Origin: Cyanobacterium sp. Dongsha4
GTDB taxonomy: Bacteria > Cyanobacteriota > Cyanobacteriia > Cyanobacteriales > Cyanobacteriaceae
Length of the DNA stretch: 64,000 bases
Assembly (NCBI RefSeq): GCF_036345015.1
Contig: NZ_CP084098.1
Location: 434,001 to 498,000, forward strand
Direction of reading: 5' to 3'
Position 1 is the first letter of the stretch. The number at the start of each line of letters is the position of its first letter. The notes under the pieces were generated by a model that had not been told where the DNA came from, searched no databases, and was given only the letters and a program-made list of their open reading frames with translations. A program made the translations under genes and the position numbers. Positions 1 through 64,000 of the stretch are shown here, one piece after another.

Positions 1-9
1 GGTTTCATC

Positions 10-867
10 ATGGCTGGATTTTCTATTATTTTTGATTCTCAATGTATTTCTTTAAGACGTTTTCAACGATTACCTTTTCTTATGTTGCCTATTACCAGTT
101 GTATTATTGGTTTAACTATCACTATTTCTTTTTGGCAGAGTTTGGAAGCATCTGAGTCAATGATTAGGGCTGAGTGTGTTACTTATCGGCATAATCTGAT
201 TAGTGAGGGTATTTTAATTATGGGGGTTATTTTTTCTATAGTTTTGGGGGCAACAATTTGGTTAACTCAAAAATTTAAGGAACAAGTAACAAAGTTGAAA
301 CAGGCACAATATCAGATTTTACAGCTCAATAGTCAATTGGAAAAGATTTCTTATTTAGATGCTTTAACAGGAGTTGCGAATCGTCGTTTATTTGATTTGA
401 AATTGTCTCAAGAATGGAGAATAGCATACAAAAATCAGTCTTATTTGGGCTTAATTATACTCGATATAGATTATTTTAAAAATTATAATGATTATTATGG
501 GCATCAAAAAGGAGATGAATGTTTAAAAAAAGTTGCAGAGGCTATTTGCGAAGTTGTTAGAAGTGAAAATGATTTAGTTGCTAGGTATGGAGGAGAAGAA
601 TTTGTCATTATATTACCTAATACGAATAAACAATCTTTAGATGCGATCGCGCTAAGAACTTTAAATAATATTCGTCAAAGGTCAATTCTCCACGAAAATT
701 CGCCTATTAGCAAAGGGATTACAGCTAGTTTAGGAGGTTATATTATTATTCCAGAGTCTGTTGATTTATCGGAATTAGAAAATTTCATGAATAAAGCGGA
801 TCAAGCCTTATATGAAGCAAAAAGTAAGGGAAGAAATTGTATTGTTATTAGGTCATTAGACAAATAA
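10..867 (+). CDS. GGDEF-domain diguanylate cyclase, membrane-bound
   Basis: Predicted to make cyclic di-GMP from two GTP. Two hydrophobic segments (about residues 22-42 and 66-86) flank a very short extracytoplasmic loop, followed by a coiled-coil linker (88-113) and a GGDEF domain (about 114-280). The signature is GGEEF at 194-198, an active variant. The usual inhibitory RxxD site just before it reads SEND, so product inhibition may be absent. The reading frame stays open to the window edge (three codons upstream), so the start may lie outside and a longer sensor region could be cut off. The short loop compared with CHASE-type sensors fits either truncation or a minimal sensor. Family assignment is firm; the N-terminus is not. 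Confidence 0.85.
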   Translation: MAGFSIIFDSQCISLRRFQRLPFLMLPITSCIIGLTITISFWQSLEASESMIRAECVTYRHNLISEGILIMGVIFSIVLGATIWLTQKFKEQVTKLKQAQYQILQLNSQLEKISYLDALTGVANRRLFDLKLSQEWRIAYKNQSYLGLIILDIDYFKNYNDYYGHQKGDECLKKVAEAICEVVRSENDLVARYGGEEFVIILPNTNKQSLDAIALRTLNNIRQRSILHENSPISKGITASLGGYIIIPESVDLSELENFMNKADQALYEAKSKGRNCIVIRSLDK

Positions 868-907
868 TTGAATAGTAAGCTAGGACTCATGTAAATCGTC
901 AGGAAGT

Positions 908-924
908 GATAAGTAACTTCGCAT
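908..924. repeat. 17-bp repeat copy, inverted partner at 43959
   Basis: GATAAGTAACTTCGCAT here is the exact reverse complement of 43959-43975. Both copies are intergenic. This is seen directly; the extent of homology beyond the 17 bases is short. Confidence 0.6.
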
Positions 925-1036
925 TGAGTAAAAGTTTGAATCATTTTTAGGAACAAGTCTTAACTTAAGAAAACTTGCAGTATGAGTTTAAAAGTTGTCA
1001 ATATTAAGGAAATGTTATTTAAAAAATAGAAAAGCA

Positions 1037-1810
1037 ATGAATATTATTAGAATTCCTGTTTTAACTGATAATTATGTATTTTTAATTTGCGATCGCAATA
1101 CTAATGAAATTGCTGTAGTAGATCCTGCGGTATCAGAACCAGTTTTAGCGGAAATAGAAAAATTAGGGGGAAAACTAACTGCAATATTAAACACTCATCA
1201 TCATTTAGATCATGTGGGGGGAAATAAAGAATTATTACAACATTTTCCCGAAGCAATAGTTTACGGAGGAAAAAAAGATAAAGGTAGAATACCCCGTCAA
1301 GATGTATTTCTCGAAGACGGAGATGCGATCGAATTTGCAGGTAGAAAAGCTCATGTTTATTTCGTTCCCGGACATACCTTCGCCCACATTGCTTATTACT
1401 TTCCCCCAATCAATGAATCAGAATCAGGAGAATTATTTTGTGGAGATACCTTATTTGCTGGAGGTTGTGGGCGTTTATTTGAAGGAACACCTGCCAACAT
1501 GGTTGAATCATTAAGTAAACTCCGTCAATTACCTGAAAGCACTAGAGTTTGGTGTGCCCATGAATATACCTTAAGTAATTTAAAATTTGCCCTTACCGTT
1601 GATCAAAATAATCCACATCTACATAAACGTTATAAAGATGTTCAAGAAGCAAGACAAAACAATATAGCTACTGTGCCTTCAACTATCGGTATGGAAAAAT
1701 TAACTAATCCTTTTATGCGTTGGGATGACCCCAAAATTAAATCTCTGATGGGATTTGAAGAGCCTGAAAGAGTATTCGCACGTTTACGAGGAATGAAGGA
1801 TAATTTTTAA
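1037..1810 (+). CDS. gloB: Hydroxyacylglutathione hydrolase (glyoxalase II)
   Basis: Metallo-beta-lactamase-fold enzyme that hydrolyses S-lactoylglutathione to lactate and glutathione, the second step of methylglyoxal detoxification in the cytosol. The binuclear metal motif THHHLDH is at residues 53-59; a later PGHT, a GDTLFAGGCGR segment and an AHEYT histidine complete the family pattern. The ATG at 1037 gives 257 residues, the usual family length. An in-frame TTG at 995 would add 14 residues that do not resemble the family, so it is rejected. No obvious operon partner: the GGDEF gene ends 169 bases upstream. Identification is confident from motifs and length. Confidence 0.93.
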   Translation: MNIIRIPVLTDNYVFLICDRNTNEIAVVDPAVSEPVLAEIEKLGGKLTAILNTHHHLDHVGGNKELLQHFPEAIVYGGKKDKGRIPRQDVFLEDGDAIEFAGRKAHVYFVPGHTFAHIAYYFPPINESESGELFCGDTLFAGGCGRLFEGTPANMVESLSKLRQLPESTRVWCAHEYTLSNLKFALTVDQNNPHLHKRYKDVQEARQNNIATVPSTIGMEKLTNPFMRWDDPKIKSLMGFEEPERVFARLRGMKDNF

Positions 1811-2208
1811 GTAGTAAGCAAGAAAAAGGTCAAAGGGCAAGGAGCAAACCCCTCTTTATCCCTCTTTTGTCAGTTTCCGATTTTAACTATTATTAAATAT
1901 TTTCAAACACCTTGGTAATTAAGGATTAAAGTATGTTACAGAGTAAAATTTACTAATTTAAAGTTTTGATTGATTTTATAGTATTAAAGATTCTATCGAT
2001 CAATTGATATACCATATTTCCAGAATCTATAAATTGTAAGTGTTTGCGGAGTTTGATAAAAGAGGGTTAATTAGTTTCTCTCTAATACCCGAATATCCCA
2101 CTTCCCCCAATCTCTCAATAATACGATACTTGACACCTATCCTTACCCGATATTTTTAAACCAAACTGAGGTTATTTAATAAACTTCTCCCTAACTCCTG
2201 ATTGACTG
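1811..2208. other. Intergenic region with a degraded dispersed-repeat end
   Basis: No gene seen. Contains GGGCAA-rich sequence near 1835-1850 and a right end of the dispersed repeat family at about 2131-2174 (CCGATATTTTTAAACC, then ACTGAGGTTA). That end lies about 34 bases beyond the stop codon of the leftward DUF1622 gene. Confidence 0.5.
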
Positions 2209-2568
2209 CTAATGATCATGATTCTCTAAATTTAATTCTTTAATTTCTTTGGAGAGAAAATAGTTAAGAAATGTTCTAATAATAGCAACGATCGCTAATT
2301 TTCCCAAACTCTCATAAGTTGCACCTACCGTTGTCGCTAATATATCTGCCCCTAATTGAAATTCCAATGCTAAAGCTAAAGACCTAGCCACACGAGTTCT
2401 GACAATATTATAGATGTGATTATTAGGATGGTGACAAAGATAAATTATATGATGAAGGTTGATGACAATGCCCATAGTTACGGTGATTATCCCCAGTGCT
2501 TCGAGAAAAATTTTCGCCAATGTCGCAATATATACTAAGCCCCCTTCTAAATGTTCGATAAATTCCAT
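2209..2568 (-). CDS. DUF1622 family membrane protein
   Basis: Small integral membrane protein of 119 residues, matching the DUF1622 pattern by eye. A first hydrophobic segment (about 10-40) is followed by a histidine-rich loop (LHHIIYLCHHPNNH, about 38-51). A RTRVARSLALALEF segment and a second long hydrophobic stretch (about 70-105) come next. The start at 2568 is an ATG. Function of the family is unknown; the Arg/His-rich loop between membrane segments is its distinctive trait. It stands alone on the minus strand, with the small redox protein gene about 120 bases upstream. The tail NHDH is histidine-containing. Function is not inferred. Confidence 0.75.
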   Translation of the reverse strand: MEFIEHLEGGLVYIATLAKIFLEALGIITVTMGIVINLHHIIYLCHHPNNHIYNIVRTRVARSLALALEFQLGADILATTVGATYESLGKLAIVAIIRTFLNYFLSKEIKELNLENHDH

Positions 2569-2688
2569 ATCTTTAGCTTACTTGGTATCTAGTTTGGTTT
2601 ATTAGACTTCTTCAACAAGTCAGGCAATAGGATTAATATTGACGTTTTCCTAACAAGAATTAATTATTATGTCAAGTTCGATCGAAGT

Positions 2689-2952
2689 TTATTGTTCATT
2701 GGCAAACTTTTGTAAAACTTTACTTAATTGACTAACAGAAATGCGAGGAGAATTACGAGGAATTAACTTTTCTTGTCCATCTTTTATCATATACAAAACA
2801 GGAATTTCATATTGATATTTTTCCCACCAATGTTTGTTTTCTGTAATATCTCTTATCTCTAATTTTATGTCAATATCATCAATAGTTCTTAGTTTTTCCT
2901 CTAATCCTTCACACAAATGACAACCAGCTTTGCTATATAAAATCAATTCCAT
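2689..2952 (-). CDS. Glutaredoxin-like (DUF836-type) small redox protein
   Basis: An 87-residue thioredoxin-fold protein. It opens with the beta strand MELILYSKAGC and carries a CHLC motif at residues 11-14, a dithiol CxxC in the glutaredoxin position. A cis-proline segment (YEIPVLYM, about 48-55) follows. Family members are thought to act as small dithiol oxidoreductases, but substrates are unknown. ATG start at 2952. It is separated from minE downstream by about 170 bases containing TCAGAACTCCGAATCCTGAA repeat-type sequence, and is probably transcribed alone. Confident for the fold, not for a specific partner. Confidence 0.82.
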   Translation of the reverse strand: MELILYSKAGCHLCEGLEEKLRTIDDIDIKLEIRDITENKHWWEKYQYEIPVLYMIKDGQEKLIPRNSPRISVSQLSKVLQKFANEQ

Positions 2953-3125
2953 GTTTATGATTATAATACTAGATTTTAAAGAATAAAAAACTCCAGTTTT
3001 TACATAAGAATATAAGATTTGGACGAGTTTCAGGTTTCAGATATTGAGTTTTAATTAGCAATTAAGAATTTAACAATTAAAAAACTCAGAACTCCGAATC
3101 CTGAACTATGAATTTTTAAAATTCC

Positions 3126-3425
3126 CTAGCTTATATTATCTTGATTTAAGGGAGATTGAGTACGCTTAAAAGTTTTAATGGGTAAATTGGCACTCAAAGA
3201 CGTTTTACGGTCATTACTTTGAATAAAAAATTCAGTTTCGTCAACGTCAATATCTAGGTAACGGCTAACAACTTCTAATATTTCCTGACGCATTTTGGCG
3301 ATGATTTCAGGATTAATACCGGCGCGATCATGAGACAATACCAATTTTAAACGACTTTTTGCCTGATTACGAGTTTTATTCGAGCCAGTCCATGAATTAA
3401 TAGTATCAACAATTTCTTTAAACAT
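3126..3425 (-). CDS. minE: Cell division topological specificity factor MinE
   Basis: MinE stimulates MinD ATPase activity and drives its oscillation, confining FtsZ rings to midcell. The 99-residue product has the amphipathic N-terminal segment MFKEIVDTINSW, the anti-MinCD region (RLKLVLSHDRA) and the dimerisation domain starting around MRQEILEVVSRYLDID. A C-terminal extension of about 20 residues (KTFKRTQSPLNQ) exceeds the E. coli protein. I chose the ATG at 3425; an in-frame TTG at 3452 would add nine residues without a better ribosome site. It lies 51 bases downstream of minD and is almost certainly co-transcribed. minC is not adjacent. Confidence 0.93.
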   Translation of the reverse strand: MFKEIVDTINSWTGSNKTRNQAKSRLKLVLSHDRAGINPEIIAKMRQEILEVVSRYLDIDVDETEFFIQSNDRKTSLSANLPIKTFKRTQSPLNQDNIS

Positions 3426-3476
3426 ATTCAGTTGGGGGATATTTTTTAGCAAGAAAATGGGTATAAACAGAAAAAA

Positions 3477-4286
3477 TTATTTTTGAGAAGAAAAACCAAA
3501 AAAACGACGGATTCTTGTAATGAGATTATCTTGAGTTGCCATTAAATCTAAAAATGGAACATCAGTACCATTAACTCTTCTGGCAATATTTTTAATAGCC
3601 ATAGCGGGGAGAGAATCTTGAGGACTTAAAACCAATGGTTCTCCTTTATTAGAAGATGTTATGATTTTTTTATCGTCAGGTACAATGCCAATTAAAGGAA
3701 CAACTAATAAATCAAGTATATCCTCTACACTCAACATCTCATCCATTTGTACCATTTCTGGACGCAGTCGATTAACGATAAGGCGAATATTACTCATATT
3801 CTCACTTTCTAATAAGCCGACAACTCTATCCGCATCCCTAACTGCCGCAACTTCAGGAGTTGTAACAATTAAGGCTTCTTTTGCCGCCGAGATAGCATTA
3901 CGGAAGCCCATTTCAATCCCCGCAGGACAGTCAACAAAGATATAATCAAAATTAGGACTAAGTTGCTCGACTACTTCCTTCATTTGTTCTGGAGTAATGG
4001 CATCTTTAGTGCGATTCTGTGCCGCAGGTAACAGATGTAAGCCTTCTGTTCTTTTATCTTTAACGATCGCTTTTTCTAAAGTACATTCACCAGATAAAGC
4101 ATCAATAATAGTATAAACGACTCTTTGCTCCAGACCCAATAATAAATCTAAATTTCTTAACCCAAAATCTGCATCAATCAGACAAACTTTTTTCCCCAAC
4201 TGGGCAACGGCTGTGCCAAGATTTGCCGTAATGGTTGTTTTCCCGACTCCGCCTTTTCCAGAAGTAATAACAATAACTCTAGTCAT
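3477..4286 (-). CDS. minD: Septum site-determining ATPase MinD
   Basis: Membrane-associated ParA-type ATPase that recruits MinC and is released by MinE. Deviant Walker A (GKGGVGKTT) is at residues 10-18, followed by LIDADFGLRNLD and FVDCPAG. The C-terminal amphipathic membrane-targeting helix (LITRIRRFFGF) is present. The ATG at 4286 gives 269 residues, the normal length; the longer in-frame start at 4328 only adds a tyrosine-rich stretch and is rejected. It precedes minE by 51 bases. In many cyanobacteria minC is immediately upstream; here the upstream neighbour is an unrelated MFS gene. Confidence 0.96.
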   Translation of the reverse strand: MTRVIVITSGKGGVGKTTITANLGTAVAQLGKKVCLIDADFGLRNLDLLLGLEQRVVYTIIDALSGECTLEKAIVKDKRTEGLHLLPAAQNRTKDAITPEQMKEVVEQLSPNFDYIFVDCPAGIEMGFRNAISAAKEALIVTTPEVAAVRDADRVVGLLESENMSNIRLIVNRLRPEMVQMDEMLSVEDILDLLVVPLIGIVPDDKKIITSSNKGEPLVLSPQDSLPAMAIKNIARRVNGTDVPFLDLMATQDNLITRIRRFFGFSSQK

Positions 4287-4391
4287 ATAAAAATAGTAAT
4301 AAAAGATAACAAAACCAATATAAATCAACTAGGCTAAATAATTGTAACTAAAATTTAAAACAACCTTCTAGTTGAGAGTCGATAATTCTCC

Positions 4392-5597
4392 TTATTCTTG
4401 AGAGATTAAATATTGTAAAGTGAAAATTGCGATCGCAACACTAAATGCTAGAATCAACCAAAAATTGTGAGCATAAACCTCTCCTTGATCTAAAACCCAA
4501 CCCCCTAAAGGAGGGCCAATTAAATAACCGATTGCCCAACACTGAGAATTAATAGCAAAATAAATTCCTCGTAAAGATTCAGGAGATATATCCACCACAA
4601 AAGCAGAAGCCGCAGGATTATAAGTAGTAAGTGCGATCGCACCTAATAAAACCGCTAATATACCCCAATAAAAAGCATAATTATTTACATTTCCCGTCAA
4701 CCATACTAGAGCAAAACTAATGCCCCAAATTAAAGCTGACAACATTAAACCACGAAGATGGCTAAGACGATTAAGAATTTTCACCACAGGTAATTGAAAC
4801 AAAGCGGCAAAAGCAATATGTAAACTAAATAAACCACTAAGATTAGTAATAGAAAATTGATTACTGTTGGTAAAATTAGTCAAGTATAGAGGTAAAGTGG
4901 ACTGAATTTGAGAAATATAAGTAGTAAACAGAATATTAATAAAACAAAAAACCCATAATCTTTTATCTTTCAAAGCCTTCTGCCAATTTTGCCAATTATC
5001 CTCATCTCCCTCTTTTCCTCCGTGATAACTCTCCTTAATAGTAAACTTAATAACTAAATAAAATAAAATAAAAGAAAAACCATCAATAATAAATAACAAG
5101 CGATAATTATTAGTAAGGGCAATTAACCAACCCCCCACGGCAACCCCCAAACCTAAACCAATATTATCTCCCAAACGGCTTAAGGCAAAAGCCGAGTTTC
5201 TCTGTTTTTCCGTAGTTAAATCCGCCACTGCCGCTTCTGCCGGAGGCCAATATAAACCTATTCCTAAACCCATCAACAAATTACCCAGTAATAGGAAAAG
5301 ATAGTTATGAGTGAGAATCAAAAATATATCTGCTACTGCCGAAATTAACGCTGATAAAAGTAAGGTTTTCTTCCTTCCCCACTTTAGGGAGTCACTCCAA
5401 CTACCTCCCCAAAACCTTCCTACAATTCCTGATACAGAAGAGCTACCAAGAGCAATACCCACCATTGTGGGCGAAAAATTCAACTCATTAACAAAAAATA
5501 TCGGAGCATAAAATAAAGTAAATCCCGTACCAAATTGTAATAATAATCTTCCTCCTGCTAATATCCAAACCTGTGGATTTAATGATAATTTACTCAT
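4392..5597 (-). CDS. MFS transporter
   Basis: Major facilitator superfamily permease of about 401 residues with roughly twelve hydrophobic segments. Between segments 2 and 3 it has the MFS loop signature (RFWGGSWSDSLKWGRKK: acidic residue, then GRK). Size and even helix spacing resemble drug or sugar efflux members of the DHA1-type group, but the substrate cannot be read from the sequence. ATG at 5597 is preferred over the in-frame TTG at 5603. The gene is upstream of minD on the same strand with a 105-base gap. Its upstream side carries a full copy of the dispersed repeat (5637-5816). Confidence 0.85.
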   Translation of the reverse strand: MSKLSLNPQVWILAGGRLLLQFGTGFTLFYAPIFFVNELNFSPTMVGIALGSSSVSGIVGRFWGGSWSDSLKWGRKKTLLLSALISAVADIFLILTHNYLFLLLGNLLMGLGIGLYWPPAEAAVADLTTEKQRNSAFALSRLGDNIGLGLGVAVGGWLIALTNNYRLLFIIDGFSFILFYLVIKFTIKESYHGGKEGDEDNWQNWQKALKDKRLWVFCFINILFTTYISQIQSTLPLYLTNFTNSNQFSITNLSGLFSLHIAFAALFQLPVVKILNRLSHLRGLMLSALIWGISFALVWLTGNVNNYAFYWGILAVLLGAIALTTYNPAASAFVVDISPESLRGIYFAINSQCWAIGYLIGPPLGGWVLDQGEVYAHNFWLILAFSVAIAIFTLQYLISQE

Positions 5598-5636
5598 GTT
5601 CAAGTATTTTAAAGTTATATATTAAAACCTAACATC

Positions 5637-5816
5637 ACCTGAGTTCAGGATAAATGTTCATCTATGAGTGATGGCGAAAAGGGCAAGAGGCAAAGTAAAA
5701 AGGGCAAAGATGAATAGTGTTGGGGTGAATAGTTGATAATTAAGAATTAAAAATTAAGAATTAAAAACTCTGAACTCCGAACCCTTATCCGATATTCTTA
5801 AACTGAAATGAGGTTA
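5637..5816. repeat. Dispersed TIR-like repeat, full copy (family E)
   Basis: Left end ACCTGAGTTCAGGATAAAT at 5637; right end ACTGAAATGAGGTTA finishing at 5816. The interior holds AAGGGCAAGAGGCAAAG and AATAGTTGATAATTAAGAAT, the same modules found at 19713-19833, 24664-24865 and 31655-31766. No ORF. The last three bases (tta, 5814-5816) are the stop codon of the leftward DUF938 gene, so the repeat end supplies that stop. Confidence 0.75.
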
Positions 5817-6434
5817 ATTAATATTTGTTTTGCGGAAAATTAAAGAAAAATTATTAGCGGGCATGGCTATTTTTTGCTCCAAATTCAAATGATATTTATT
5901 AGCAATTTTTTCCACGTCTTCTAAATTTCTCACCCCCCATGCAGGGTTTTGACTTCTTAAATAATAATCAAATTCTTTATTACTGGGGGCAGTGTGCTGG
6001 TTGTTGAGTTTATAAGCCCCATACAGATATAAAATACCATTGAGGGGTAATAATTCCCCTGCACCTTCCATTAAGCCGAGACAAGCCTCCCAAGGGGCAA
6101 TATGAATCATATTAATACAAATAATTGTGCTTATTTTTTCTGTTTTTAAAGGCAGATACCAATCGCTCTCCATAACATCAATTATTAAAGGTGATTGTAA
6201 ATTATCACAGTGGTATTCTTCTCTCCATGCTTTGATACTAGCGATAGATTCCAGATTTTGATCAGAGGGAATCCATTTTTGTTGAGGAAAATGAGGTGCA
6301 AAAAATATAGAATGTTCTCCTGTGCCACTAGCAACCTCTAAGATATTACCTGTATCATTATTGACAATTATGTTTTTCAATATCTCTAGTATGGGTTCAC
6401 GATTATTAACTGTTGCAGGAGCGTGTTTTTTCAT
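5814..6434 (-). CDS. DUF938 family SAM-dependent methyltransferase-like protein
   Basis: A 206-residue class I methyltransferase-fold protein of the DUF938 type. The SAM-binding motif ILEVASGTGEHSIFFA is near residues 31-46, preceded by the family opening (KHAPATVNNREPIL). ICINMIHIAPWEA around residue 105 and GILYLYGAYKL around 133 are family landmarks. The substrate is unknown. ATG at 6434. The stop codon falls inside the end of a dispersed repeat (GAGGTTA), so the last codons may have been altered by an insertion. The gene is divergent from the GNAT gene across 333 bases. Confidence 0.85.
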   Translation of the reverse strand: MKKHAPATVNNREPILEILKNIIVNNDTGNILEVASGTGEHSIFFAPHFPQQKWIPSDQNLESIASIKAWREEYHCDNLQSPLIIDVMESDWYLPLKTEKISTIICINMIHIAPWEACLGLMEGAGELLPLNGILYLYGAYKLNNQHTAPSNKEFDYYLRSQNPAWGVRNLEDVEKIANKYHLNLEQKIAMPANNFSLIFRKTNIN

Positions 6435-6767
6435 AAAATTTCCATCGATTTTTTATTGTTATCTAATCAAAAATGTTGGGTTACAAATTTTTAATTCTTT
6501 CGGTGGATCTCAGATCTTTTTTTATCGGTTAAGATTAAAATGGGAATTACAATAATTACTATAGCAACCATTAACTACTTTTTTGTTGATAATTTAACTC
6601 AAAATCCTTTCTTCACTGTTAGAATATTGATTGTTTAACTATTAAATTTTGCTTTTTTAGTATTTGATATTACTGCTGTTTTAGCTTTTCTTCGTATTTT
6701 GCTTTTTTAGAAGAAATAATTTTATTATTCATTATATTTTACCGCACTATTTTTATTTTTTTCAGCT
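6435..6767. other. Divergent intergenic region with a 15-bp direct repeat
   Basis: No gene seen between the divergent DUF938 and GNAT genes. A perfect direct repeat ATTTTGCTTTTTTAG occurs at 6646-6660 and 6696-6710, 50 bases apart. Both promoters should lie here, but no convincing -35/-10 pair was picked. Confidence 0.45.
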
Positions 6768-7943
6768 ATGAATACTTACTCTAAATCTAAGTCTATTATG
6801 CAAATTCGTCCTATTCAATATCGTGATTTAGGTGCGATCGCACGTTTATTACAAGAACGTTTGTCCATCGAATTTAACAGTCGTCAAAATGCTTTATTAG
6901 AGAAAATTCAAAAATATCAAAGTTGTTATGGTTTATTACAATTAACAAAAATTTTACCTTGGACTGTTGATCAAGATTTTTATGTTTATGTAGCGGAAAA
7001 ACACCAGCAAATTCAGGGATTAATTCAAGTTTATCCCATTAACCATAATCGCAGTACTTGGAAAGTTGAACAGGTTTTAATCAATCACAATACTTCTTTA
7101 AGTCACTTATTAATCGGTAATTGCAGTATTGGTTCTCAATTATTACGTTATTGTTTTGAGAAAATCTGGGAAGCTAGAACTTGGGTACTAGAAGTTAATG
7201 TGAATGAAAAAAATACTATTGGTTTATATAGGGAAAATGGTTTTCAGCCGATGGCACAGATTACCTATTGGCAATGTGATGGGGATACCTTAGAAAAACT
7301 AGCACAACAAGAACCTAATTTACCGAATTTACTACCTGTGAGTAATGCAGATGCAAAACTTATTTACCAGTTAGATTGTGTTTCTATGCCCCCGATGTTA
7401 AGACAAATTTTCGATCGCCATGTGGATGATTTTAAAACTAATTTATGGCAATATTTAACGGGCAAAATACAAGAATTATTTAATCATACAGAGGTAGTTA
7501 GTGCTTATGTGTTTGAACCTCAGAGAAAAGCTGCGATCGGCTATTTTGAAATTAACTTATGTAAAGACGGAAATCATCCTCACAAAGCAAAGCTAACAGT
7601 ACATCCTGCCTATACATGGCTATATCCTAAATTGTTATCACAAATGGCAACCTTAATTAAGGTTTATCCCTCTCAATCTTTAATATTATCCTCAGCAGAC
7701 TATCAAGCAGAAAGAGAGGAATTTTTAGAGCAGTTAGGAGCAACCCGTCAAGATCACAATTTATTAATGTCTCGTTCTGTATGGCATAAACTAAAAGAAA
7801 CTAAATCTCTCGATCTGAGTTTACCCGAAGTTTTAAACAGTTTAAAACCAGTTCATACCCCTATTCCTACTCCTTGGACAAAATCCCACTGGCAAGATAA
7901 TCCTCATAATTCTCAGAATAAATCCGCAGACCATCAAGAATAG
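6768..7943 (+). CDS. GNAT family N-acetyltransferase, two-part protein
   Basis: A 391-residue protein with an N-terminal GNAT fold. MQIRPIQYRDLGAIARLL is the typical first strand and helix; the acetyl-CoA region is around IGSQLLRYCFE, followed by NTIGLYRENGFQP (about residues 150-165), the usual GNAT motif B. The second half (about 185-350) looks like a degenerate second domain with HPHKAKLTVHPAYTWLYPKLL. The acceptor is unknown. Start is either ATG 6768 or ATG 6798; the latter begins exactly at the GNAT strand. It converges with the Nudix gene, whose stop is only 10 bases away. Conserved cyanobacterial protein by general resemblance. Confidence 0.78.
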   Translation: MNTYSKSKSIMQIRPIQYRDLGAIARLLQERLSIEFNSRQNALLEKIQKYQSCYGLLQLTKILPWTVDQDFYVYVAEKHQQIQGLIQVYPINHNRSTWKVEQVLINHNTSLSHLLIGNCSIGSQLLRYCFEKIWEARTWVLEVNVNEKNTIGLYRENGFQPMAQITYWQCDGDTLEKLAQQEPNLPNLLPVSNADAKLIYQLDCVSMPPMLRQIFDRHVDDFKTNLWQYLTGKIQELFNHTEVVSAYVFEPQRKAAIGYFEINLCKDGNHPHKAKLTVHPAYTWLYPKLLSQMATLIKVYPSQSLILSSADYQAEREEFLEQLGATRQDHNLLMSRSVWHKLKETKSLDLSLPEVLNSLKPVHTPIPTPWTKSHWQDNPHNSQNKSADHQE

Positions 7944-7953
7944 TAAAAAAAAC

Positions 7954-8409
7954 CTAGCTAATAGTATTTTTCCCCTGTAAATAATCTTGTATTTGGCGAT
8001 CGTGATCATGAGCTAAATTGCCAATGGGAATTTCTTGGGGAGAAAAAGCCTTAACTTGGGTAATTTCCCAAGTATCTTTAACTGATAATTCTCCAGTGGC
8101 TTCAACTTCAACGAGAACACAAATAGAATGTAAACGGGGATCTCGGTCTGGAGATGAATAAACACCCACTAAGCGTGAAATATTGACTAAATCTAAACCT
8201 GTTTCCTCTTTCAACTCTCGACGGGCAGTATTGGGAACATCTTCACCCCAATCAATCATTCCTCCGGGTAAACTCCATTGTTGACAGTCTCTACGATAAA
8301 CAAGGACAACTCTGCCGTCAGGTAAAATCGGCACAAGGGTAACACCCATGACAGGATGACGGAAAATTATTTTGAGAACTCCAGAAATGAATTGCCAATT
8401 ACGCCACAC
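7954..8409 (-). CDS. NUDIX hydrolase
   Basis: Hydrolyses a nucleoside diphosphate linked to another moiety; substrate undetermined. The full Nudix box is visible: GGMIDWGEDVPNTARREL followed by KEETGL (about residues 49-73), fitting Gx5Ex7REUxEExGU. Length of 151 residues is normal for a single-domain member. The start at 8409 is a GTG without a clear ribosome site; the next Met would remove the first strand, so GTG is kept with modest certainty. A sulfotransferase gene lies 146 bases upstream in transcription, apparently unrelated. Confidence 0.88.
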   Translation of the reverse strand: MWRNWQFISGVLKIIFRHPVMGVTLVPILPDGRVVLVYRRDCQQWSLPGGMIDWGEDVPNTARRELKEETGLDLVNISRLVGVYSSPDRDPRLHSICVLVEVEATGELSVKDTWEITQVKAFSPQEIPIGNLAHDHDRQIQDYLQGKNTIS

Positions 8410-8555
8410 TTTTTTGGTGCTTAAAAACTCGGTAAGTAATATATTGATGTTATCAAACTTCTATAATTTATGGGTATTTTAATTTTAGATATTAATTTGT
8501 AATAAAAAAATTATGTCATGATAATTATAAAATAACAATTACTTTGGTCATATTT

Positions 8556-9416
8556 TCACCAGTTTAGGGAGAAATCATTGACAATTTGTTTATAGTTTTG
8601 ACAATTTATTTCTACTCCTAACCATTCGCCTAGCACCTTTAAATCTTGGTCAAAAATTAATTGTAAGTGTTTGATATTTTCTGGTGTTAAGTGGGGTTTT
8701 TCTTTCATAGTCCATAAACTTTTGATGCGATCGCGCACTACTTGGGGAATAATACTTTTGCGAATTTGTTTAAGAATAGGTGCTTCCACTAAAAAATCTC
8801 GCCATTCACTTTTTCTCATTCTTTCTGTGGAAACATTAACGGCTGACAAATCATGCCATTTTATCTCGGATTGATAACCAATAAATTTACCAATTCTTTC
8901 TAATTCCGTTTGAGGATATTTTAAAAGTCTTTCAAAAAATACTGGTAAGACTCTATCTCGTCCAAAAGTATCAAAATAAGGTTGTAGTTGAAAAGAATAT
9001 TGACTATAGGCGATTAATTCAGGATATTCATAAATTGCCTGATTGATATTGATACTAATTATCCTTTGTGTCCACTCATGAATATATTGAGAAATTAAAC
9101 GATCAATAGGATGACGCATCACATAGATAAATTTAACATCAGGTACGTGAAGACTGATTCGCTCAATAGTGTGTTGGTATGTAGGTAACTTTGTATAATG
9201 AGTGCTAGATTCCCCACAAATATCCTTTGATTGTGCATCCTGAAATTGAGATAAATACCATGCTATACCTTGTTGATATATCTCATCATTGCTAAAAAAA
9301 TTAGGCTCTTTTAAATCGGTCATAAAAATACCAGATTGTAAAGCCAATTGTTCGTGCAGGGTACTTGTAGCGGATTTCATCGCCCCGATAATTAAAAAAT
9401 CAGGCTTTTTGTTCAT
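8556..9416 (-). CDS. Sulfotransferase family protein
   Basis: Predicted PAPS-dependent sulfotransferase of 286 residues. The 5'-phosphosulfate loop is IIGAMKSATSTLHEQL (about residues 9-24) and the 3'-phosphate motif is VMRHPIDRLISQY (about 100-112). KEPNFF and the SSTHYTKLP segment resemble heparan- and polysaccharide-type sulfotransferases. Its start overlaps the end of the upstream glycosyltransferase gene by 17 bases, implying translational coupling, so a glycan is a likely acceptor. Cyanobacteria export sulfated polysaccharides, which fits, but the acceptor is inferred only from context. ATG start at 9416. Confidence 0.85.
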   Translation of the reverse strand: MNKKPDFLIIGAMKSATSTLHEQLALQSGIFMTDLKEPNFFSNDEIYQQGIAWYLSQFQDAQSKDICGESSTHYTKLPTYQHTIERISLHVPDVKFIYVMRHPIDRLISQYIHEWTQRIISININQAIYEYPELIAYSQYSFQLQPYFDTFGRDRVLPVFFERLLKYPQTELERIGKFIGYQSEIKWHDLSAVNVSTERMRKSEWRDFLVEAPILKQIRKSIIPQVVRDRIKSLWTMKEKPHLTPENIKHLQLIFDQDLKVLGEWLGVEINCQNYKQIVNDFSLNW

Positions 9417-10398
9417 CTTTTTTATTCTCTTTTAAATATGGTTTTAAAGGATTGTACCAATTGAGCCAAATATCTCTTGCTTCTAATGTACAAGTTTGAG
9501 GAGGTTTACGTTCGATAATTTCCCTTGTGTAAGATATACTTCGCCCCACTAACCACAATAAATTTGCCATCCATAAACCGAAAATGCCATAAAACTTAGT
9601 AAAATATCGAGAGCGAGAAGCATATAAATATTCTGGAGGACGTTTTTTCAAGGAAATATCTTTTTTAACAGAACCACTACCGCCCCTGAGATGAACAACT
9701 CTGGCGAAGGGATAATGAATGATTTGCCACCCTGCCTCTTTTATCCGACGACAGTAATCTATATCATCGAAATACATAAAATAACCTTCATCCATTAAGC
9801 CTATTTGTTCAATGACTTTGTGTCTAATTAAAACACAAGCAAAACTTGTCCATTCAACGTCTATAGCTTGATCCGTAACAGGTAGTGGCACATCATATTT
9901 ATGCAAAATTTTGGTTATTGCTCCTGTTTTAGCTGAGTTAATCAATTCGTTTAAAGGAGAGCGATTTCGAAAACAGCTAATTTGAGGTTCACCATCTAAC
10001 CACTCTAAGCGAGGACTCACTATCCCTGCTCTATGATATTTATTTATTGCTTCTAATAAAATTTTGATTGAGCCACTACGGACGATAGTATCACTATTTA
10101 AGAGCAAATAGTTCTCAGCTTTTACCGTTTTAATTCCTAAATTATTTCCATAGGAAAAGCCTCCATTAACTTCCGACTCGATGACGAATGCCCAATCTTC
10201 CCAACTTGAAAGTGCGATCGCATCTTTTATTAAACTGACGGAGTCATCCTCCGAGTGATTATCTACCACAATAACCCTTGTTGGTGGCAAACCGTCAATT
10301 TCTGAAGCCAGTGATTTTAAACAATCAATAGTTAACTTCGGAGTACGATAATTAACAATAACAATACTTAAGTAATAGGAATTTGTTTGTTCCGACAT
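9400..10398 (-). CDS. Glycosyltransferase family 2 protein (rhamnosyltransferase-like)
   Basis: A 332-residue GT-A enzyme that transfers a sugar from a nucleotide donor. The N-terminal strand LSIVIVNYRTPKLTIDCLKSL (in pieces, from residue 9), VVDNHSEDDS (about 45-54) and LNSDTIV (about 98-104, the metal-binding DxD equivalent SDT) are the GT2 pattern. DDIDYCRRIKEAGW and HLRGGSG (about 207-240) match the WbbL-like rhamnosyl subgroup. A hydrophobic stretch after residue 285 suggests membrane association. It overlaps the sulfotransferase by 17 bases. ATG at 10398. Donor and acceptor are unknown. Confidence 0.88.
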   Translation of the reverse strand: MSEQTNSYYLSIVIVNYRTPKLTIDCLKSLASEIDGLPPTRVIVVDNHSEDDSVSLIKDAIALSSWEDWAFVIESEVNGGFSYGNNLGIKTVKAENYLLLNSDTIVRSGSIKILLEAINKYHRAGIVSPRLEWLDGEPQISCFRNRSPLNELINSAKTGAITKILHKYDVPLPVTDQAIDVEWTSFACVLIRHKVIEQIGLMDEGYFMYFDDIDYCRRIKEAGWQIIHYPFARVVHLRGGSGSVKKDISLKKRPPEYLYASRSRYFTKFYGIFGLWMANLLWLVGRSISYTREIIERKPPQTCTLEARDIWLNWYNPLKPYLKENKKDEQKA

Positions 10399-10525
10399 GA
10401 CAATTAACTCATATCTTAATCATAAAACTAATTTTAGAACAGCTTTTCTCTCTCGCAATAATTGCTTATTTTGTCTATTCTCAATTCTAAAATTTTTGAC
10501 AAATCCCTATTACCCAGAAATAAAC

Positions 10526-10759
10526 TTAGTTACATGAATATATCTTTTTTATTTGGTCTTCACTAAGCTCTACTGTTACTCTAATCTGCTTTGTTTGGAT
10601 AAGGGTTTTTAAGCAGATATTCAACATAGAAACTGGGCGATTAATTTCTTGTTTTAAGGACTTTAAGGTTAATCCCTTGGGGTTTTCTTGAATAATTTGT
10701 AAAATTCTTTCTGTAGTAGTTAAACCGCCCCTTGATTTTATAAACTTGATTCTTGCCAT
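10526..10759 (-). CDS. Small winged-helix-like protein
   Basis: A 77-residue basic protein, MARIKFIKSRGGLTTTERI at the start. The helix-turn-helix pattern ILQIIQENPKGLTLKSLKQEINRPVSMLNICLKTL (residues about 20-54, described in part) followed by a KQIRVTVE wing looks like a winged-helix DNA-binding domain. The ATG at 10759 has GAGGA eight bases upstream and is preferred to the GTG at 10777. No relative was named with certainty. It is alone on the minus strand, divergent from the thioesterase gene. A DNA-binding regulator is plausible but inferred. Confidence 0.6.
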   Translation of the reverse strand: MARIKFIKSRGGLTTTERILQIIQENPKGLTLKSLKQEINRPVSMLNICLKTLIQTKQIRVTVELSEDQIKKIYSCN

Positions 10760-10893
10760 TGATTTTTCCTCACACACAAAATATTAAAAAAATATTAAAT
10801 CACATTTCTACAAGTCTTGATTGACAATGATGAGTTGATGGTCAAAAATAGAGACAAGAAAATTCTGAATGTGTTTGTTTTGGGAGTAAAAAA

Positions 10894-11376
10894 TTGTCTC
10901 AAGGAGAAAAACCACAGTTACCCCCTAGTGCAGATATTGAATTAGATCATAGTTATCGAGCAAATACAGAAAAATGGTTCGAGTATCCCATTGTTGTACA
11001 TCCTCATCATACTGACTATGGCGGGATTGTGTGGCATGGTAATTATGTTGCTTGGATGGAGGAGGCTAGGGTTGAGTGTTTACAATCTATTGGTATTGAT
11101 TATGCCCATTTAGTGGAATTAGGATATGAGTTGCCAGTTGTAGAAGTAAATATTCGTTATCATCGTTCTTTGAAAATGGGCGATCGCGCTATTGTTAAAA
11201 CCAGAGTCAATGATTTAGAAGGAGTAAGAATCCACTGGGATTATGAAATTACAGCGTGGCGAGGAAATATAACTTATGTTACGGGTAAAATTACCTTAGT
11301 GGGAATTGATCGGGAAAAAGGTAAAATTATGCGACAGTTGCCACCAGTGTTAAAGGATGCACTTATAAAATTATAA
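10894..11376 (+). CDS. 4-hydroxybenzoyl-CoA thioesterase-family (YbgC-like) acyl-CoA thioesterase
   Basis: Hotdog-fold thioesterase of 160 residues. HPHHTDYGGIVWHGNYVAWMEEAR (described in part: HTDYGG then HGNY) is the family active-site region near residues 37-60, with the catalytic Asp in TDYGG. Substrate is an acyl-CoA; members in cyanobacteria include the DHNA-CoA thioesterase of phylloquinone synthesis, which is possible here but not proven. Only a TTG start is available: an in-frame stop lies 45 bases upstream and no ATG occurs before the core. GGGAG seven bases upstream supports TTG 10894. Confidence 0.82.
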   Translation: MSQGEKPQLPPSADIELDHSYRANTEKWFEYPIVVHPHHTDYGGIVWHGNYVAWMEEARVECLQSIGIDYAHLVELGYELPVVEVNIRYHRSLKMGDRAIVKTRVNDLEGVRIHWDYEITAWRGNITYVTGKITLVGIDREKGKIMRQLPPVLKDALIKL

Positions 11377-11409
11377 AAATACAGTCTAATTTATTAAAAG
11401 GGGTTAATA

Positions 11410-11700
11410 ATGAGTCAAGAAGAAAAAAACATGACTTTTCTAATAGGACTACTACTCGGTAGCAGTATCGCTACCATTGCTACTCTATTACTAACTCCTC
11501 GAACTGGTAAGGAAAACCGTAAAATTATTGCTAAAACAGCTCAAGCCTTACCTGAAATGACAGAAGATATATCATCCACCATGCAAAATAACACTCTTCG
11601 TTTATCTTCTTCCGTCACCGCAAAATGGCATAACACATTAGAACGACTACAAGTTGCGATCGCTGCTGGAATTGAAGCAAGTCGCCTTAAAGATGATTGA
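11410..11700 (+). CDS. YtxH domain-containing small membrane protein
   Basis: A 96-residue protein with one N-terminal transmembrane segment (MTFLIGLLLGSSIATIATLLL, about 8-27) followed by TPRTGKENRKII, the YtxH-type membrane-exit motif. The rest is an amphipathic, coiled-coil-prone cytoplasmic tail. YtxH proteins are of unknown function, sometimes stress-related. The gene follows the thioesterase by 33 bases and precedes a DUF948-type gene by 66, so these three may be one transcript. The pairing of YtxH and DUF948 proteins is common in bacteria and suggests a joint envelope role, which is inference. Confidence 0.78.
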   Translation: MSQEEKNMTFLIGLLLGSSIATIATLLLTPRTGKENRKIIAKTAQALPEMTEDISSTMQNNTLRLSSSVTAKWHNTLERLQVAIAAGIEASRLKDD

Positions 11701-11766
11701 AATCAGAAAGACATCAAAAATGTATAACAAATATACAACTATTTCATCTCAAATAAAAAACACCCC

Positions 11767-12141
11767 ATGAATGAACCCCTATTCTGGCTCGGCTTATCCC
11801 TTTGTCTTGTAGCCACTAGCTTAACTGCTGTCTTAATTGCACTTATACCAGTAGTGCAGGAATTGAGCAGAGCGGCTCGTAGTGCAGAAAAACTGTTTGA
11901 TACTTTAAATAGAGAATTTCCTGATACCTTAGAAGCGATTAGAGTAACCAATATAGAAATCACAGAATTGAGCGAAGAAATGAAAGGGGGAGTAAAAAGT
12001 GCTTCTGGAGCAGTACAAAAAGTCGATCGCACTCTCATTAATGCAAAAAAACAAGTAGAAAGTGCGCAAACAAAAAGTAAAAGTTTTTGGATTGGCTTAA
12101 AAACAGGTCTTCAAGCATGGAAAGATTATGATAAATCTTAA
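11767..12141 (+). CDS. DUF948-type membrane-anchored protein
   Basis: A 124-residue protein with one N-terminal transmembrane helix (FWLGLSLCLVATSLTAVLIAL, about 6-26) and a long alpha-helical, coiled-coil-prone tail (about 30-110). LRVTNIEITELSEEMKGGV-like heptads resemble DUF948, which relates to methyl-accepting-type helices. Function unknown. It follows the YtxH gene with a 66-base gap in the same orientation. ATG at 11767. Downstream (12142-12297) the gap is filled by a GGAGTTCGG-rich dispersed-repeat module. Confidence 0.7.
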   Translation: MNEPLFWLGLSLCLVATSLTAVLIALIPVVQELSRAARSAEKLFDTLNREFPDTLEAIRVTNIEITELSEEMKGGVKSASGAVQKVDRTLINAKKQVESAQTKSKSFWIGLKTGLQAWKDYDKS

Positions 12142-12297
12142 AGAAGTTCGGAGTTCGGAGTTCGGGGTTAGGAGTTCGGAAAGAGGTTTCAGGTATTAGG
12201 GAAGCGTGTTAATTAAATAAATACTTTTGCCTTTTGACCTTTTTTCTTTTCTTTGCCCCTTGCCCCTTGCTTTGTGCTGATACAACCCTGTTCAGAA
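12142..12297. repeat. Dispersed-repeat module (GTTCGGAGTTCGG type)
   Basis: Intergenic copy of the low-complexity part of family E, reversed: tandem GTTCGGA units at about 12148-12180, then CCTTTTGACC and TTTGCCCCTTGCCCCTTGC near 12235-12270. It sits between convergent genes and contains no ORF. Confidence 0.5.
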
Positions 12298-13527
12298 TTA
12301 TTCTATGACTTTGAGAAATTTTGCCATCGGTGTGAGAGATAATCCTTGAATCAAAACTGAAATAATTACCAAGAAAAATACAAGGTTAAAAATTTGATCT
12401 GCGTACTCAAAACCCTGAGTAATGGGCATAATCGAAAGTACAATTGGTACTGCCCCCCTTAAGCCAACCCAAGAAACAAATAGCTTATCAGCCTGTTTAT
12501 ACTTAGAAAAAGGTGCAAGACATAAAAATACACTAATAGGACGAGCTATCAAAATTAAAAAGAGTGCGATCGCAATTCCAACATAAATATTGGAAAGTAA
12601 ATCAGAAGGAAAAACCAATAAACCAAGAGTTAAAAACATTGTTATTTCCATTAACCACGATAAACCATCATGAAAACTAACAATTAATTCCTTTTTTAAA
12701 ACATTACTATTACTAAAAACGATACCTGTAATATAAACAGCAAGAAAAGGATTACCACGAGCAAAAGCTGTGATACTAAAAATCATGAGTAATAAACCAA
12801 AACCACAAACAGGATAAAGCCCATCCGAAACCAAACGAACACGGTTAATAACCCATACCATAAATAAACCGCCATAGTAGCCCAAAAAAGAACCGATCAG
12901 TATTTGTAGCAATAAATTTAAAATGATCACGGTGGGATTAAATACCCCTTGGGCTAAGATTCCAATGATAGAAGTTGCTAAAAGTATTGCGGTGGGGTCA
13001 TTACTGCCAGATTCCAGTTCTAACAGAGGTTGTAAATTATTTTTTAACTTAATGTTGCTAGACTTTAACACGGAAAAAACCGCCGCCGCATCCGTAGAAG
13101 ATACGATCGCACCTAATAATAATCCTTCTGTCCAACTAATACCCTCAACTCCTAAATTAAAACTGGAAAAACTACCAAGAATAAACCATGCAAAACTACC
13201 GACTAAAACCGCCGTGATACCAACTCCCACGGTTGAGAGAACTAAACCTTCTTTGATGATAGGACGTATTTCTTGCCATTTAGTATCCAATCCCCCTGAG
13301 AAAAGAATGATTACCAAAGCAGAGTCGGCAACATACTGACTGACACCATAACTTTCAAAATCAATGCCACCGATACCTTGACTTCCAGACAGAATACCAA
13401 TCAAGAGAAATAAAAGTAAAGCAGGAACTCCCAAACGAGATGCTATTTTACTAGCAAACACACTGGCTAATATTAATATGCCAAAAATTAAAAAGAGTTC
13501 CTCTATGGATAAGTAACTTAGATTCAT
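12298..13527 (-). CDS. CPA1-type cation/proton antiporter (NhaP2/CvrA-like)
   Basis: Sodium or potassium/proton antiporter of 409 residues in the plasma membrane. It has about 12 hydrophobic segments; ILFSGGLDTKWQEIRP (about 75-90) and SSTDAAAVFSVLKSSN (about 143-158) are the CPA1 ion-binding region, with the adjacent-Asp position read as TDAAAV. LELESGSNDPTAI (about 168-180) is the second hallmark. The E. coli relative has a cytoplasmic C-terminal regulatory part (TrkA-C); this protein ends soon after the membrane domain, so that regulator is missing. Specificity between sodium and potassium is not readable. ATG at 13527. Confidence 0.88.
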   Translation of the reverse strand: MNLSYLSIEELFLIFGILILASVFASKIASRLGVPALLLFLLIGILSGSQGIGGIDFESYGVSQYVADSALVIILFSGGLDTKWQEIRPIIKEGLVLSTVGVGITAVLVGSFAWFILGSFSSFNLGVEGISWTEGLLLGAIVSSTDAAAVFSVLKSSNIKLKNNLQPLLELESGSNDPTAILLATSIIGILAQGVFNPTVIILNLLLQILIGSFLGYYGGLFMVWVINRVRLVSDGLYPVCGFGLLLMIFSITAFARGNPFLAVYITGIVFSNSNVLKKELIVSFHDGLSWLMEITMFLTLGLLVFPSDLLSNIYVGIAIALFLILIARPISVFLCLAPFSKYKQADKLFVSWVGLRGAVPIVLSIMPITQGFEYADQIFNLVFFLVIISVLIQGLSLTPMAKFLKVIE

Positions 13528-13548
13528 TAGTATTTATGAAACACATTT

Positions 13549-14544
13549 TCAGTAATTAATCTTATCAAACACTTCTTTTAAAACTTTTGCTGATTGCTGT
13601 AATAATTTTTCCTCTTCTTCAGAAAGAGCCAAGTTAACCGTCTTGATAATACCTCTTTCACTAACAACTCTAGGAATACTTAAACAAACATCCTCAATAC
13701 CATATATTCCCGTCATTAAACCACTAACCGTTAAAATTCTTTCCTGAGAATTAAGAATAGCCTTAACAATATCTGTGGTTGCTAAACCTATAGCATAAGA
13801 AGTGTAGCCTTTTAACTTAATAATGTCATAAGCCGCATTTTGAACTTTTTGAAAAATTCCCGACAAAGTAGCTTTTTCATCTTCAGGCAAATCAGCCCAT
13901 GTATTCGGCACAAGTTTCATCCCCCCAACATTTGCGGTACTCCACACAGGTACTTCACTATCTCCATGTTCACCAATAATATAAGCATGAACACTACGAG
14001 GGTCAATATCCATTTCTTTAGCTAATAAGGTACGAAAACGGGCAGTATCAAGCACAGTGCCACTACCAATAACTCTGGAACTAGGAAACCCAGTAATTTT
14101 AAGGGTTGCATAAGTCATAATGTCCACAGGATTTGTCACCACTAAAATAATTGCTTCAGGACAATACTTAACCACATCAGCAAGAATTTTTTTGTAAATA
14201 GCGATATTTCTTTCTAGCAAACTCAGGCGACTTTCCCCTTCTTTTTGAGCAACTCCTGCCGTAATAATCACAATATCTGCATTTCTGCCCTCATCCGCAA
14301 TTGTTCCAGATTTGATGTCTGTGGGAGCAATAAAGGGCATTCCATGAGAAAAATCCATGACTTCCCCTTCCAATTTATCTGAGGCAATGTCTTGCAAAAT
14401 TAATTCATCAAAACAATCTTGAATTAACATTGAGTAAGCACAAGCTAGTCCCACTTGTCCTAAACCAATAATAATGCCCTTCCGAGGACGTAAAGAAGTG
14501 GGGTTTTCAGCACAAGGATTAGATAATAGTATTTTTTCAAACAT
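13549..14544 (-). CDS. ldh: L-lactate dehydrogenase
   Basis: NAD-dependent conversion of pyruvate to L-lactate, a fermentative route in the dark. Rossmann motif GLGQVGLACA is near residues 27-36. The specificity loop reads AGVAQKEGESR, with Gln at the position where malate dehydrogenases have Arg, supporting lactate over malate. The catalytic GEHGDSE is about residue 186, and NPVDIMTY is present. ATG 14544 (MFEKILLS) gives 331 residues; the TTG at 14574 is weaker. It is 21 bases upstream of the antiporter gene in the same direction, so the two may be co-transcribed. Confidence 0.92.
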   Translation of the reverse strand: MFEKILLSNPCAENPTSLRPRKGIIIGLGQVGLACAYSMLIQDCFDELILQDIASDKLEGEVMDFSHGMPFIAPTDIKSGTIADEGRNADIVIITAGVAQKEGESRLSLLERNIAIYKKILADVVKYCPEAIILVVTNPVDIMTYATLKITGFPSSRVIGSGTVLDTARFRTLLAKEMDIDPRSVHAYIIGEHGDSEVPVWSTANVGGMKLVPNTWADLPEDEKATLSGIFQKVQNAAYDIIKLKGYTSYAIGLATTDIVKAILNSQERILTVSGLMTGIYGIEDVCLSIPRVVSERGIIKTVNLALSEEEEKLLQQSAKVLKEVFDKINY

Positions 14545-14640
14545 GATTTTTATTCCAATGGTTTGATTTGGCAATATAGCAAGTTGAGGATAACAAATGG
14601 TTAAGATAATCTAAATTCTTGAACCATTAATTTAACACTA

Positions 14641-14693
14641 CCTGAACCCTGACACCTACTCTTATCTAATATTCTTCAACCGAACTGAGGTTA
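14641..14693. repeat. Right end of dispersed repeat family E
   Basis: CCTGAACCCTGACACCTACT followed by ATATTCTTCAACCGAACTGAGGTTA in pieces, ending at 14693, four bases before the stop codon (14698-14700) of the leftward Wzc-like gene. The left end of the element was not found here. Confidence 0.65.
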
Positions 14694-14697
14694 ATTA

Positions 14698-16914
14698 TTA
14701 TTCAATGACAACAAAACCTAAAAAACTTAGATCATAGGTTTGAACACGTGCGATCGCATCTTTAAGTTGAGAAAAAGAGGTTTGTCTTAATTTAATTACC
14801 ATAATAATACCTTCTGTTTTTTGAGCAAGTAAACTCAAATCGAAAGATTCAAGAAAGAACGAACTATTATAAATAGTTAAAGCATAATGTTGTGCAATTT
14901 GATCTACCAAATTTTGAGCTACTTCTGAACTTAAATGTAAAGGCTTCTCCGAATCGGCGTCTTCAGCACTGAGAATAGTAACATTTTCCTGTTTTCCTAA
15001 TTTATCTAGGATAGATAGCTCTAAAGCAGGAATGGATAACAAATCTTTTAACTTAGAGCAAGTGTTATTGCTAAAAAATTCATGTATTTCTGGTTGAATG
15101 GTGTTAGCTTCAATTAATAATACTTTTTGATCAATTTCGGTTGCTGTTTTTGCTAAATTAGCGGCAATATATGCCTGTTCATCGGTAGGATGTAAGGAAG
15201 TAACAAGAATACGATTTTTATGATTGTTAGGTAATTGAAAATGAAGATTTGTATAAACTTGAGAAAGTGATATGTGTATGGGAGTTATCTTTTGATAAAC
15301 GTTTTTTGAGTCACGAAAAAAATTCTCTTCCTCAAGGGTAACTTGGTCTTTTTTCTTTTCTTCTAATTCAACCACTCCCAAAATGGGCAAACCAAAAGCA
15401 TACTCTAAATCACTGGTTTCATAGATTATATCTCTTCTCTTCTCAAGTGCGATCGCAATTAATAAACCCAACATCGCCCCCAAACCAGTACCAAACGCTA
15501 ATTTCTTCTCAGGCTCAGGGGAATAACCCGTCAAGTTACCACTGGAATCAATTGGTATTTGTGGAGGAGAAAGAATTTGCCAAGGAATTTGTTTTTGAGC
15601 AACTTCTACTCCTAGAGTTTCCCGTTGATTAGTTAATTGGTTTAGTATATTTGTATCCAAAGTAATTTGACGATCGAGATCATTGTATTCTTTGATGACA
15701 CCAGGCATTACTGCTAATTGAGAACTGGTTTGAGCCTGACTATTTTTTAAAGACTGATAACGAGAAGAAAGAGTATCAATTTGATTTTGTGTTTCAATTA
15801 ACTTTTGAATTAAAGCCAAACGACTAGCATCCTGATAGGCGAAAACCCTAGGATTAACATTAGGATCAATATTATTTTCTCGTAAAACTCTGGTAGTTTC
15901 TTTGTCTAATAAATTACTAATATTATCTTTTTGGTCTTGTAAATTTAATATCGTGGGATGGTTTTCTGTTAACTGTGCTGATTGTTGAGCAATTTGTGAA
16001 TCTATGGCTTGTAAATCCAATAATAACTGTTGTCTTTTGGGATCTTGACTAAGAGTAGAAGCAATCAGAGACTCTGCCGGTGTTAAACCTAAATCTTTCT
16101 GGAGATTTTTGGCAAGTATATTTAATTCCTTTAATTGGGATTCAATATTAAAAATTTCTTGAGTAAATTCTGTATTGCGTTGAAATAAAGTATCTCCCTT
16201 GACTTGAGGACTGATTAATTCGTACTGAGACTGTAGCTCTTTTTGCCTATTTTGTAGTTTGTCAATTCTTTGGCGAATTTCGGGCAATTGTTCATTAATA
16301 AACTTTACACCGGACTCTAAATTTCTTTCTCGTTCCTCTTGACTATATCGTAGGTACTGCTCTGACGCAGTTTCTAAGACTGACATCACTAAATCAGGAT
16401 TTTCATGTTGATAGCGTACAGAAATAACCTTAGTTTGATCAAACCGACTTTTTCCCTGTTGGGCTCTCTCTACAACTAAATCTTGTCCAAAAGTTTTTAA
16501 CAAATAAGCAGGTGGATATAAAGGATAATTTTGATTAACTTTTTCCGCTATCTGTTGAAGAATATTATTACTTTTAAGAATTCTTAAAATTGTTGGATAA
16601 TCAACCGAAAGTAAATCCTCATTTACATTGCCGCCAGTTCGAGCTAAGGTTGTCGGTTCGGTTAGTTTTTCTGCGGAGGTTACAGGTTCAACTAACATTT
16701 CAAAACTACCTGAATAGATAACAGAATCTGTTTTACTCCATAAAAATGCAGGAACAAAACCAGAAATAGCAAAAATAAGAATAATTAACCAACGACGCTT
16801 AACAACATTTAAATAGAATTTTGGCAAACTACCTTTTTTTACGGCCACTACAGGGGCTAATTCTTCTTCGTCATTTTCTGTTACTGCAAAGGAACTTGTT
16901 GTTTCATCCACCAC
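14698..16914 (-). CDS. Polysaccharide co-polymerase / Wzc-like protein with a degenerate kinase domain
   Basis: Chain-length or export protein of the GumC/Wzc family, 738 residues. Transmembrane helix 1 (RWLIILIFAISGFVPAFLW, about 41-59), a Wzz domain, a long periplasmic coiled coil (about 190-440), then transmembrane helix 2 (KLAFGTGLGAMLGLLIAIAL, about 470-489). The cytoplasmic part (about 540-738) follows a BY-kinase fold: Walker A should read GEGKST, but the site reads TSLHPTDEQAYIAANLA, lacking GK[S/T], and the Walker A' Asp cluster (LLIDxDxR) reads LLIEANTIQP. The Tyr-rich C-terminal tail is absent. So it probably cannot phosphorylate. GTG start. Confidence 0.85.
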   Translation of the reverse strand: MVDETTSSFAVTENDEEELAPVVAVKKGSLPKFYLNVVKRRWLIILIFAISGFVPAFLWSKTDSVIYSGSFEMLVEPVTSAEKLTEPTTLARTGGNVNEDLLSVDYPTILRILKSNNILQQIAEKVNQNYPLYPPAYLLKTFGQDLVVERAQQGKSRFDQTKVISVRYQHENPDLVMSVLETASEQYLRYSQEERERNLESGVKFINEQLPEIRQRIDKLQNRQKELQSQYELISPQVKGDTLFQRNTEFTQEIFNIESQLKELNILAKNLQKDLGLTPAESLIASTLSQDPKRQQLLLDLQAIDSQIAQQSAQLTENHPTILNLQDQKDNISNLLDKETTRVLRENNIDPNVNPRVFAYQDASRLALIQKLIETQNQIDTLSSRYQSLKNSQAQTSSQLAVMPGVIKEYNDLDRQITLDTNILNQLTNQRETLGVEVAQKQIPWQILSPPQIPIDSSGNLTGYSPEPEKKLAFGTGLGAMLGLLIAIALEKRRDIIYETSDLEYAFGLPILGVVELEEKKKDQVTLEEENFFRDSKNVYQKITPIHISLSQVYTNLHFQLPNNHKNRILVTSLHPTDEQAYIAANLAKTATEIDQKVLLIEANTIQPEIHEFFSNNTCSKLKDLLSIPALELSILDKLGKQENVTILSAEDADSEKPLHLSSEVAQNLVDQIAQHYALTIYNSSFFLESFDLSLLAQKTEGIIMVIKLRQTSFSQLKDAIARVQTYDLSFLGFVVIE

Positions 16915-17082
16915 TGTTTTAACTCAAAATATTTAGTACTCAAAGATAAATAATTAATAATATTAGGAAAAATAAGAGTCTTCAAGCTAATTTTCCTTAT
17001 CAGTTTAACATTCTGATCTCAAACCATGATATTCTGAATTTTACAAACCATTTTTACCTAAACTCTAGCTAAATAAAAAATT

Positions 17083-17670
17083 ATGTCCTCCCCTGGATTT
17101 TCTTCTGATAGTGGGCAATATGATGATACTGAGATTGTCACCATCTTTGACGATGAGGGGCGATCGCTCGATTGTTATATTGAGAATGAAATTGAATATG
17201 ATGGCAAAATATATGTTTTACTAATGCCTATTGATCTGGCCATCGTCATTTTAACGGAAGAAATAGATTCCGATGATAATGAATACAGTGAAACCGTTAT
17301 GGTAGAAGAAAATGAAGAACTTGATGGTATATTTGATGATGCAAAAGCTGTTTTAGGAGAATTAAACTTATATTTGAAGCGGACAGGTTTTATCTTAACT
17401 GCTAGTGGAGAATTACCACCTTTGGAAGAAAATAATATTATTAGCTTAGAAATCGAAGAACACACCTCAGAAATAGAACCCGAAGAATTACAGTTTTTAG
17501 CCAGTTTTTACTCAGAAGAACAAAAATATAATATTTGCACCCCTCTAAGCCCCATTTTATTTATCGGCGAGAAAGACGGTTTTGGTAAAATAAATATAAT
17601 ACAGTCTCAAGAAGAAGAAGTAAGTTGGATTCTCGAAGAATTGCTTTTTGAAGATTACGAGGACAATTAA
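17083..17670 (+). CDS. DUF3727 (with DUF1292-like N-terminus) acidic protein
   Basis: A very acidic 195-residue cyanobacterial protein. The N-terminal part (ETIVTIFDDEGRSLDCYIEN, read here as VTIFDDEGRSLDCY) resembles DUF1292, a short beta-rich domain. The C-terminal part (LSPILFIGEKDGFGKINIIQ, about 160-180) is typical of DUF3727. Between them are Asp/Glu-rich stretches. Function unknown; no catalytic residues are evident. ATG at 17083 after an unremarkable upstream stretch. It is divergent from the Wzc-like gene by 169 bases and followed by a small gene on the same strand. Confidence 0.7.
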   Translation: MSSPGFSSDSGQYDDTEIVTIFDDEGRSLDCYIENEIEYDGKIYVLLMPIDLAIVILTEEIDSDDNEYSETVMVEENEELDGIFDDAKAVLGELNLYLKRTGFILTASGELPPLEENNIISLEIEEHTSEIEPEELQFLASFYSEEQKYNICTPLSPILFIGEKDGFGKINIIQSQEEEVSWILEELLFEDYEDN

Positions 17671-17745
17671 AAAAAGAAAAATTCGGGGTTATGGGTTCAG
17701 CATTAGGAGTTTTTAGCGGTCAACTATTCATCAATTAGTAGTTAT

Positions 17746-18087
17746 ATGAGTCAATTAACACTTAATTTAATTCAAGGTTCAGTTTCCTTTAACTTTACCT
17801 CCAGTGCGGCGGAAAATTTACAGACAGAAATTAATAATTTAATGCAAAGTCTTAAAGAAATTGCCTTGCAAAATAAAACGGGAGGTAAACCAACCCCAAA
17901 AACAGCAATGGAGTATCAATATACAGGAGATGTATTTTTAGAACTTTTTTGTAATCCCAATATTTATCCTAGTCCTTTCTCTGCTAAAGTATTAGTCACC
18001 CTCAGAAGCCCTCAAATACGACTTACTAGCGAAGCAGAGTTAACCCGTTTAGTGGAAGACTTAGAGCAGTATTTGCAGACAATTTGA
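17746..18087 (+). CDS. Conserved hypothetical protein (113 aa)
   Basis: Not recognised. The 113-residue product contains alternating strands and helices (LTLNLIQGSVSFNF at the start, RLTSEAELTRLVEDLEQYL near the end), soluble, no signal peptide or membrane segment. It lies 76 bases downstream of the DUF3727 gene in the same direction and may be co-transcribed. The gap contains repeat-type sequence. It converges on the DUF697 GTPase gene. Coding status is supported by length, start, and composition similar to its neighbours. Confidence 0.6.
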   Translation: MSQLTLNLIQGSVSFNFTSSAAENLQTEINNLMQSLKEIALQNKTGGKPTPKTAMEYQYTGDVFLELFCNPNIYPSPFSAKVLVTLRSPQIRLTSEAELTRLVEDLEQYLQTI

Positions 18088-18135
18088 ATAATAAATTTCC
18101 CTTTTTTCTTTTATTTCCTCAATACCGAATATCGC

Positions 18136-19311
18136 TTATTTAAACTTTTTTTTCGCATTATCAAAAGCATCTTTCATAACCTCTTTAATCTGATTTGGAT
18201 CTGGTTTTTTGCCCCCCATTAAATCCCCGAAATAAACACAAGCTCCTTCTCCTAAAGCCCATGTATAAGCACCAGCCCAAGATGCGGCCACCACAGAACC
18301 AAATCCCGGCACAAACTTAATTAACTCTCTACCTATGGCTTGTGCCAAAAATCCTCCTGCGATCGCACTTAAAATACCACCTGCTTGAGAAGCACTGATT
18401 TTCTGTCCATAAAGTTGACCTAATACTCCCACCATCGTCACCTCTAAGGCAGTTAAAACGGGCATCGTCGCAAAAGGTAAAGGCACTGCCGCAACAGTAC
18501 CAGCCATAATGGAAAAGGCTAATATGTAACGTCTGGCAACATCTCGATAAATACTTCCTAATTGAGAGTCCACTGTTTGATCTAATAACTTGTGAATTGT
18601 TTGAGCTTCCGCAGAAGGTAATAATTCTGCCAAAGAATCTCTTAAGGCTTCTAAACCATAAAAAACAGGATTATATTCATCTTGTTCTAAGGTAAAATCA
18701 ATTAAAACAGCTTGATCAAATAATCCTTGAAAAGTATTTTTAATTTCTGTAAATGCCCTTTCTATTTCAGAAAAAGTAGGGGGATAATCGGGGTGATTAG
18801 TATCATAACTAGGGTAAAGTTCATGTAACGATGTAACTACCAGTAAACAGGGAATCTGAGGATATTTTTTCTGGAGATTTTCCGCTACCATTTTAAGGCT
18901 ATCCGTGGCGAAATCGTTAATTTTTACCGTAAGAATTAATATTCTAGCTTTTTTGCTTTCCTGCTCTAATTCAGCCGTTAATTCTTCAATTATGACCTCC
19001 GTACTGTTATTTATGTCCCCTAAACCAACGGTATCAGTAAAAATTAATAGAGGTAAATCTTCCGAAGGATAAGCATAACGCTCGGTGTGTTGAGTATGGG
19101 GGCGAAACCCCTGCCCCACAATTTCCTTTCCTACCCCTGTTAATCCCCTCACAATAGAGCTTTTTCCCGCTTGTGGTTTTCCAATTAAAAGAGCTTCAGT
19201 GGTGGGAAGTTGAGATCGCACCTCTGCTAATATTTTTTTTATTTCTTCTTCATCAACTCGAAATAAATTAAGTGCTTTTTTAGCGGTATCTGTGACAGAA
19301 GGCAGTTTCAT
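18136..19311 (-). CDS. DUF697-type P-loop GTPase
   Basis: A 391-residue GTPase. The G1 loop GKPQAGKSS is near residues 43-51; the G3 region IFTDTVGLGD follows at about 89-98; LLVVTSLHELYP covers a G4-like area without the usual NKxD. The C-terminal half (about 250-360) has several glycine/alanine-rich hydrophobic stretches (YILAFSIMAGTVAAVPLPF, QAGGILSAIAGGFLAQ), matching the DUF697 membrane domain of Era-like GTPases. Membrane location is likely. The function in cyanobacteria is unknown. ATG at 19311. Followed by the convergent 113-residue gene with a 48-base gap. Confidence 0.85.
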   Translation of the reverse strand: MKLPSVTDTAKKALNLFRVDEEEIKKILAEVRSQLPTTEALLIGKPQAGKSSIVRGLTGVGKEIVGQGFRPHTQHTERYAYPSEDLPLLIFTDTVGLGDINNSTEVIIEELTAELEQESKKARILILTVKINDFATDSLKMVAENLQKKYPQIPCLLVVTSLHELYPSYDTNHPDYPPTFSEIERAFTEIKNTFQGLFDQAVLIDFTLEQDEYNPVFYGLEALRDSLAELLPSAEAQTIHKLLDQTVDSQLGSIYRDVARRYILAFSIMAGTVAAVPLPFATMPVLTALEVTMVGVLGQLYGQKISASQAGGILSAIAGGFLAQAIGRELIKFVPGFGSVVAASWAGAYTWALGEGACVYFGDLMGGKKPDPNQIKEVMKDAFDNAKKKFK

Positions 19312-19354
19312 TCTTCTTGGTTAAACAATCTTAAGATTAGATCAAATTAAATCA

Positions 19355-19376
19355 TATATAGCAATCCTAAATCATT
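19355..19376. repeat. Single end of a TATATAGCA-type MITE
   Basis: TATATAGCAATCCTAAATCATT resembles (about 18 of 22 positions) the right terminus of the 35981-36119 element read inwards. No opposite end was found nearby, so this is a fragment or a half element just upstream of the DUF697 GTPase gene. Confidence 0.5.
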
Positions 19377-19451
19377 TCTGAGAATTATCCTCTAAACAAA
19401 ACTAAAAAGGAAAAAAACAACACCCCAGACAACCACAATGATTTTTTACAC

Positions 19452-19475
19452 AAAAAAAGAGGGCTGTTAACCCTC
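19452..19475 (-). terminator. Rho-independent terminator of tRNA-Glu
   Basis: On the minus strand GAGGG, loop TTAACAG, CCCTC, then seven T. It begins 11 bases beyond the tRNA 3' end. Stem of five G/C-rich pairs with a clean T-run, a classical intrinsic terminator. Confidence 0.8.
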
Positions 19476-19485
19476 CTTTACTATA

Positions 19486-19558
19486 TACCCCCAAGGGAAT
19501 TCGAATCCCTGTCGCCTCCGTGAAAGGGAGGTGTCCTAGGCCTCTAGACGATGGGGGC
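19486..19558 (-). tRNA. trnE: tRNA-Glu (anticodon TTC)
   Basis: 73 bases. The acceptor is GCCCCCA paired with TGGGGGT plus discriminator A; the anticodon loop is CTTTCAC, giving TTC; the T-arm contains GGGATTCGAATTCCC. CCA is not encoded. It closely matches the conserved cyanobacterial/chloroplast tRNA-Glu pattern. Besides translation, charged tRNA-Glu supplies the glutamyl group for 5-aminolevulinate synthesis (C5 pathway), an established role in cyanobacteria. Confidence 0.97.
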
Positions 19559-19712
19559 TTGGACTTGTAACGTTTAACTTGCTTTGTTTTCACTCGTTTA
19601 ACGCACATATATTAATATAACGAACCTTTTTTAAAATGTCAACAAAAAAATCAACTTTGCACAAAAATTTTTTTCAATAACCCCAAAACTTAGACAAAAA
19701 GCAAGAGAAAAG

Positions 19713-19833
19713 TAGGTTATATGGGTATTAGGGGTTAGGAGTTATTAATTATCAACTATTTACTTTTGCCCTTTTAACTTTGCCTTTTTCTCCATCACTC
19801 TATAGATGAAAATTTATCCCGAACTCAGGTTAT
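19713..19833 (-). repeat. Dispersed repeat family E, reversed, one end missing
   Basis: Read on the minus strand: ATAACCTGAGTTCGGGATAA (ending at 19833), TATAGAGTGATGG, GGCAAAGTTAAAAGGGCAA, AATAGTTGATAATTAATAAC. These match the 5637-5816 element module by module, but the GAGGTTA end is lost. The 372-base gap from the tRNA to the GH116 start has no other visible content. Confidence 0.65.
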
Positions 19834-19930
19834 TTATTAATTGTCTTTATTTTTTACCCAATAAATGTTATGTCCAACTGGTATTTCTGCTGATAATATT
19901 GATGATTAATGAACACTTAATTAAATAACT

Positions 19931-22339
19931 ATGCTCAAAATCGAACTACCTCAAATTCCTTCCCCCGCATGGCAGTGTGAAATCGGAAAAGAATGGGAAA
20001 AACCCTATACAGTACGCTACGCTAGTAATTTAGATGATGGGGCTAATCATGGTATGCCGTTGGGTGGTTTTGGTGGTGGTTGTGTTGGTAGAGGAGTAAA
20101 TGGTGAATTTAATCTTTGGCACATTGATGGTGGTAATCATATTTATCAGTCTTTACCAGCCTGTCAGTTTAGTGTTTTTGAGCAAGTAGAAGGAGAAACT
20201 CCTCAAGTATATGCCATGAGTACCAATTCCCCGACTGATGGTAGTTTATCAAGTTGGGCTTGGTATCCCCAAGGAAAAGGCACATATTCCGCACTTTATC
20301 CTCGTAGTTGGTTTGACTATCAAGGGGTGTTTAAATCTCGTCTTATCTGTGAGCAGTTTTCCCCTATTTGGGCAGGAAGTTATCAAGAATCTAGTTATCC
20401 TTTGGCTGTGTTTGAGTGGAGTGTGCATAATCCTACTGATAAGGAAATCACTCTGAGTATTATGTTTACATGGCAAAATAGTGTGGGTTGGTTTACCAAT
20501 GCTATTAAGTCTCCTACGGTAAAAGTTAGAGATGATGGTAGTCCTGAGTATGAATATCGACCAAAATGGGGAGATAGCACAGGTAATTTGAATCAGTGGA
20601 TTCAGGATAATTTTAGGGTAGGATGTTTGTTCGATCGCATCCGTATGGAAGAACAACCCCAAGAGGGGGAAGGGCAATGGGCAATTTCTAGCATCACAAA
20701 CCCTAGTTTAGAAGTCTTTTATCATAGTCGTTGGAATCCCAAGGGAGATGGTGCAGATATATGGGATTATTTTGCTATGAATGGCTCTTTACCAGATTAT
20801 CAGGATGAGACGCCCGCCGAACCAGGAGAACAAATTGCGGGGGCAATGGCGATTAGATTTACGGTTAAACCGGGGAAAACGAAAAAAATTCCTTTTATCC
20901 TAGCATGGGACTTTCCCGTAACCGAATTTGCTCAGGGAATCACTTATTATCGCCGTTACACAGATTTTTTTGGTAGAAATGGGCGTAATGCTTGGGCAAT
21001 TGTACGCACAGCATTGAAACACCATGATATGTGGCAAAATCGCATAAAAGAGTGGCAAAAACCAATCCTAGATCAAGTTGATTTACCAGAATGGCTAAAA
21101 ATGGCTTTATTTAACGAATTATATTTGTTGAGTGAAGGGGGAAGTTTATGGACTGCCGCAACGGAAAATGACCCTGTGGGACAATTTGGGGTTTTAGAAT
21201 GTATTGATTATCGTTGGTATGAAAGTTTAGATGTACGTTTATATGGTTCTTTTCCTCTAATTATGATGTGGCCTCGTTTAGATAAATCAATTATGGAGGC
21301 TTTTAGTCGGGCAATTCCTACGGAAGATAAAACCCCTCGTATTATTGGCTATAATCAGGCACAAGCTATCAGGAAAGCAAAAGGAGCAACTCCCCACGAT
21401 TTAGGTGCACCCAATGAGCATCCTTGGGAAAAAAGTAACTATACCAGTTATCAAGATTGTAATTTATGGAAAGATTTGGGCTGTGATTTTGTTTTGCTAG
21501 TTTATCGAGACTATTTATTTACTGGTGGTTTAGATCAAGATTTCTTGTGGGAATGTTGGGATAGTGTAGTGGAAACTCTCCATTATGTGAAAACTTTTGA
21601 TTTAGATGGTGATGGTATCCCCGAAAATTCTGGAGCTCCTGATCAAACTTTTGATGATTGGCGTTTACAAGGTATTAGTGCTTACTGTGGCGGTTTATGG
21701 ATTGCAGGATTAGAAGCGGCTATCGCTATTGGTAAGACGTTGATTGCTAATCCCCCTATGAATCCTCGTTTACAACCTGATGATTACCCTCAAGGAATTA
21801 AAGATGCGATCGCAGTTTTTCAACAATGGTTAACTCAAGCGAGAAGTCTTTATCATGAAACTCTTTGGAACGGGGAATATTACCGCCTTGACAGTGAAAG
21901 TGGTTCGGATGTGGTTATGGCTGACCAACTATGCGGACAGTTTTATGCTCAATTATTAGGATTACCTGATGTTGTGGAATCGAAATATGTAGAATCTACC
22001 CTCAGAAAAGTATATGATGCTTGTTTCTTAAAATTTCATGATGGTAAATTTGGTATTGCTAATGGAGTAAAGCCCGATGGAAAACCAGTTAAAGAAAATG
22101 ACACTCATCCTTTAGAAGTGTGGACAGGTATTAACTATGGTATCGTTGCTTTTATGATTCTCAACGGCATGAAACAAGAAGGATTAAGAGTAGCAGAAAC
22201 TGTAGTTAAACAAGTCTATGAAAATGGGCTACAATTTCGTACCCCTGAAGCCATCACAGCAGTAGGCACATTTCGGGCAAGTCATTATTTAAGAGCAATG
22301 GCAGTATGGGCTATTTACTATAGTCTGGAGAAAAAATAG
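19931..22339 (+). CDS. GH116 beta-glucosidase / glucosylceramidase-like protein
   Basis: A large glycoside hydrolase of 802 residues in the family of human GBA2 (non-lysosomal glucosylceramidase). LGGFGGGCVGRG near residue 46 is the family N-terminal motif. The nucleophile region GVLECIDYRWYESLDVRLYGS places the Glu at residue 423; the acid/base region GAPDQTFDDW starts at about 569, followed by AYCGGLW. Both catalytic neighbourhoods look intact. No signal peptide, so probably cytosolic. Substrates in cyanobacteria (glucosyl lipids or oligosaccharides) are unknown. It stands alone; ATG at 19931. Confidence 0.93.
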   Translation: MLKIELPQIPSPAWQCEIGKEWEKPYTVRYASNLDDGANHGMPLGGFGGGCVGRGVNGEFNLWHIDGGNHIYQSLPACQFSVFEQVEGETPQVYAMSTNSPTDGSLSSWAWYPQGKGTYSALYPRSWFDYQGVFKSRLICEQFSPIWAGSYQESSYPLAVFEWSVHNPTDKEITLSIMFTWQNSVGWFTNAIKSPTVKVRDDGSPEYEYRPKWGDSTGNLNQWIQDNFRVGCLFDRIRMEEQPQEGEGQWAISSITNPSLEVFYHSRWNPKGDGADIWDYFAMNGSLPDYQDETPAEPGEQIAGAMAIRFTVKPGKTKKIPFILAWDFPVTEFAQGITYYRRYTDFFGRNGRNAWAIVRTALKHHDMWQNRIKEWQKPILDQVDLPEWLKMALFNELYLLSEGGSLWTAATENDPVGQFGVLECIDYRWYESLDVRLYGSFPLIMMWPRLDKSIMEAFSRAIPTEDKTPRIIGYNQAQAIRKAKGATPHDLGAPNEHPWEKSNYTSYQDCNLWKDLGCDFVLLVYRDYLFTGGLDQDFLWECWDSVVETLHYVKTFDLDGDGIPENSGAPDQTFDDWRLQGISAYCGGLWIAGLEAAIAIGKTLIANPPMNPRLQPDDYPQGIKDAIAVFQQWLTQARSLYHETLWNGEYYRLDSESGSDVVMADQLCGQFYAQLLGLPDVVESKYVESTLRKVYDACFLKFHDGKFGIANGVKPDGKPVKENDTHPLEVWTGINYGIVAFMILNGMKQEGLRVAETVVKQVYENGLQFRTPEAITAVGTFRASHYLRAMAVWAIYYSLEKK

Positions 22340-22711
22340 CAATTTACGAAAAATAATAATTATTTTTTAAGTCTTTGAGACTGTTTCTTGTTCTCTACTT
22401 TCCTGAACCCACTTTTTCATCAACCTTTACTAAGCTAAGACGCACTTAACTTGCATTTTTCCTTAGTTTTTGAAAATAACTCAAACCCTTATCTTTTCCC
22501 TTTTCCCTATCTTAACCAGACAACTTAAATGTACTCCTAGCTTAATCAATCCTTTATTGCTTCATCGAGTCTGTGAACTACCCACACAGATGCGATCGCT
22601 CTTTATTTTTTTAGTAACGTTAAAATAGAACCTAGGTTAACTATAGTTAACAAAATGAACTGGATTAAACGCCTATAATTAGTTATCAGTATCCCATAAG
22701 GATCTAAGTCT
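22340..22711. other. Intergenic region with overlapping palindromes upstream of the PIN/TRAM gene
   Basis: No gene seen. It contains a HIP1 site (22592 region) and two overlapping perfect palindromes: AACCTAGGTT at 22629-22638 and GTTAACTATAGTTAAC at 22636-22651, about 60 bases upstream of the 22712 start. CACTTTTTCATCAAC at 22410-22424 recurs at 43987 and, with one change, at 60653. Confidence 0.5.
22636..22651. promoter_or_regulatory. Perfect 16-bp palindrome, possible operator
   Basis: GTTAAC-TATA-GTTAAC, its own reverse complement, overlapping a 10-bp palindrome AACCTAGGTT by three bases. Its location 61 bases before the PIN/TRAM start fits a dimeric regulator site; no regulator is known, and AT-rich palindromes can occur by chance. 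Confidence 0.3.
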
Positions 22712-23791
22712 ATGATTGATATAATTATTATTACAATTTTTGTCCTTGCCTTTGGAGGTGTTGGTTTTGACATAGTCGAACTTCTCCCCTCCGAGATTCA
22801 AAATCAGGTATCGAACATCCAAGCCTTAAGATGGTTAGTGGCAGGTTTTGCATCCATTATTGGTTTAGCCATAGGTTTAGTGGCACAAACTACCTACCGT
22901 CGTTTAGAACAAAAAATCCGTCAAACACCGATTGAAGTTATTATCACCAGAGCTATTGGCTTGGCAATGGGTTTATTATTAGCAAACTTATTATTAGCAC
23001 CTATTTTCTTATTGCCTGTTCCAAACAATTTTAGCTTTATAAAACCCATGATTGCGATTTTGGGTAGCGTTATGTTTACCGTTTTAGGAGTATCTTTAGC
23101 CGACACTCACGGACGTACTTTTTTACGTCTGATTAATCCTAACAGTATTGAGTCAATGTTAGTTGCAGAAGGCACATTAACCCCCGTTGCCACAAAAATT
23201 TTAGATACCAGTTGTATCATTGATGGCAGAATACAACAATTATTAGCCACTGGTTTTATTGAAGGTCAAATTTTAGTCCCTCAATTTATTCTCGCTGAAT
23301 TGCAACAACTAGCCGATGCCACTAATGACCAAAAAAGAGTAAGAGGCAGAAGAGGCTTAGATATTCTCAATCAAATGCAGGAAGAATATCCCGATAAAAT
23401 AGTCATCCATCCCGAAGAATATGAAGACGTTACAACTGTGGACGCTAAACTACTTCATTTAGCCCATGATATTAATGCAGTTTTAATCACCAATGATTTT
23501 AACTTGAGTAAAGTTGCAACTTTGCAGAAAATTACCATACTCAATGTTAATGATTTAGCTCAGGCAGTACGCCCAATTTATCTACCTGGCGATTATATAG
23601 ACCTCAAAATTCTTAAACACGGAAAAGAACCCACTCAGGGAATTGGTTACTTAGATGACGGTACAATGGTCGTAGTTGAAGAAGCAAATGGCCATGTGGG
23701 AGAAGAGCTAAGAGTTGTTGTTACTTCAGCTTTACAAACTTCTGCTGGTAGAATGATTTTTGCTAAAACCTACGCTTCTGCTGTTTCCTAA
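22712..23791 (+). CDS. PIN/TRAM-domain membrane protein (YacL-like)
   Basis: A 359-residue protein with four N-terminal hydrophobic segments (about 2-20, 40-60, 85-110, 112-132), then a PIN nuclease-fold domain (about 168-285) and a C-terminal TRAM domain (about 293-352). PIN acidic residues are seen in KILDTSCIIDGR, VDAKLLHLA and LITNDFNL. TRAM is recognised by PGDYIDLKILK and GIGYLDDGTMVVVEEA. Matches YacL of Bacillus in architecture. It may act on RNA at the membrane; substrate unknown. ATG at 22712 with AAGGATC upstream. The promoter region has the palindrome noted separately. Confidence 0.9.
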   Translation: MIDIIIITIFVLAFGGVGFDIVELLPSEIQNQVSNIQALRWLVAGFASIIGLAIGLVAQTTYRRLEQKIRQTPIEVIITRAIGLAMGLLLANLLLAPIFLLPVPNNFSFIKPMIAILGSVMFTVLGVSLADTHGRTFLRLINPNSIESMLVAEGTLTPVATKILDTSCIIDGRIQQLLATGFIEGQILVPQFILAELQQLADATNDQKRVRGRRGLDILNQMQEEYPDKIVIHPEEYEDVTTVDAKLLHLAHDINAVLITNDFNLSKVATLQKITILNVNDLAQAVRPIYLPGDYIDLKILKHGKEPTQGIGYLDDGTMVVVEEANGHVGEELRVVVTSALQTSAGRMIFAKTYASAVS

Positions 23792-23899
23792 TTAATCTCA
23801 TTGGGTAAGTTTTTACTCTGTCTCAACTTTAATCTTGTATAGCTCAAAAAAATGCCTAATTAACCTAAAACCTGATACCTGAAACCCGACACCTGACAC

Positions 23900-24538
23900 C
23901 TAGTTAAAAGCGTCTTTTAAAGCTGTACGGGCCGCTAAGTTACTTCTTGTGGTTGCTAAAATGTCGGCTTCTCTTTGTAGCCTTTCCCCTGTGTTATCTA
24001 TCTCTAGCAGTGCTTGTTGTTCACTCGCTACCCCATAAAGGTTACTAGCAACCCAGTAGGATAATTCTATCGGTTGAGTAGGTAAGTTTTCAGGTAACTC
24101 TATTTTTTGATCTGTTAATTTGGCTGAAAGTTTAACAACATCATGAAGTAAAGTTGTTACTTCCTCGGCTTTTGGATGGAGATTTTCTTGGGGAGGTTGG
24201 TCTTCAAACCATTCTACTAAACCAACTCTATAAGGTTTTTGTCTCACATATTCAAGTAGTCTAAACCTTTGTTGTCCTAGGGTAAGCACTTTCATGCGAT
24301 CGTCTGGTAATCTTTCAAAGTGGATTATCTCAGCACAACATCCTACTTTTGCTATTTCTCCACTAATAGGATCTATCATTAATACTCCAAAACGTCGATC
24401 ATATTCAAGAATTGTATTCATCATCATGCGATAACGAAACTCAAAAATATGTAGAGGTAAAGGGCGCCCCGGAAATAGCACTACTTCAGGGAGGGGAAAT
24501 AATGGTAATTCTCTTACTGCAATGGAGGATGATGCCAT
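23900..24538 (-). CDS. Lon N-terminal-domain protein (LON substrate-binding domain)
   Basis: A 212-residue stand-alone LON substrate-binding domain. LPLFPLPEVVLFPGRPLPLHIFEFRYRMM (residues about 11-39; key residues LFPLPEVVLFPG and HIFE.RYR) is the family start. No ATPase or protease part follows, so it is not Lon itself. Such proteins are common in cyanobacteria and plant plastids, function unclear. The stop codon TAG (23900-23902, complement) is formed inside a dispersed-repeat-type run (GACACCTGACACCTAG). ATG at 24538. Confidence 0.85.
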   Translation of the reverse strand: MASSSIAVRELPLFPLPEVVLFPGRPLPLHIFEFRYRMMMNTILEYDRRFGVLMIDPISGEIAKVGCCAEIIHFERLPDDRMKVLTLGQQRFRLLEYVRQKPYRVGLVEWFEDQPPQENLHPKAEEVTTLLHDVVKLSAKLTDQKIELPENLPTQPIELSYWVASNLYGVASEQQALLEIDNTGERLQREADILATTRSNLAARTALKDAFN

Positions 24539-24663
24539 AATTTTTATTTTTGTAGGTTGTTTCTTATAATTTTACTAATTTTCTTCTTTTTCTTCTGTGG
24601 TTTCTCGTCCAAATTTCCTTAAAAATCAATGAATTTACCCAGTTTATTGGCTATGAATTTAAA
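24539..24663. other. Upstream of the LON-domain gene, no feature seen
   Basis: Promoter space of the leftward LON-domain gene up to the left end of the repeat at 24664. Nothing else recognised. Confidence 0.3.
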
Positions 24664-24865
24664 ATTAACCCGAGTTCAGGATAAATTTGTCTGGTTATGG
24701 TAGCGGATTAAAAAGAGGAATTTAAGACAAAGCAACAGGTAAAGAGTAAAGGGCAATGGGCAAAGTTAAAAGGGCAAGAGGGCAAGGGGCAAAAGTAAAT
24801 TAGTTTCTCCCCAACACCCTGAAACCTAGCCTTATCCGATATTTTTGCATGAAACCGAGGTGTTA
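24664..24865. repeat. Dispersed TIR-like repeat, full copy (family E)
   Basis: Left end TTAACCCGAGTTCAGGATAA at 24664; right end CCTTATCCGATATTTTTGC, then GAAACCGAGGTGTTA ending at 24865. The middle is dominated by GGGCAA units (about 24745-24795). Both ends are shared with 5637-5816 although the middle differs. It ends five bases before the ATG of the 97-residue protein, so it probably carries or displaced that gene's promoter and ribosome site. Confidence 0.75.
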
Positions 24866-24870
24866 AACTA

Positions 24871-25164
24871 ATGAAAGCATACATTAGAGATAATATTCTT
24901 TACATCAATAAAGAGGATATTCCCGAATATCAAAAAGGGAAATCTGTCGTTAGAAATAATTATTTTTGGGCGTTAAAATCTATTAGCGACTATGCACCTT
25001 TTAATGGTGATTGGGAATTTTGTTGTGAAATTTGGATTGCTTTAGGTAGGATGTTGTTATTTTTCTATAATTCTGGTTACTTGGGCGATCGCGAAACCAT
25101 GTTAGAATTTGAGGACGATGTCTTAATCCCTGATGAATTAAGAGCCGTTTCAACAAAATTTTAA
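24871..25164 (+). CDS. Conserved hypothetical protein (97 aa)
   Basis: Not recognised. The 97-residue product is rich in aromatic residues (NYFWALKSISDY, WEFCCEIWIALGRMLLFFYNSGYLG), mixed alpha/beta, with no clear membrane segment or catalytic motif. The gene begins five bases after a dispersed repeat and ends 12 bases before the methyltransferase start, so the two are likely co-transcribed. A HIP1 site lies inside it. Coding status is supported by the tight spacing and neighbour-like composition. Confidence 0.6.
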   Translation: MKAYIRDNILYINKEDIPEYQKGKSVVRNNYFWALKSISDYAPFNGDWEFCCEIWIALGRMLLFFYNSGYLGDRETMLEFEDDVLIPDELRAVSTKF

Positions 25165-25176
25165 GACTTAAACTCC

Positions 25177-25815
25177 ATGGCAACCTTTCTTCGTCCTTTA
25201 AGTTATAAATATCAATGGTTATACGATACAATTTCTCGTCTGGCGGCAATTCCTGTGGGGGGAGAAAAAAAATTTCGTGAATTAGCCTTATTAGATTTAT
25301 CAATAACCAAAGACAGCAAAATATTAGACCTTTGTTGTGGTGCAGGACAAACTACTAAATTTTTGGTCAATTATTCCACTGATGTAACAGGTTTAGATAT
25401 TTCCCCTCTATCCTTAGAAAAAGCAAAAAAAAATGTTCCTCAAGCAAAATATATTGAGGGTTTCGCTCAAAAAATGCCTTTACCGGATCAATACTTTGAT
25501 ATTGTACATACCAGCGTTGCCTTACACGAAATGACGACAGATGAATTAGAGGCAATCTTTGCAGAAGTTTATCGAGTCTTAAAGCCAGAAGGGATATTTA
25601 CTTTTATTGATTTACATAAGCCTCATAATCCTCTATTTATTCCGGGTATTTTTGCTTTTATGTGGTTATTTGAAACCGATACAGCATGGCAGTTATTGAA
25701 GACGGATTTATCGGTTAAATTAATTGATTCTGGATTTAGTATTTTAAAACAAAAATTATATGCAGGAGGCAGTTTACAGGTTATTCAGGCAAAAAAGCCA
25801 TTAATTAAGGGTTGA
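25177..25815 (+). CDS. Class I SAM-dependent methyltransferase (UbiE/MenG-like)
   Basis: A 212-residue methyltransferase. ILDLCCGAGQTTKFLV (about 49-64) is motif I; TGLDISPLSLEKAKKN (about 70-85) is the SAM-ribose region; MPLPDQYFDIVHTSVALHEM (about 101-120) is motif II. The Cys pair in motif I is unusual but tolerated. Overall resembles small quinone or lipid methyltransferases of cyanobacteria; a specific substrate is not assigned. It follows the 97-residue gene by 12 bases. Convergent with psbD. Confidence 0.82.
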   Translation: MATFLRPLSYKYQWLYDTISRLAAIPVGGEKKFRELALLDLSITKDSKILDLCCGAGQTTKFLVNYSTDVTGLDISPLSLEKAKKNVPQAKYIEGFAQKMPLPDQYFDIVHTSVALHEMTTDELEAIFAEVYRVLKPEGIFTFIDLHKPHNPLFIPGIFAFMWLFETDTAWQLLKTDLSVKLIDSGFSILKQKLYAGGSLQVIQAKKPLIKG

Positions 25816-25858
25816 TGAAAAAGTATTTTGATTCAAAAGTTCTGTCATTAATCACCAT

Positions 25859-25884
25859 CAAAAAAGCCCCATAATTGGGGCTTA
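25859..25884 (-). terminator. Terminator of psbD
   Basis: On the minus strand AAGCCCC, loop AATTAT, GGGGCTT followed by T-rich sequence. Located 30 bases beyond the psbD stop codon. The plus-strand side has no T-run, so it serves psbD. Confidence 0.75.
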
Positions 25885-25913
25885 AAACTTCTTATTAGAT
25901 TAATCTTAAGAAA

Positions 25914-26969
25914 TTAGAGAGCGTTACCACGAGGTAATACTTCTTCAGGGAAGACAAATCTTTCATGAGGTTGATCTTGAGGTGCCATCCATGCACGTAA
26001 ACCTTCATTTAATAAGATGTTTTTGGTATAGAAAGTTTCAAATTCGGGATCTTCTGCCGCTCTTAACTCCTGAGATACGAAGTCATAAGCACGAAGGTTA
26101 AAGCCTAAACCAACAACACCGATCGCACTCATCCATAATCCAGTTACAGGAACGAATAACATGAAGAAGTGTAACCAACGTTTGTTAGAGAAAGCAATCC
26201 CGAAGATTTGAGACCAGAAACGGTTAGCAGTCACCATAGAATAGGTTTCTTCTGCCTGAGTAGGTTCAAAAGCACGGAAAGTGTTTGCTTGTTCACCGTC
26301 TTGGAATAAGGTGTTTTCTACTGTTGCACCGTGAATAGCACAAAGTAAAGCTCCTCCTAACACCCCTGCAACTCCCATCATGTGGAAAGGATTAAGAGTC
26401 CAGTTGTGGAATCCTTGGAAGAACAAGATGAAACGGAAGATACCCGCAACACCGAAGCTAGGTGCAAAGAACCAGCTAGATTGTCCTAAAGGATACATTA
26501 AGAATACACTTACAAATACAGCGATAGGAGCAGAAAATGCGATCGCATTGTAAGGACGAATACCCACAAGACGAGCAATTTCAAACTGACGTAACATGAA
26601 GCCAATTAAACCAAAAGCTCCGTGTAATGCTACGAAAGGCCATAAACCGCCGATTTGACACCAACGGGTGAAATCTCCTTGAGCTTCAGGACCCCATAAG
26701 AATAATAAGGAATGTCCAAAAACATCCGCAGGAGAGGATACAGCAACGGTTAAGAAGTTAGCACCTTCTAAATAGGAACTAGCTAAACCGTGGGTGTACC
26801 AAGAAGTAACAAAAGTTGTACCAGTTAACCAACCACCCAAAGCTAAATAAGCACAAGGGAAAAGAAGGATACCAGACCAACCAACGAATACAAAGCGGTC
26901 TCTTTTAAGCCAGTCATCAAGGACATCAAACCATCCTCTTTCCGGCACACGTCCGACTGCAATGGTCAT
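25914..26969 (-). CDS. psbD: Photosystem II reaction-centre protein D2
   Basis: Core subunit D2 of photosystem II in the thylakoid membrane, binding P680 chlorophyll, pheophytin, the QA quinone and non-haem iron. The sequence follows D2 closely: [55 protein letters not shown] and the end [18 protein letters not shown] (key pieces). It is 351 residues, one fewer than usual, because the N-terminus reads [13 protein letters not shown] where the common form has an extra residue. psbC normally overlaps the end of psbD; here a terminator follows at once. That makes it a monocistronic copy, as with psbD2 of other cyanobacteria. Confidence 0.97.
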
Positions 26970-27059
26970 AAAATAAACTCCGAATGAATATAATTACAAC
27001 AACGTTTTTTGTTTCTCAAGTCCAAATTACTGGTAAAATCAGTTTAAAATGACTTACTG

Positions 27060-27077
27060 AGAAAAGTTTACTTTTCT
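27060..27077. repeat. 18-bp inverted repeat upstream of psbD
   Basis: AGAAAAGT, TT, ACTTTTCT: perfect 8-bp arms with a two-base spacer, about 90 bases before the psbD start. It could fold in the psbD 5' leader or act as a binding site; no known light-responsive box (HLR1) is evident. Confidence 0.4.
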
Positions 27078-27121
27078 TAACGTTATATTTATAGTACCAT
27101 TCTATGGGAAAAAATCAAAAT

Positions 27122-27145
27122 TTGACAACTCATTTGTTAAAAAAA
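27122..27145 (+). promoter_or_regulatory. Possible promoter of the UPF0367 gene
   Basis: TTGACA at 27122-27127 is a consensus -35 box; a weak -10 (GATTAA or TAAAAT) lies 18 or more bases downstream. The same stretch reads TTGTCA on the other strand, and could serve psbD divergently. The -10 assignments are uncertain. Confidence 0.35.
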
Positions 27146-27215
27146 GATTAAAAATATTAAAATCGGTTAAGCTAAAATTAGAGCCTATTTGTAAGATTAC
27201 ACTGCAATTATTAAC

Positions 27216-27488
27216 ATGATTACAATTGATTTATTAGTGAGATATATTCCCGTTCCTTTATCTGTAGAAAAAAAAGAAGAAAGTGAAGCTCAAGCCCTTT
27301 ACAATCAAATTGTTGAAGCCATGAAAAGCTCGGAAACTCAAATTGTGGAACTCACTTGCGATAAACAAACTGATAAAAAAATTGCTGTTATTAGTGATCA
27401 AATTACGGGAGTAGTAATTTCTCAGAAAGACGGTACAAGTAAGGGTAATAATGTACCCGGATTCTTTGCCGCCCTTGCCGAGAAGTAA
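27216..27488 (+). CDS. UPF0367 family protein
   Basis: A 90-residue conserved cyanobacterial protein. The family's pattern is visible: IDLLVRYIPVPLSVEKKE at the start, ALYNQIVEAM, the conserved VELTCDKQTDKKIAVIS, and a small-residue C-terminus. Soluble, function unknown. It lies between psbD (divergent, 246 bases) and an ECF-type ATPase gene (92 bases downstream). The divergent placement next to psbD is noted without functional inference. Confidence 0.85.
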   Translation: MITIDLLVRYIPVPLSVEKKEESEAQALYNQIVEAMKSSETQIVELTCDKQTDKKIAVISDQITGVVISQKDGTSKGNNVPGFFAALAEK

Positions 27489-27580
27489 GTTGAGTACATA
27501 GTTTAAGGTTATACTTTTAAGGTCTTCGGGTGTTGGGGTATTAGGGAAAATTTTTTGATTCTACATTCTAAATTTTTATT

Positions 27581-28237
27581 TTGAGTAAATCAGATATTGC
27601 GATCGCAGTTGAAAATCTCAATTTTTCTTGGAGTCCACAAGCATCGGTGTTAAACTCTTGTAGCCTTTCTGTTCCAAAAGGTGAATTGTGGATGTTACTG
27701 GGAAATAACGGTTGTGGTAAATCTACTTTATTGAGATTATTGGCGAATTTATTAATTGCCGATGAAGGTAATATTTATACCGATTCTCCTCTCGGCTTTG
27801 TCTTCCAAAATCCAGATCACCAGTTAGTAATGCCAACTGTAGCCGCAGATATTGCCTTTGGCTTAGTTTCGGAAAAATTGAGCTTATCTCAGATTAAAGT
27901 AAGGGTCAAAGAGGCCCTCTGTGCCGTTAATCTCCTCGAATTACAGGACAGACCTATTTATGCCCTCAGTGGTGGACAAAAACAACGTATAGCCATTGCA
28001 GGTGCGATCGCACGTCATTGTCAGGTATTATTATTAGATGAACCGACAGCATTATTAGATCCAGATACTCAAATAGAGTTGGTTGCCCTCGTCCAAAAAA
28101 TTGTCAAAGAAAGAAATATTACGGCGTTATGGGTGACACATCGTCTCGAAGAGTTAAATTATGCAGATGGTTATTTTTTATTAAAAGAAGGTAAAGTAGT
28201 ATCACAAGGAAATCCGAGGGAATTGTTTAAGAATTAG
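27581..28237 (+). CDS. ABC transporter ATP-binding protein (CbiO/ECF-type)
   Basis: A 218-residue ABC ATPase. Walker A GNNGCGKST (about 42-50), Q-loop VFQNPDHQLVMPTV (about 80-93), signature LSGGQKQRIAIAGAI (about 127-141), Walker B LLLDEPTALLD, and the switch His (LWVTHRLEEL). The Q-loop FQNPDHQ is typical of energy-coupling-factor (EcfA/CbiO) ATPases for cobalt, nickel or vitamins. No permease or substrate-binding component is adjacent. The start is TTG 27581, the only start before the first strand (ATG downstream would delete it), with no clear ribosome site. Confidence 0.88.
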   Translation: MSKSDIAIAVENLNFSWSPQASVLNSCSLSVPKGELWMLLGNNGCGKSTLLRLLANLLIADEGNIYTDSPLGFVFQNPDHQLVMPTVAADIAFGLVSEKLSLSQIKVRVKEALCAVNLLELQDRPIYALSGGQKQRIAIAGAIARHCQVLLLDEPTALLDPDTQIELVALVQKIVKERNITALWVTHRLEELNYADGYFLLKEGKVVSQGNPRELFKN

Positions 28238-28332
28238 TGGCAATTGTTACGACTTCAAGATTAAATTTTTGTTAAAATCTACCATTATGACAGCACCAAA
28301 AATTAATCTTAGTAAAATATATATGCAAGGAA

Positions 28333-28881
28333 ATGAATGCTACTATCTCTCAGGCTATCTTATTAGTGGATGGCTACAATGTCATCGGTTCATGGGCTTA
28401 CCTCCAGAGTATAAGAGACCAAAAAGGCCTTGAATACGCCAGAAACTCTTTAATTGAAAGTTTAATTAACTATTCTGGTTACAAAGAGTTAGAAACAAAA
28501 ATAGTTTTTGATGCCCATTATCAAAAAACTGTTAAAAACGAAGAAAAATACAGTAAAAGTCTTTCTGTTCACTACACATCATATTCAGAAACGGCAGATA
28601 CTTATATAGAAAAATTTTGTGCTTCTTTTGTTCGTCAAAACCCAGAAAGTCGCACAAGGATAATAGTTGCAACATCAGATCAAGCTCAACGTCATACTGT
28701 AGTAGGTTATGGGGCAGAATGGATGTCTGCTCAAAAACTAGCCAAAGAAATTGATTTTACAAGTATAAGACAGAAAAAAAACTTACGTTATCGACCAAAG
28801 TCTCAAAGTCGTTTTCTGTTCAATTCCCTTGATAGTAAAACTCAACAGGCATTGGTGAAGATGAGATTTGGAGGTGAATAA
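28333..28881 (+). CDS. NYN-domain endoribonuclease-like protein (YacP/Rae1-like)
   Basis: A 182-residue PIN-like NYN-fold protein. ILLVDGYNVIGSW at the N-terminus carries the first acidic residue (LVDGYN). FDAHYQKTVKNEEK and SETADTYIEKF supply the next. VATSDQAQRHTV near 108-120 is the family's last acidic block. This is the YacP/Rae1 pattern, which in Bacillus cleaves ribosome-bound mRNA; the role in cyanobacteria is not established. It follows the ABC ATPase by 95 bases and lies just before tRNA-Leu. ATG at 28333. Confidence 0.88.
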   Translation: MNATISQAILLVDGYNVIGSWAYLQSIRDQKGLEYARNSLIESLINYSGYKELETKIVFDAHYQKTVKNEEKYSKSLSVHYTSYSETADTYIEKFCASFVRQNPESRTRIIVATSDQAQRHTVVGYGAEWMSAQKLAKEIDFTSIRQKKNLRYRPKSQSRFLFNSLDSKTQQALVKMRFGGE

Positions 28882-28901
28882 AGAAAATTTAGCCAAAATC
28901 G

Positions 28902-28930
28902 TTGAATTATTCTATTAAGACTGTTATGAT
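28902..28930 (+). promoter_or_regulatory. Promoter of tRNA-Leu
   Basis: -35 TTGAAT (28902-28907), 17-base spacer, -10 TATGAT (28925-28930). A start about 7 bases later would leave a short leader before the tRNA at 28946. Spacing and hexamers are close to the sigma-70-type consensus. Confidence 0.6.
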
Positions 28931-28945
28931 AGTATTTGGTCTTAA

Positions 28946-29026
28946 GCGGACGTGGCGGAATTGGTAGACGCGCTAGATTTAGGTTCTAGTATCTCTGATG
29001 TGAGAGTTCGAGTCTCTCCGTCCGCA
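28946..29026 (+). tRNA. trnL: tRNA-Leu (anticodon TAG)
   Basis: 81 bases. Acceptor GCGGACG pairs with CGTCCGC plus discriminator A. The anticodon arm is CTAGA-TTTAGGT-TCTAG with anticodon TAG. The long variable arm (TATCTCTGATGTGAGA) is that of a class II tRNA. T-arm GAGAGTTCGAGTCTCT. No encoded CCA and no intron. Confidence 0.96.
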
Positions 29027-29033
29027 TTCTAAG

Positions 29034-29049
29034 AGTTTTTATAAAAACT
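29034..29049 (+). terminator. Weak hairpin after tRNA-Leu
   Basis: Perfect palindrome AGTTTTTA-TAAAAACT eight bases beyond the tRNA end. It is AT-rich and has no following T-run, so termination here is only possible. Confidence 0.4.
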
Positions 29050-29266
29050 GAAACTGTTTGTACAGTAACAAATTATTTGTCATCGATCACATATTAACTC
29101 GATAGAATAGATGCTTTTTGTGGTTAAGATTTTCTAGTTACCATATAAACCTTCTTGAATAATAATAATTCCTTAAAATATAAGAAATTAGCACTCTTGC
29201 TTCTTCTCTCTTTTCTTTTTCCTATCTCCACTAAAATAGAAGAGAAATTATTTATTTTGAAGAAAT

Positions 29267-30097
29267 ATGACAGTTGCTCAGAGTAGTTCTATCTCTCAAT
29301 TTTGGCAGGAGACTTTTGCTCTAAACAAACGTTTATTCATACAGTTAAAACGTCGTCCTTCAACCCTTGTAGCGGGTGTAATTCAGCCTTTTATGTGGTT
29401 AATTTTATTTGGGGCATTATTTAGGGGTGCACCTCAAGGATTATTTGGTAATGATCTTAATTATGCTCAATTTTTAGCTCCGGGTATTATAGTTTTTACT
29501 GCTTTTTCCGGAGCATTGAATGCAGGTTTACCTGTAATGTTCGATCGAGAATTTGGTTTTTTAAATCGTCTTTTAGTTGCGCCTTTAACCTCTCGTTTTT
29601 CCATTGTCATGGCTTCGGTAATTTATATTATTACTCTTAGTCTAATTCAAACCGCCGTAATCGTCATTGCTAGTGCCTTTATTGGTGCTGGTTTGCCCAG
29701 TTTTGCTGGACTAAGTGCGATCGCACTTATTGTCTTTTTAATCGTTTTAGGAGTTACAGGGTTAAGTCTAGGATTTGCTTTTGCCTTGCCGGGGCATATT
29801 GAATTAATTGCCGTCATTTTCGTAATTAATTTACCCTTATTGTTTGCTAGTACTGCTTTAGCACCATTATCTTTCATGGCAAAATGGTTACAAATAGTTG
29901 CCAGTCTCAACCCTTTAACCTATGCTATTGAACCCATACGCTATATTTACCAAAATAGTGATTGGAGTCTTTCTAGTATCGTGATGAATACTCCTTGGAT
30001 TGATTTTAGTTTAGTTACGGTGTTGTCTATCTTATTTACTTTTGACTTAATTATTCTACTAACTATTAAACCCCTTTTAAGTCGCCGTTTTGCCTAA
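29267..30097 (+). CDS. ABC-2 type transporter permease
   Basis: A 276-residue membrane protein of the ABC-2 (DrrB-like) type, with six or seven hydrophobic segments. RRPSTLVAGVIQPFMWLILFG at the start, PGIIVFTAFSGALNAG, MFDREFGFLNRLLVAPL and LNPLTYAIEPIR are family-typical. It exports a lipid, polysaccharide or drug, not determined. The ATPase partner is not adjacent; the ECF-type ATPase at 27581 is of another type. ATG at 29267 about 240 bases after tRNA-Leu. Likely a single gene. Confidence 0.87.
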   Translation: MTVAQSSSISQFWQETFALNKRLFIQLKRRPSTLVAGVIQPFMWLILFGALFRGAPQGLFGNDLNYAQFLAPGIIVFTAFSGALNAGLPVMFDREFGFLNRLLVAPLTSRFSIVMASVIYIITLSLIQTAVIVIASAFIGAGLPSFAGLSAIALIVFLIVLGVTGLSLGFAFALPGHIELIAVIFVINLPLLFASTALAPLSFMAKWLQIVASLNPLTYAIEPIRYIYQNSDWSLSSIVMNTPWIDFSLVTVLSILFTFDLIILLTIKPLLSRRFA

Positions 30098-30269
30098 TTC
30101 CCTAGATTTTTCATCTCTTTTTTCCAAATGCCAACTCCACTAATTAATTTTTAAATTATCATCAAATTTCAGTGAGTAGGGGGTTTTACCCCTTATAAAT
30201 ACTACTTTTTTTATCCTCATCATCGAGGCTATAATTATATTTATTATCTAAGTTCAAAAGTATAGATTG

Positions 30270-31634
30270 ATGATTAAGCAAGGGGATTTGGTAGAAGTTG
30301 AAATCGATGATGTTAGTAGCGAAGGCAGTGGAGTGGCAAGGGTTGATCAACAAGTAGTTTTTATCCCCAATACCGTAACAGGCGATCGCATCTCTAGTAG
30401 GATATTAAGAGTTAAAAAGAAATATGCTCAAGGGCAATTAGAAGAATTCAGAAAAAACTCAGCTTATCGTATTCGCCCTCGTTGTATCGTTGCCGATAAA
30501 TGTGGTGGTTGTCAGTGGCAACATATTAATTATTTATATCAACTACAACTGAAGCAAAATCAAGTAAAAGAAACCCTAACTCGCATCGGTGGATTTGCTG
30601 ATTTACAGGTAGAAAGCATTATTTCAGGAGAAGACTTAGGCTATCGTAACAAAGTTAACTACCCTCTCGGAATTTCCCACACAGGACAAATTAAAGCAGG
30701 ATATTATCGTCAGGGCAGTCATCAAATTGTTAACATAAATCAATGCCCTATTCAAGATCAACGTTTAAATCCTCTTCTAGCAGAAATAAAGCAGGATTTA
30801 CAGCAATTGCAAATACCAATTTATGATGAAAAAACCCATAAGGGTGCATTGCGTCATCTCTGTTTTCGCATTGGCAAAAATACGGGAGAGATATTACTAA
30901 CCCTTGTTAGTGGGGAATTAAGCGATGATACCATGGATAAACAGGCAGAAAAATGGATGAAACGTTATCCTAATTTGGTGGGAGTAACTCTTAACTATAA
31001 TCCTCAAAAAACAAACGTCATTTTTGGGCAAAAAACAGAACTACTGGCAGGAAGACCTTATTTAATAGAGCAATTTGCAGGATTAAATTACCATTTAAGA
31101 GCAGAAACCTTTTTTCAAGTTAATACTACTGTTGCTGAGGATTTATTGACCGCTATTTTAAATAAATTATCTCTAACAGGAGAAGAAACAGTTCTTGATC
31201 TTTATTGTGGAGTTGGTACTTTTACACTACCTTTTGCTCAAAAAGTGAAAAAAGCCATCGGTGTTGAATCTTATTCTCTTTCCATTGAACAAGCCCAAAG
31301 AAATGCAGAAATTAATAACATCGACAATGTAGAATTTATAACTGAAACTACAGAAACATTTTTACCTACTTTAGAGACAAAACCAGATTTAGTTATTCTT
31401 GATCCTCCCCGCAAGGGATGTCAAACAGAAGTTATTGAATCCTTAAAACAGATCAAATCTAATTTCATCTTATACATTAGTTGTCATCCCGCCACCCTCG
31501 CCAGAGATTTACAATTACTTTGTCAAGAAGGAGATTATCGAATTATGTTTGTGCAACCTGCTGACTTTTTCCCTCAAACTCCCCATGTCGAAACTGCTGT
31601 TATCTTGACAAGAATATCCCAAGAGGTACACTAA
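30270..31634 (+). CDS. rlmD: 23S rRNA (uracil-5-)-methyltransferase RlmD/RumA-type
   Basis: SAM-dependent m5U methyltransferase of about 454 residues, acting on a 23S rRNA uracil (position 1939 in E. coli). TRAM domain at the N-terminus (about 1-60), then Cys residues of a [4Fe-4S] site in CIVADKCGGCQWQH (about 72-85). SAM motif LDLYCGVGTFTLPFA is near 310. The catalytic DPPRKGC and SCHPATLARDL (nucleophilic Cys near 410) are present. ATG 30270 is preferred; TTG 30267 is one codon earlier. Exact uracil target is assumed by family. Confidence 0.92.
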   Translation: MIKQGDLVEVEIDDVSSEGSGVARVDQQVVFIPNTVTGDRISSRILRVKKKYAQGQLEEFRKNSAYRIRPRCIVADKCGGCQWQHINYLYQLQLKQNQVKETLTRIGGFADLQVESIISGEDLGYRNKVNYPLGISHTGQIKAGYYRQGSHQIVNINQCPIQDQRLNPLLAEIKQDLQQLQIPIYDEKTHKGALRHLCFRIGKNTGEILLTLVSGELSDDTMDKQAEKWMKRYPNLVGVTLNYNPQKTNVIFGQKTELLAGRPYLIEQFAGLNYHLRAETFFQVNTTVAEDLLTAILNKLSLTGEETVLDLYCGVGTFTLPFAQKVKKAIGVESYSLSIEQAQRNAEINNIDNVEFITETTETFLPTLETKPDLVILDPPRKGCQTEVIESLKQIKSNFILYISCHPATLARDLQLLCQEGDYRIMFVQPADFFPQTPHVETAVILTRISQEVH

Positions 31635-31654
31635 TGAGTATTTGAAGAATAAAG

Positions 31655-31766
31655 TAAAAAGGGCAATGGGCAATGGGCAAGGGGCAAAGGTAAATAGTTG
31701 ATAATTAATAACTCTTAACTCCGAACCCTGACACCTACCCGATACTCTTAAACCGAACTGAGATTA
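31655..31766. repeat. Dispersed repeat family E, right part
   Basis: GGGCAATGGGCAATGGGCAA at about 31661, AAATAGTTGATAATTAATAA, AACTCCGAACCCTGACACC, then CTCTTAAACCGAACTGAGA ending with TTA at 31766. Four bases later is the glpK stop codon (31771-31773, complement TAA). The ACCTGAGTTC end is missing. Confidence 0.7.
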
Positions 31767-31770
31767 TCTA

Positions 31771-33261
31771 TTATGAAGCCCAAGTTTTAGCACGATTAAC
31801 CGCTTCTAACCAGCGATCGCATCTTTGTTTTCTTTCATTTTCGGACATTTTTGGCTCAAAAACTTTAGTATCACTTTTAATCTGCTGAATTTGGCTTAAA
31901 TTATCCCAGTAACCAACTCCTAAACCTGCAAGATAACCAACACCCTTTGCCGTTAACTCAATTTCTTGGGGTCTTTCCACGGGAATACCGAGAATATCAG
32001 CTTGAAATTGCAAAAGAAAATTACTTCTTGCCGCTCCACCATCAACAGTTAATAATTCTAAGGGTGTATGGGAGTCTTCTTCTAAAGCCTTTACTACATC
32101 ATAAACTTGAAAAGCAATACCCTCTAAAGTCGCCCTTGCAATGTGAGCTTTTGTTGTACCCCTGTCTATCCCAATGATTGTACCACGAGCATATTGATCC
32201 CAATAAGGAGAACCTAAACCAGCTAAAGCAGGAACAAAATAAACATCTCCAGTATCAGGCACTGAATTAGCTAGGGTATTTACTTCATCAGCATTATTGA
32301 TGATACCTAAACCATCTCTTAACCATGTAATAGCCGAACCACTAGCCAATATACTGCCTTCTAAACCGTAGGTAATTTCGTTATTAAAACGCCAACAAAT
32401 AGTTGACAAGAGACTTTTAGCAGAAGGTACTAAAGTTTTACCTGTGGGAGAAATTAAAAAGCAACCCGTGCCATAAGTGTTTTTAGCAATACCTTTATGA
32501 AAGCCCGTGTGTCCAAAGGTTGCCGCTTGTTGATCCCCCGCAACTCCTGAAATGGGTATTTGTTCTCCAAAAACTTCTGAAGAAGTGTATGCAACTATAC
32601 CACTATTATCACATAGTTGAGGTAACATAGATTCGGGAATATTGAACAAATCTAATAAAACAACATCCCACTGTACCTTATTGACATTGAGTAAAAGGGT
32701 GCGAGAAGCATTACTAACATCAGTAATATGTTTTTTGCCCCCCGTCAAATGCCAAATTAACCAAGAATCGATCGTACCGAAAGCCAGTTTCCCTTGATTT
32801 GCTAGATTTCGAGCGTTTTCGACATGATCTAAAATCCATTCCACTTTACTGGCAGAGAAATAGGCATCTAAAAGCAATCCTGAGCGATTTTTAACCTCTT
32901 TTTGTAACTCTCTTTCCTTAAGATTGTCAATTTTTGCTGAAGTTCTTCTGTCTTGCCAAACAATTGCATTATAAATAGGTTTCCCCGTCTCCTTATTCCA
33001 TACAACTGTTGTCTCTCGTTGATTGGTGATGCCAATACCCTCTATTTGTTTTTTTTCAATATTTCCTTGTTCAATGGCTTTTTCTACCACTGATAAAACA
33101 GATTGCCAAATTTCAAGGGGATCGTGTTCTACTTCTCCGGGGTTAGGATAATATTGAGTAAACTCTTGCTGTGCCGAAGAAATAACTTTACCATCTTTGT
33201 TAAATATTAATGCCCTTGAACTGGTTGTTCCCTGATCAATTGCCAAAATATATTTATCCAT
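31771..33261 (-). CDS. glpK: Glycerol kinase
   Basis: ATP-dependent phosphorylation of glycerol to glycerol-3-phosphate in the cytosol. FGGY-family pattern: DQGTTSSRALIF (about 8-19), GITNQRETTVVW (about 75-86), WQDRRTS, GAGDQQAA-like SGVAGDQQAATFGH (about 245), and TVDGGAARSNFLLQ (about 405). 496 residues, the normal length. ATG 33261 is the family start; the ORF upstream to 33288 adds an unrelated stretch. Expression unit appears single; its stop codon lies four bases from a dispersed-repeat end. Confident. Confidence 0.96.
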   Translation of the reverse strand: MDKYILAIDQGTTSSRALIFNKDGKVISSAQQEFTQYYPNPGEVEHDPLEIWQSVLSVVEKAIEQGNIEKKQIEGIGITNQRETTVVWNKETGKPIYNAIVWQDRRTSAKIDNLKERELQKEVKNRSGLLLDAYFSASKVEWILDHVENARNLANQGKLAFGTIDSWLIWHLTGGKKHITDVSNASRTLLLNVNKVQWDVVLLDLFNIPESMLPQLCDNSGIVAYTSSEVFGEQIPISGVAGDQQAATFGHTGFHKGIAKNTYGTGCFLISPTGKTLVPSAKSLLSTICWRFNNEITYGLEGSILASGSAITWLRDGLGIINNADEVNTLANSVPDTGDVYFVPALAGLGSPYWDQYARGTIIGIDRGTTKAHIARATLEGIAFQVYDVVKALEEDSHTPLELLTVDGGAARSNFLLQFQADILGIPVERPQEIELTAKGVGYLAGLGVGYWDNLSQIQQIKSDTKVFEPKMSENERKQRCDRWLEAVNRAKTWAS

Positions 33262-33422
33262 TATAGTTAGCCTTGATTTTATGTTCATTCTTTATGGTAA
33301 CTATTAATGAGGGTTGATAATGTCAGGGAGGTAGATGTCAAGTGTCAGGTAGCAGATTTCAGGCTTGAATTAATTCTTAATTCTTAATGGCTTACTGCTC
33401 ATATTTTCCCATTGAACTCAAG

Positions 33423-34091
33423 CTAAACATAAGGGGTAACATCTTCTTTACACTCATCAGCTAAAAAGGATAAAGAGCGAAATCTTAAACCTACTAACTG
33501 TTCATATAGGGGATTTAATTTACACATAGGGGGAATATGAACAATTTTTTTGCCAAATAAAACAATATCACGTTCAAAAGGACATTGAGAAGGTACCATT
33601 TTACAAATAAAACGAGCTAATCTAGGATCTTGAACATCCATGTCATCTAACCAGTTTTTAACAGGTTTTAATAAGTCTGGGGGGTGACTTTCTTCTTGGC
33701 TTACATCTTCTCTGTCTGGATTCCACAAAGTTGCCTCTAAGGACTTTAACGCTTCAATATCTAAGCCCAAAGCCTCTTGAAAAGCATGAACTGCATCGGC
33801 TTCTGATTGGCTATATACCCCATTTGCGATCGCCATCATTACTGCGGTACGTAGGAAATTTTCCTTAGTATTGGGATCATTCCCTAAAGCATCGGCTAAT
33901 TCTTGAGGGGTAATAGGTTCTAAATCACCTAAATTTGTGTTTGGTGCTAACTCGTCTTGAGTTAAACTAGCAATAAATTCTTTCTCTTCAGGATCAAAGT
34001 GACCATCGGCATAGGCAACAGTTAGTAAACCTCGTAACCATGCAGAAATTTGTTGATCATTATATTGATTTAATCTTTCGTTGTTTGTCAT
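33423..34091 (-). CDS. TerB-like plus Mo-nitro_C domain protein
   Basis: A 222-residue two-domain protein. The N-terminal part (LRGLLTVAYADGHFDPEEKEFIASL, about 20-45, key residues YADG) is a TerB-like helical domain; AVMMAIANGVYSQSEADAV (about 87-105) is its repeat partner. The C-terminal part (DPRLARFICKMVPSQCPFERDI and HIPPMCKLNPLYEQL) matches the Mo-dependent nitrogenase C-terminal-type domain with conserved cysteines. No nitrogenase genes occur in the window, and the domain is widespread in non-fixing cyanobacteria. Function unknown. ATG at 34091. Confidence 0.85.
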   Translation of the reverse strand: MTNNERLNQYNDQQISAWLRGLLTVAYADGHFDPEEKEFIASLTQDELAPNTNLGDLEPITPQELADALGNDPNTKENFLRTAVMMAIANGVYSQSEADAVHAFQEALGLDIEALKSLEATLWNPDREDVSQEESHPPDLLKPVKNWLDDMDVQDPRLARFICKMVPSQCPFERDIVLFGKKIVHIPPMCKLNPLYEQLVGLRFRSLSFLADECKEDVTPYV

Positions 34092-34234
34092 CGTTTTGAA
34101 TAATATTTTGAATAATATTTATTTACATTGAGCAATTGAGGAAAGGGCAAAGGTAATTAATTTAGTTTCCCCCTAATACCCTAATACCCCAATACCTCAA
34201 CACCCCAACATCTGCAACCTAAACCCCAAGCCCT

Positions 34235-34457
34235 TATTTCCCCCAGGGCTGTTTCATTCTAAAATTTTCTGGTTAAGGCAGGGAATGGGGAATAGGCAAT
34301 GGGCAATAGTTTTTAATGGTTTATGGTTATAAATTGATAATCTAAACATTTTTAACTACTTCTTAATCCTCAAAGTTCTAAAACGCTATATTCTTTTACT
34401 GGCAATAGTTTTAGCGTTTTTGTATTTCTACTTTGAAACAGCCCTGCCTATTTCCCC
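34235..34457. repeat. 9-bp direct repeats flanking the MITE-like element
   Basis: TATTTCCCC at 34235-34243 directly abuts the left terminal inverted repeat; the second copy at 34449-34457 is two bases beyond the right one. It may be a target-site duplication, with the two-base offset as part of the element end. Confidence 0.45.
34244..34446. mobile_element. MITE-like element with perfect 13-bp terminal inverted repeats
   Basis: CAGGGCTGTTTCA at 34244-34256 and its exact reverse complement at 34434-34446 bound 203 bases without an ORF. Inside, AAAACGCTA (34380-34388) and TAGCGTTTT (34412-34420) form a hairpin followed by a T-rich run, a possible terminator. No transposase is present here, so a parent element elsewhere would have to mobilise it. 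Confidence 0.65.
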
Positions 34458-34492
34458 TAACATCCTAAACCCTCAAAACTAGGAGGACAATT

Positions 34493-35710
34493 TTAGGGTT
34501 CAACCCATTTACCATCGGCTTTGATGAGATTAATTAACTCTTTTACTCCCTCTGTCTCTGGCACTTTTTTGATTTCTTCTCTACCACGATACAGGGAAAT
34601 ATAACCCGGTTGCTTACCTACATATCCATAGTCTGCGTCTGCCATTTCTCCCGGTCCATTAACAATACAGCCCATTACAGCTATATCTAATCCTGTTAGG
34701 TGTTTGGTTGCTTCTCTAACCTGATGTAATACTTCTTCTAAGTTAAATAAAGTACGTCCGCAGGAAGGACAAGCCACATATTCCACCATTGTCTTCCGTA
34801 ATCCTAAAGCCTGTAAAATGCTATAACAAACAGGAATTTCTTTTTCTGGGGCTTCTGTTAAAGATACTCGGATGGTGTCGCCGATACCTTCTGCTAATAA
34901 AGTACCAATTCCTGCTGTGGATTTAATCCTGCCATATTCTCCATCTCCTGCTTCGGTAACTCCTAAATGTAGAGGATATTCCATTCCTAACTCATCCATT
35001 CTTTTTACCATGAGACGATATGCCGCCAACATGACAGGCACACGGGAGGCTTTCATGGAAATGACTAGATTACGAAAATCTAAAGACTCACAAATTTTGA
35101 TAAACTCTAGGGCTGATTCTACCATCCCTTCGGGAGTGTCACCATAGGTAAAAAGCATTCTTTCTGATAAAGAGCCATGATTAACACCGATACGCATTGC
35201 TTTTCCTTGTTCTCTTAAGGAAACAACTAACGGTTCTAATGTTTCTTTGATTTTTTCCCCAATTTGGGCAAATTCTTCCGCAGAATAGGAGGTGCGATCG
35301 CTGCTTGGTTTTTCAAATACGTATAACCCCGGATTTATTCTGACTTTATCAACGTGTTTAGCCACTTCTAAGGCAATTTTCATTCCATTATGATGCACGT
35401 CAGCAACTAAAGGAACAGGCTGATAACTTTGTGCTAATTTAGCTTTAATTTCCCCAACCGCTTTCGCATGGGCAAGACTTGGCACTGTCACCCTAACAAT
35501 TTCACAACCAATTTCATGTAAACGACGGATAGCCGCAACGGAAGCATCCACATCGAGAGTATCTTCGTTAATCATAGATTGTACTACGACAGGATTGTTG
35601 CCCCCAACAGTTACGTTTCCGACTTTGACAGGGCGGGTTTTGCGTCTATGAATAGTCGTATCAAATAAGTTATTGTCTAAATCCCTTAGAGGTTTATCAA
35701 TAGTTTGCAT
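34493..35710 (-). CDS. ispG: 4-hydroxy-3-methylbut-2-en-1-yl diphosphate synthase
   Basis: Penultimate [4Fe-4S] enzyme of the MEP isoprenoid pathway, converting MEcPP to HMBPP with ferredoxin in cyanobacteria. Family landmarks: [17 protein letters not shown] (about 28-44), [11 protein letters not shown] (about 100-110), [15 protein letters not shown] (about 173-187), and Fe-S cysteines in [18 protein letters not shown] and [21 protein letters not shown]. 405 residues from ATG 35710; the longer ORF upstream is rejected. Confident. Confidence 0.97.
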
Positions 35711-36307
35711 CGTCTTGCTTTTATGGCTATTATTTATAATCAATTTTATTTTAAAGGACAATGACAGGGTTTTTGATAATAAACCTTTATTCTTTTGCTC
35801 TAAGGCAAGTATTTTTCTCTGAGACATTAGGAATAATAACTTTATAATTGTTAAACTTTCTTAAAATATTTTTATAGGGTAAATCTTAACATTATTGACC
35901 GAAATTAGATAAATATTTACTATTTTCAATGGTTAGTATTTTTTATCAGTGATTCTACAGTATTTTTTAAGTAAGTGTCTTATATAGCAATGCTATTTGA
36001 GTTGTGTTTTTTTTGTTGTAAAAAGCAAAAGTCAAGAGCCAAAAGGCAAGAAAGATTATATATTCGGTGTTTGTTTTCTAATAGATGATTTTTTGTCAAT
36101 GATTTAGAAGTGCTATATATAAAGAAGAAGATAAATATTCTTTATGCCTAATTCAGCAGATATATAGTTGAAAAAATTGAAAATAATTTAATCTTTAGTA
36201 TCTCTATTTATCCACAGACAAAAATAAATTACTAGATCTCATTTTTCTTAATTTAGAGTTAATATATTAATTAAGAGGCAGTCAGAAATTTGGAATTCAA
36301 GACTGAA
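35711..36307. other. Intergenic region with a TATATAGCA-ended MITE-like element
   Basis: Divergent space between ispG and the small secreted protein. Contains the element at 35981-36119 and otherwise AT-rich sequence without a recognised gene. The ispG promoter should be in 35711-35900. Confidence 0.45.
35981..36119. mobile_element. Small MITE-like element with TATATAGCA ends
   Basis: TATATAGCA at 35981-35989 and TGCTATATA at 36111-36119 are perfect 9-bp inverted ends; inside them the similarity is weaker. 139 bases, no ORF, AT-rich, contains AAAAGGCAAG. The TATA termini fit TA-target elements of the IS630/Tc1 type, which is inference. A related single end is at 19355. Confidence 0.5.
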
Positions 36308-36703
36308 ATGATAATTATGTTAAAAAATAACTTGAACTGTCATACAAATTCTTTAGGAATTTTTGTCATATTATCGCTTATAAGTATCAATAGTTTAATG
36401 GTTGAACCTAGTTTTGCTCAAACTTCCTCACCCATAGAAGAAGATGTATCAATTACGGGAGATTCTTTACAGGGTTTGGATTCTAGCAGTCTTGCTGGAA
36501 ATCAGTCCAATACTCCAAAATGGGATGTAACCGTTGAAAGAGAAAAAAAACAACCCAGTTTTAGTACGGGGAATGAATTTTTTGACTCTTTATTACAAAA
36601 GCAATCTGAACCTACCAAAACTTCTACAGAGGAAAAAATTAACACAAATAAAGGTGATGTTCCAGTTAATCAAGGAGGTACAATTCCTTTATTTAATTTC
36701 TAA
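36308..36703 (+). CDS. Small secreted protein of unknown function
   Basis: Not recognised. About 131 residues with an N-terminal signal peptide (hydrophobic core LGIFVILSLISINSLMV, cleavage plausible after SFAQ). The mature part is Ser/Thr/Asn/Gln-rich and low in structure (SSPIEEDVSITGDSL, NTPKWDVTVEREKKQ, FDSLLQKQSEPTK). Exported, periplasmic or surface. ATG 36308 is chosen; ATG 36317 also fits, and the TTG at 36290 is unlikely. A stand-alone gene downstream of the MITE-like element. Confidence 0.55.
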   Translation: MIIMLKNNLNCHTNSLGIFVILSLISINSLMVEPSFAQTSSPIEEDVSITGDSLQGLDSSSLAGNQSNTPKWDVTVEREKKQPSFSTGNEFFDSLLQKQSEPTKTSTEEKINTNKGDVPVNQGGTIPLFNF

Positions 36704-36854
36704 CAGAGATTAGTTATTCTTAATTAAAAAATTAAGCCCACTTAGCTATACTTCTGTTTGAGAGAACATTGTTGGGTTGCAGTGGGTAAGAAGCGAGAAA
36801 TAATAGGCTAAAGTGAGAAAAATTTATTTTCAATTTTTGCTGATAGCTTGATAG

Positions 36855-37403
36855 CTAATTATTAAAGATTTCTGCGTCTTTCAGCAAGGGAGCATTTTTA
36901 TCTTTTTCCGAAAGAATTGGAGTTTCTTTTAAATTCCAGTTAAGGGCAATTTCTGGATCATTCCAACGAATTGATCTATCATGTTGTGAGCTATAAAAAT
37001 TATTGGTTTTATATAAAACATCAGCAGTTTCAGAAAGCACTAAAAAGCCGTGAGCAAAACCTTCTGGAATCCAGAGTTGTTTTTGGTTTTCTGCACTCAG
37101 TTTAACGGCAACCCATTTTGTAAAAGTTGGGGATGATTTTCTTATGTCAACTGCTACATCTAATATTTCTCCGTTAATTACTCTGACTAATTTGGCTTGT
37201 TTCTGTTGTACTTGATAATGTAATCCTCTTAAGACATTTCGTTGAGAATGGGAGTGATTATCTTGAACAAAGTTGGGATTTAAGCCTGTTTTTTCTTGAA
37301 AAGTTCGAGCATTAAAACTTTCATAAAAAAAACCTCTATCATCTTGAAAAACTTTAGGTTGAATGATGAAAACTTCGGGGATTTCAGTAGTGATAATTTC
37401 CAT
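36855..37403 (-). CDS. rfbC: dTDP-4-dehydrorhamnose 3,5-epimerase
   Basis: Third enzyme of dTDP-L-rhamnose synthesis, cupin fold. FQDDRGFFYESFN (about 20-32), NVLRGLHYQVQQKQAKLVRV (about 57-76, catalytic His in RGLHYQ) and GFAHGFLVLSE (about 116-126) are family-defining. 182 residues, normal. The pathway's thymidylyltransferase-like gene is at 44035, separate from here, so the pathway genes are scattered. ATG 37403. The 90 bases upstream to murF suggest possible co-transcription with murF, which reads in the same direction. Confidence 0.95.
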   Translation of the reverse strand: MEIITTEIPEVFIIQPKVFQDDRGFFYESFNARTFQEKTGLNPNFVQDNHSHSQRNVLRGLHYQVQQKQAKLVRVINGEILDVAVDIRKSSPTFTKWVAVKLSAENQKQLWIPEGFAHGFLVLSETADVLYKTNNFYSSQHDRSIRWNDPEIALNWNLKETPILSEKDKNAPLLKDAEIFNN

Positions 37404-37492
37404 AACTTTTCTTTTTTTATATGTTTTTTATATGTATGAAATTTGTTGAGTTTTCGAGAGCAAAAAATACTTTGCACTTATTGCCCAGATTT

Positions 37493-38845
37493 TTAATTAA
37501 TAAAGACTTCTACTACTTTACTTAAACCAACGGAATTAGATGCTTTAAATAAGATACGATCGCCTTCTTGTGTTATATTTTGTAAAGCGGAAATTAAATT
37601 TTTATGGTTGCTATAAATTTGTGAAGGAATACCATTTGCACCTTCAGCAATTTGTTTTGTTGCTTCTTCATCGGCTAAAATTAAGACTAAATCAAGGTTT
37701 AAATCTTTTATGGTTTCTCCTACCTGACGATGTAATATAGGGGCATAATCTCCTAATTCTTTCATAGTTCCTAATACTGCTATTTTGCGTTTTCCATCAG
37801 TTTGGGCTAGAAGTTTTAAAGAAGCCAACATAGATTCATAACCAGCGTTATAGGTTTCGTCTAACACCAGAATATCATTGGCTAGAGAATAACGTTTTGC
37901 TCTTCCTTTTGGTAAATTAACCTCTATGCCTTGTTGTAAAGGAGTTAAATCTAACCCTAAAACTTTAGCTGTAGCTATTGCTCCTAAATAGTTTAGGGCA
38001 TTATGTTCTCCGAGTAAAGGTAATGGATAAAGTTGATTATCTACTTTAAGGGTGGAGTCGTTGATTAATTCTCCCAAAAAATTTCCCGATTTCAAACCAT
38101 AGGTAATAGTTTCTCCTGTCCAAACTTTTGTTGCCGTTGATACTAATAAATCATTATCTCCATTAATAATTGCGACTCCTGAATTATCCATATTTGCTAG
38201 TAATTCACATTTTGCTTCGGCGATGGCTTCTCGTGAACCAAGTAAACCGATATGAGCAGTTCCTACATTCGTAATTACACCGATATTTGGTTGGGCAATT
38301 TCAGTTAATAAGGCAATTTGCCCTTTTCCCCTCATTGCCATTTCTATAACAGCATAATTATCGTTTTCATCTATTTGTAAAAGAGTTTTTGGGACACCAA
38401 TTTCATTATTATAATTGGCTTCTGTTTTTAGGACTTTTCCTTGTGTTTTTAAAACAGCACTAATTAATTCTTTTGTCGTTGTCTTTCCTACTGAACCAGT
38501 CACACCAATAACTGGTAATCCTAAATTTTGCCGCCACCATTGAGCTATTTTTTGATAGGCTTCAAGAGTATTTTTTACCTGTAAAATGGGAAAATTTTTG
38601 TTAATTAAGTTACTATATTTTTCATTAACAATAGATGCGATCGCACCTTTCTCAAAAGCATTATCAAGGAAATCATGACCATTAAAGTTTTCTCCTTCTA
38701 AAGCTAAAAAAATTTCTCCTCTTTTTAAAGTACGAGTATCGGTACTAATTCCTACACAATTTTCTGCTAAAATCTGAGAAGAAAAAGAAGAACATTTAGC
38801 CTCAGTAATTTCACGTACAAAATCGACATTTGCAAAAGTTTTCAT
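37493..38845 (-). CDS. murF: UDP-MurNAc-tripeptide-D-Ala-D-Ala ligase
   Basis: Adds D-Ala-D-Ala to the UDP-MurNAc tripeptide, the last cytosolic step of peptidoglycan precursor synthesis. ATP-loop GVTGSVGKTTTKELI (about 114-128), EANYNNEIGVP (about 140-150), EMAMRGKGQI (about 168-177), and LDETYNAGYESM (about 325). 450 residues, normal. ATG 38845. Upstream of rfbC in transcription with a 89-base gap. Confident. Confidence 0.95.
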   Translation of the reverse strand: MKTFANVDFVREITEAKCSSFSSQILAENCVGISTDTRTLKRGEIFLALEGENFNGHDFLDNAFEKGAIASIVNEKYSNLINKNFPILQVKNTLEAYQKIAQWWRQNLGLPVIGVTGSVGKTTTKELISAVLKTQGKVLKTEANYNNEIGVPKTLLQIDENDNYAVIEMAMRGKGQIALLTEIAQPNIGVITNVGTAHIGLLGSREAIAEAKCELLANMDNSGVAIINGDNDLLVSTATKVWTGETITYGLKSGNFLGELINDSTLKVDNQLYPLPLLGEHNALNYLGAIATAKVLGLDLTPLQQGIEVNLPKGRAKRYSLANDILVLDETYNAGYESMLASLKLLAQTDGKRKIAVLGTMKELGDYAPILHRQVGETIKDLNLDLVLILADEEATKQIAEGANGIPSQIYSNHKNLISALQNITQEGDRILFKASNSVGLSKVVEVFIN

Positions 38846-38989
38846 AAAAAGAAAATATAAAAAATCAGTAATTTAAACGATATGAAAAATAACCATTTAT
38901 ATTAGAATTTTAATTAGAGGTAAAAATATATGTACCTAAAATTCTTCAAAAAATAATTTAAACAAAAATATATCACATCATGAACTGCC

Positions 38990-40306
38990 GTGAATATCAA
39001 CTCTTTATCAAAACGCCAATACAACAATATTATAGGGGATGAGCAATACCTCTATGATCATTTGCTAGAGTGTGTTAAAACTAAATCTCCTCAGCAAGTA
39101 TTGGATAGATTCAGACATTTATTTATTCAGGCAAGAAATTACGATGATCAAAAAGTATTAGAAGTTTTAGCCAAATTAATTGCCAATAAACGAGCAGAAT
39201 TAAATTTTTCTTCCGTATTGAATCGTTGTTGCCATATTCTTATCAATATGTGGCAGTTAAACCCAAAAACTCAAACCTTTATTGTCGAGTTAGTTGAACT
39301 ATTCGACTATCTTCCCTCTGGAGTAGGTATTGGTAAATCTTATTCTAGTCGTATGGTGCAGTTGGTTAGACATTTTTTAACCACTGATTACTATAAACAA
39401 ATTCAACGTCTCGCAGTTATTATTGGTGAGAATCAAGAACGAAAAAATAACCTCATTCCCACAAAGCCGAAACAAGAAACAGTGGGAAACCTAATTACTC
39501 GTTATCCTTACTTGTATGATCATTGTCTATTAAGTGTTGACAGTAGTTCTGAACAACAACAAACTGTTTATCAAGTCAAAAATCAACTAGAGAAAAAATT
39601 TGAAACGGAATTATCGCAATTTGTGACTTATCAAATTAGGGTAGCACAAGCAGGTAGAGAAAAAATGGCACAACAGGAAAGAGAAAGAATTATTAAACCT
39701 GTTACTAATCCTACTCTATTAAGTGACAGAGATTTAGGAAGAAGTTTGAAACATTATGTAGGACCTGTGGAAAATGGCTATTCCTATCAGGATTTATCTC
39801 GTAGTTTTTTAACCCATACTAGCGATGTGCGTAATTATCAATTATTCAAAGATGATTTATATGAATATATAATACAATCTGTGGATGGTAAATATGGCAA
39901 ACATAGTTTTAACAAAAGACTTTATGACAAAATGCAAGAGTTGTATCCTAAATATAATCAAGCCAAACCCGACGAATTTTTAAAAATGCGTACCTATAGT
40001 CAGGTTTTTAATTACCTCATTGTCGAAAGCCCTCAAAATCCAAATCACTTAGTGTTTATGGATATGATTAGTAATATGGGAACAACAAAAACCATTGGCT
40101 TAATGTTGAAGTTAGTCTTAGTTTGCAGTAAAGTCAAACCATACTTAGAAAAAAGATTTTCCATCTTATTTAATCACTACGAGTCTTTCACCAGAGAAGG
40201 TGCTGGTTGGTTAGTTAGAAGTTTAGAAAAAGTCCATGTAGCTTTTAGTGTTAATTTTGGTAATGTTGATATGTCTTTCTTGAAAAGAATTTATGTCAAA
40301 AATTAA
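38990..40306 (+). CDS. Conserved hypothetical protein (438 aa)
   Basis: Not recognised. A 438-residue, largely alpha-helical soluble protein. N-terminal part is helical-repeat-like (LLECVKTKSPQQVLDRFRHLF, VLEVLAKLIANKRAEL). A basic linker near residue 220-240 (REKMAQQERERIIKP) precedes a C-terminal half with YSYQDLSRSFLTHT and FLKRIYVKN. GTG start at 38990; the ATG at 38980 is in another frame. Stand-alone gene, divergent from murF across 144 bases. No function is claimed. Confidence 0.6.
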   Translation: MNINSLSKRQYNNIIGDEQYLYDHLLECVKTKSPQQVLDRFRHLFIQARNYDDQKVLEVLAKLIANKRAELNFSSVLNRCCHILINMWQLNPKTQTFIVELVELFDYLPSGVGIGKSYSSRMVQLVRHFLTTDYYKQIQRLAVIIGENQERKNNLIPTKPKQETVGNLITRYPYLYDHCLLSVDSSSEQQQTVYQVKNQLEKKFETELSQFVTYQIRVAQAGREKMAQQERERIIKPVTNPTLLSDRDLGRSLKHYVGPVENGYSYQDLSRSFLTHTSDVRNYQLFKDDLYEYIIQSVDGKYGKHSFNKRLYDKMQELYPKYNQAKPDEFLKMRTYSQVFNYLIVESPQNPNHLVFMDMISNMGTTKTIGLMLKLVLVCSKVKPYLEKRFSILFNHYESFTREGAGWLVRSLEKVHVAFSVNFGNVDMSFLKRIYVKN

Positions 40307-40374
40307 CTTCCGTGACAAATTATCCTTAGTAGGGTTATTTGCAAAAAAAATATTATAAATAACTAAAAAATATA

Positions 40375-40476
40375 ATGATACAAGGCTTATTAAGAGATAG
40401 TTATTTAGAGTTTGAAGAATTTATAGACTGGTATCCAAATTATCAAATCAACTATTTTTCCCGGATTAAATCTTAA
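40375..40476 (+). pseudogene. Possible remnant of a Uma2-type nuclease gene
   Basis: A 33-codon ORF whose middle, LEFEEFIDWYP, resembles the N-terminal FEEFLEWYP signature of Uma2 (DUF820) putative endonucleases, common and mobile in cyanobacteria. It stops early, and no Uma2 core (PD-(D/E)XK) follows. It lies between the 438-residue gene and rsmA. The match is short, so this is tentative. Confidence 0.3.
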
Positions 40477-40519
40477 CACTGAACAGATTTTCAGGGGTGA
40501 TTTATAAATATTATAAATA

Positions 40520-41356
40520 TTAGTTTAGATAATTACTTAAATTTATCCATTCTTCAAGACTTAAATTTTCTGCACGAGCTTGAGGATTGAGATTTAGTTT
40601 TTCTAAAGTGTCATTTAACGTGTCAGGAGAAATTAAAGATTTTAAATTATTTTTCAGCATCTTTCTTCTACTAGAAAAACCTAATTTAATTAAACTGTCT
40701 AAAAACGCTGGATTTTTCGCAGGACTAGCTAAATTTCGAGGAGTTATTTTCACCACCACAGAATCAACTTTTGGCGGAGGATAAAAGTCCCTAGCTGGTA
40801 CAGTACAAACTATTTCACAGTCTGCTAAATATTGCACTTTTAAAGTTAGAGCTCCATAAACTTTATTATTCGGCTCTGCTGTAAGTCTTTCCCCTACTTC
40901 TTTCTGAATTAATAAAACGATCGCATCTAACTGTTTTTCTGCGGGTTTACTAATAGTGCCTAAAAGTTTTTCGATAATAGGACCTGTAATATTATAAGGT
41001 ATGTTAGCAACCACTTTATTGTAAGCTAAAAAATCAGGAAAAGGTTGTAAAATTTCTGGTAAATTTAACTCTAAAAAATCTCCTTCTAACAAGAGAAAAT
41101 TATCTGTTTTTCCATAGTCATTTACTAATTTTTTACATAAATCCCGATCAATTTCCACAGCTAATAGTTTGTCAACTAAAGGCAATAATCTTTTTGTTAA
41201 AACCCCTGTACCTGGTCCTATTTCTAAAATGCGATCGCCCTGAGTGCCAGTTTGGGGATTACTTTTGTTTAACTCAGCAGAAAAAATGATTGTATCTAAG
41301 GCTTTTTGACTTTTTAACCAGTGTTGTCCAAACTGTTTTCGGGGTCTAATGGTCAT
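40520..41356 (-). CDS. rsmA: 16S rRNA dimethyladenosine methyltransferase
   Basis: Dimethylates A1518 and A1519 (E. coli numbering) of 16S rRNA late in small-subunit assembly. RKQFGQHWLKSQKALD at the N-terminus, ILEIGPGTGVLTKRLL (motif I, about 45-60), VEIDRDL, and the catalytic KVVANIPYNITGPIIEKLL (NIPY motif, about 117-135) are present. SSRRKMLKNNL is near 235. 278 residues, normal. ATG at 41356; GTG at 41359 would add one residue. Alone on its strand, divergent from hisIE. Confidence 0.95.
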   Translation of the reverse strand: MTIRPRKQFGQHWLKSQKALDTIIFSAELNKSNPQTGTQGDRILEIGPGTGVLTKRLLPLVDKLLAVEIDRDLCKKLVNDYGKTDNFLLLEGDFLELNLPEILQPFPDFLAYNKVVANIPYNITGPIIEKLLGTISKPAEKQLDAIVLLIQKEVGERLTAEPNNKVYGALTLKVQYLADCEIVCTVPARDFYPPPKVDSVVVKITPRNLASPAKNPAFLDSLIKLGFSSRRKMLKNNLKSLISPDTLNDTLEKLNLNPQARAENLSLEEWINLSNYLN

Positions 41357-41503
41357 CACAAACGCTTAAAGGTGCAATGTATAAGTATAACACTAACTCT
41401 ATTTATCGAACAGAAAATGTAATCAAAAGAGGGAAATTTGTTGCCCAATACTGATATGATTATAAAGACCCAATCATATTTAATAGTTACCAGTAATCCT
41501 CAA

Positions 41504-42154
41504 ATGTCTATTAATCCTTCAATTCCCCTCAGTCAATCAATCCCTGTGGATAAAATTCAATACAATGAGCAAGGATTAGTACCAGCTATTACCCAAGATT
41601 ATCTTGATGGTACAGTATTAATGATGGCGTGGATGAATAAGGAATCTCTACGTAAAACCCTTGAGACAGGAGAAGCATGGTATTGGAGTCGTTCTCGTCA
41701 AGAATTATGGCACAAAGGAGCTACTTCTGGACATATTCAAAAAGTGAAAAGCATTCGCTACGATTGTGACAATGATGCCCTTTTACTTACTATTGAACAG
41801 GTTGGCGATGTAGCTTGTCATACGGGAGAAAGAAGTTGTTTTCATCAAATTGATCATTCTAAGTCTGCCCCCTCTGCAGATACTTTGACAGAATTGTTTA
41901 AAATAATATGCGATCGCAAAGAGCATCCCGTTGAAGGTTCTTACACCTGTAAATTGTACGAAGGAGGAGATAATAAAATTCTCAAAAAGATTGGCGAAGA
42001 AAGTGCCGAGGTTGTTATGGCTTGTAAAGATAATGACCCTGATGAGATTGTCGCCGAAGTTGCCGACTTGTTCTATCATACCCTTGTTGCTTTAGCTTAC
42101 CATAAAGTTAACTTACGAGATGTTTACAAAAAACTGCAAGAAAGAAGAAGATAA
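41504..42154 (+). CDS. hisIE: Bifunctional phosphoribosyl-AMP cyclohydrolase / phosphoribosyl-ATP diphosphatase
   Basis: Fused HisI-HisE enzyme of histidine biosynthesis, steps 2 and 3. HisI part: [44 protein letters not shown] and [12 protein letters not shown] carry the metal-binding Cys/His. HisE part from about residue 120: [30 protein letters not shown]. Start is uncertain: ATG 41504 gives 216 residues in family range; ATG 41456 would be longer with weak similarity. Plus strand, divergent from rsmA. Confidence 0.93.
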
Positions 42155-42303
42155 TTTAGCTCAACGGACAAAAAAGTAAAAAGTAAGGAGTAAAGAGCAA
42201 AGGAGTTTTTAGAAGACTCTAATCATGATTATTTCCTTAATATTTTTTGATTAATACTGACAGCACATTTGTCTTTTAGTAAAACTTAACCATAATTTCT
42301 CAA

Positions 42304-43389
42304 ATGACAGATATAGATCTCTTAATGATGAATCGATGTATCCAACTGGCTAAACAAGCAGAAGGAAAAACATCTCCTAATCCATTAGTAGGGGCAGTTA
42401 TTGTCAAAAATGGAGAAATTGTCGGAGAAGGGTATCATCCTCAAGCAGGATTACCCCATGCGGAAGTTTACGCCCTAAAACAAGCAGGAGAAAAAGCGAA
42501 GAATGCTACGGTTTATGTTAATTTAGAACCTTGTAACCACTATGGTAAAACTCCCCCTTGCACTGAGGCTTTAATTAAGGCAGGAGTAAAGAGGGTTGTA
42601 GTAGGAATGATTGACCCCGATGAGAGGGTTTCGGGCAGAGGAATAAAACGATTAGCAGAATCGGGCATAGAAGTAAAAATTGGGGTGGCAGAAGATGCTT
42701 GTTTGCGTTTGAATGAGGCTTTTATTCATCGTGTTAAAACAGGATTTCCTTTTGGGGTTTTTAAGTATGCCATGACTTTAGATGGGAAAATAGCGACGGA
42801 TACGGGGCATAGTCAATGGATTACGGGAAAATCCGCACGGCATTTTGTTCATGAGTTGAGAAGTATATCATCAGCCGTAATTATTGGGGGTAATACTTTA
42901 CGACGAGACAATCCTTTACTTACTACTCACGGTTTAATGTCTCATAATCCTTTGCGGGTGGTGATGACTGCTTCTTTTGATTTACCTACTTCTGCCCAAT
43001 TGTGGCAACAAGATACGGCTAAAACTGTTATTTTTACAACTCCTCAACCTGATTCTTCTTTAAAAGATAGTTTACTGTCTCAGGGGGTGGAAATTGTGGA
43101 AATAGCGAATCTTAACACGACTATGGTTATGGAAAATTTAGCGAAAAGGGGATGTAATTCTGTTTTGTGGGAATGTGGCGGAAATTTGGCAAAAGATGCG
43201 ATCGCATCTGGTAATATTCAAAAAATATACTGTTTCATTGCTCCTAAAATTATCGGTGGGAAAGGTCTTTTTTCCCCCATTGGTGATATGAAAATAGATA
43301 ATATGAATAATGCTTTAGCTCTTACAAACACTTATATTCGTCAAATAGATACTGATTTTTTAATCGAAGGTTATTTGAATTTTCATTAA
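42304..43389 (+). CDS. ribD: Riboflavin biosynthesis deaminase/reductase RibD
   Basis: Bifunctional enzyme of riboflavin synthesis. The deaminase domain has HAEVYAL (about 60-66) and PCNHYGKTPPCTEAL (about 78-92), the zinc site. The reductase half starts about residue 150: FGVFKYAMTLDGKIA, SVIIGGNTLRRDNPLLT-like IIGGNTLRRDNP, and VLWECGGNLA. 361 residues, normal. ATG at 42304 follows GGAG-poor sequence. About 150 bases downstream of hisIE, likely its own unit. Confident. Confidence 0.95.
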   Translation: MTDIDLLMMNRCIQLAKQAEGKTSPNPLVGAVIVKNGEIVGEGYHPQAGLPHAEVYALKQAGEKAKNATVYVNLEPCNHYGKTPPCTEALIKAGVKRVVVGMIDPDERVSGRGIKRLAESGIEVKIGVAEDACLRLNEAFIHRVKTGFPFGVFKYAMTLDGKIATDTGHSQWITGKSARHFVHELRSISSAVIIGGNTLRRDNPLLTTHGLMSHNPLRVVMTASFDLPTSAQLWQQDTAKTVIFTTPQPDSSLKDSLLSQGVEIVEIANLNTTMVMENLAKRGCNSVLWECGGNLAKDAIASGNIQKIYCFIAPKIIGGKGLFSPIGDMKIDNMNNALALTNTYIRQIDTDFLIEGYLNFH

Positions 43390-43447
43390 TACTAAAAATA
43401 CAATATTATTTACATGAAAAGACTGAAATTTATCAACAAATTATCTA

Positions 43448-43906
43448 ATGAAACAAAAAATTAATAAAAGATATATTTATCAACAAATTTTTACAACCCT
43501 TAGCCTATCAATAATACCTCTAAATTTTGTTTGTGCAGAACCTGTAATTTATGATTTCACCGTTAACGTGACAGAAGGCTCTCTCAAAGGTAATACTTAC
43601 AATGGCTTTATTGTCTATGATGATGAAACAATTACAGGTACAGAAGAAGAAATGATTACAGTTGAAGATGGTTTAAAAGTCTGTATGAATTTCTTTAATC
43701 AAAACTATGACGAGACTAAAGACTCCGACTATCCCCAATACCCTCAACTTACTCTCAAAGATGGCAAACCCGAAAGTTTAGATTTTTGGCTAGAGCCTAA
43801 TCCCCGTCGTCAATGGTGGAATGAAAATGGTTGGTTAGTAACCGTTACACAACGTCCAGAAAATAGCAATTTACCCGTTAATTGCCTAAATGGTGTTGCT
43901 CCATAA
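43448..43906 (+). CDS. Small secreted conserved protein
   Basis: Not recognised by name. 152 residues with a signal peptide (IFTTLSLSIIPLNFVCA, about 14-30). The mature part starts EPVIYDFTVNVTEGSLKGNTYNGFIVYDD (in pieces), a beta-rich pattern seen in cyanobacterial exported proteins, but no C-terminal PEP-CTERM signal exists. Two Cys (CMNF and VNCLNG) may form a disulfide. It lies 58 bases after ribD on the same strand. Function unknown. Confidence 0.55.
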   Translation: MKQKINKRYIYQQIFTTLSLSIIPLNFVCAEPVIYDFTVNVTEGSLKGNTYNGFIVYDDETITGTEEEMITVEDGLKVCMNFFNQNYDETKDSDYPQYPQLTLKDGKPESLDFWLEPNPRRQWWNENGWLVTVTQRPENSNLPVNCLNGVAP

Positions 43907-43958
43907 AAATATGATTATGGTGAGAGCATAAGGAATTTTAACTGCTACCTCTTGCCAG

Positions 43959-43975
43959 ATGCGAAGTTACTTATC
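43959..43975. repeat. 17-bp repeat copy, inverted partner at 908
   Basis: ATGCGAAGTTACTTATC, exact reverse complement of 908-924. It is followed by CACTTTTTCATCAA (43987-44000), a motif recurring at 22410 and 60653. Confidence 0.6.
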
Positions 43976-44034
43976 CTCGGCGACACCACTTTTTCATCAA
44001 TCCCTAATAATTATGAATTATTTATTTCATAGAT

Positions 44035-45108
44035 TTAAGTTAACTCAATTTGTGAGTCATCACCAATCATAAAACTTAAGGCTTTAGGGCGTTTTGGCAC
44101 AAAATGTATTTTTGCTCTTTGCCCAATCACACTATCAACAATTCTTTGCTCAATACCTTTTACTTCCGCCGATTTTAAAATTACACTATGTTCAAGATCA
44201 ATCTCGCTTAAGTGAACATTGTCAGCAATACTAGAATAAGGACCGATAAAACAGTTTTCCAGATGACAATCATCTCCAATAATCACAGGACCTCTAATAG
44301 TTGAGTTAATAATTGTTGTGTTTTTTCCTATTTTAACTCTGCCAATAATTTGACTATTATCAGTAATTTCATATTTATAATCTGCTGTTAAATTCGTATC
44401 TAAAATAATACGGTTAGCTTCTAATAAATCATCTTTTTTTCCCGTATCTAACCACCAATTTTTTAATTCTTGAGCTGAAACAGGTTTTTTATTTTCAATT
44501 AAAGATTGAATCGCATCCGTTATTTCTAATTCCCCCCTAGCAGAAGGTTTTAGATTGTTAATCACGTCATGAATTGCGGAAGAGAAAAAATAAATACCCA
44601 CCAAAGCTAAATTAGAGGGAGGATTTTTTGGCTTTTCTATTAATTCTAAAACCTCTCCTTTTTCATTAATTTTTGCGACCCCAAAAGCTGTAGGATTAGA
44701 TACCTTTCTAAGTAAAATTAAAGCGTCTAATTGTTGTTCCTTAAAATCTTGTAAATATAAATCTAAGTCCTCTGCAATTAAGTTATCTCCCAAGTACATA
44801 ACAAAAGGGGAATCTGCCAAAAAAGGCTGGGCGATTTTTACTGCATGGGCTAAACCGTCGGGGCTATCCTGATGAATGTAAGTTATTTTTGCTCCAAATC
44901 TACTGCCATCACCGGTTTTTTTCTGTATTTCTTCCCCTGTTTCAGGACTTATAATTATACCTATATCCGTAATTCCTGCCCTCACAATCGCTTCGATACC
45001 ATACCAAAGAATAGGTTTATTTGCCACTGGTACAAGTTGCTTTGCTCCCGTATAGGTGAGGGGTCTTAAACGAGTTCCTTTTCCACCAGATAGAATTAAT
45101 GCTTTCAT
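44035..45108 (-). CDS. rfbA: Glucose-1-phosphate thymidylyltransferase (long RfbA/StrD-type)
   Basis: Nucleotidyltransferase making dTDP-glucose, first step of dTDP-rhamnose or other deoxysugars. MKALILSGGKGTRLRPLTYTGAKQLVPVANKP (in part GGKGTRLRPLT, KQLVPVANKP) is the pyrophosphorylase signature. MYLGDNLI (about 104-111) holds the metal-binding Asp. At 357 residues it is the long form with a C-terminal left-handed beta-helix (GRVKIGKNTTIINSTIRGPVIIGDD in pieces). Specificity between dTDP-glucose and related donors is not certain. ATG 45108. Confidence 0.88.
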   Translation of the reverse strand: MKALILSGGKGTRLRPLTYTGAKQLVPVANKPILWYGIEAIVRAGITDIGIIISPETGEEIQKKTGDGSRFGAKITYIHQDSPDGLAHAVKIAQPFLADSPFVMYLGDNLIAEDLDLYLQDFKEQQLDALILLRKVSNPTAFGVAKINEKGEVLELIEKPKNPPSNLALVGIYFFSSAIHDVINNLKPSARGELEITDAIQSLIENKKPVSAQELKNWWLDTGKKDDLLEANRIILDTNLTADYKYEITDNSQIIGRVKIGKNTTIINSTIRGPVIIGDDCHLENCFIGPYSSIADNVHLSEIDLEHSVILKSAEVKGIEQRIVDSVIGQRAKIHFVPKRPKALSFMIGDDSQIELT

Positions 45109-45548
45109 AAATAATAAGAAATTGATAAAAGTTTGATTAACATTCTGATTGTAATTGTTTTGGCTCTTTTACTTGAAGTAAGATTAATTATGGCCTAACT
45201 AATGATAAATTCGAGTGTCTTAAACCTAAAACCTGTCTAAATCAAATATTATTACATCGAAATGAGGTTATATTTGACAATTGTATGTTGCCGATTTAAC
45301 TTTGCCTTTATATATCAGACAGATGAAATGACAATATTATCCATTCATTAATGAAAAAGAATAGCTATAATGGATATATGCCTATACATTGTCAATTAAT
45401 ATTAAGAAATATTAAGAAAAATGTTAAAGACTGTTGCAAAAATAGAGAAAAATTTATCTGTGTGACCGTTTTAGCTTAAATTCCTAAACATAAGCCATTT
45501 ATAATCAAATAAGATATTTTAACAACATTAATTTTTAGGAGATAAATC
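45109..45548. other. Divergent region upstream of chlP and the rfbA-like gene
   Basis: No gene. A diverged family-E right end lies at 45241-45270 (ATCGAAATGAGGTTA). Direct copies of AATATTAAGAAA occur at about 45400-45420. The ribosome site TAGGAGATAAATC precedes the chlP GTG start. The chlP promoter should be in 45300-45520. Confidence 0.45.
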
Positions 45549-46772
45549 GTGACAATTAGGGTTGCAGTAGTTGGCGGAGGTCCTGCAGGTTCTTCTACCG
45601 CAGAAGTGTTGGCGAAAGCTGGTATTGAAACTTATCTGTTTGAAAGAAAGTTAGACAACGCTAAACCTTGTGGAGGAGCAATTCCTCTTTGTATGGTCAG
45701 TGAGTTTGATTTACCCCCCGAAATTATTGATCGCCGTGTGCGTAAAATGAAGATGATTTCCCCTTCTAATATTGAGGTGAATATTGGTCAAACCCTCAAA
45801 GATGATGAATATATCGGGATGTGTCGTAGGGAAGTTTTAGATGGTTTTATGCGCGATCGCGCCGCTAAATTAGGGGCAAATTTAATTAATGGTACAGTAT
45901 ATCAATTAGATATTCCTTCTAACGACCGTGACCCTTATGTGCTTCATTATGCAGATCACTCCAATGGTACAGCCCAAGGGGAAATGAAAACATTAAAAGT
46001 GGATTTAGTCGTTGGTGCGGATGGTGCTAACTCTCGTATTGCAAAGGCGATCGATGCTGGAGATTACAACTATGCGATCGCATTCCAAGAAAGAATTAGA
46101 TTGCCTGAAGATAAAATGGCATACTATGAAGATCTTGCAGAAATGTATGTTGGTAATGATGTCTCCCCAGACTTTTATGCGTGGGTATTCCCTAAATATG
46201 ACCACGTTGCCGTTGGTACAGGTACAATGAAAGTAAATAAAGCCATTATCAAGGACTTACAAGCTGGTATTCGTAAACGTGCCGCCAAACGCCTTGAAGG
46301 GGGAGAAATAATCAAAGTTGAAGCTCACCCCATTCCTGAACATCCTCGCCCTCGTCGTGTAGTGGGTAGGGTTGCCCTTGTAGGAGATGCGGCTGGGACT
46401 GTTACCAAATCTTCTGGAGAAGGTATTTACTTCGCCGCTAAATCTGGCAGAATGTGTGCAGAAATGATTGTGGAAGCTAGTAACAACGGTCAAAAAGTAC
46501 CCTCTGAAGCTGATCTCAAAACCTATATCAAACGTTGGGATAAGAAATATGGGGCTACTTATTTAGTATTAGACATTTTACAGAGAGTCTTCTACCGCAG
46601 TGATGCAACTCGTGAGGCTTTTGTGGAAATGTGTGCTGACATTGATGTGCAAAAAATTACCTTTGATAGCTATCTCTACAAAACCGTTGTACCCAGTAAT
46701 CCATTAGTACAAATGAAAATTACTGCTAAAACCATCGGTAGCCTTTTAAGAGGTAACGCCTTAGCACCTTAA
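45549..46772 (+). CDS. chlP: Geranylgeranyl reductase
   Basis: NADPH-dependent reduction of geranylgeranyl diphosphate or geranylgeranyl-chlorophyll to phytyl forms for chlorophyll, tocopherol and phylloquinone, at the thylakoid. FAD-binding GGGPAGSSTAEVLAKAG is near residues 8-24. RKLDNAKPCGGAIP, RVALVGDAAGTVTKSSGEGI (about 275-294) and LDILQRVFYRSD match ChlP. 407 residues, normal. GTG start at 45549 with AGGAG 8 bases upstream. Confident. chlG at 54471 performs the linked step in the same pathway. Confidence 0.96.
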   Translation: MTIRVAVVGGGPAGSSTAEVLAKAGIETYLFERKLDNAKPCGGAIPLCMVSEFDLPPEIIDRRVRKMKMISPSNIEVNIGQTLKDDEYIGMCRREVLDGFMRDRAAKLGANLINGTVYQLDIPSNDRDPYVLHYADHSNGTAQGEMKTLKVDLVVGADGANSRIAKAIDAGDYNYAIAFQERIRLPEDKMAYYEDLAEMYVGNDVSPDFYAWVFPKYDHVAVGTGTMKVNKAIIKDLQAGIRKRAAKRLEGGEIIKVEAHPIPEHPRPRRVVGRVALVGDAAGTVTKSSGEGIYFAAKSGRMCAEMIVEASNNGQKVPSEADLKTYIKRWDKKYGATYLVLDILQRVFYRSDATREAFVEMCADIDVQKITFDSYLYKTVVPSNPLVQMKITAKTIGSLLRGNALAP

Positions 46773-47168
46773 TCAAATCTCAGATTAGTGTTTAAGGGTG
46801 AGAAGCAAAGTTAATTAACAATTAATTAACAATCGGTAATTAGTAATTAGTAATCAAAAAGTAATAGACAATGCTGAATGGCGTATTCATCAATAATTAT
46901 GATTCCGAATTTCTCAATTTCTCTGAGACTTTAGCATAAATGAATACTTTATCTCCAACTTGAGTTAATAAAGATTCTTTGTAAGTTTTAAGATGGGCGA
47001 TGGTTCATCTTATTTTTTTTACGAATTTATTTCTCATTAGAAAAATCTTGGAATCCATCACAAAACCCTTTATTATGGGATTAATGAATTATATAGAATA
47101 GTTTTTTAACTGATTGCAGAAAACTATCAACAAAAAATATATCAATAAATTTATTAGGAGAATAATCA
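46773..47168. other. Region upstream of petM, no further gene seen
   Basis: AT-rich, with AATTAGTAATTAGTAATC-type simple repeats near 46835. petM's ribosome site AGGAG is at 47156-47160. No other coding sequence or RNA was recognised. Confidence 0.4.
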
Positions 47169-47279
47169 ATGACTGCTGAAAGTATGTTGTTTAACGGGGC
47201 AATTCTTTGTTTTGCTGTTGTTTTAATTGGTTTAGCTTGGGGCTTTCTTTTACTAAAACTCACAGGTGAAAGCGAGTAA
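47169..47279 (+). CDS. petM: Cytochrome b6f complex subunit PetM (VII)
   Basis: Tiny single-span subunit of the cytochrome b6f complex in the thylakoid, 36 residues. The product [20 protein letters not shown], then [16 protein letters not shown], matches the known PetM pattern: short polar start, one membrane helix, conserved GLAWGF and acidic end. ATG at 47169 follows AGGAG eight bases upstream. Too short for length-filtered ORF calls, but the family match is clear. It is followed by a strong hairpin shared with the convergent peroxiredoxin gene. Confidence 0.93.
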
Positions 47280-47301
47280 TAAAGCAATAAAAAAAGAGAA
47301 A

Positions 47302-47318
47302 GGTGGGCATTGCCCACC
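47302..47318. terminator. Bidirectional hairpin terminator, petM / peroxiredoxin
   Basis: GGTGGGC-ATT-GCCCACC, a 7-bp G/C-rich perfect stem with a three-base loop. The minus-strand side continues TTTCTCTTTTTTT, a good T-tract for the peroxiredoxin transcript; the plus side lacks a clear T-run but may still help petM. Confidence 0.75.
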
Positions 47319-47350
47319 CTCAAATTAGATCAAAGAAAAAATTAAACTAT

Positions 47351-47986
47351 TTACTTGTTAGGCTGAGGAGTCATGCGCAAATAAGGTTTAATTTCTGTTA
47401 CTCCTTTAGGGAATTTTTGTTTAGCTTCTTCAGTAGGAATGGAGGGAACAACTACGCAATCTCCGCCATCTTGCCAGTTAGCTGGTGTTGCAACTTGATA
47501 GTTGTCAGTTAATTGTAAAGAATCAATAACTCTTAAAATTTCATCAAAGTTACGACCTGTACTAGCAGGATAGGTGATAGTTAGGCGCAATTTTTTATTT
47601 GAGTCGATGATAAAAACACTTCTCACAGTAAGATTGTTGAGAGAGTTGGGATGAATCATTCCGTATAAATCTGCTACTTTACGGTCTTCATCAGCGAGAA
47701 TAGGATAGTTAACTTGAGTGTTTTGGGTTTCATTAATATCTTGAATCCAACCCTGATGAGATTCAACACCATCAACGCTTAAGGCTAAAATTTTGACGTT
47801 GCGTTTATCAAATTCGGATTTTAAACTAGCTACAGTGCCTAATTCTGTGGTGCAAACTGGTGTGTAGTCAGCAGGATGAGAAAACAACACAACCCAACTG
47901 TCTCCGGCCCAATCATAAAAAGAAATTTCTCCTTGGCTAGATGCCTGGGTAAAATCAGGAACTTGATCTCCTAACTGTAATGTCAT
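47351..47986 (-). CDS. 1-Cys peroxiredoxin (Prx6-type)
   Basis: Thiol peroxidase of 211 residues that reduces peroxides with a single catalytic Cys. SHPADYTPVCTTELG (about 36-50) holds the peroxidatic Cys in PVCTTE. The long C-terminal arm (NWQDGGDCVVVPSIP, KPYLRMTPQPNK) is typical of the 1-Cys Prx6 group; the second Cys in GGDC is not in the resolving position. Cytosolic. It converges with petM, sharing a terminator, and its neighbours are photosynthetic genes. ATG 47986. Confidence 0.93.
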   Translation of the reverse strand: MTLQLGDQVPDFTQASSQGEISFYDWAGDSWVVLFSHPADYTPVCTTELGTVASLKSEFDKRNVKILALSVDGVESHQGWIQDINETQNTQVNYPILADEDRKVADLYGMIHPNSLNNLTVRSVFIIDSNKKLRLTITYPASTGRNFDEILRVIDSLQLTDNYQVATPANWQDGGDCVVVPSIPTEEAKQKFPKGVTEIKPYLRMTPQPNK

Positions 47987-48284
47987 AAATTTTATCTTTG
48001 TTTATATTTCAACTAAAATTTCTAGTTAAAATTGTCTCATATTTTTCTGTATTCATTGTACCAATTATCATTTTTTCTGTTATTCTTTACAAATCTTTAC
48101 TTATTTTCTGGGTTAAAGGGTTATTTCACTGATAGAATCTTATAGCAACCGAGTCTAGTAATACTGTCCATTTGGTAAATGTGGGAGTATTTTCCCCTGA
48201 AGATGGGAATTTCTCTGGTTCAATAAGATCAATAAATATAAGATAATTATTAAAATAATCTCAATTCTTGGAGGTCAAATTTTG

Positions 48285-48713
48285 ATGAAATTATGGCGTA
48301 ACCTTATTACTTTTATTGCTGTTGCTTTTTTCTTTTGTGCAGGAGTTTTTCATGCACCTGTACAGGCTTTAGATTTTAACACCGTATTACAGGCTAGTCC
48401 TCGCATAGTGGCGGCGGAAACAACTCGTCGCAATGCGGCTGATGATTTGTTAACCACTGAATTCGGTCAAAAAATCGACATTAATAACAGTGATATTCGT
48501 GATTTTCGTGAGTTGAAAGGCTTTTATCCTAAGTTAGCTAGTATTATTATTCAGAATGCTCCCTATGAGCAAGTAGAGGATGTTTTGAATATCCCCGGTT
48601 TAAGTGAAAACCAAAAAGAAAGATTACAAGCTAATTTGGATAACTTTACTGCTAATCCTCAGTCTAATGTTTTCAATGAGGGTGATGAGCGTTATAACGC
48701 TGGTGTCTATTAA
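48285..48713 (+). CDS. psbU: Photosystem II extrinsic protein PsbU
   Basis: The 12-kDa lumenal protein of photosystem II that stabilises the oxygen-evolving complex. Signal peptide region VAFFFCAGVFHAPVQA (cleavage after about residue 28-30), then mature LDFNTVLQASPR, NAADDLLTTEFGQKIDINNSDI, and helix-hairpin-helix type RELKGFYPKLASIIIQNAPY and DVLNIPGLSENQKERL. Total 142 residues. GGAGGT lies nine bases before ATG 48285; TTG 48282 is one codon earlier. Followed by a HIP1-based inverted repeat. Confidence 0.95.
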   Translation: MKLWRNLITFIAVAFFFCAGVFHAPVQALDFNTVLQASPRIVAAETTRRNAADDLLTTEFGQKIDINNSDIRDFRELKGFYPKLASIIIQNAPYEQVEDVLNIPGLSENQKERLQANLDNFTANPQSNVFNEGDERYNAGVY

Positions 48714-48738
48714 TTGTTAATTTCATATAGACTAAAAA

Positions 48739-48782
48739 GCGATCGCATCTTGTTGATTTTTTTATTATCTCGATGCGATCGC
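48739..48782. terminator. HIP1-containing inverted repeat between psbU and dnaK
   Basis: GCGATCGCATC (48739-48749) and GATGCGATCGC (48772-48782) form a perfect 11-bp stem with a 22-base AT-rich loop, located between the convergent ends of psbU and dnaK. It could terminate both transcripts, though neither side has a long T-run outside. Two HIP1 octamers build the stem. Confidence 0.45.
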
Positions 48783-48829
48783 ACTTTATTTGGAATTTAA
48801 TTTAATTACCTTGCCGCCCACTTATTTTA

Positions 48830-50842
48830 TTAATCTACCGTTTCGTAATCTCCCGTAATAGTTTCATCCTTATCATAATCAAAGTCTAAATCACTATCAT
48901 CCTCAGATATTTGACTTAAACCGCTTAAAATTTCATCCTCAATACTCTTAAAGTCGTCATCATCCTCCAAACTTTCATAAACAGTCGATTCTACTGATGG
49001 AGTTCCACTCCCTACCACAGTTGCTTCCTCCGCAGAATTGTAAGCCTGAGCACCAATATTAACCACCTTATCTCGTAACTCATTGACCATAAACTCCACT
49101 TCCGAAATAGGGACTCTGGGATTCTCCATAGCCTCAGTTGCCCTGCGTTCAAGAGTTTGAATTTCTTGCTTAAAATTTTCCCCCACTAAATTAGGAGTTT
49201 TTTCCACCATAAGCTGATAATTGTACATTAAACTATCTAATTGTTTCTTAAACTCCACTAAATCTAAACGACGACGATCCTGATCTGCATATTTCTGTGC
49301 CGCTTCTTTCATACTCTCTATTTCAGAAGAAGTCAAAGCCCCCGTATTTGTAATGAGAATACTTTTTTCTTGTCCTGTACCCTTATCTTTTGCCGAAACC
49401 TTTAAAATTCCATCCACATCAATATCAAAAGAAACCTCGATTTGGGGAACTCCCCTCGGTGCAGGAGGTATTCCAGTCAAGAGGAATTTTCCTAAACTTT
49501 TATTATCTTTTGCCATAGGGCGCTCACCCTGTAAAACATGAACTTCCACAGAAGTTTGACCATCCACTGCTGTTGAAAAAACCTGAGTCCGACTGGTGGG
49601 AATAGTAGTATTACGGTCAATAATTTTAGTACATACTTCTCCTAATGTTTCTAATCCTAGAGATAATGGGGTTACATCCAACAATAAAAGATTTCTAACT
49701 TCTCCACCTAAAACACCGCCTTGTACCGCCGCCCCTAACGCCACCGCCTCATCAGGGTTAACGGATCGATCTATGGGCATTTGTTTTCCAAAATATTCTT
49801 CTATCTTATTGGAAATAGCAGGAATACGAGTTGAGCCACCAACTAATACTATTCTGTTGACTTCTTCTTTCGTCAATTCCGAATCTTTTAAAGCCTGTTC
49901 CATAGGCGGAATGATCATTTCCACCAAAGGAGCAATTAATTCTTCTAATTGAGGACGAGATAATTCTAATTCTAAATGTTTCGGTCCATTATCATCGGCG
50001 GTGATAAAAGGTAAATTGATCGATGTCTCTGACAAATTTGACAACTCTATTTTTGCTTTTTCGGCGGCCTCCCTTAAGCGTTGCAACGCCATTTTATCCG
50101 TACTTAAATCAATTCCTTCCTGTTGCTTAAACTTTTCAATCAACCACTTAACAATTATGGCATCAAAATCATCTCCCCCTAGCTGATTATTGCCAGAAGT
50201 AGAAATAACTTCAAAAATACCATTACCCAACTGTAGTAAAGAAACATCAAATGTTCCTCCACCTAAGTCAAAAACTAAAACGTGTTGATCCTCATCTTGT
50301 TTATCTAAACCGTAAGCTAAAGCCGCCGCTGTGGGTTCATTAATAATTCTCATTACCTCTAAACCCGCAATAATCCCCGCATCTTTAGTCGCTTGTCGTT
50401 GAGCATCACTAAAATAAGCTGGAACTGTAATCACCGCCTGAGTCACCGTTTCTCCCAAAAAAGTTTCAGCATCAGTTTTTAGCTTTTGCAAAATCATCGA
50501 GGAAATTTCTTGAGGAGTATATTGTTTCCCTTGAATATCAACGTCAACGGTGTTATCTTTTCCTTTGACGCATTTGTAAGTCACTCGATTTCTTTCTTCT
50601 TCCGTCTCTTCCCATCTACGACCAATAAAACGCTTGATACTATAGATAGTATTTTCCGCATTCGTGACGGCTTGTCTTTTCGCTAATTGACCAACTAAGC
50701 GCTGACTACCCTTGCCAAAACCGACAATACTGGGAGTCGTTCTCGAACCTTCTTGGTTAGTGATGACGAGGGGTTTTCCCCCTTCTAAGACAGCAACGCA
50801 ACTATTGGTTGTTCCTAGATCTATTCCTATTACTTTTCCCAT
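48830..50842 (-). CDS. dnaK: Hsp70 chaperone DnaK (DnaK1-type, next to grpE)
   Basis: ATP-dependent Hsp70 of 670 residues. [17 protein letters not shown] at the start, [30 protein letters not shown] and [12 protein letters not shown] are the ATPase signatures. [25 protein letters not shown] marks the substrate domain. The acidic tail ([26 protein letters not shown]) ends ETVD instead of the EEVD-like end, as in cyanobacterial paralogues. Placement directly after grpE (86-base gap, same strand) fits the DnaK1 lineage of Synechocystis; that subtype assignment is inference. No dnaJ follows. Confidence 0.95.
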
Positions 50843-50927
50843 AGTTAATAGTGGTGGCGGTGTTACATTTGAGCTATTGTAATTTAATTATAGTCAGAAC
50901 ATTATAATTGTTTAAACAATTTCTTGA

Positions 50928-51710
50928 CTATTCTTGACTATTTTCCGAGGTTTCTGATTCTAAATCGGTATTTTCAGATTCATTTTCCCCGGGCATAGCT
51001 ACTTTTACCATAGCGTAGCGCAATACTTGATCATCGATCATATAGCCTCTTACTAATTGCTCTATGACAGTACCTTCAGGATATTCGTTTGTGGGTTCTC
51101 TAAGCATAGCCTCATGGAAGTTCGGGTCAAAAGGTTGATTTTCTGGGCGCATTGCTGATACACCGACTTTTTTTAAACCTTCGACTAAAATTTTATATAC
51201 TCCCTGATAACTTTTATGAATAGTCATTTCACCGTCATTGGCAGGTTTGATTTGATTTCTAGCTCTCTCAAAGTTATCTACGGCGGGTAGAATTTCATTA
51301 ATAATTTTCTTTTTGACTTGAGATTCTAATTCTTCTTTTTCTCTACTGGTGCGACGACGGAAATTATCAAAATCGGCAGTCAGGCGCATAAATTGACTGT
51401 TAGCACTTTTTACCTGTTCTTCTTTTAGTTCTAGTTCTTGTTTTAGAGATTCTATTTCTTTTTGTAAGGATTCAACAACACTATTTAATTGGTTATTATC
51501 ATTTTGTGGCTCTGTGGCTTCAGCATTTGAAGGTTCGGCGTTTTCTTCATTGTTTACAACAGTTTCAGAGACTGGTTGCTGTTCAAAATCTGTTTCCATA
51601 ACTTCTGATTCTTGGTTATTTATTTCTTCGGAAGGGGAAGAGTTTGTTTCATGATCGGCAATATCTGTTTTTTTCTCTAATTCAGGATAGTTGTCCGCTT
51701 CACTCATCAT
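50928..51710 (-). CDS. grpE: Nucleotide exchange factor GrpE
   Basis: Releases ADP from DnaK. About 260 residues, longer than bacterial norms because of an acidic, Gln/Asn-rich N-terminal extension (about 1-75: [32 protein letters not shown] in pieces). The coiled coil is about 85-140 ([22 protein letters not shown] in pieces), and the conserved core is [32 protein letters not shown] and [12 protein letters not shown] 51710 is chosen (51707 also possible); the TTG at 51731 is weaker. It is transcribed ahead of dnaK. Confidence 0.94.
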
Positions 51711-52210
51711 AGCTTTAATATTTTCCTTCAATGAAATTTATCAATAATAATACTAACTATAAGCATACTATTTTCATGATCCCAAAATCAAGATATTTAT
51801 GGTTAAAAGTCAATGAAAATAGAAAATAAATTTTGGTAGATATACCTCCTGTGTGAAATCTTTTTTAAATATTGATTATATATCTTAATTTTAGTACAGA
51901 AATAAGCATCATAAATTATCACTATAAATTGGCAATATTTACTTCTACTTTAGATATAATTAAATAAATTTAAGACCTAAAAATATAATTAGAAAAGAAT
52001 ACAATATATATGAAAAATATTTAGAAAAGTAAAAAACTAGAGCTGTTTATTGAAAAATTTTAATGAATAATCATCTTAAAAAGTTAACTAAAGTTATTAT
52101 TTATGGTCGATAAAAGACGCTCTGTCTTATTTATTGAAGTTGATAAAATTTAGTTTTTGTTTACACCTATGAATTAATCAAAGTTATACTCAATTATAAT
52201 GTTGTTCATT
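51711..52210. other. Region upstream of grpE, no gene seen
   Basis: About 500 AT-rich bases holding the grpE promoter on the minus strand. No CIRCE inverted repeat (TTAGCACTC type) was seen, and no small gene was recognised. Confidence 0.4.
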
Positions 52211-54382
52211 TTATATATTATTAGCTCCTTTATTTCTGATTTTTTGTCTAAACTTACGCAAGTCTTTCATTACTTCTTCTGCATTTTGGTAGCGATCGCT
52301 GAAGTGATAACGAGTCATTTTTTTGATTATACTAGCAGTTGGGCGACTAACATACTCTTGACTATTCCAAATAATTTCCCCTGTTTTATCGTCTCTAGGT
52401 AGTTTGTTGGGAAAATTACCTGTTAGGCAGTGAATTGCTAACATTCCCGTGGCGTAAATATCACTACTGAGACAAGGTTGTCCTGCTAATTGTTCGGGTG
52501 CGGCATAGCCTTCATTGCCGATGATGACGGTTTTCTGGTCGCTTTTACGAGATATTTGCTTAACTGCCCCAAAGTCAATGAGTACGATAGAATTATTGGT
52601 GTTGCGACGAATAATATTATCGGGTTTTATGTCTCGATGAATTAAATTATATTCTTGAATAAAAGTCAGAATTGACATAATTTCTTCTATAAGAATTAAA
52701 ACTTCTTTTTCTCTGTATTTTCCTTTTTCTCTTATTTCTCTCATAATGGTTTTTCCTTCAATATATTCTTGTATCAAGAAAAACTCGTTATTTTCTTCTA
52801 TATACGCTAATAGTTGAGGTATTTTTTCATGAGTCCCAACTTTCTCTAAAATTTTAGCTTCTGTTCTGAATAAACGTTGAACAATTTTTAAAAATTTTGG
52901 CTCTTTTGAGGAGGGTGTTAACCTTTTGACGACACAGTAGGGTTTACCGGGGCGTTGTAAGTCTCTCGATAAATAGGTACTGCCAAAACTACCTTTTCCT
53001 AGGGCTTTGACAATTTCATAGCGATTAACAATTAAAGAGCCTTGCTCATAGTTGATGATTGAAGGGGCATCGGTAATTTGCGATCGATTCTCCAATAACA
53101 TTTGTAGCATAGCGATGGATTTTTCTTGGTCTGCTACTTGTTTTTGAATGGTTAATTGTTCTTGTTTTGCCTGATAGGCATTATAGCTAACAAGTGCGAT
53201 CGCACCTCCAAAAAAAGCAAATAGAGGGGAAATAATGGGAATCCATCCCCCCCAAAAAGAAATAATAACGGCACTACCAACAATAATCGCAATGGCAACA
53301 CCTTGCCCTAAAATCATCACTAAAGGGCGAGAAAGAAACAGGATAGAACAACTACCTATCAAACCCCAAAGATAAATCCAGAGAATTTCTTGCCACTCTT
53401 GCCAACTCCAGATTAAAGGTTGCCCGTCAATAGCAGAAGTTAAAATTTGACTAGCCATATAACTATGAAGAGTTACCCCCGGCATTAACACCACATCTTC
53501 ACCCTGACGACTAAAAGGAGTATAAAAAGTATCTTTCAAACTAGGTGCAGAAACACCGATTAAAATAATTTTGTTAGCAATCAATTCAGGATTGATATTA
53601 CCCTGCAAAACCTCATTTAAAGTCACAGTGGGAGTAGGCTTGTCTCCTCGGCGATAATCAATCATAATTTGATAACCACTAGCATCAATATTTTGGTAAG
53701 CTCCAATAGTCTGATTAAGAGGTTTAAGGGTTGTTTTGCCCAATTTTAATAAACTATCTTCGGTGATTTCTGGCTCAATTCCCTCCGCCATTAAATAACT
53801 CAATGCCATTTGTAACCCCAGAGAGTAAGGAGTAGGGCATCTACTTTCTTGAGGATTAACATAAAATAAATTACGCCTTACTACTCCATCACCATCTATC
53901 ACTATATCCGCAAAACCCACCAATTCTATTGCCATAGTTGAGGGAGGAGGCACAGCAGGTTGATTTTCCGATTCTAACTTACAAACCCCAGAAATATTGC
54001 TACTAACACTAAAAATATTTTCTAACTTTTCTGCTCCGGGTTCAACGGGCAAATCACGATATAAATCAATGCCAATACCATAAGGATTATGTTGTAAAAG
54101 ATTATTAAGGCTTTTAGCTAAAGTAGCGTCACTAATAGGCCATTTCCCTTCTGTTTGAATATCATCTTCAGTTATTAATACTGTCAGTATGCGATTATCT
54201 TCCTTTTCGGCAGAACGTAATCTTATAAGTTTGTCATATGTTCCTAAGTCAAAATATTCAAATCCTCCCCCTTGTTTCAGAATCACTGTTAATGTACTAG
54301 CAATAACTGAAGCACTAATCACAGCAAAACTGGTTTTTCGCCATGATTTTTGATTTAACCATTGAGAGAAGGATATTAGCAT
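52211..54382 (-). CDS. CHASE2-domain serine/threonine protein kinase
   Basis: A 723-residue membrane kinase. One N-terminal membrane segment (about 17-35), an extracytoplasmic CHASE2 sensor domain (about 40-330), three further membrane segments (about 335-400), then a kinase domain (about 445-715). The kinase motifs are all intact: G-loop ALGKGSFGSTYLSRD, VVKRL lysine, HRDIKPDNII and LIDFGAVKQ (DFG), and APEQLAG. It senses an unknown signal and phosphorylates unknown targets. The gene lies 88 bases upstream of... its 3' neighbour is the grpE promoter region, while chlG lies upstream on the same strand. Confidence 0.92.
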   Translation of the reverse strand: MLISFSQWLNQKSWRKTSFAVISASVIASTLTVILKQGGGFEYFDLGTYDKLIRLRSAEKEDNRILTVLITEDDIQTEGKWPISDATLAKSLNNLLQHNPYGIGIDLYRDLPVEPGAEKLENIFSVSSNISGVCKLESENQPAVPPPSTMAIELVGFADIVIDGDGVVRRNLFYVNPQESRCPTPYSLGLQMALSYLMAEGIEPEITEDSLLKLGKTTLKPLNQTIGAYQNIDASGYQIMIDYRRGDKPTPTVTLNEVLQGNINPELIANKIILIGVSAPSLKDTFYTPFSRQGEDVVLMPGVTLHSYMASQILTSAIDGQPLIWSWQEWQEILWIYLWGLIGSCSILFLSRPLVMILGQGVAIAIIVGSAVIISFWGGWIPIISPLFAFFGGAIALVSYNAYQAKQEQLTIQKQVADQEKSIAMLQMLLENRSQITDAPSIINYEQGSLIVNRYEIVKALGKGSFGSTYLSRDLQRPGKPYCVVKRLTPSSKEPKFLKIVQRLFRTEAKILEKVGTHEKIPQLLAYIEENNEFFLIQEYIEGKTIMREIREKGKYREKEVLILIEEIMSILTFIQEYNLIHRDIKPDNIIRRNTNNSIVLIDFGAVKQISRKSDQKTVIIGNEGYAAPEQLAGQPCLSSDIYATGMLAIHCLTGNFPNKLPRDDKTGEIIWNSQEYVSRPTASIIKKMTRYHFSDRYQNAEEVMKDLRKFRQKIRNKGANNI

Positions 54383-54470
54383 GATGATGAAGGATTAAAA
54401 ATGAAAAATTAGCTTATCCCCAATACCTCAATATCCCAATACCTCAAATACCCCAACTCCGAAATCCTAA

Positions 54471-55469
54471 CTAAATAGTAGAATGTCCTAATGCTAATCC
54501 CATAACCAACATTCCTAAAACAAGGAAAGGTTGAGCGCTGGCTTGATATTTAACATCATTTTTCAAGGGATCACGCAAAAAGTACATATCTTGGAAGGTG
54601 ATTTGGGGAATAACTAGGAGTAATAGTATAGTAGCGTAAAGATTTTGACCTAGATAAATTAAATATCCCCCCATGGCAATCTGAAAAACATCAATCATAA
54701 TCACACAAATCCAAGCGGCAGTAGTTACCCCAAACATAACAGGTAATGATTTTAAACCTAAAGTGCGATCGCCCTCCACACTTTTGAAATCATTAACCAC
54801 GGCAATACCTAAACCTGCCATACTATAAACCAAAGTAAGAATAACAACGGTCCAGTTTAACTCTCCAAATAAAGCATGACCTGCCCACCAGGGTAAAGCA
54901 ATATAACTTGAGCCTAAAGCATAATTACCCAACCAACCATTTTGTTTTAATTTCAATGGCGGAGCGGAATAAATATAAGAAATAAAAGAACCACCTATTG
55001 CTAAACAGGTAAGAATAGGAAATTCATGACCTGCCCACACATCTAAACCATAGGCAACTCCAATTCCTGCAAACAATAAAATTAAAATTTGAGCTACCAC
55101 TTGGGGGACAGAAATAGCTCCAGAAGGGATAGGGCGATAAGGCTCGTTAATAGCATCAATGTCACGATCATAAAAATCGTTAATAGTTTGAGTATAACCA
55201 GCTAAAAGAGGTCCAGACATTAACATACAAGTTAAAGCCATCATAAAATCTTCAAATCCCCACACATAACCCCCTGAAGAAGCCGCACCACAGACAACAC
55301 CCCAAATCAAAGGAATCCATGTGATAGGTTTCATTAACTGAAGCCTAATTTGCCAAATACTTTTTGCTTGGGAAGCCCCTTTCATTCCTAATAGTTGACG
55401 GGCTTTAGATCCCTTATCCTCTCGATCTAACTCTACTTTTGTATAGTCTTTATCTTCTGTATTAGTCAT
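54471..55469 (-). CDS. chlG: Chlorophyll synthase ChlG
   Basis: Esterifies chlorophyllide with phytyl or geranylgeranyl diphosphate in the thylakoid membrane, the final step of chlorophyll a synthesis. UbiA-type prenyltransferase: NDFYDRDIDAINEPYRPIPSG (key pieces NDFYDRDID and EPYRPIPSG, about 111-131) and AVVNDFKSVEGDRTLG (about 222-237) are the Asp-rich substrate motifs. 332 residues with about nine membrane segments. ATG 55469. chlP, which supplies phytyl, is at 45549. It is between ftsH and the CHASE2 kinase gene, all on the minus strand. Confidence 0.96.
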   Translation of the reverse strand: MTNTEDKDYTKVELDREDKGSKARQLLGMKGASQAKSIWQIRLQLMKPITWIPLIWGVVCGAASSGGYVWGFEDFMMALTCMLMSGPLLAGYTQTINDFYDRDIDAINEPYRPIPSGAISVPQVVAQILILLFAGIGVAYGLDVWAGHEFPILTCLAIGGSFISYIYSAPPLKLKQNGWLGNYALGSSYIALPWWAGHALFGELNWTVVILTLVYSMAGLGIAVVNDFKSVEGDRTLGLKSLPVMFGVTTAAWICVIMIDVFQIAMGGYLIYLGQNLYATILLLLVIPQITFQDMYFLRDPLKNDVKYQASAQPFLVLGMLVMGLALGHSTI

Positions 55470-55499
55470 TACACTTAAATTGAGACAGCTAATGTTTCT

Positions 55500-55716
55500 G
55501 AATAATTAACAAAATAGCATAACAGGCAGTTAACAATTTGGAATTAGGAATTAGTAATTAAGACAAGGCAATGGGCAATGGCGAAATGGTGAATAGTAAA
55601 TAATGAATAGTTGAGAATAAAAAACTTTCAACTTCTGAAACCTGAAACCTCACACCTAAAACCTCTTTCCAAATTCTCCGAACCCTGAACCCCCACAATT
55701 ACCCAATAATACAAGT
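55500..55716. repeat. Dispersed repeat modules between ftsH and chlG
   Basis: Contains GGCAATGGGCAATGGCG near 55565, AATAGTTGAGAATAAAAA, and CCTGAAACCTCACACC near 55637; these are middle modules of family E, without either sharp end. No gene. Confidence 0.5.
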
Positions 55717-57588
55717 TTATTTAACTAACATCGGTTTTTTTGCCTCTTGATAACTATTAACTATTTGACGAAAAGCATCTCCGTCTATAGTTTCTTTTTC
55801 AATCAACAAATCAACTAAAGAATCTATTAAAGGTCTATTTTCTTGGATAATAGCTTTTGCATTGTCATAGCATTGAGTAACCATAAAGCGAATTTGAGAA
55901 TCAATTTTTGCGGCTATTTCCTGAGAATATTCAGAGCGACTCATGGGGTCATTTCCAAGGAAAACGGGTTGATCATTTTCTTCCAAAGCGAATAAACCTA
56001 AGTCAGACATCCCAAATTTTGTCACCATCTGACGGGTTAAATAAGTCACTTTTTCAATGTCATTTCCCGCCCCTGTGGTTATTTCATCATTACCGAAAAT
56101 AAGGTCTTCTGCGGCTCTACCTCCTAACAAGCCAGTGACACGGGCAAATAATTGGGTTTTAGAAACTAATCCTTGGTCTTCTTCTGGAGTAAACCATGTT
56201 AAACCTTTTGCTTGTCCTCGTGGTACTAATGTAACTTTCTCGACGGGATCATGACCTTTGGTTAATGTTCCAACGATCGCATGACCAATTTCATGATAAG
56301 CAATCAGTCTTTTACTTTTACTATCTACAAGGGGAGTACCTTCCATTCCTGCAATTACTCTGTCAATGGCTAGGTCTATTTCCTCCATGGTAACTGCTTC
56401 TTTTCTGCGTCTAGCGGTAAGAATTGCCGCCTCGTTGAGTAGGTTTGCTAAATCTGCTCCTGAAAACCCGGGAGTACGTTGAGAAATGGTTTTAAGAGAA
56501 ACTTCGGGGTCAATTTTTTTGTTGGCGGCATGAACTTCAAGGATGGCTAGTCTGCCTTCTAAATCTGGATAATCTACCATCACTTGACGATCGAATCTTC
56601 CGGGGCGTAATAAGGCACTGTCTAAGACATCTGGGCGGTTAGTAGCGGCGATGACGATAATTCCTGTATTTCCCTCAAAACCGTCCATTTCAGTTAAAAG
56701 CTGGTTAAGGGTTTGCTCTCTTTCATCATTACCACCACCGATACCACTACCTCTTTGTCTGCCTACTGCGTCAATTTCATCAATAAAAATTAGACAGGGA
56801 GCATTTTCTTTGGCTTTACGGAACAAATCACGGACACGGGAAGCCCCAACTCCCACAAACATTTCTACAAACTCAGAGCCAGAAATACTGAAAAAGGGAA
56901 CTTGTGCTTCACCTGCGATCGCTTTTGCTAAAAGAGTTTTACCTGTACCCGGAGGGCCAACTAACAAGACACCTCTAGGAATTCTAGCCCCGATAGCCGT
57001 AAATTTATCAGGACTTTTGAGAAATGTAACGACTTCTTGTAATTCTTCTTTTGCTTCTTCTATACCTGCCACATCTTTAAATTCAATGCCTGTTGCTGAT
57101 TCCATTTGAAACCTTGCCCGTGACTTACCAAAATTCATTGCCCCGGCGGCACTACTAGCGGAGCGTTTGATGAGCAAAAATAAGCCAACAATAAGCATGA
57201 AAAGGATAGCTACTTGGATTGTATTAATAACTTGAGTGCTACTAGCAGAACCTGACTCAACTACAAAATCAATACCTTTTTCTCTAATTTTGGCAATTAA
57301 TTCAGGATTTTGATTAAATAAATCAACTCTTTCTGGGGATTTTTGATCACCATTTTTTAAATAAACACTAGCTATGTTAGTAGTAGGATCAATAACTATT
57401 TTTTGTACTTCTCCCGTTTCAATACTGCGAAGTAAATCACTATAGCTAAACTGTTGAGTTTTATTTTGTTGAGCAAAAGCAGAACTTCCCACCATGAAAG
57501 TTTGCATCAAGACTAAACTACTAGCAATTAAATTAACTATTTTATTTCTCTTACTTTTTTGATGACGCTCTAATTTAAAAATACTCAT
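55717..57588 (-). CDS. ftsH: ATP-dependent zinc metalloprotease FtsH
   Basis: Thylakoid or plasma-membrane AAA protease of 623 residues that degrades damaged membrane proteins such as D1. A leader and membrane segment (about 19-38), lumenal domain, second membrane segment (about 120-140), then the AAA domain: GPPGTGKT Walker A near 208-215, [11 protein letters not shown] Walker B, and SRH region [21 protein letters not shown]. The zinc site is HEIGH near 430. The isoform among the four cyanobacterial FtsH proteins cannot be fixed by eye. ATG 57588. It follows the DUF3685 gene. Confidence 0.94.
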
Positions 57589-57637
57589 TACTAATGATTC
57601 CTGAAAAATAATTTATGAGAATGATGGCAAATGGTTA

Positions 57638-59350
57638 TTAATTTTTCATTCTACTTCCTATTCCCTGAAGAATGCCTTTGCCGATTAAACCAAGACTTTT
57701 GCCAACTACTTCTGTAAGCAAATAAACCAACAATTTGCCCAAGCTATCCCCAAGAGACTTGACCCCTTTAGCGAGACTATCTCTTAATTCAATTAAAATA
57801 GTAACACCCCATGGTATTCCCTTAATGGTATTTAGTTCTTGATAACGGGGATGAGTAATCTGACAACAGACTATTCCTTCATGGGTCAATCTTAACATTT
57901 CATATTGATCTTCAAATATATTTTTAGGATTTTGCCAATATTTTTCTCTGCGATATTTCCAAACTAAATTATTGCGAAACATTGCCACTTTACGAGAAGA
58001 TTTTAATTCTGGTTGGAAAATATTATGTTTAAGAATAGAGCTATCAGCAAAATTGTTAAGGGTAAATTCCACAGTACAATTAGCTATATTTAAGATAGTG
58101 TTTTGTAAAATAATTTCTTCTACTTCTTGACTATTTTCTTCGCCATAAAAGTAAGTAAAATTATCAATGGTAATTTCTTTTTTTTCTATTTCATAGACAA
58201 GAAAGTCTTGAATAAAAGGGATTTTTATTAACTCATTCGTTGCTAGTTTTTCTCCCTGATTAATAATGAGATTCACTAATTCTAAATTTTGTTTCGATTC
58301 ATTTTCTACCGATGATGGTAAGTATCTTTGTAAAAATTTCAGGGTTGAGTTCTGCCATAATTCTTTAACAAAGGTTTCAACTCTTTTTTCTAGTTCTTCT
58401 CTATTAAGTTGTAATTTTTCTGTTTCTAATATTAATTCTTGCCATTCTTGTAAAATTATAATTAATAATTCTTTCTGTTTACTATTTATTAATATATCTG
58501 TTGCTTGGATTTTTTTTGTGTAATTTTTAAGGCTTTTTTGAATTTTTAACAAGGTTAAATCATACACATTTTCAGGTTGGTTAACAAGAATAATAGCATT
58601 TGATTTTTCTGTTTTCGCATTATTTTTATCTTGTTTTTTTACTTTATTCTTATTATCATCATTTTTTGAAATTGATGTTTGATTAAAGTTTAGTTGAAAA
58701 TTTAATAAAGTGCGATCGCTCTCTGAGAGAAAACGATTAATCAGCCATTTTGCTAACTTTAATTCTCTTTTTCTACCATGCCAATAAATAACATCTGCGG
58801 GGGATAATCGGTGACTTTCGGTATAATTATTAATCTCTTTTATTTGTCTCTCAATTTCCTTTATTCCTCCCTGACATTGAAGGGCTAACCAACTATTGAA
58901 ATTATTTTGATTGCCTAATAAGCCCTGATTTTGAGTTAAATATTGTTCTCCCTTCGCACAAACTCGAATAATTTGAATTAGCTCATCAATTTCAATATTT
59001 TTATAACAATACCCTTTAACAATAGAAAAGAAAGTTAAATCATAAATTAATCCTCTCGGATTGACCATTAATAAGATATTTAATTCTGGATATTCTTTAA
59101 CCAATAAAGATAAATCTTGGAAAAATTTTTTCACCCTATCAGGATACTTTTCCCAATCAAGAGCGACGGCAACTAAATCACAATTATAACTTTTGATCAG
59201 AGAAAAAATATCTTTTAATTTTCCTGTAGCGACAATACTAATGTCTTGATAAATCTCATCTTTACAAACCTCTTTTAACCCTAAAGAAAAAATAGGATCT
59301 TCATCTAGTAAAATGACATTGATTGAGGATTGAGACTCATTAATAGACAT
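57638..59350 (-). CDS. DUF3685 protein with a receiver-like N-terminus
   Basis: A 570-residue cyanobacterial protein. The N-terminal ~130 residues resemble a response-regulator receiver: VILLDEDPIFSLGL (acidic pair), a phosphoacceptor-like Asp in AVALDWEKYP, and Lys in GYCYKNIEIDEL; the usual Thr/Ser before it appears replaced (ILLMVN). The remaining part contains the DUF3685 region, with IPWGVTILIELRDSLAKG and LGKLLVYLLTEVVGKSLG near the end. Related proteins are known as Ycf55 in red-algal plastids by general knowledge. Function unknown. ATG 59350; it is upstream of ftsH by 50 bases. Confidence 0.72.
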   Translation of the reverse strand: MSINESQSSINVILLDEDPIFSLGLKEVCKDEIYQDISIVATGKLKDIFSLIKSYNCDLVAVALDWEKYPDRVKKFFQDLSLLVKEYPELNILLMVNPRGLIYDLTFFSIVKGYCYKNIEIDELIQIIRVCAKGEQYLTQNQGLLGNQNNFNSWLALQCQGGIKEIERQIKEINNYTESHRLSPADVIYWHGRKRELKLAKWLINRFLSESDRTLLNFQLNFNQTSISKNDDNKNKVKKQDKNNAKTEKSNAIILVNQPENVYDLTLLKIQKSLKNYTKKIQATDILINSKQKELLIIILQEWQELILETEKLQLNREELEKRVETFVKELWQNSTLKFLQRYLPSSVENESKQNLELVNLIINQGEKLATNELIKIPFIQDFLVYEIEKKEITIDNFTYFYGEENSQEVEEIILQNTILNIANCTVEFTLNNFADSSILKHNIFQPELKSSRKVAMFRNNLVWKYRREKYWQNPKNIFEDQYEMLRLTHEGIVCCQITHPRYQELNTIKGIPWGVTILIELRDSLAKGVKSLGDSLGKLLVYLLTEVVGKSLGLIGKGILQGIGSRMKN

Positions 59351-59441
59351 CACATAAACGATTTATTTGAGTATAAGAGGATTTATTTTTGTTATGGGTG
59401 AGAAGCTCATTTTTAATTCCTAATTCCTAATTCTTAATTAT

Positions 59442-59765
59442 CTATGATGCTAAAGCAACTTCAATCATTTGCTGTAGCTCACCAGTTTGATACATTTCAA
59501 TCATGATGTCACTACCGCCGATAAATTCACCATTAACATATACTTGGGGTATGGTAGGCCAGTTGGAATATTCTTTAATTCCCTGACGAATATCATAATC
59601 AGATAATACATCAAATGTTTGAAAAGGAACACCGATAGTATTTAATATTTGGACTACATTATTAGAAAAACCACATTGGGGCATTAATTTTGTGCCTTTC
59701 ATAAATACCACGATGCGATCGCTCTTAACAATATCTTCAATACGTTGTTTTAATTCAGGAGTCAT
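59442..59765 (-). CDS. grxD: Monothiol glutaredoxin (Grx4-type, CGFS)
   Basis: A 107-residue CGFS glutaredoxin that binds or transfers [2Fe-2S] clusters. MKGTKLMPQCGFSNNVVQIL holds CGFS near residue 32-35. WPTIPQVYVNGEFIGGSDIMIEM is the conserved second half (cis-Pro TIPQ and GG SD). No second Cys at the dithiol position. ATG at 59765. A BolA gene sits 87 bases upstream on the same strand. Grx4-BolA pairs are established partners in Fe-S homeostasis, so co-function is likely. Confidence 0.95.
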   Translation of the reverse strand: MTPELKQRIEDIVKSDRIVVFMKGTKLMPQCGFSNNVVQILNTIGVPFQTFDVLSDYDIRQGIKEYSNWPTIPQVYVNGEFIGGSDIMIEMYQTGELQQMIEVALAS

Positions 59766-59852
59766 AAGTCTTCAATAAGATAAAAAACAATAAATACAAA
59801 AAATTGAGAATTACAGGTTCAAAATAATCTCTGATATGCTCAGGATATAAGA

Positions 59853-60107
59853 TTAGTTCTTTAAACCAGACCAAGTAGAAGGTGTATAGGTTTTTAAAGC
59901 CAAAGCGTGAATTGCTTCTGATTGTAACTCCGCTTGGAGGGCAGAATAAACCAGTTGATGTTGTTTAACTTTGGTTTTACCCTCAAATTGAGAGGAAACT
60001 ACGATCGCTTCTAAGTGATCTCCCCCTCCAGTCAAATCCTTAATTACTACTTCAGCGTCTGGAATTTCTTGCTGAATAGTTTTTTTAACCTGTTCCAAAC
60101 TCACCAT
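59853..60107 (-). CDS. BolA family protein
   Basis: An 84-residue BolA-like protein ([21 protein letters not shown], conserved [31 protein letters not shown] and [14 protein letters not shown]). The conserved His in GDHLEA and QHQLVY are the positions used to bind shared iron-sulfur clusters with monothiol glutaredoxins. It lies upstream of grxD with the same orientation, suggesting an operon. ATG at 60107. Regulatory or cluster-transfer roles are inferred from the family. Confidence 0.93.
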
Positions 60108-60673
60108 ATTTTTTTTAGCTTGGTAATATTTTTGATGCTTAAATAATAGTTATTTTTATCATATCTTAATATGAGATTTACTTCAAAAGTAGTGTTAGAA
60201 AAAATGAAATAATGAGAAAAACAAAGGAAAAAAGTGACTAAATTGATTTTAATAATATCAAAATTGATCTTTATGTTTTAGGGTTTTAGTTTTTTAGTAC
60301 TAGCAAAAATAAATTGGTATTAACAAATACTTTTACTATCTATTGCCCTTTATCTATTAACTCAATCTTTGTCAATAAACTTTTTCCCCGATCCTTTTTT
60401 TCTATTTTCCTCGTTAGGGTTTGCTGTTGGGAGTCAGAAGCAAATAAAAATCAAGAGTTTTAAGGCACTAACAACTGTAAAAAGCCTCTAAAACCCAAAT
60501 TTTCCATAAAAATAAAAGATTTTCTGCCTATTTGCTCAAATATTTTTGATACAAGTCAGCCATTAGGTAAATACAATAACTATACTAAAGTCTTGGATTT
60601 TCTTAGATTTATAAAAGCCCTAAATGAAACCTGACACCTACTCTCTTGACATCACTTTTTTATCAACCCCTAT
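60108..60673. other. Intergenic region, no gene seen
   Basis: About 560 AT-rich bases upstream of BolA and downstream of the TPR-like gene. CACTTTTTTATCAAC at 60653-60667 recurs (with one change) at 22410 and 43987. A bulged inverted pair GTTTTAAGGC / GCCTCTAAAAC lies around 60458-60502. No RNA gene was identified. Confidence 0.4.
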
Positions 60674-61264
60674 TTATTGATTGGGAGATTCAAGGGGAAT
60701 TTGCACAAAACCGATTTCGTATAATTGTTGATAAGATTTTTTACCCAATTCACTACTAGGATTTTGAGAACGGATAATTTGAATTAAAAGAGGTACAGCT
60801 AATTCAGGTTTATTTTGAGCCCTATGTACTAAAGCTAACTGATAAGTTGATTCATCTCTAAAACTAGCTGTTTTTAAAGCACCTGCCCTTTGGTCTTCTG
60901 TGATGCGATTATTGATACCAGCAAAACTTTCTGCTAATTGTAGATAAAAATTTGACAATTGGTTAAAAATTCTTCTCGCCTGTTGTAATTTAGTTGCCGC
61001 CAAGTCATAATTTTCTTGACTGATCGCTTCTTCTGCTTCCTGCATTAATCTTTGTCCCCCTTCTAAGCTAAGTAAACTCTCCGTTTGATTTATTGGGGTA
61101 ACGGTATTTTCTTCGATAATTACTTCCTCTGTAACTGTTTCATTTTGAGCTACTACGGAAGAATTTATATTAGTTTGTGCGTAGCTAGGAAGTTGAAAAG
61201 CAGTAATAGTGACAACTAATCCTAAACATTGACTAAATCTCATAGAAGATAACAGAGACAACAT
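60674..61264 (-). CDS. Exported TPR-like protein of unknown function
   Basis: A 196-residue protein with a signal peptide (LGLVVTITAFQLPSYAQ, cleavage about residue 30) and a helical repeat-type body: ALGGQRLMQEAEEAISQENYDLAATKLQQARRIFNQL, then ALVHRAQNKPELAVPLLIQII, which look like tetratricopeptide-style pairs. It ends near FVQIPLESPNQ. Likely periplasmic. Function unknown. ATG at 61264. Lies downstream of the HAD gene, with 80 bases between; co-transcription is possible. Confidence 0.65.
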   Translation of the reverse strand: MLSLLSSMRFSQCLGLVVTITAFQLPSYAQTNINSSVVAQNETVTEEVIIEENTVTPINQTESLLSLEGGQRLMQEAEEAISQENYDLAATKLQQARRIFNQLSNFYLQLAESFAGINNRITEDQRAGALKTASFRDESTYQLALVHRAQNKPELAVPLLIQIIRSQNPSSELGKKSYQQLYEIGFVQIPLESPNQ

Positions 61265-61344
61265 GAACCAATCCTGTTTTAATTAAATGACTGAATTAAA
61301 TTTTAAAGTATCTTAACACCTTATCAACCTTTTGCCCGATCGCC

Positions 61345-62100
61345 TCAAGAAATCAATTTTTGCGCTAGGGATAAATTAAAGTATTTTTCTTCATAATTTA
61401 CACCCTGTATCACCTGAAATGGTAAGTCTTTTTCCCCTAAATGATTTAAAACTAATATTGCTTCATCAAAATTTTGCTTTTCCGTATATTGATTTATGGT
61501 GACAACTGTTTTTAAACCAGCCTTAACGGCGGCAGTTAATCCCTGATTTGTATCTTCAATGGCAATACATTCATGGGAGGATAGATTAAGTTTTTCTAAT
61601 GCCAATAAGTAAATATCTGGTGCAGGTTTTTTTCTCTCTACCATATCCCCCGCCGCTATTACCTCAAACCAACTAGCCATAGGATTTCCTAAACTGGTTT
61701 CTAATAATGCCTCCACATTCGCCACAGAAGCCGTAGATGCGATCGCAACTTTTACCCCTTGAGAATAAGCCTCTTGAATTAATCTTTTCACTCCCAAACG
61801 TAAAGGAATAGAATTATTTTCTAGTAATTGACGATAAAATCTACTCTTTTGTAAATGTAAATGAGCAATAAACTCATCTAAAGACTGATTAATTTTAAAA
61901 GAAGGCAAATAATTAGAAATATAATATCTAATACGTTCCTTTCCTCCCCCTATCTCCAATAATTCACCATATAAATCCACATCCCAATGCCATGGCAAAT
62001 TTTCCTGCTCAAAAGCTCTATTAAAGGCTATTCTATGACCGTCTCTTTCTGTTTCTGCGATCGTACCATCTACATCAAATATAATCCCCTTCAGACTCAT
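61345..62100 (-). CDS. HAD-family hydrolase (CbbY/beta-phosphoglucomutase-like)
   Basis: A 251-residue phosphatase or mutase of the HAD superfamily. FDVDGTIAETE (about 8-18) is motif I with the nucleophile Asp. VAIASTASVANVEALL (about 118-133) holds the motif II Ser/Thr; KKPAPDIYLLAL (about 158-169) the motif III Lys; and IAIEDTNQGLTAAVKAGL motif IV. The helical cap between residues 15-90 resembles CbbY, whose member in photosynthetic organisms hydrolyses xylulose-1,5-bisphosphate; this is plausible but not proven. ATG at 62100. Confidence 0.87.
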   Translation of the reverse strand: MSLKGIIFDVDGTIAETERDGHRIAFNRAFEQENLPWHWDVDLYGELLEIGGGKERIRYYISNYLPSFKINQSLDEFIAHLHLQKSRFYRQLLENNSIPLRLGVKRLIQEAYSQGVKVAIASTASVANVEALLETSLGNPMASWFEVIAAGDMVERKKPAPDIYLLALEKLNLSSHECIAIEDTNQGLTAAVKAGLKTVVTINQYTEKQNFDEAILVLNHLGEKDLPFQVIQGVNYEEKYFNLSLAQKLIS

Positions 62101-62661
62101 AAGTTAATACCTTCTGTAAAAATCAAACCCAATTATAACTTCAGTTCGAGATAACATAGATATATTGCATTAGCTAAAAGTTAAATATAACGAGCAAAAA
62201 GTCAATACCTTGCCAATAAAACTTAATCAACAACTCAAAACTTTATGAATGCTAATATTTAAGATTATTTACTTTTTCTTACTTTTCATGACCAAGAAAA
62301 TTAACCGAGATCATGCCCAAAAAAACATCATCCCTTATGTAACAGGTTCAATCAAGAGATTTATTGATAAAAATAATAGATAAATTGATTTTACATCTTT
62401 TTTTCTATGTTTAATAGTTTTTATAGGTACAAACAAAATTAATTATCGCTCTCAATGCCTCATCCCACAAAGTTTTTTACATCGAACTTAGGTAAGTTAA
62501 GGGTTTTAAGCTCATTATTCAATATTACAAATTAAGAAACAACAATAAGTAATTAAGTCAGTAAAAACTAGAGAGAGAAAAAGAGATAAAATTATTTTAC
62601 AAATGGGTAAAATGAAATCAGTATTCATTCAATAAAAGAATATTTGAGCAGGGGCAAATCA
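62101..62661. other. Intergenic region, no confident gene
   Basis: About 560 AT-rich bases holding the divergent promoters. A 31-codon ORF at 62288-62383 was considered and rejected. No repeat-family end was recognised here. Confidence 0.4.
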
Positions 62662-63756
62662 GTGTTTAAAGATATTGATAAAACGATTGAATTAGGGAAT
62701 TATCAGGAAGCGAAAGAGAAATTATCTCAACTTATTGTTGAAGAAAAAGATCGTTTATGGTATCGATATTACTCTGCTTTAATTGCGGAAAAAGAGGGAG
62801 ATTTAAGTTTAGCAGAAAATTCTTATAGAGAAATAATAAAGGATAGTATATATCCAGATCCAGCTTTGATAAAATTAATCAGAGATGGTATTGAAAGAAT
62901 CGTTAAATTTTATCAATCTAAAAAAGAAGAAAAAAAACAAGAGTTTCGCACTATAGAAGATAGTCAAGATTTAGCTGTTTTAATCTTAGAACCTGTTAAG
63001 CCAGAAGATAAAAAAAATCTCGCTCCCCAGTTAGCTAAATTAATGGAGATAGATAATTATACTGCCACTTTACAAATACCAACTCGTAGTTTAAGACTTT
63101 ACAAAACAGGTAGTTTAGGAGAACTAAAATATTATCAATCTGAATTATCTCAAGGGGGAATACCTTGCTTTTGTCACCCAATAAAAAATATAAATAAAAT
63201 GGAGGTTTATCAGGTTAAATTTATTGAAAATGATGGTAATATATGCGATTTAACAATAGAAAATGATTTGGAAGAAGAAAAAAAATATACTTTAAATTGG
63301 ACAAAAGTTAAAAGCAAAGTACAGGGATTAATTCCTATCTTTGAAATGACAACCCATCTGGATGCTAGAAATAAAGTTCAGAAAAAACAATCAACTTTAG
63401 ACTATGCTAATTTTTTTGATTTACACGTTATTAGCGATAATGTAATATTGCGATTTAGTGACCATTTTTATCAGTTTGAAGCTGGATTAACTGTTGGAGA
63501 AAATAGCAAAACAACTCAAGAAAAGTGGAAAAAATTAGTTAACTATTTACAAGGAAAAACATTAGATATTAATTTATTATCTAATTTTAATTTATTTGCT
63601 GAAGGTGTTATTCATTTTCCTGAAATGTTAAAACAAATTACCGCCCATATTAATCTTTTTCGTCGAGAAGAATCTATTTGGGATGAAGCATTTCAACTTT
63701 ATAGTGGTTTAATTTTTTTACAAACTTTATCTCAACAAGAAGATGATAATATATAG
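62662..63756 (+). CDS. TPR-containing conserved hypothetical protein
   Basis: Not recognised by name. About 364 residues, starting FKDIDKTIELGNYQEAKEKLSQLI and LWYRYYSALIAEKEGDLSLAENSYREII (in pieces), which form two TPR-like helix pairs within the first ~70 residues. The rest is mixed, with LDARNKVQKKQSTLDYANFFDLHVISD near 240-265. No signal peptide. Start is GTG 62662 with AGGGG about nine bases upstream, preferred to TTG 62644. It is immediately upstream of the CpcS-like gene in the same direction. No function is claimed. Confidence 0.65.
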   Translation: MFKDIDKTIELGNYQEAKEKLSQLIVEEKDRLWYRYYSALIAEKEGDLSLAENSYREIIKDSIYPDPALIKLIRDGIERIVKFYQSKKEEKKQEFRTIEDSQDLAVLILEPVKPEDKKNLAPQLAKLMEIDNYTATLQIPTRSLRLYKTGSLGELKYYQSELSQGGIPCFCHPIKNINKMEVYQVKFIENDGNICDLTIENDLEEEKKYTLNWTKVKSKVQGLIPIFEMTTHLDARNKVQKKQSTLDYANFFDLHVISDNVILRFSDHFYQFEAGLTVGENSKTTQEKWKKLVNYLQGKTLDINLLSNFNLFAEGVIHFPEMLKQITAHINLFRREESIWDEAFQLYSGLIFLQTLSQQEDDNI

Positions 63757-63807
63757 TCATAAAATCACTTGTTTTTAGTCAAATATTAATTTTTATTTAT
63801 TTTTGTT

Positions 63808-64000
63808 ATGGACGGATTGACTTTTTTTCAGAATAGTGCAGGGAAGTGGCGCTCGCAGCGTACTACCCACCATTTACCTTTCAGAAGAGCCGAAACAGGG
63901 GGTTCAGAGATAAAAGTAGAGCATTTAGAACAGAATGACCCCAAAATAAAAGAAATCTGCGAAATGCACTCTTTTGACCCTAATTTATCGGTAGGAGGTT
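63808..64000 (+). CDS. cpcS: Phycobiliprotein lyase, CpcS/CpeS-like, cut by the window end
   Basis: Only the first 64 codons are present. SAGKWRSQRTTHHLPFRRAE (about 10-29) and IKVEHLEQNDPKIKEICEM match the N-terminal region of CpcS-type S-lyases, which attach phycocyanobilin to cysteine-84-type sites of phycobiliproteins. ATG 63808 is 52 bases after the TPR gene, so the two may be co-transcribed. The rest lies beyond position 64000. Assignment rests on a short but characteristic stretch; CpcS rather than CpcU or CpcT is likely but not certain. Confidence 0.75.
   Translation, partial: MDGLTFFQNSAGKWRSQRTTHHLPFRRAETGGSEIKVEHLEQNDPKIKEICEMHSFDPNLSVGG

Follow-up and report, generated by a model that had tools for sequence, protein, structure and literature searches.

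BOX repeats of Streptococcus pneumoniae are short, dispersed and enriched between convergent genes and, in the available part of their description, the stop codon at the very end of 36 genes is encoded by BOX, with no strong evidence for truncation (PMC3049150). Repeats that supply stop codons are known already from this pneumococcal example. G-rich heptads with the units GGGNATC and GGGGA(C/T)T lie near or overlap stop codons in Xanthomonas and Nostoc; the accessible text places them on the sense strand in Xanthomonas, reports a preference for the non-coding strand in Nostoc and describes them as generally unassociated with insertion sequences (Rehm et al., PMC4692102). MITEAba12, a 111-114 bp derivative of ISAba12, contains stop codons in all six frames and is reported, in the excerpts available, to have no orientation preference, one of its copies truncating a gene by 398 residues (PMC6382973).

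The element considered here, E1, is found in a window of 64,000 nucleotides (C1:434001-498000 of the 4.32-Mb genome G000; G+C 34.7%). Its family, like BOX, consists of short dispersed repeats that are enriched between convergent genes and supply stops. BOX is, however, an unrelated transposon that is cited as a parallel by description only, and the asymmetry of the E1-family ends, the reconstruction of a stop from TA and A, and the heptad interior were not met in the part of the BOX description that was available (PMC3049150). The heptads of Xanthomonas and Nostoc are also seven-nucleotide units near stops, G-rich on the sense strand in Xanthomonas (PMC4692102, available part), whereas the E1-family heptads are, as judged by eye, other units and form the interior of a transposon-like element. 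MITEAba12 is likewise an IS-derived MITE with one copy that ends a neighbouring gene, but its length, the extent of that truncation and its parent IS are different (PMC6382973, excerpts). The E1 family is new as an IS982-type variant with a clear geometry for remaking the stop, and there is evidence that it acquires much of its stop association after insertion. A search of the literature found no description of the E1 family, which is a weak statement.

E1 and its IS982-type relatives

E1 (5637-5814, plus strand) is an IS982-type MITE with the termini ACC...GGT and belongs to the old subfamily; it was recognized from its sequence, from BLAST matches and from the presence of an element at the same site in G001, a genome of another species of the genus. 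Comparison of the ends makes the left end (5637-5676) the counterpart of the right end of an IS982 element, and the right end (5780-5814) the counterpart of its left end. The interior (5677-5779) is of low complexity, has the 7-nt periodicity of the family and differs in the orthologous copy of G001. The ORF list of the window has no ORF of at least 80 aa inside E1, and a search of the window with Rfam at the gathering score returned two tRNAs only and nothing for the element. There is no detectable target-site duplication (TSD) at E1. The site is occupied in both species, and the insertion is older than the split of G000 and G001.

The gene that abuts the right end codes for a DUF938 protein (PF06080; 5814-6434, minus strand), identified from the ORF list and the Pfam profile. 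A sequence-only reading of the window held that the end of the repeat supplies the stop codon of this gene. The minus-strand gene does extend from 6434 to 5814, with a TAA stop complementary to 5814-5816. The element itself, however, contributes only the last A, because the TA (5815-5816) is target DNA. The C-terminus of the protein has the usual length, as judged from 13 relatives; in one of these, that of G001, the element is also present at the gene. DUF938 has not been shortened by E1.

A BLAST search of the genome with E1 gave at least 57 matching pieces (40 of 603 candidates were scored). The best paralogues among the scored matches reach 93% over positions 3-180 and 89% over positions 1-180 of 5637-5816. 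A pattern made from the right end occurs 173 times with up to three mismatches, compared to 8 times for the reversed control. A 27-mer of the right end is present in 89 copies in G000 and in 292 copies in G001, and among 13 other genomes of the family that were searched it was found once in two and was absent from 11. The roughly threefold larger number of these 27-mers in G001 suggests that the two genomes differ in recent activity. Paired elements, sought at 100-500 bp, are 143-440 bp long. Old copies have the left end TAACCTGAGTTCGGGATAAA... and those of a younger subfamily TAACCTGAGTTTTGGATAAG..., and the right end of the family is ...CCGATATTCTTAAACCGAACTGAGGTTA.

Some copies show additional features. 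In young copies such as L010 (G000:C1:259688-259793), the left ~105 bp closes with an inverted-repeat-like terminus of its own, CTTAACCCGAACTAACGTTA, creating an impression that the left part of the young subfamily is a smaller MITE fused to the heptad and right-end part. Six young copies in contig C1 of G001 (3496290, 3617125, 914030, 1103236, 1500832 and 997526) have the 9-bp TSD TATTTGTTA and the flanks in common, and thus probably lie inside another repeat that carried them along. A MITE copy in G000 (L017, C1:3114952-3115937) has two short reading frames inside it, which by eye resemble an IS1-type transposase pair and presumably belong to a nested insertion sequence. In one convergent gap (L049, G000:C1:205961-206214; G001:C1:1547571-1547815) the element has opposite orientations in the two genomes, as a result of either inversion or independent insertion. 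An apparent strand bias of the G001 right ends was rejected as a listing artefact, a contiguous sample having 47 on the plus and 34 on the minus strand.

A 968-bp copy with almost identical ends encodes a transposase of the IS982 family (NF033520, 272.2 bits against a cut-off of 130; PF13612 was also matched). The IS982-family element is present in 11 full-length genomic copies with 99-100% identity, in addition to several fragments. One of the full-length copies is situated on a separate contig, possibly a plasmid (L093, G000:C4:1376-2251). The ends of the IS, TAACCTCAGTTTTGGATAAG and TAACCTGAGTTTTGGTTAAG, were compared with the MITE right end, which reads TAACCTCAGTTCGGTTTAAG as its reverse complement, and with the MITE left end, TAACCTGAGTT(CG/TT)GGATAA. 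One end of the IS contains CTCAG and the other one CTGAG, and these two variants recur in the right and left ends of the MITE. Sixteen of 20 terminal positions match IS982 in the right end and in the old left end, and 19 of 20 in the young left end.

Perfect TSDs of 6-9 bp, mostly of the form TA-N(2-4)-TA, flank 66 of 105 paired MITEs, 61 of the 66 having distinct flanks. Among 11 IS copies, 10 of them full-length and 1 truncated, 8 have perfect TSDs of 6-7 bp, likewise mostly TA-rich. Insertion is confirmed by four copies, the sites of which are empty in the other genome: G001 3591502 (TAAAATA), 3970253 (TAACTA) and 3485656 (TAATTA), and G000 4102370 (TATATA). The empty counterpart of the TAACTA site is in the window (7955-7960), where the target reads TAGCTA and lies over the TAG stop of a minus-strand gene (7954-8409). 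E1 and its relatives are thus similar to the IS982 family (NF033520 / PF13612) in that both ends match the resident IS, down to the distinction between CTCAG and CTGAG, and in their TA-rich TSDs of 6-9 bp, but they are without a transposase and the right and old left ends differ at 4 of 20 terminal positions. On these sequence grounds the E1 family is a non-autonomous IS982-type MITE, with putative mobilisation by IS982.

Element ends at stop codons

Three further right ends in the window, all on the plus strand and with no recognisable left end, face stop codons at the distances given in the sequence-only reading. The right end at 2140-2174 (GAGGTTA at 2168-2174) is 34 bp from the stop of a DUF1622 gene (2209). 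Another one, at 14659-14693 (GAGGTTA at 14687-14693), is 4 bp from the stop (14698) of a Wzc-like gene, which Wzc models match below their cut-offs, and the third, at 31732-31766 (GAGATTA at 31760-31766), is 4 bp from the stop of glpK (31771). Two other plus-strand copies face start codons. One is a probable degenerate element with its left end at 24666 and a right-end-like sequence to 24861 (about 24857-24861), and the other is a degenerate right end at 45241-45270 (about 45264-45270) with 6 mismatches in 28. A left end with a heptad interior is positioned in inverted orientation at 19783-19832 (minus strand), where a strict right end was not found.

For counting, an end was considered to be near a stop codon if its distance, measured from the outermost TA, was -3 to +9 bp. 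The genes were those of our own hexamer-scored ORF finder, and all near-stop counts rest on its calls. The G000 sample is partial and is enriched in left ends, 16 of its 80 regions having been picked from E1 BLAST matches; the G001 sample comprises 1.67 Mb of this congeneric genome. The counts omit three G001 right ends and one left end that fall within called genes, as well as one left end that has no called neighbour. The right end is near the facing stop in 25 of 77 cases in the G000 sample and in 35 of 129 in G001, or 60/206 pooled. The corresponding numbers for the left end are 8/66, 16/118 and 24/184. Near starts there are 2 of the 206 right ends and 1 of the 184 left ends.

Two expectations were calculated. 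The simpler one, 4.8%, was derived from the TA-N-TA targets in gaps free of elements and includes targets on the TA of the stop codon itself; the G001 gaps with right ends were removed for this purpose and those with left ends only were kept. The other one is a position-weight target model, trained on copies away from stops, which gives 7.45% for right ends and 5.3% for left ends. The 60 right ends near stops compare to about 10 expected from TA-N-TA targets (p = 5e-30) and about 15 from the target model (p = 2e-20). The clustering at stop codons, first noticed on a handful of ends in the window, is thus above chance in the two samples. The peak is sharp, there being 25 right ends at -3 to 9 bp and 4 at 10 to 29 bp in G000. 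Gaps between convergent genes account for 62 of 165 element-bearing gaps compared to 200 of 1252 other gaps in G001, and for 43 of 98 compared to 72 of 418 in G000.

The orientation shared by the ends in the window turned out to be a property of the flush sites, at which right ends outnumber left ends (p = 1.2e-4 for the pooled counts above). It does not extend to tandem gaps, in which the right end is directed to the stop and to the start in a ratio of 35:28 for old and 5:4 for young copies, showing no strong orientation preference.

At the innermost, -3 position, occupied by 23 of the 206 right ends and 14 of the 184 left ends, the stop consists of TA from the target and A from the element's outermost base, an arrangement possible at either end. 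Since the TA of a TAA or TAG stop serves as part of the target and TAA is remade by the outer A of the element, the protein is usually unchanged. This was examined in orthologues. Right ends at up to 30 bp from a stop number 29 in G000 and 44 in G001, and an orthologue of the facing gene was sampled for 13 and 14 of them, respectively; with five on both lists, the comparisons cover 22 genes. In the other species, 14 of the 22 orthologues lack the end at the stop, and 13 of these 14 terminate at the same codon with their native stop. Truncation of the host gene is therefore not the rule and was rejected as such, the normal length of DUF938 being in agreement with this. At G001 3970253 and 3485656 a TAG stop in the empty site corresponds to TAA in the occupied one, and at 1042459 both sites have TAA. 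At the one exception among the 14, G000 1125825, the orthologue is longer by five codons; it keeps an apparent remnant of the other end, so that the element has probably been lost there.

Insertion preference and probable later accumulation

Copies with a perfect TSD were taken as clean insertions. Their right end is near a stop in 9 of 65 cases, which is borderline against the target model (p = 0.05) and more than expected from plain TA-N-TA (p = 0.004), and their left end in 1 of 66. If only the clean right ends that face a stop are considered, 9 of 46 are near it, compared to 16.2% expected from the target model (p = 0.32). The remaining right ends are near a stop far more often, in 51 of 141 cases (p = 9e-4 versus clean) and, among those facing a stop, in 51 of 94 (p = 1e-4 versus clean). 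The same contrast is found within pairs, both for the right end (9/65 with a perfect TSD and 15/39 without, p = 0.007) and for the left (1/66 and 7/39, p = 0.004). Since target preference and avoidance of starts explain the clean insertions and the excess is in the remaining copies, the excess near stops probably accumulates after insertion. Two of the earlier suggestions, selection for harmless sites and a target preference near gene ends, are together adequate for clean insertions but not for the full excess, which resides in copies without an intact duplication.

The TSD contrast was first noticed on the initial data and was unrepeated in a fresh 800 kb (5/21 versus 1/5, p = 1), which contains few copies without a TSD. 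A strict link between the flush position and a missing TSD, strong in the first data, was rejected after the fresh 800 kb did not repeat it. With TSDs that may contain one mismatch, the pooled contrast between the right ends weakens (15/78 versus 9/26, p = 0.12). There is no clear difference in proximity to stops between unpartnered (29/79) and partnered (12/46) right ends (p = 0.24), whereas retention predicts that the unpartnered ones should be closer.

Taken together, it appears fairly probable that E1 belongs to an IS982-type MITE family that uses TA-rich targets, remakes the stop in place and undergoes an extra pile-up at stops after insertion. Several processes could contribute to the pile-up. 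Copies that are distant from genes may be lost by decay. An end that directly abuts a coding sequence would be hard to remove by a deletion that spares the gene, and may be retained. Deletions anchored at an element end, possibly made by the transposase, would halt where the gene begins. The near-stop excess counts combine the effects of age, retention and deletion, which are not separable in them.

A transposase that actively targets stop codons or gene 3' ends, with the right end toward the gene, is a rather unlikely source of the pattern. It would account for the difference between the right and left ends of clean insertions near stops (9/65 versus 1/66, p = 0.009), for the TSD beginning with a stop triplet in 49 of 61 cases if read toward the right end compared to 35 of 61 toward the left, and for three polymorphic insertions exactly on stop codons, found among right ends, the only ends examined in this respect. 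However, the clean right ends that face a stop are near it about as often as the target model predicts (p = 0.32), the full set of 65 is borderline, and the stronger enrichment of copies without a perfect TSD would be left unexplained.

Still less probable is the co-option of the right end and the G-rich heptads as a 3'-end module, such as a terminator, a processing site or an RNA-stabilising signal, kept by selection. A transcript 3'-end function had been put forward in the sequence-only reading, and the composition of the elements is suggestive of one. At 20-100 nt inward from the right end the sense strand has a G content of 0.29-0.39 and a C content of 0.07-0.12, and at least four G-tracts of two or more are found within 120 nt in 177 of 208 right ends, the C counterpart being found in 2 of 208. 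Right ends also outnumber left ends at stops. In the available part of the Xanthomonas study, G-rich heptads on the sense strand are located within 50 bp of the stop, and X. axonopodis transcripts start or stop more often at G4-forming repeats than at control repeats (PMC4692102). Nevertheless, being near a stop is independent of the G-tracts in right ends (52/174 with and 8/31 without, p = 0.83) and the result is similar for old left ends (7/52 versus 10/61, p = 0.79); young left ends give 2/4 versus 5/67 (p = 0.046), a value based on four cases. The G-skew is alike in near-stop (0.231), far (0.204) and start-facing (0.231) right ends. Near-stop right ends are no better conserved than the others (2.27 versus 2.15 mismatches, p = 0.40), the inward RNA of 25 sampled right ends is predicted to fold no better than shuffled sequences (mean z 0.16), and the end is missing at the stop of 14 of the 22 comparable genes in the other species. 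As far as G-tracts, conservation and predicted folding can tell, such a function appears to be unsupported.

That the pattern is due to chance or to the gene caller, the ORFs ending at the element because it carries stops, is hardly credible, for although TAA is carried by both ends and the element completes the stop at 23 of the 60 near-stop right ends (the -3 class), the stop is outside the element in the other 37, 13 of the 14 orthologues that lack the end have their stop at the same codon, and only 2 of 206 right ends are near starts.

Interior replacement and a probable deletion at a gene end

The 7-nt periodicity of the interiors is evident in 189 distinct sequences, in which the match is 0.493 at a lag of 7, 0.409 at 14 and 0.363 at 21, compared to 0.28-0.29 after shuffling. 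E1 and its orthologue in G001 (L199, G001:C1:3967643-3967887) share both ends and the flanks, the match being 0.94 in the right flank and 0.97 in the right end. Their interiors do not align (0.12), and each has a non-orthologous copy in its own genome at 0.90. At eight of the nine shared sites compared, the best paralogue is closer than the orthologue in the interior. As this is a maximum over many copies, it is more telling that the orthologous interiors at the eight sites match at 0.12-0.67 and thus resemble random pairs (mean 0.52, sd 0.15, 200 pairs). The interior is conserved (0.76) at the ninth site (1253731), where G001 does not have a strict right end. Such a replacement of the interior as is seen at the other sites would result from gene conversion among copies or from a rapid turnover of the heptads.

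At one locus the two genomes differ in the DNA that separates the right end from the stop. The G000 element at 2974219-2974492 is flanked on either side by the TSD TATGTA, and 484 bp lie between its right end and the facing called stop. In the G001 orthologue (3726784-3726545) the left flank is the same, and the right end is joined to the facing stop, the TAA of which is composed of TA and A. The DNA missing from G001 contains a small ORF, uncalled by the gene finder, that matches a thioredoxin-like [2Fe-2S] ferredoxin (PF01257, 28.5 bits, cut-off 24.8); in G000 its start and the stop of the facing gene overlap. A search with the 484-bp stretch returned a single match in G000 and no match in G001. 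Relatives of the small ORF are found in two other genomes, G003 and G009, but not beside the facing gene in the 3-kb loci.

With some doubt, the difference can be read as a deletion that occurred in G001, a single case in which the direction is deduced from G000, where the TSD is intact and the small ORF overlaps the facing gene. The doubt stems in part from the right flank in G001, TATTTA, which matches the left TSD copy at five of six positions, a match that is likely to be fortuitous because the targets are TA-rich. The junction at G001 3726545 suggests that the deletion was anchored at the element end, and it was possibly made by the transposase. A more general process might be imagined, a one-way ratchet in which the right end makes or anchors deletions that remove the spacer, occasionally together with a small gene, and that halt on reaching the TA of a stop, where the A restores TAA, the interior being overwritten by other copies while both ends are kept. 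Such a ratchet is speculative and, on balance, improbable.

The association of the E1 family with stop codons is real and largely ordinary; the asymmetry of the ends and the replaced interiors are the interesting residue. Duplications and sister-species sites make it possible to separate the share of the association that arises at insertion, a modest preference, from the later share, which seems to be most of the pile-up. The family links 7-nt-periodic, G-rich intergenic DNA to a transposon family in a cyanobacterium. It also represents a nearly cost-free route by which a bacterial MITE can occupy stop codons, the target giving TA and the element A. If end-anchored deletion is general, such elements would help to compact gene ends.
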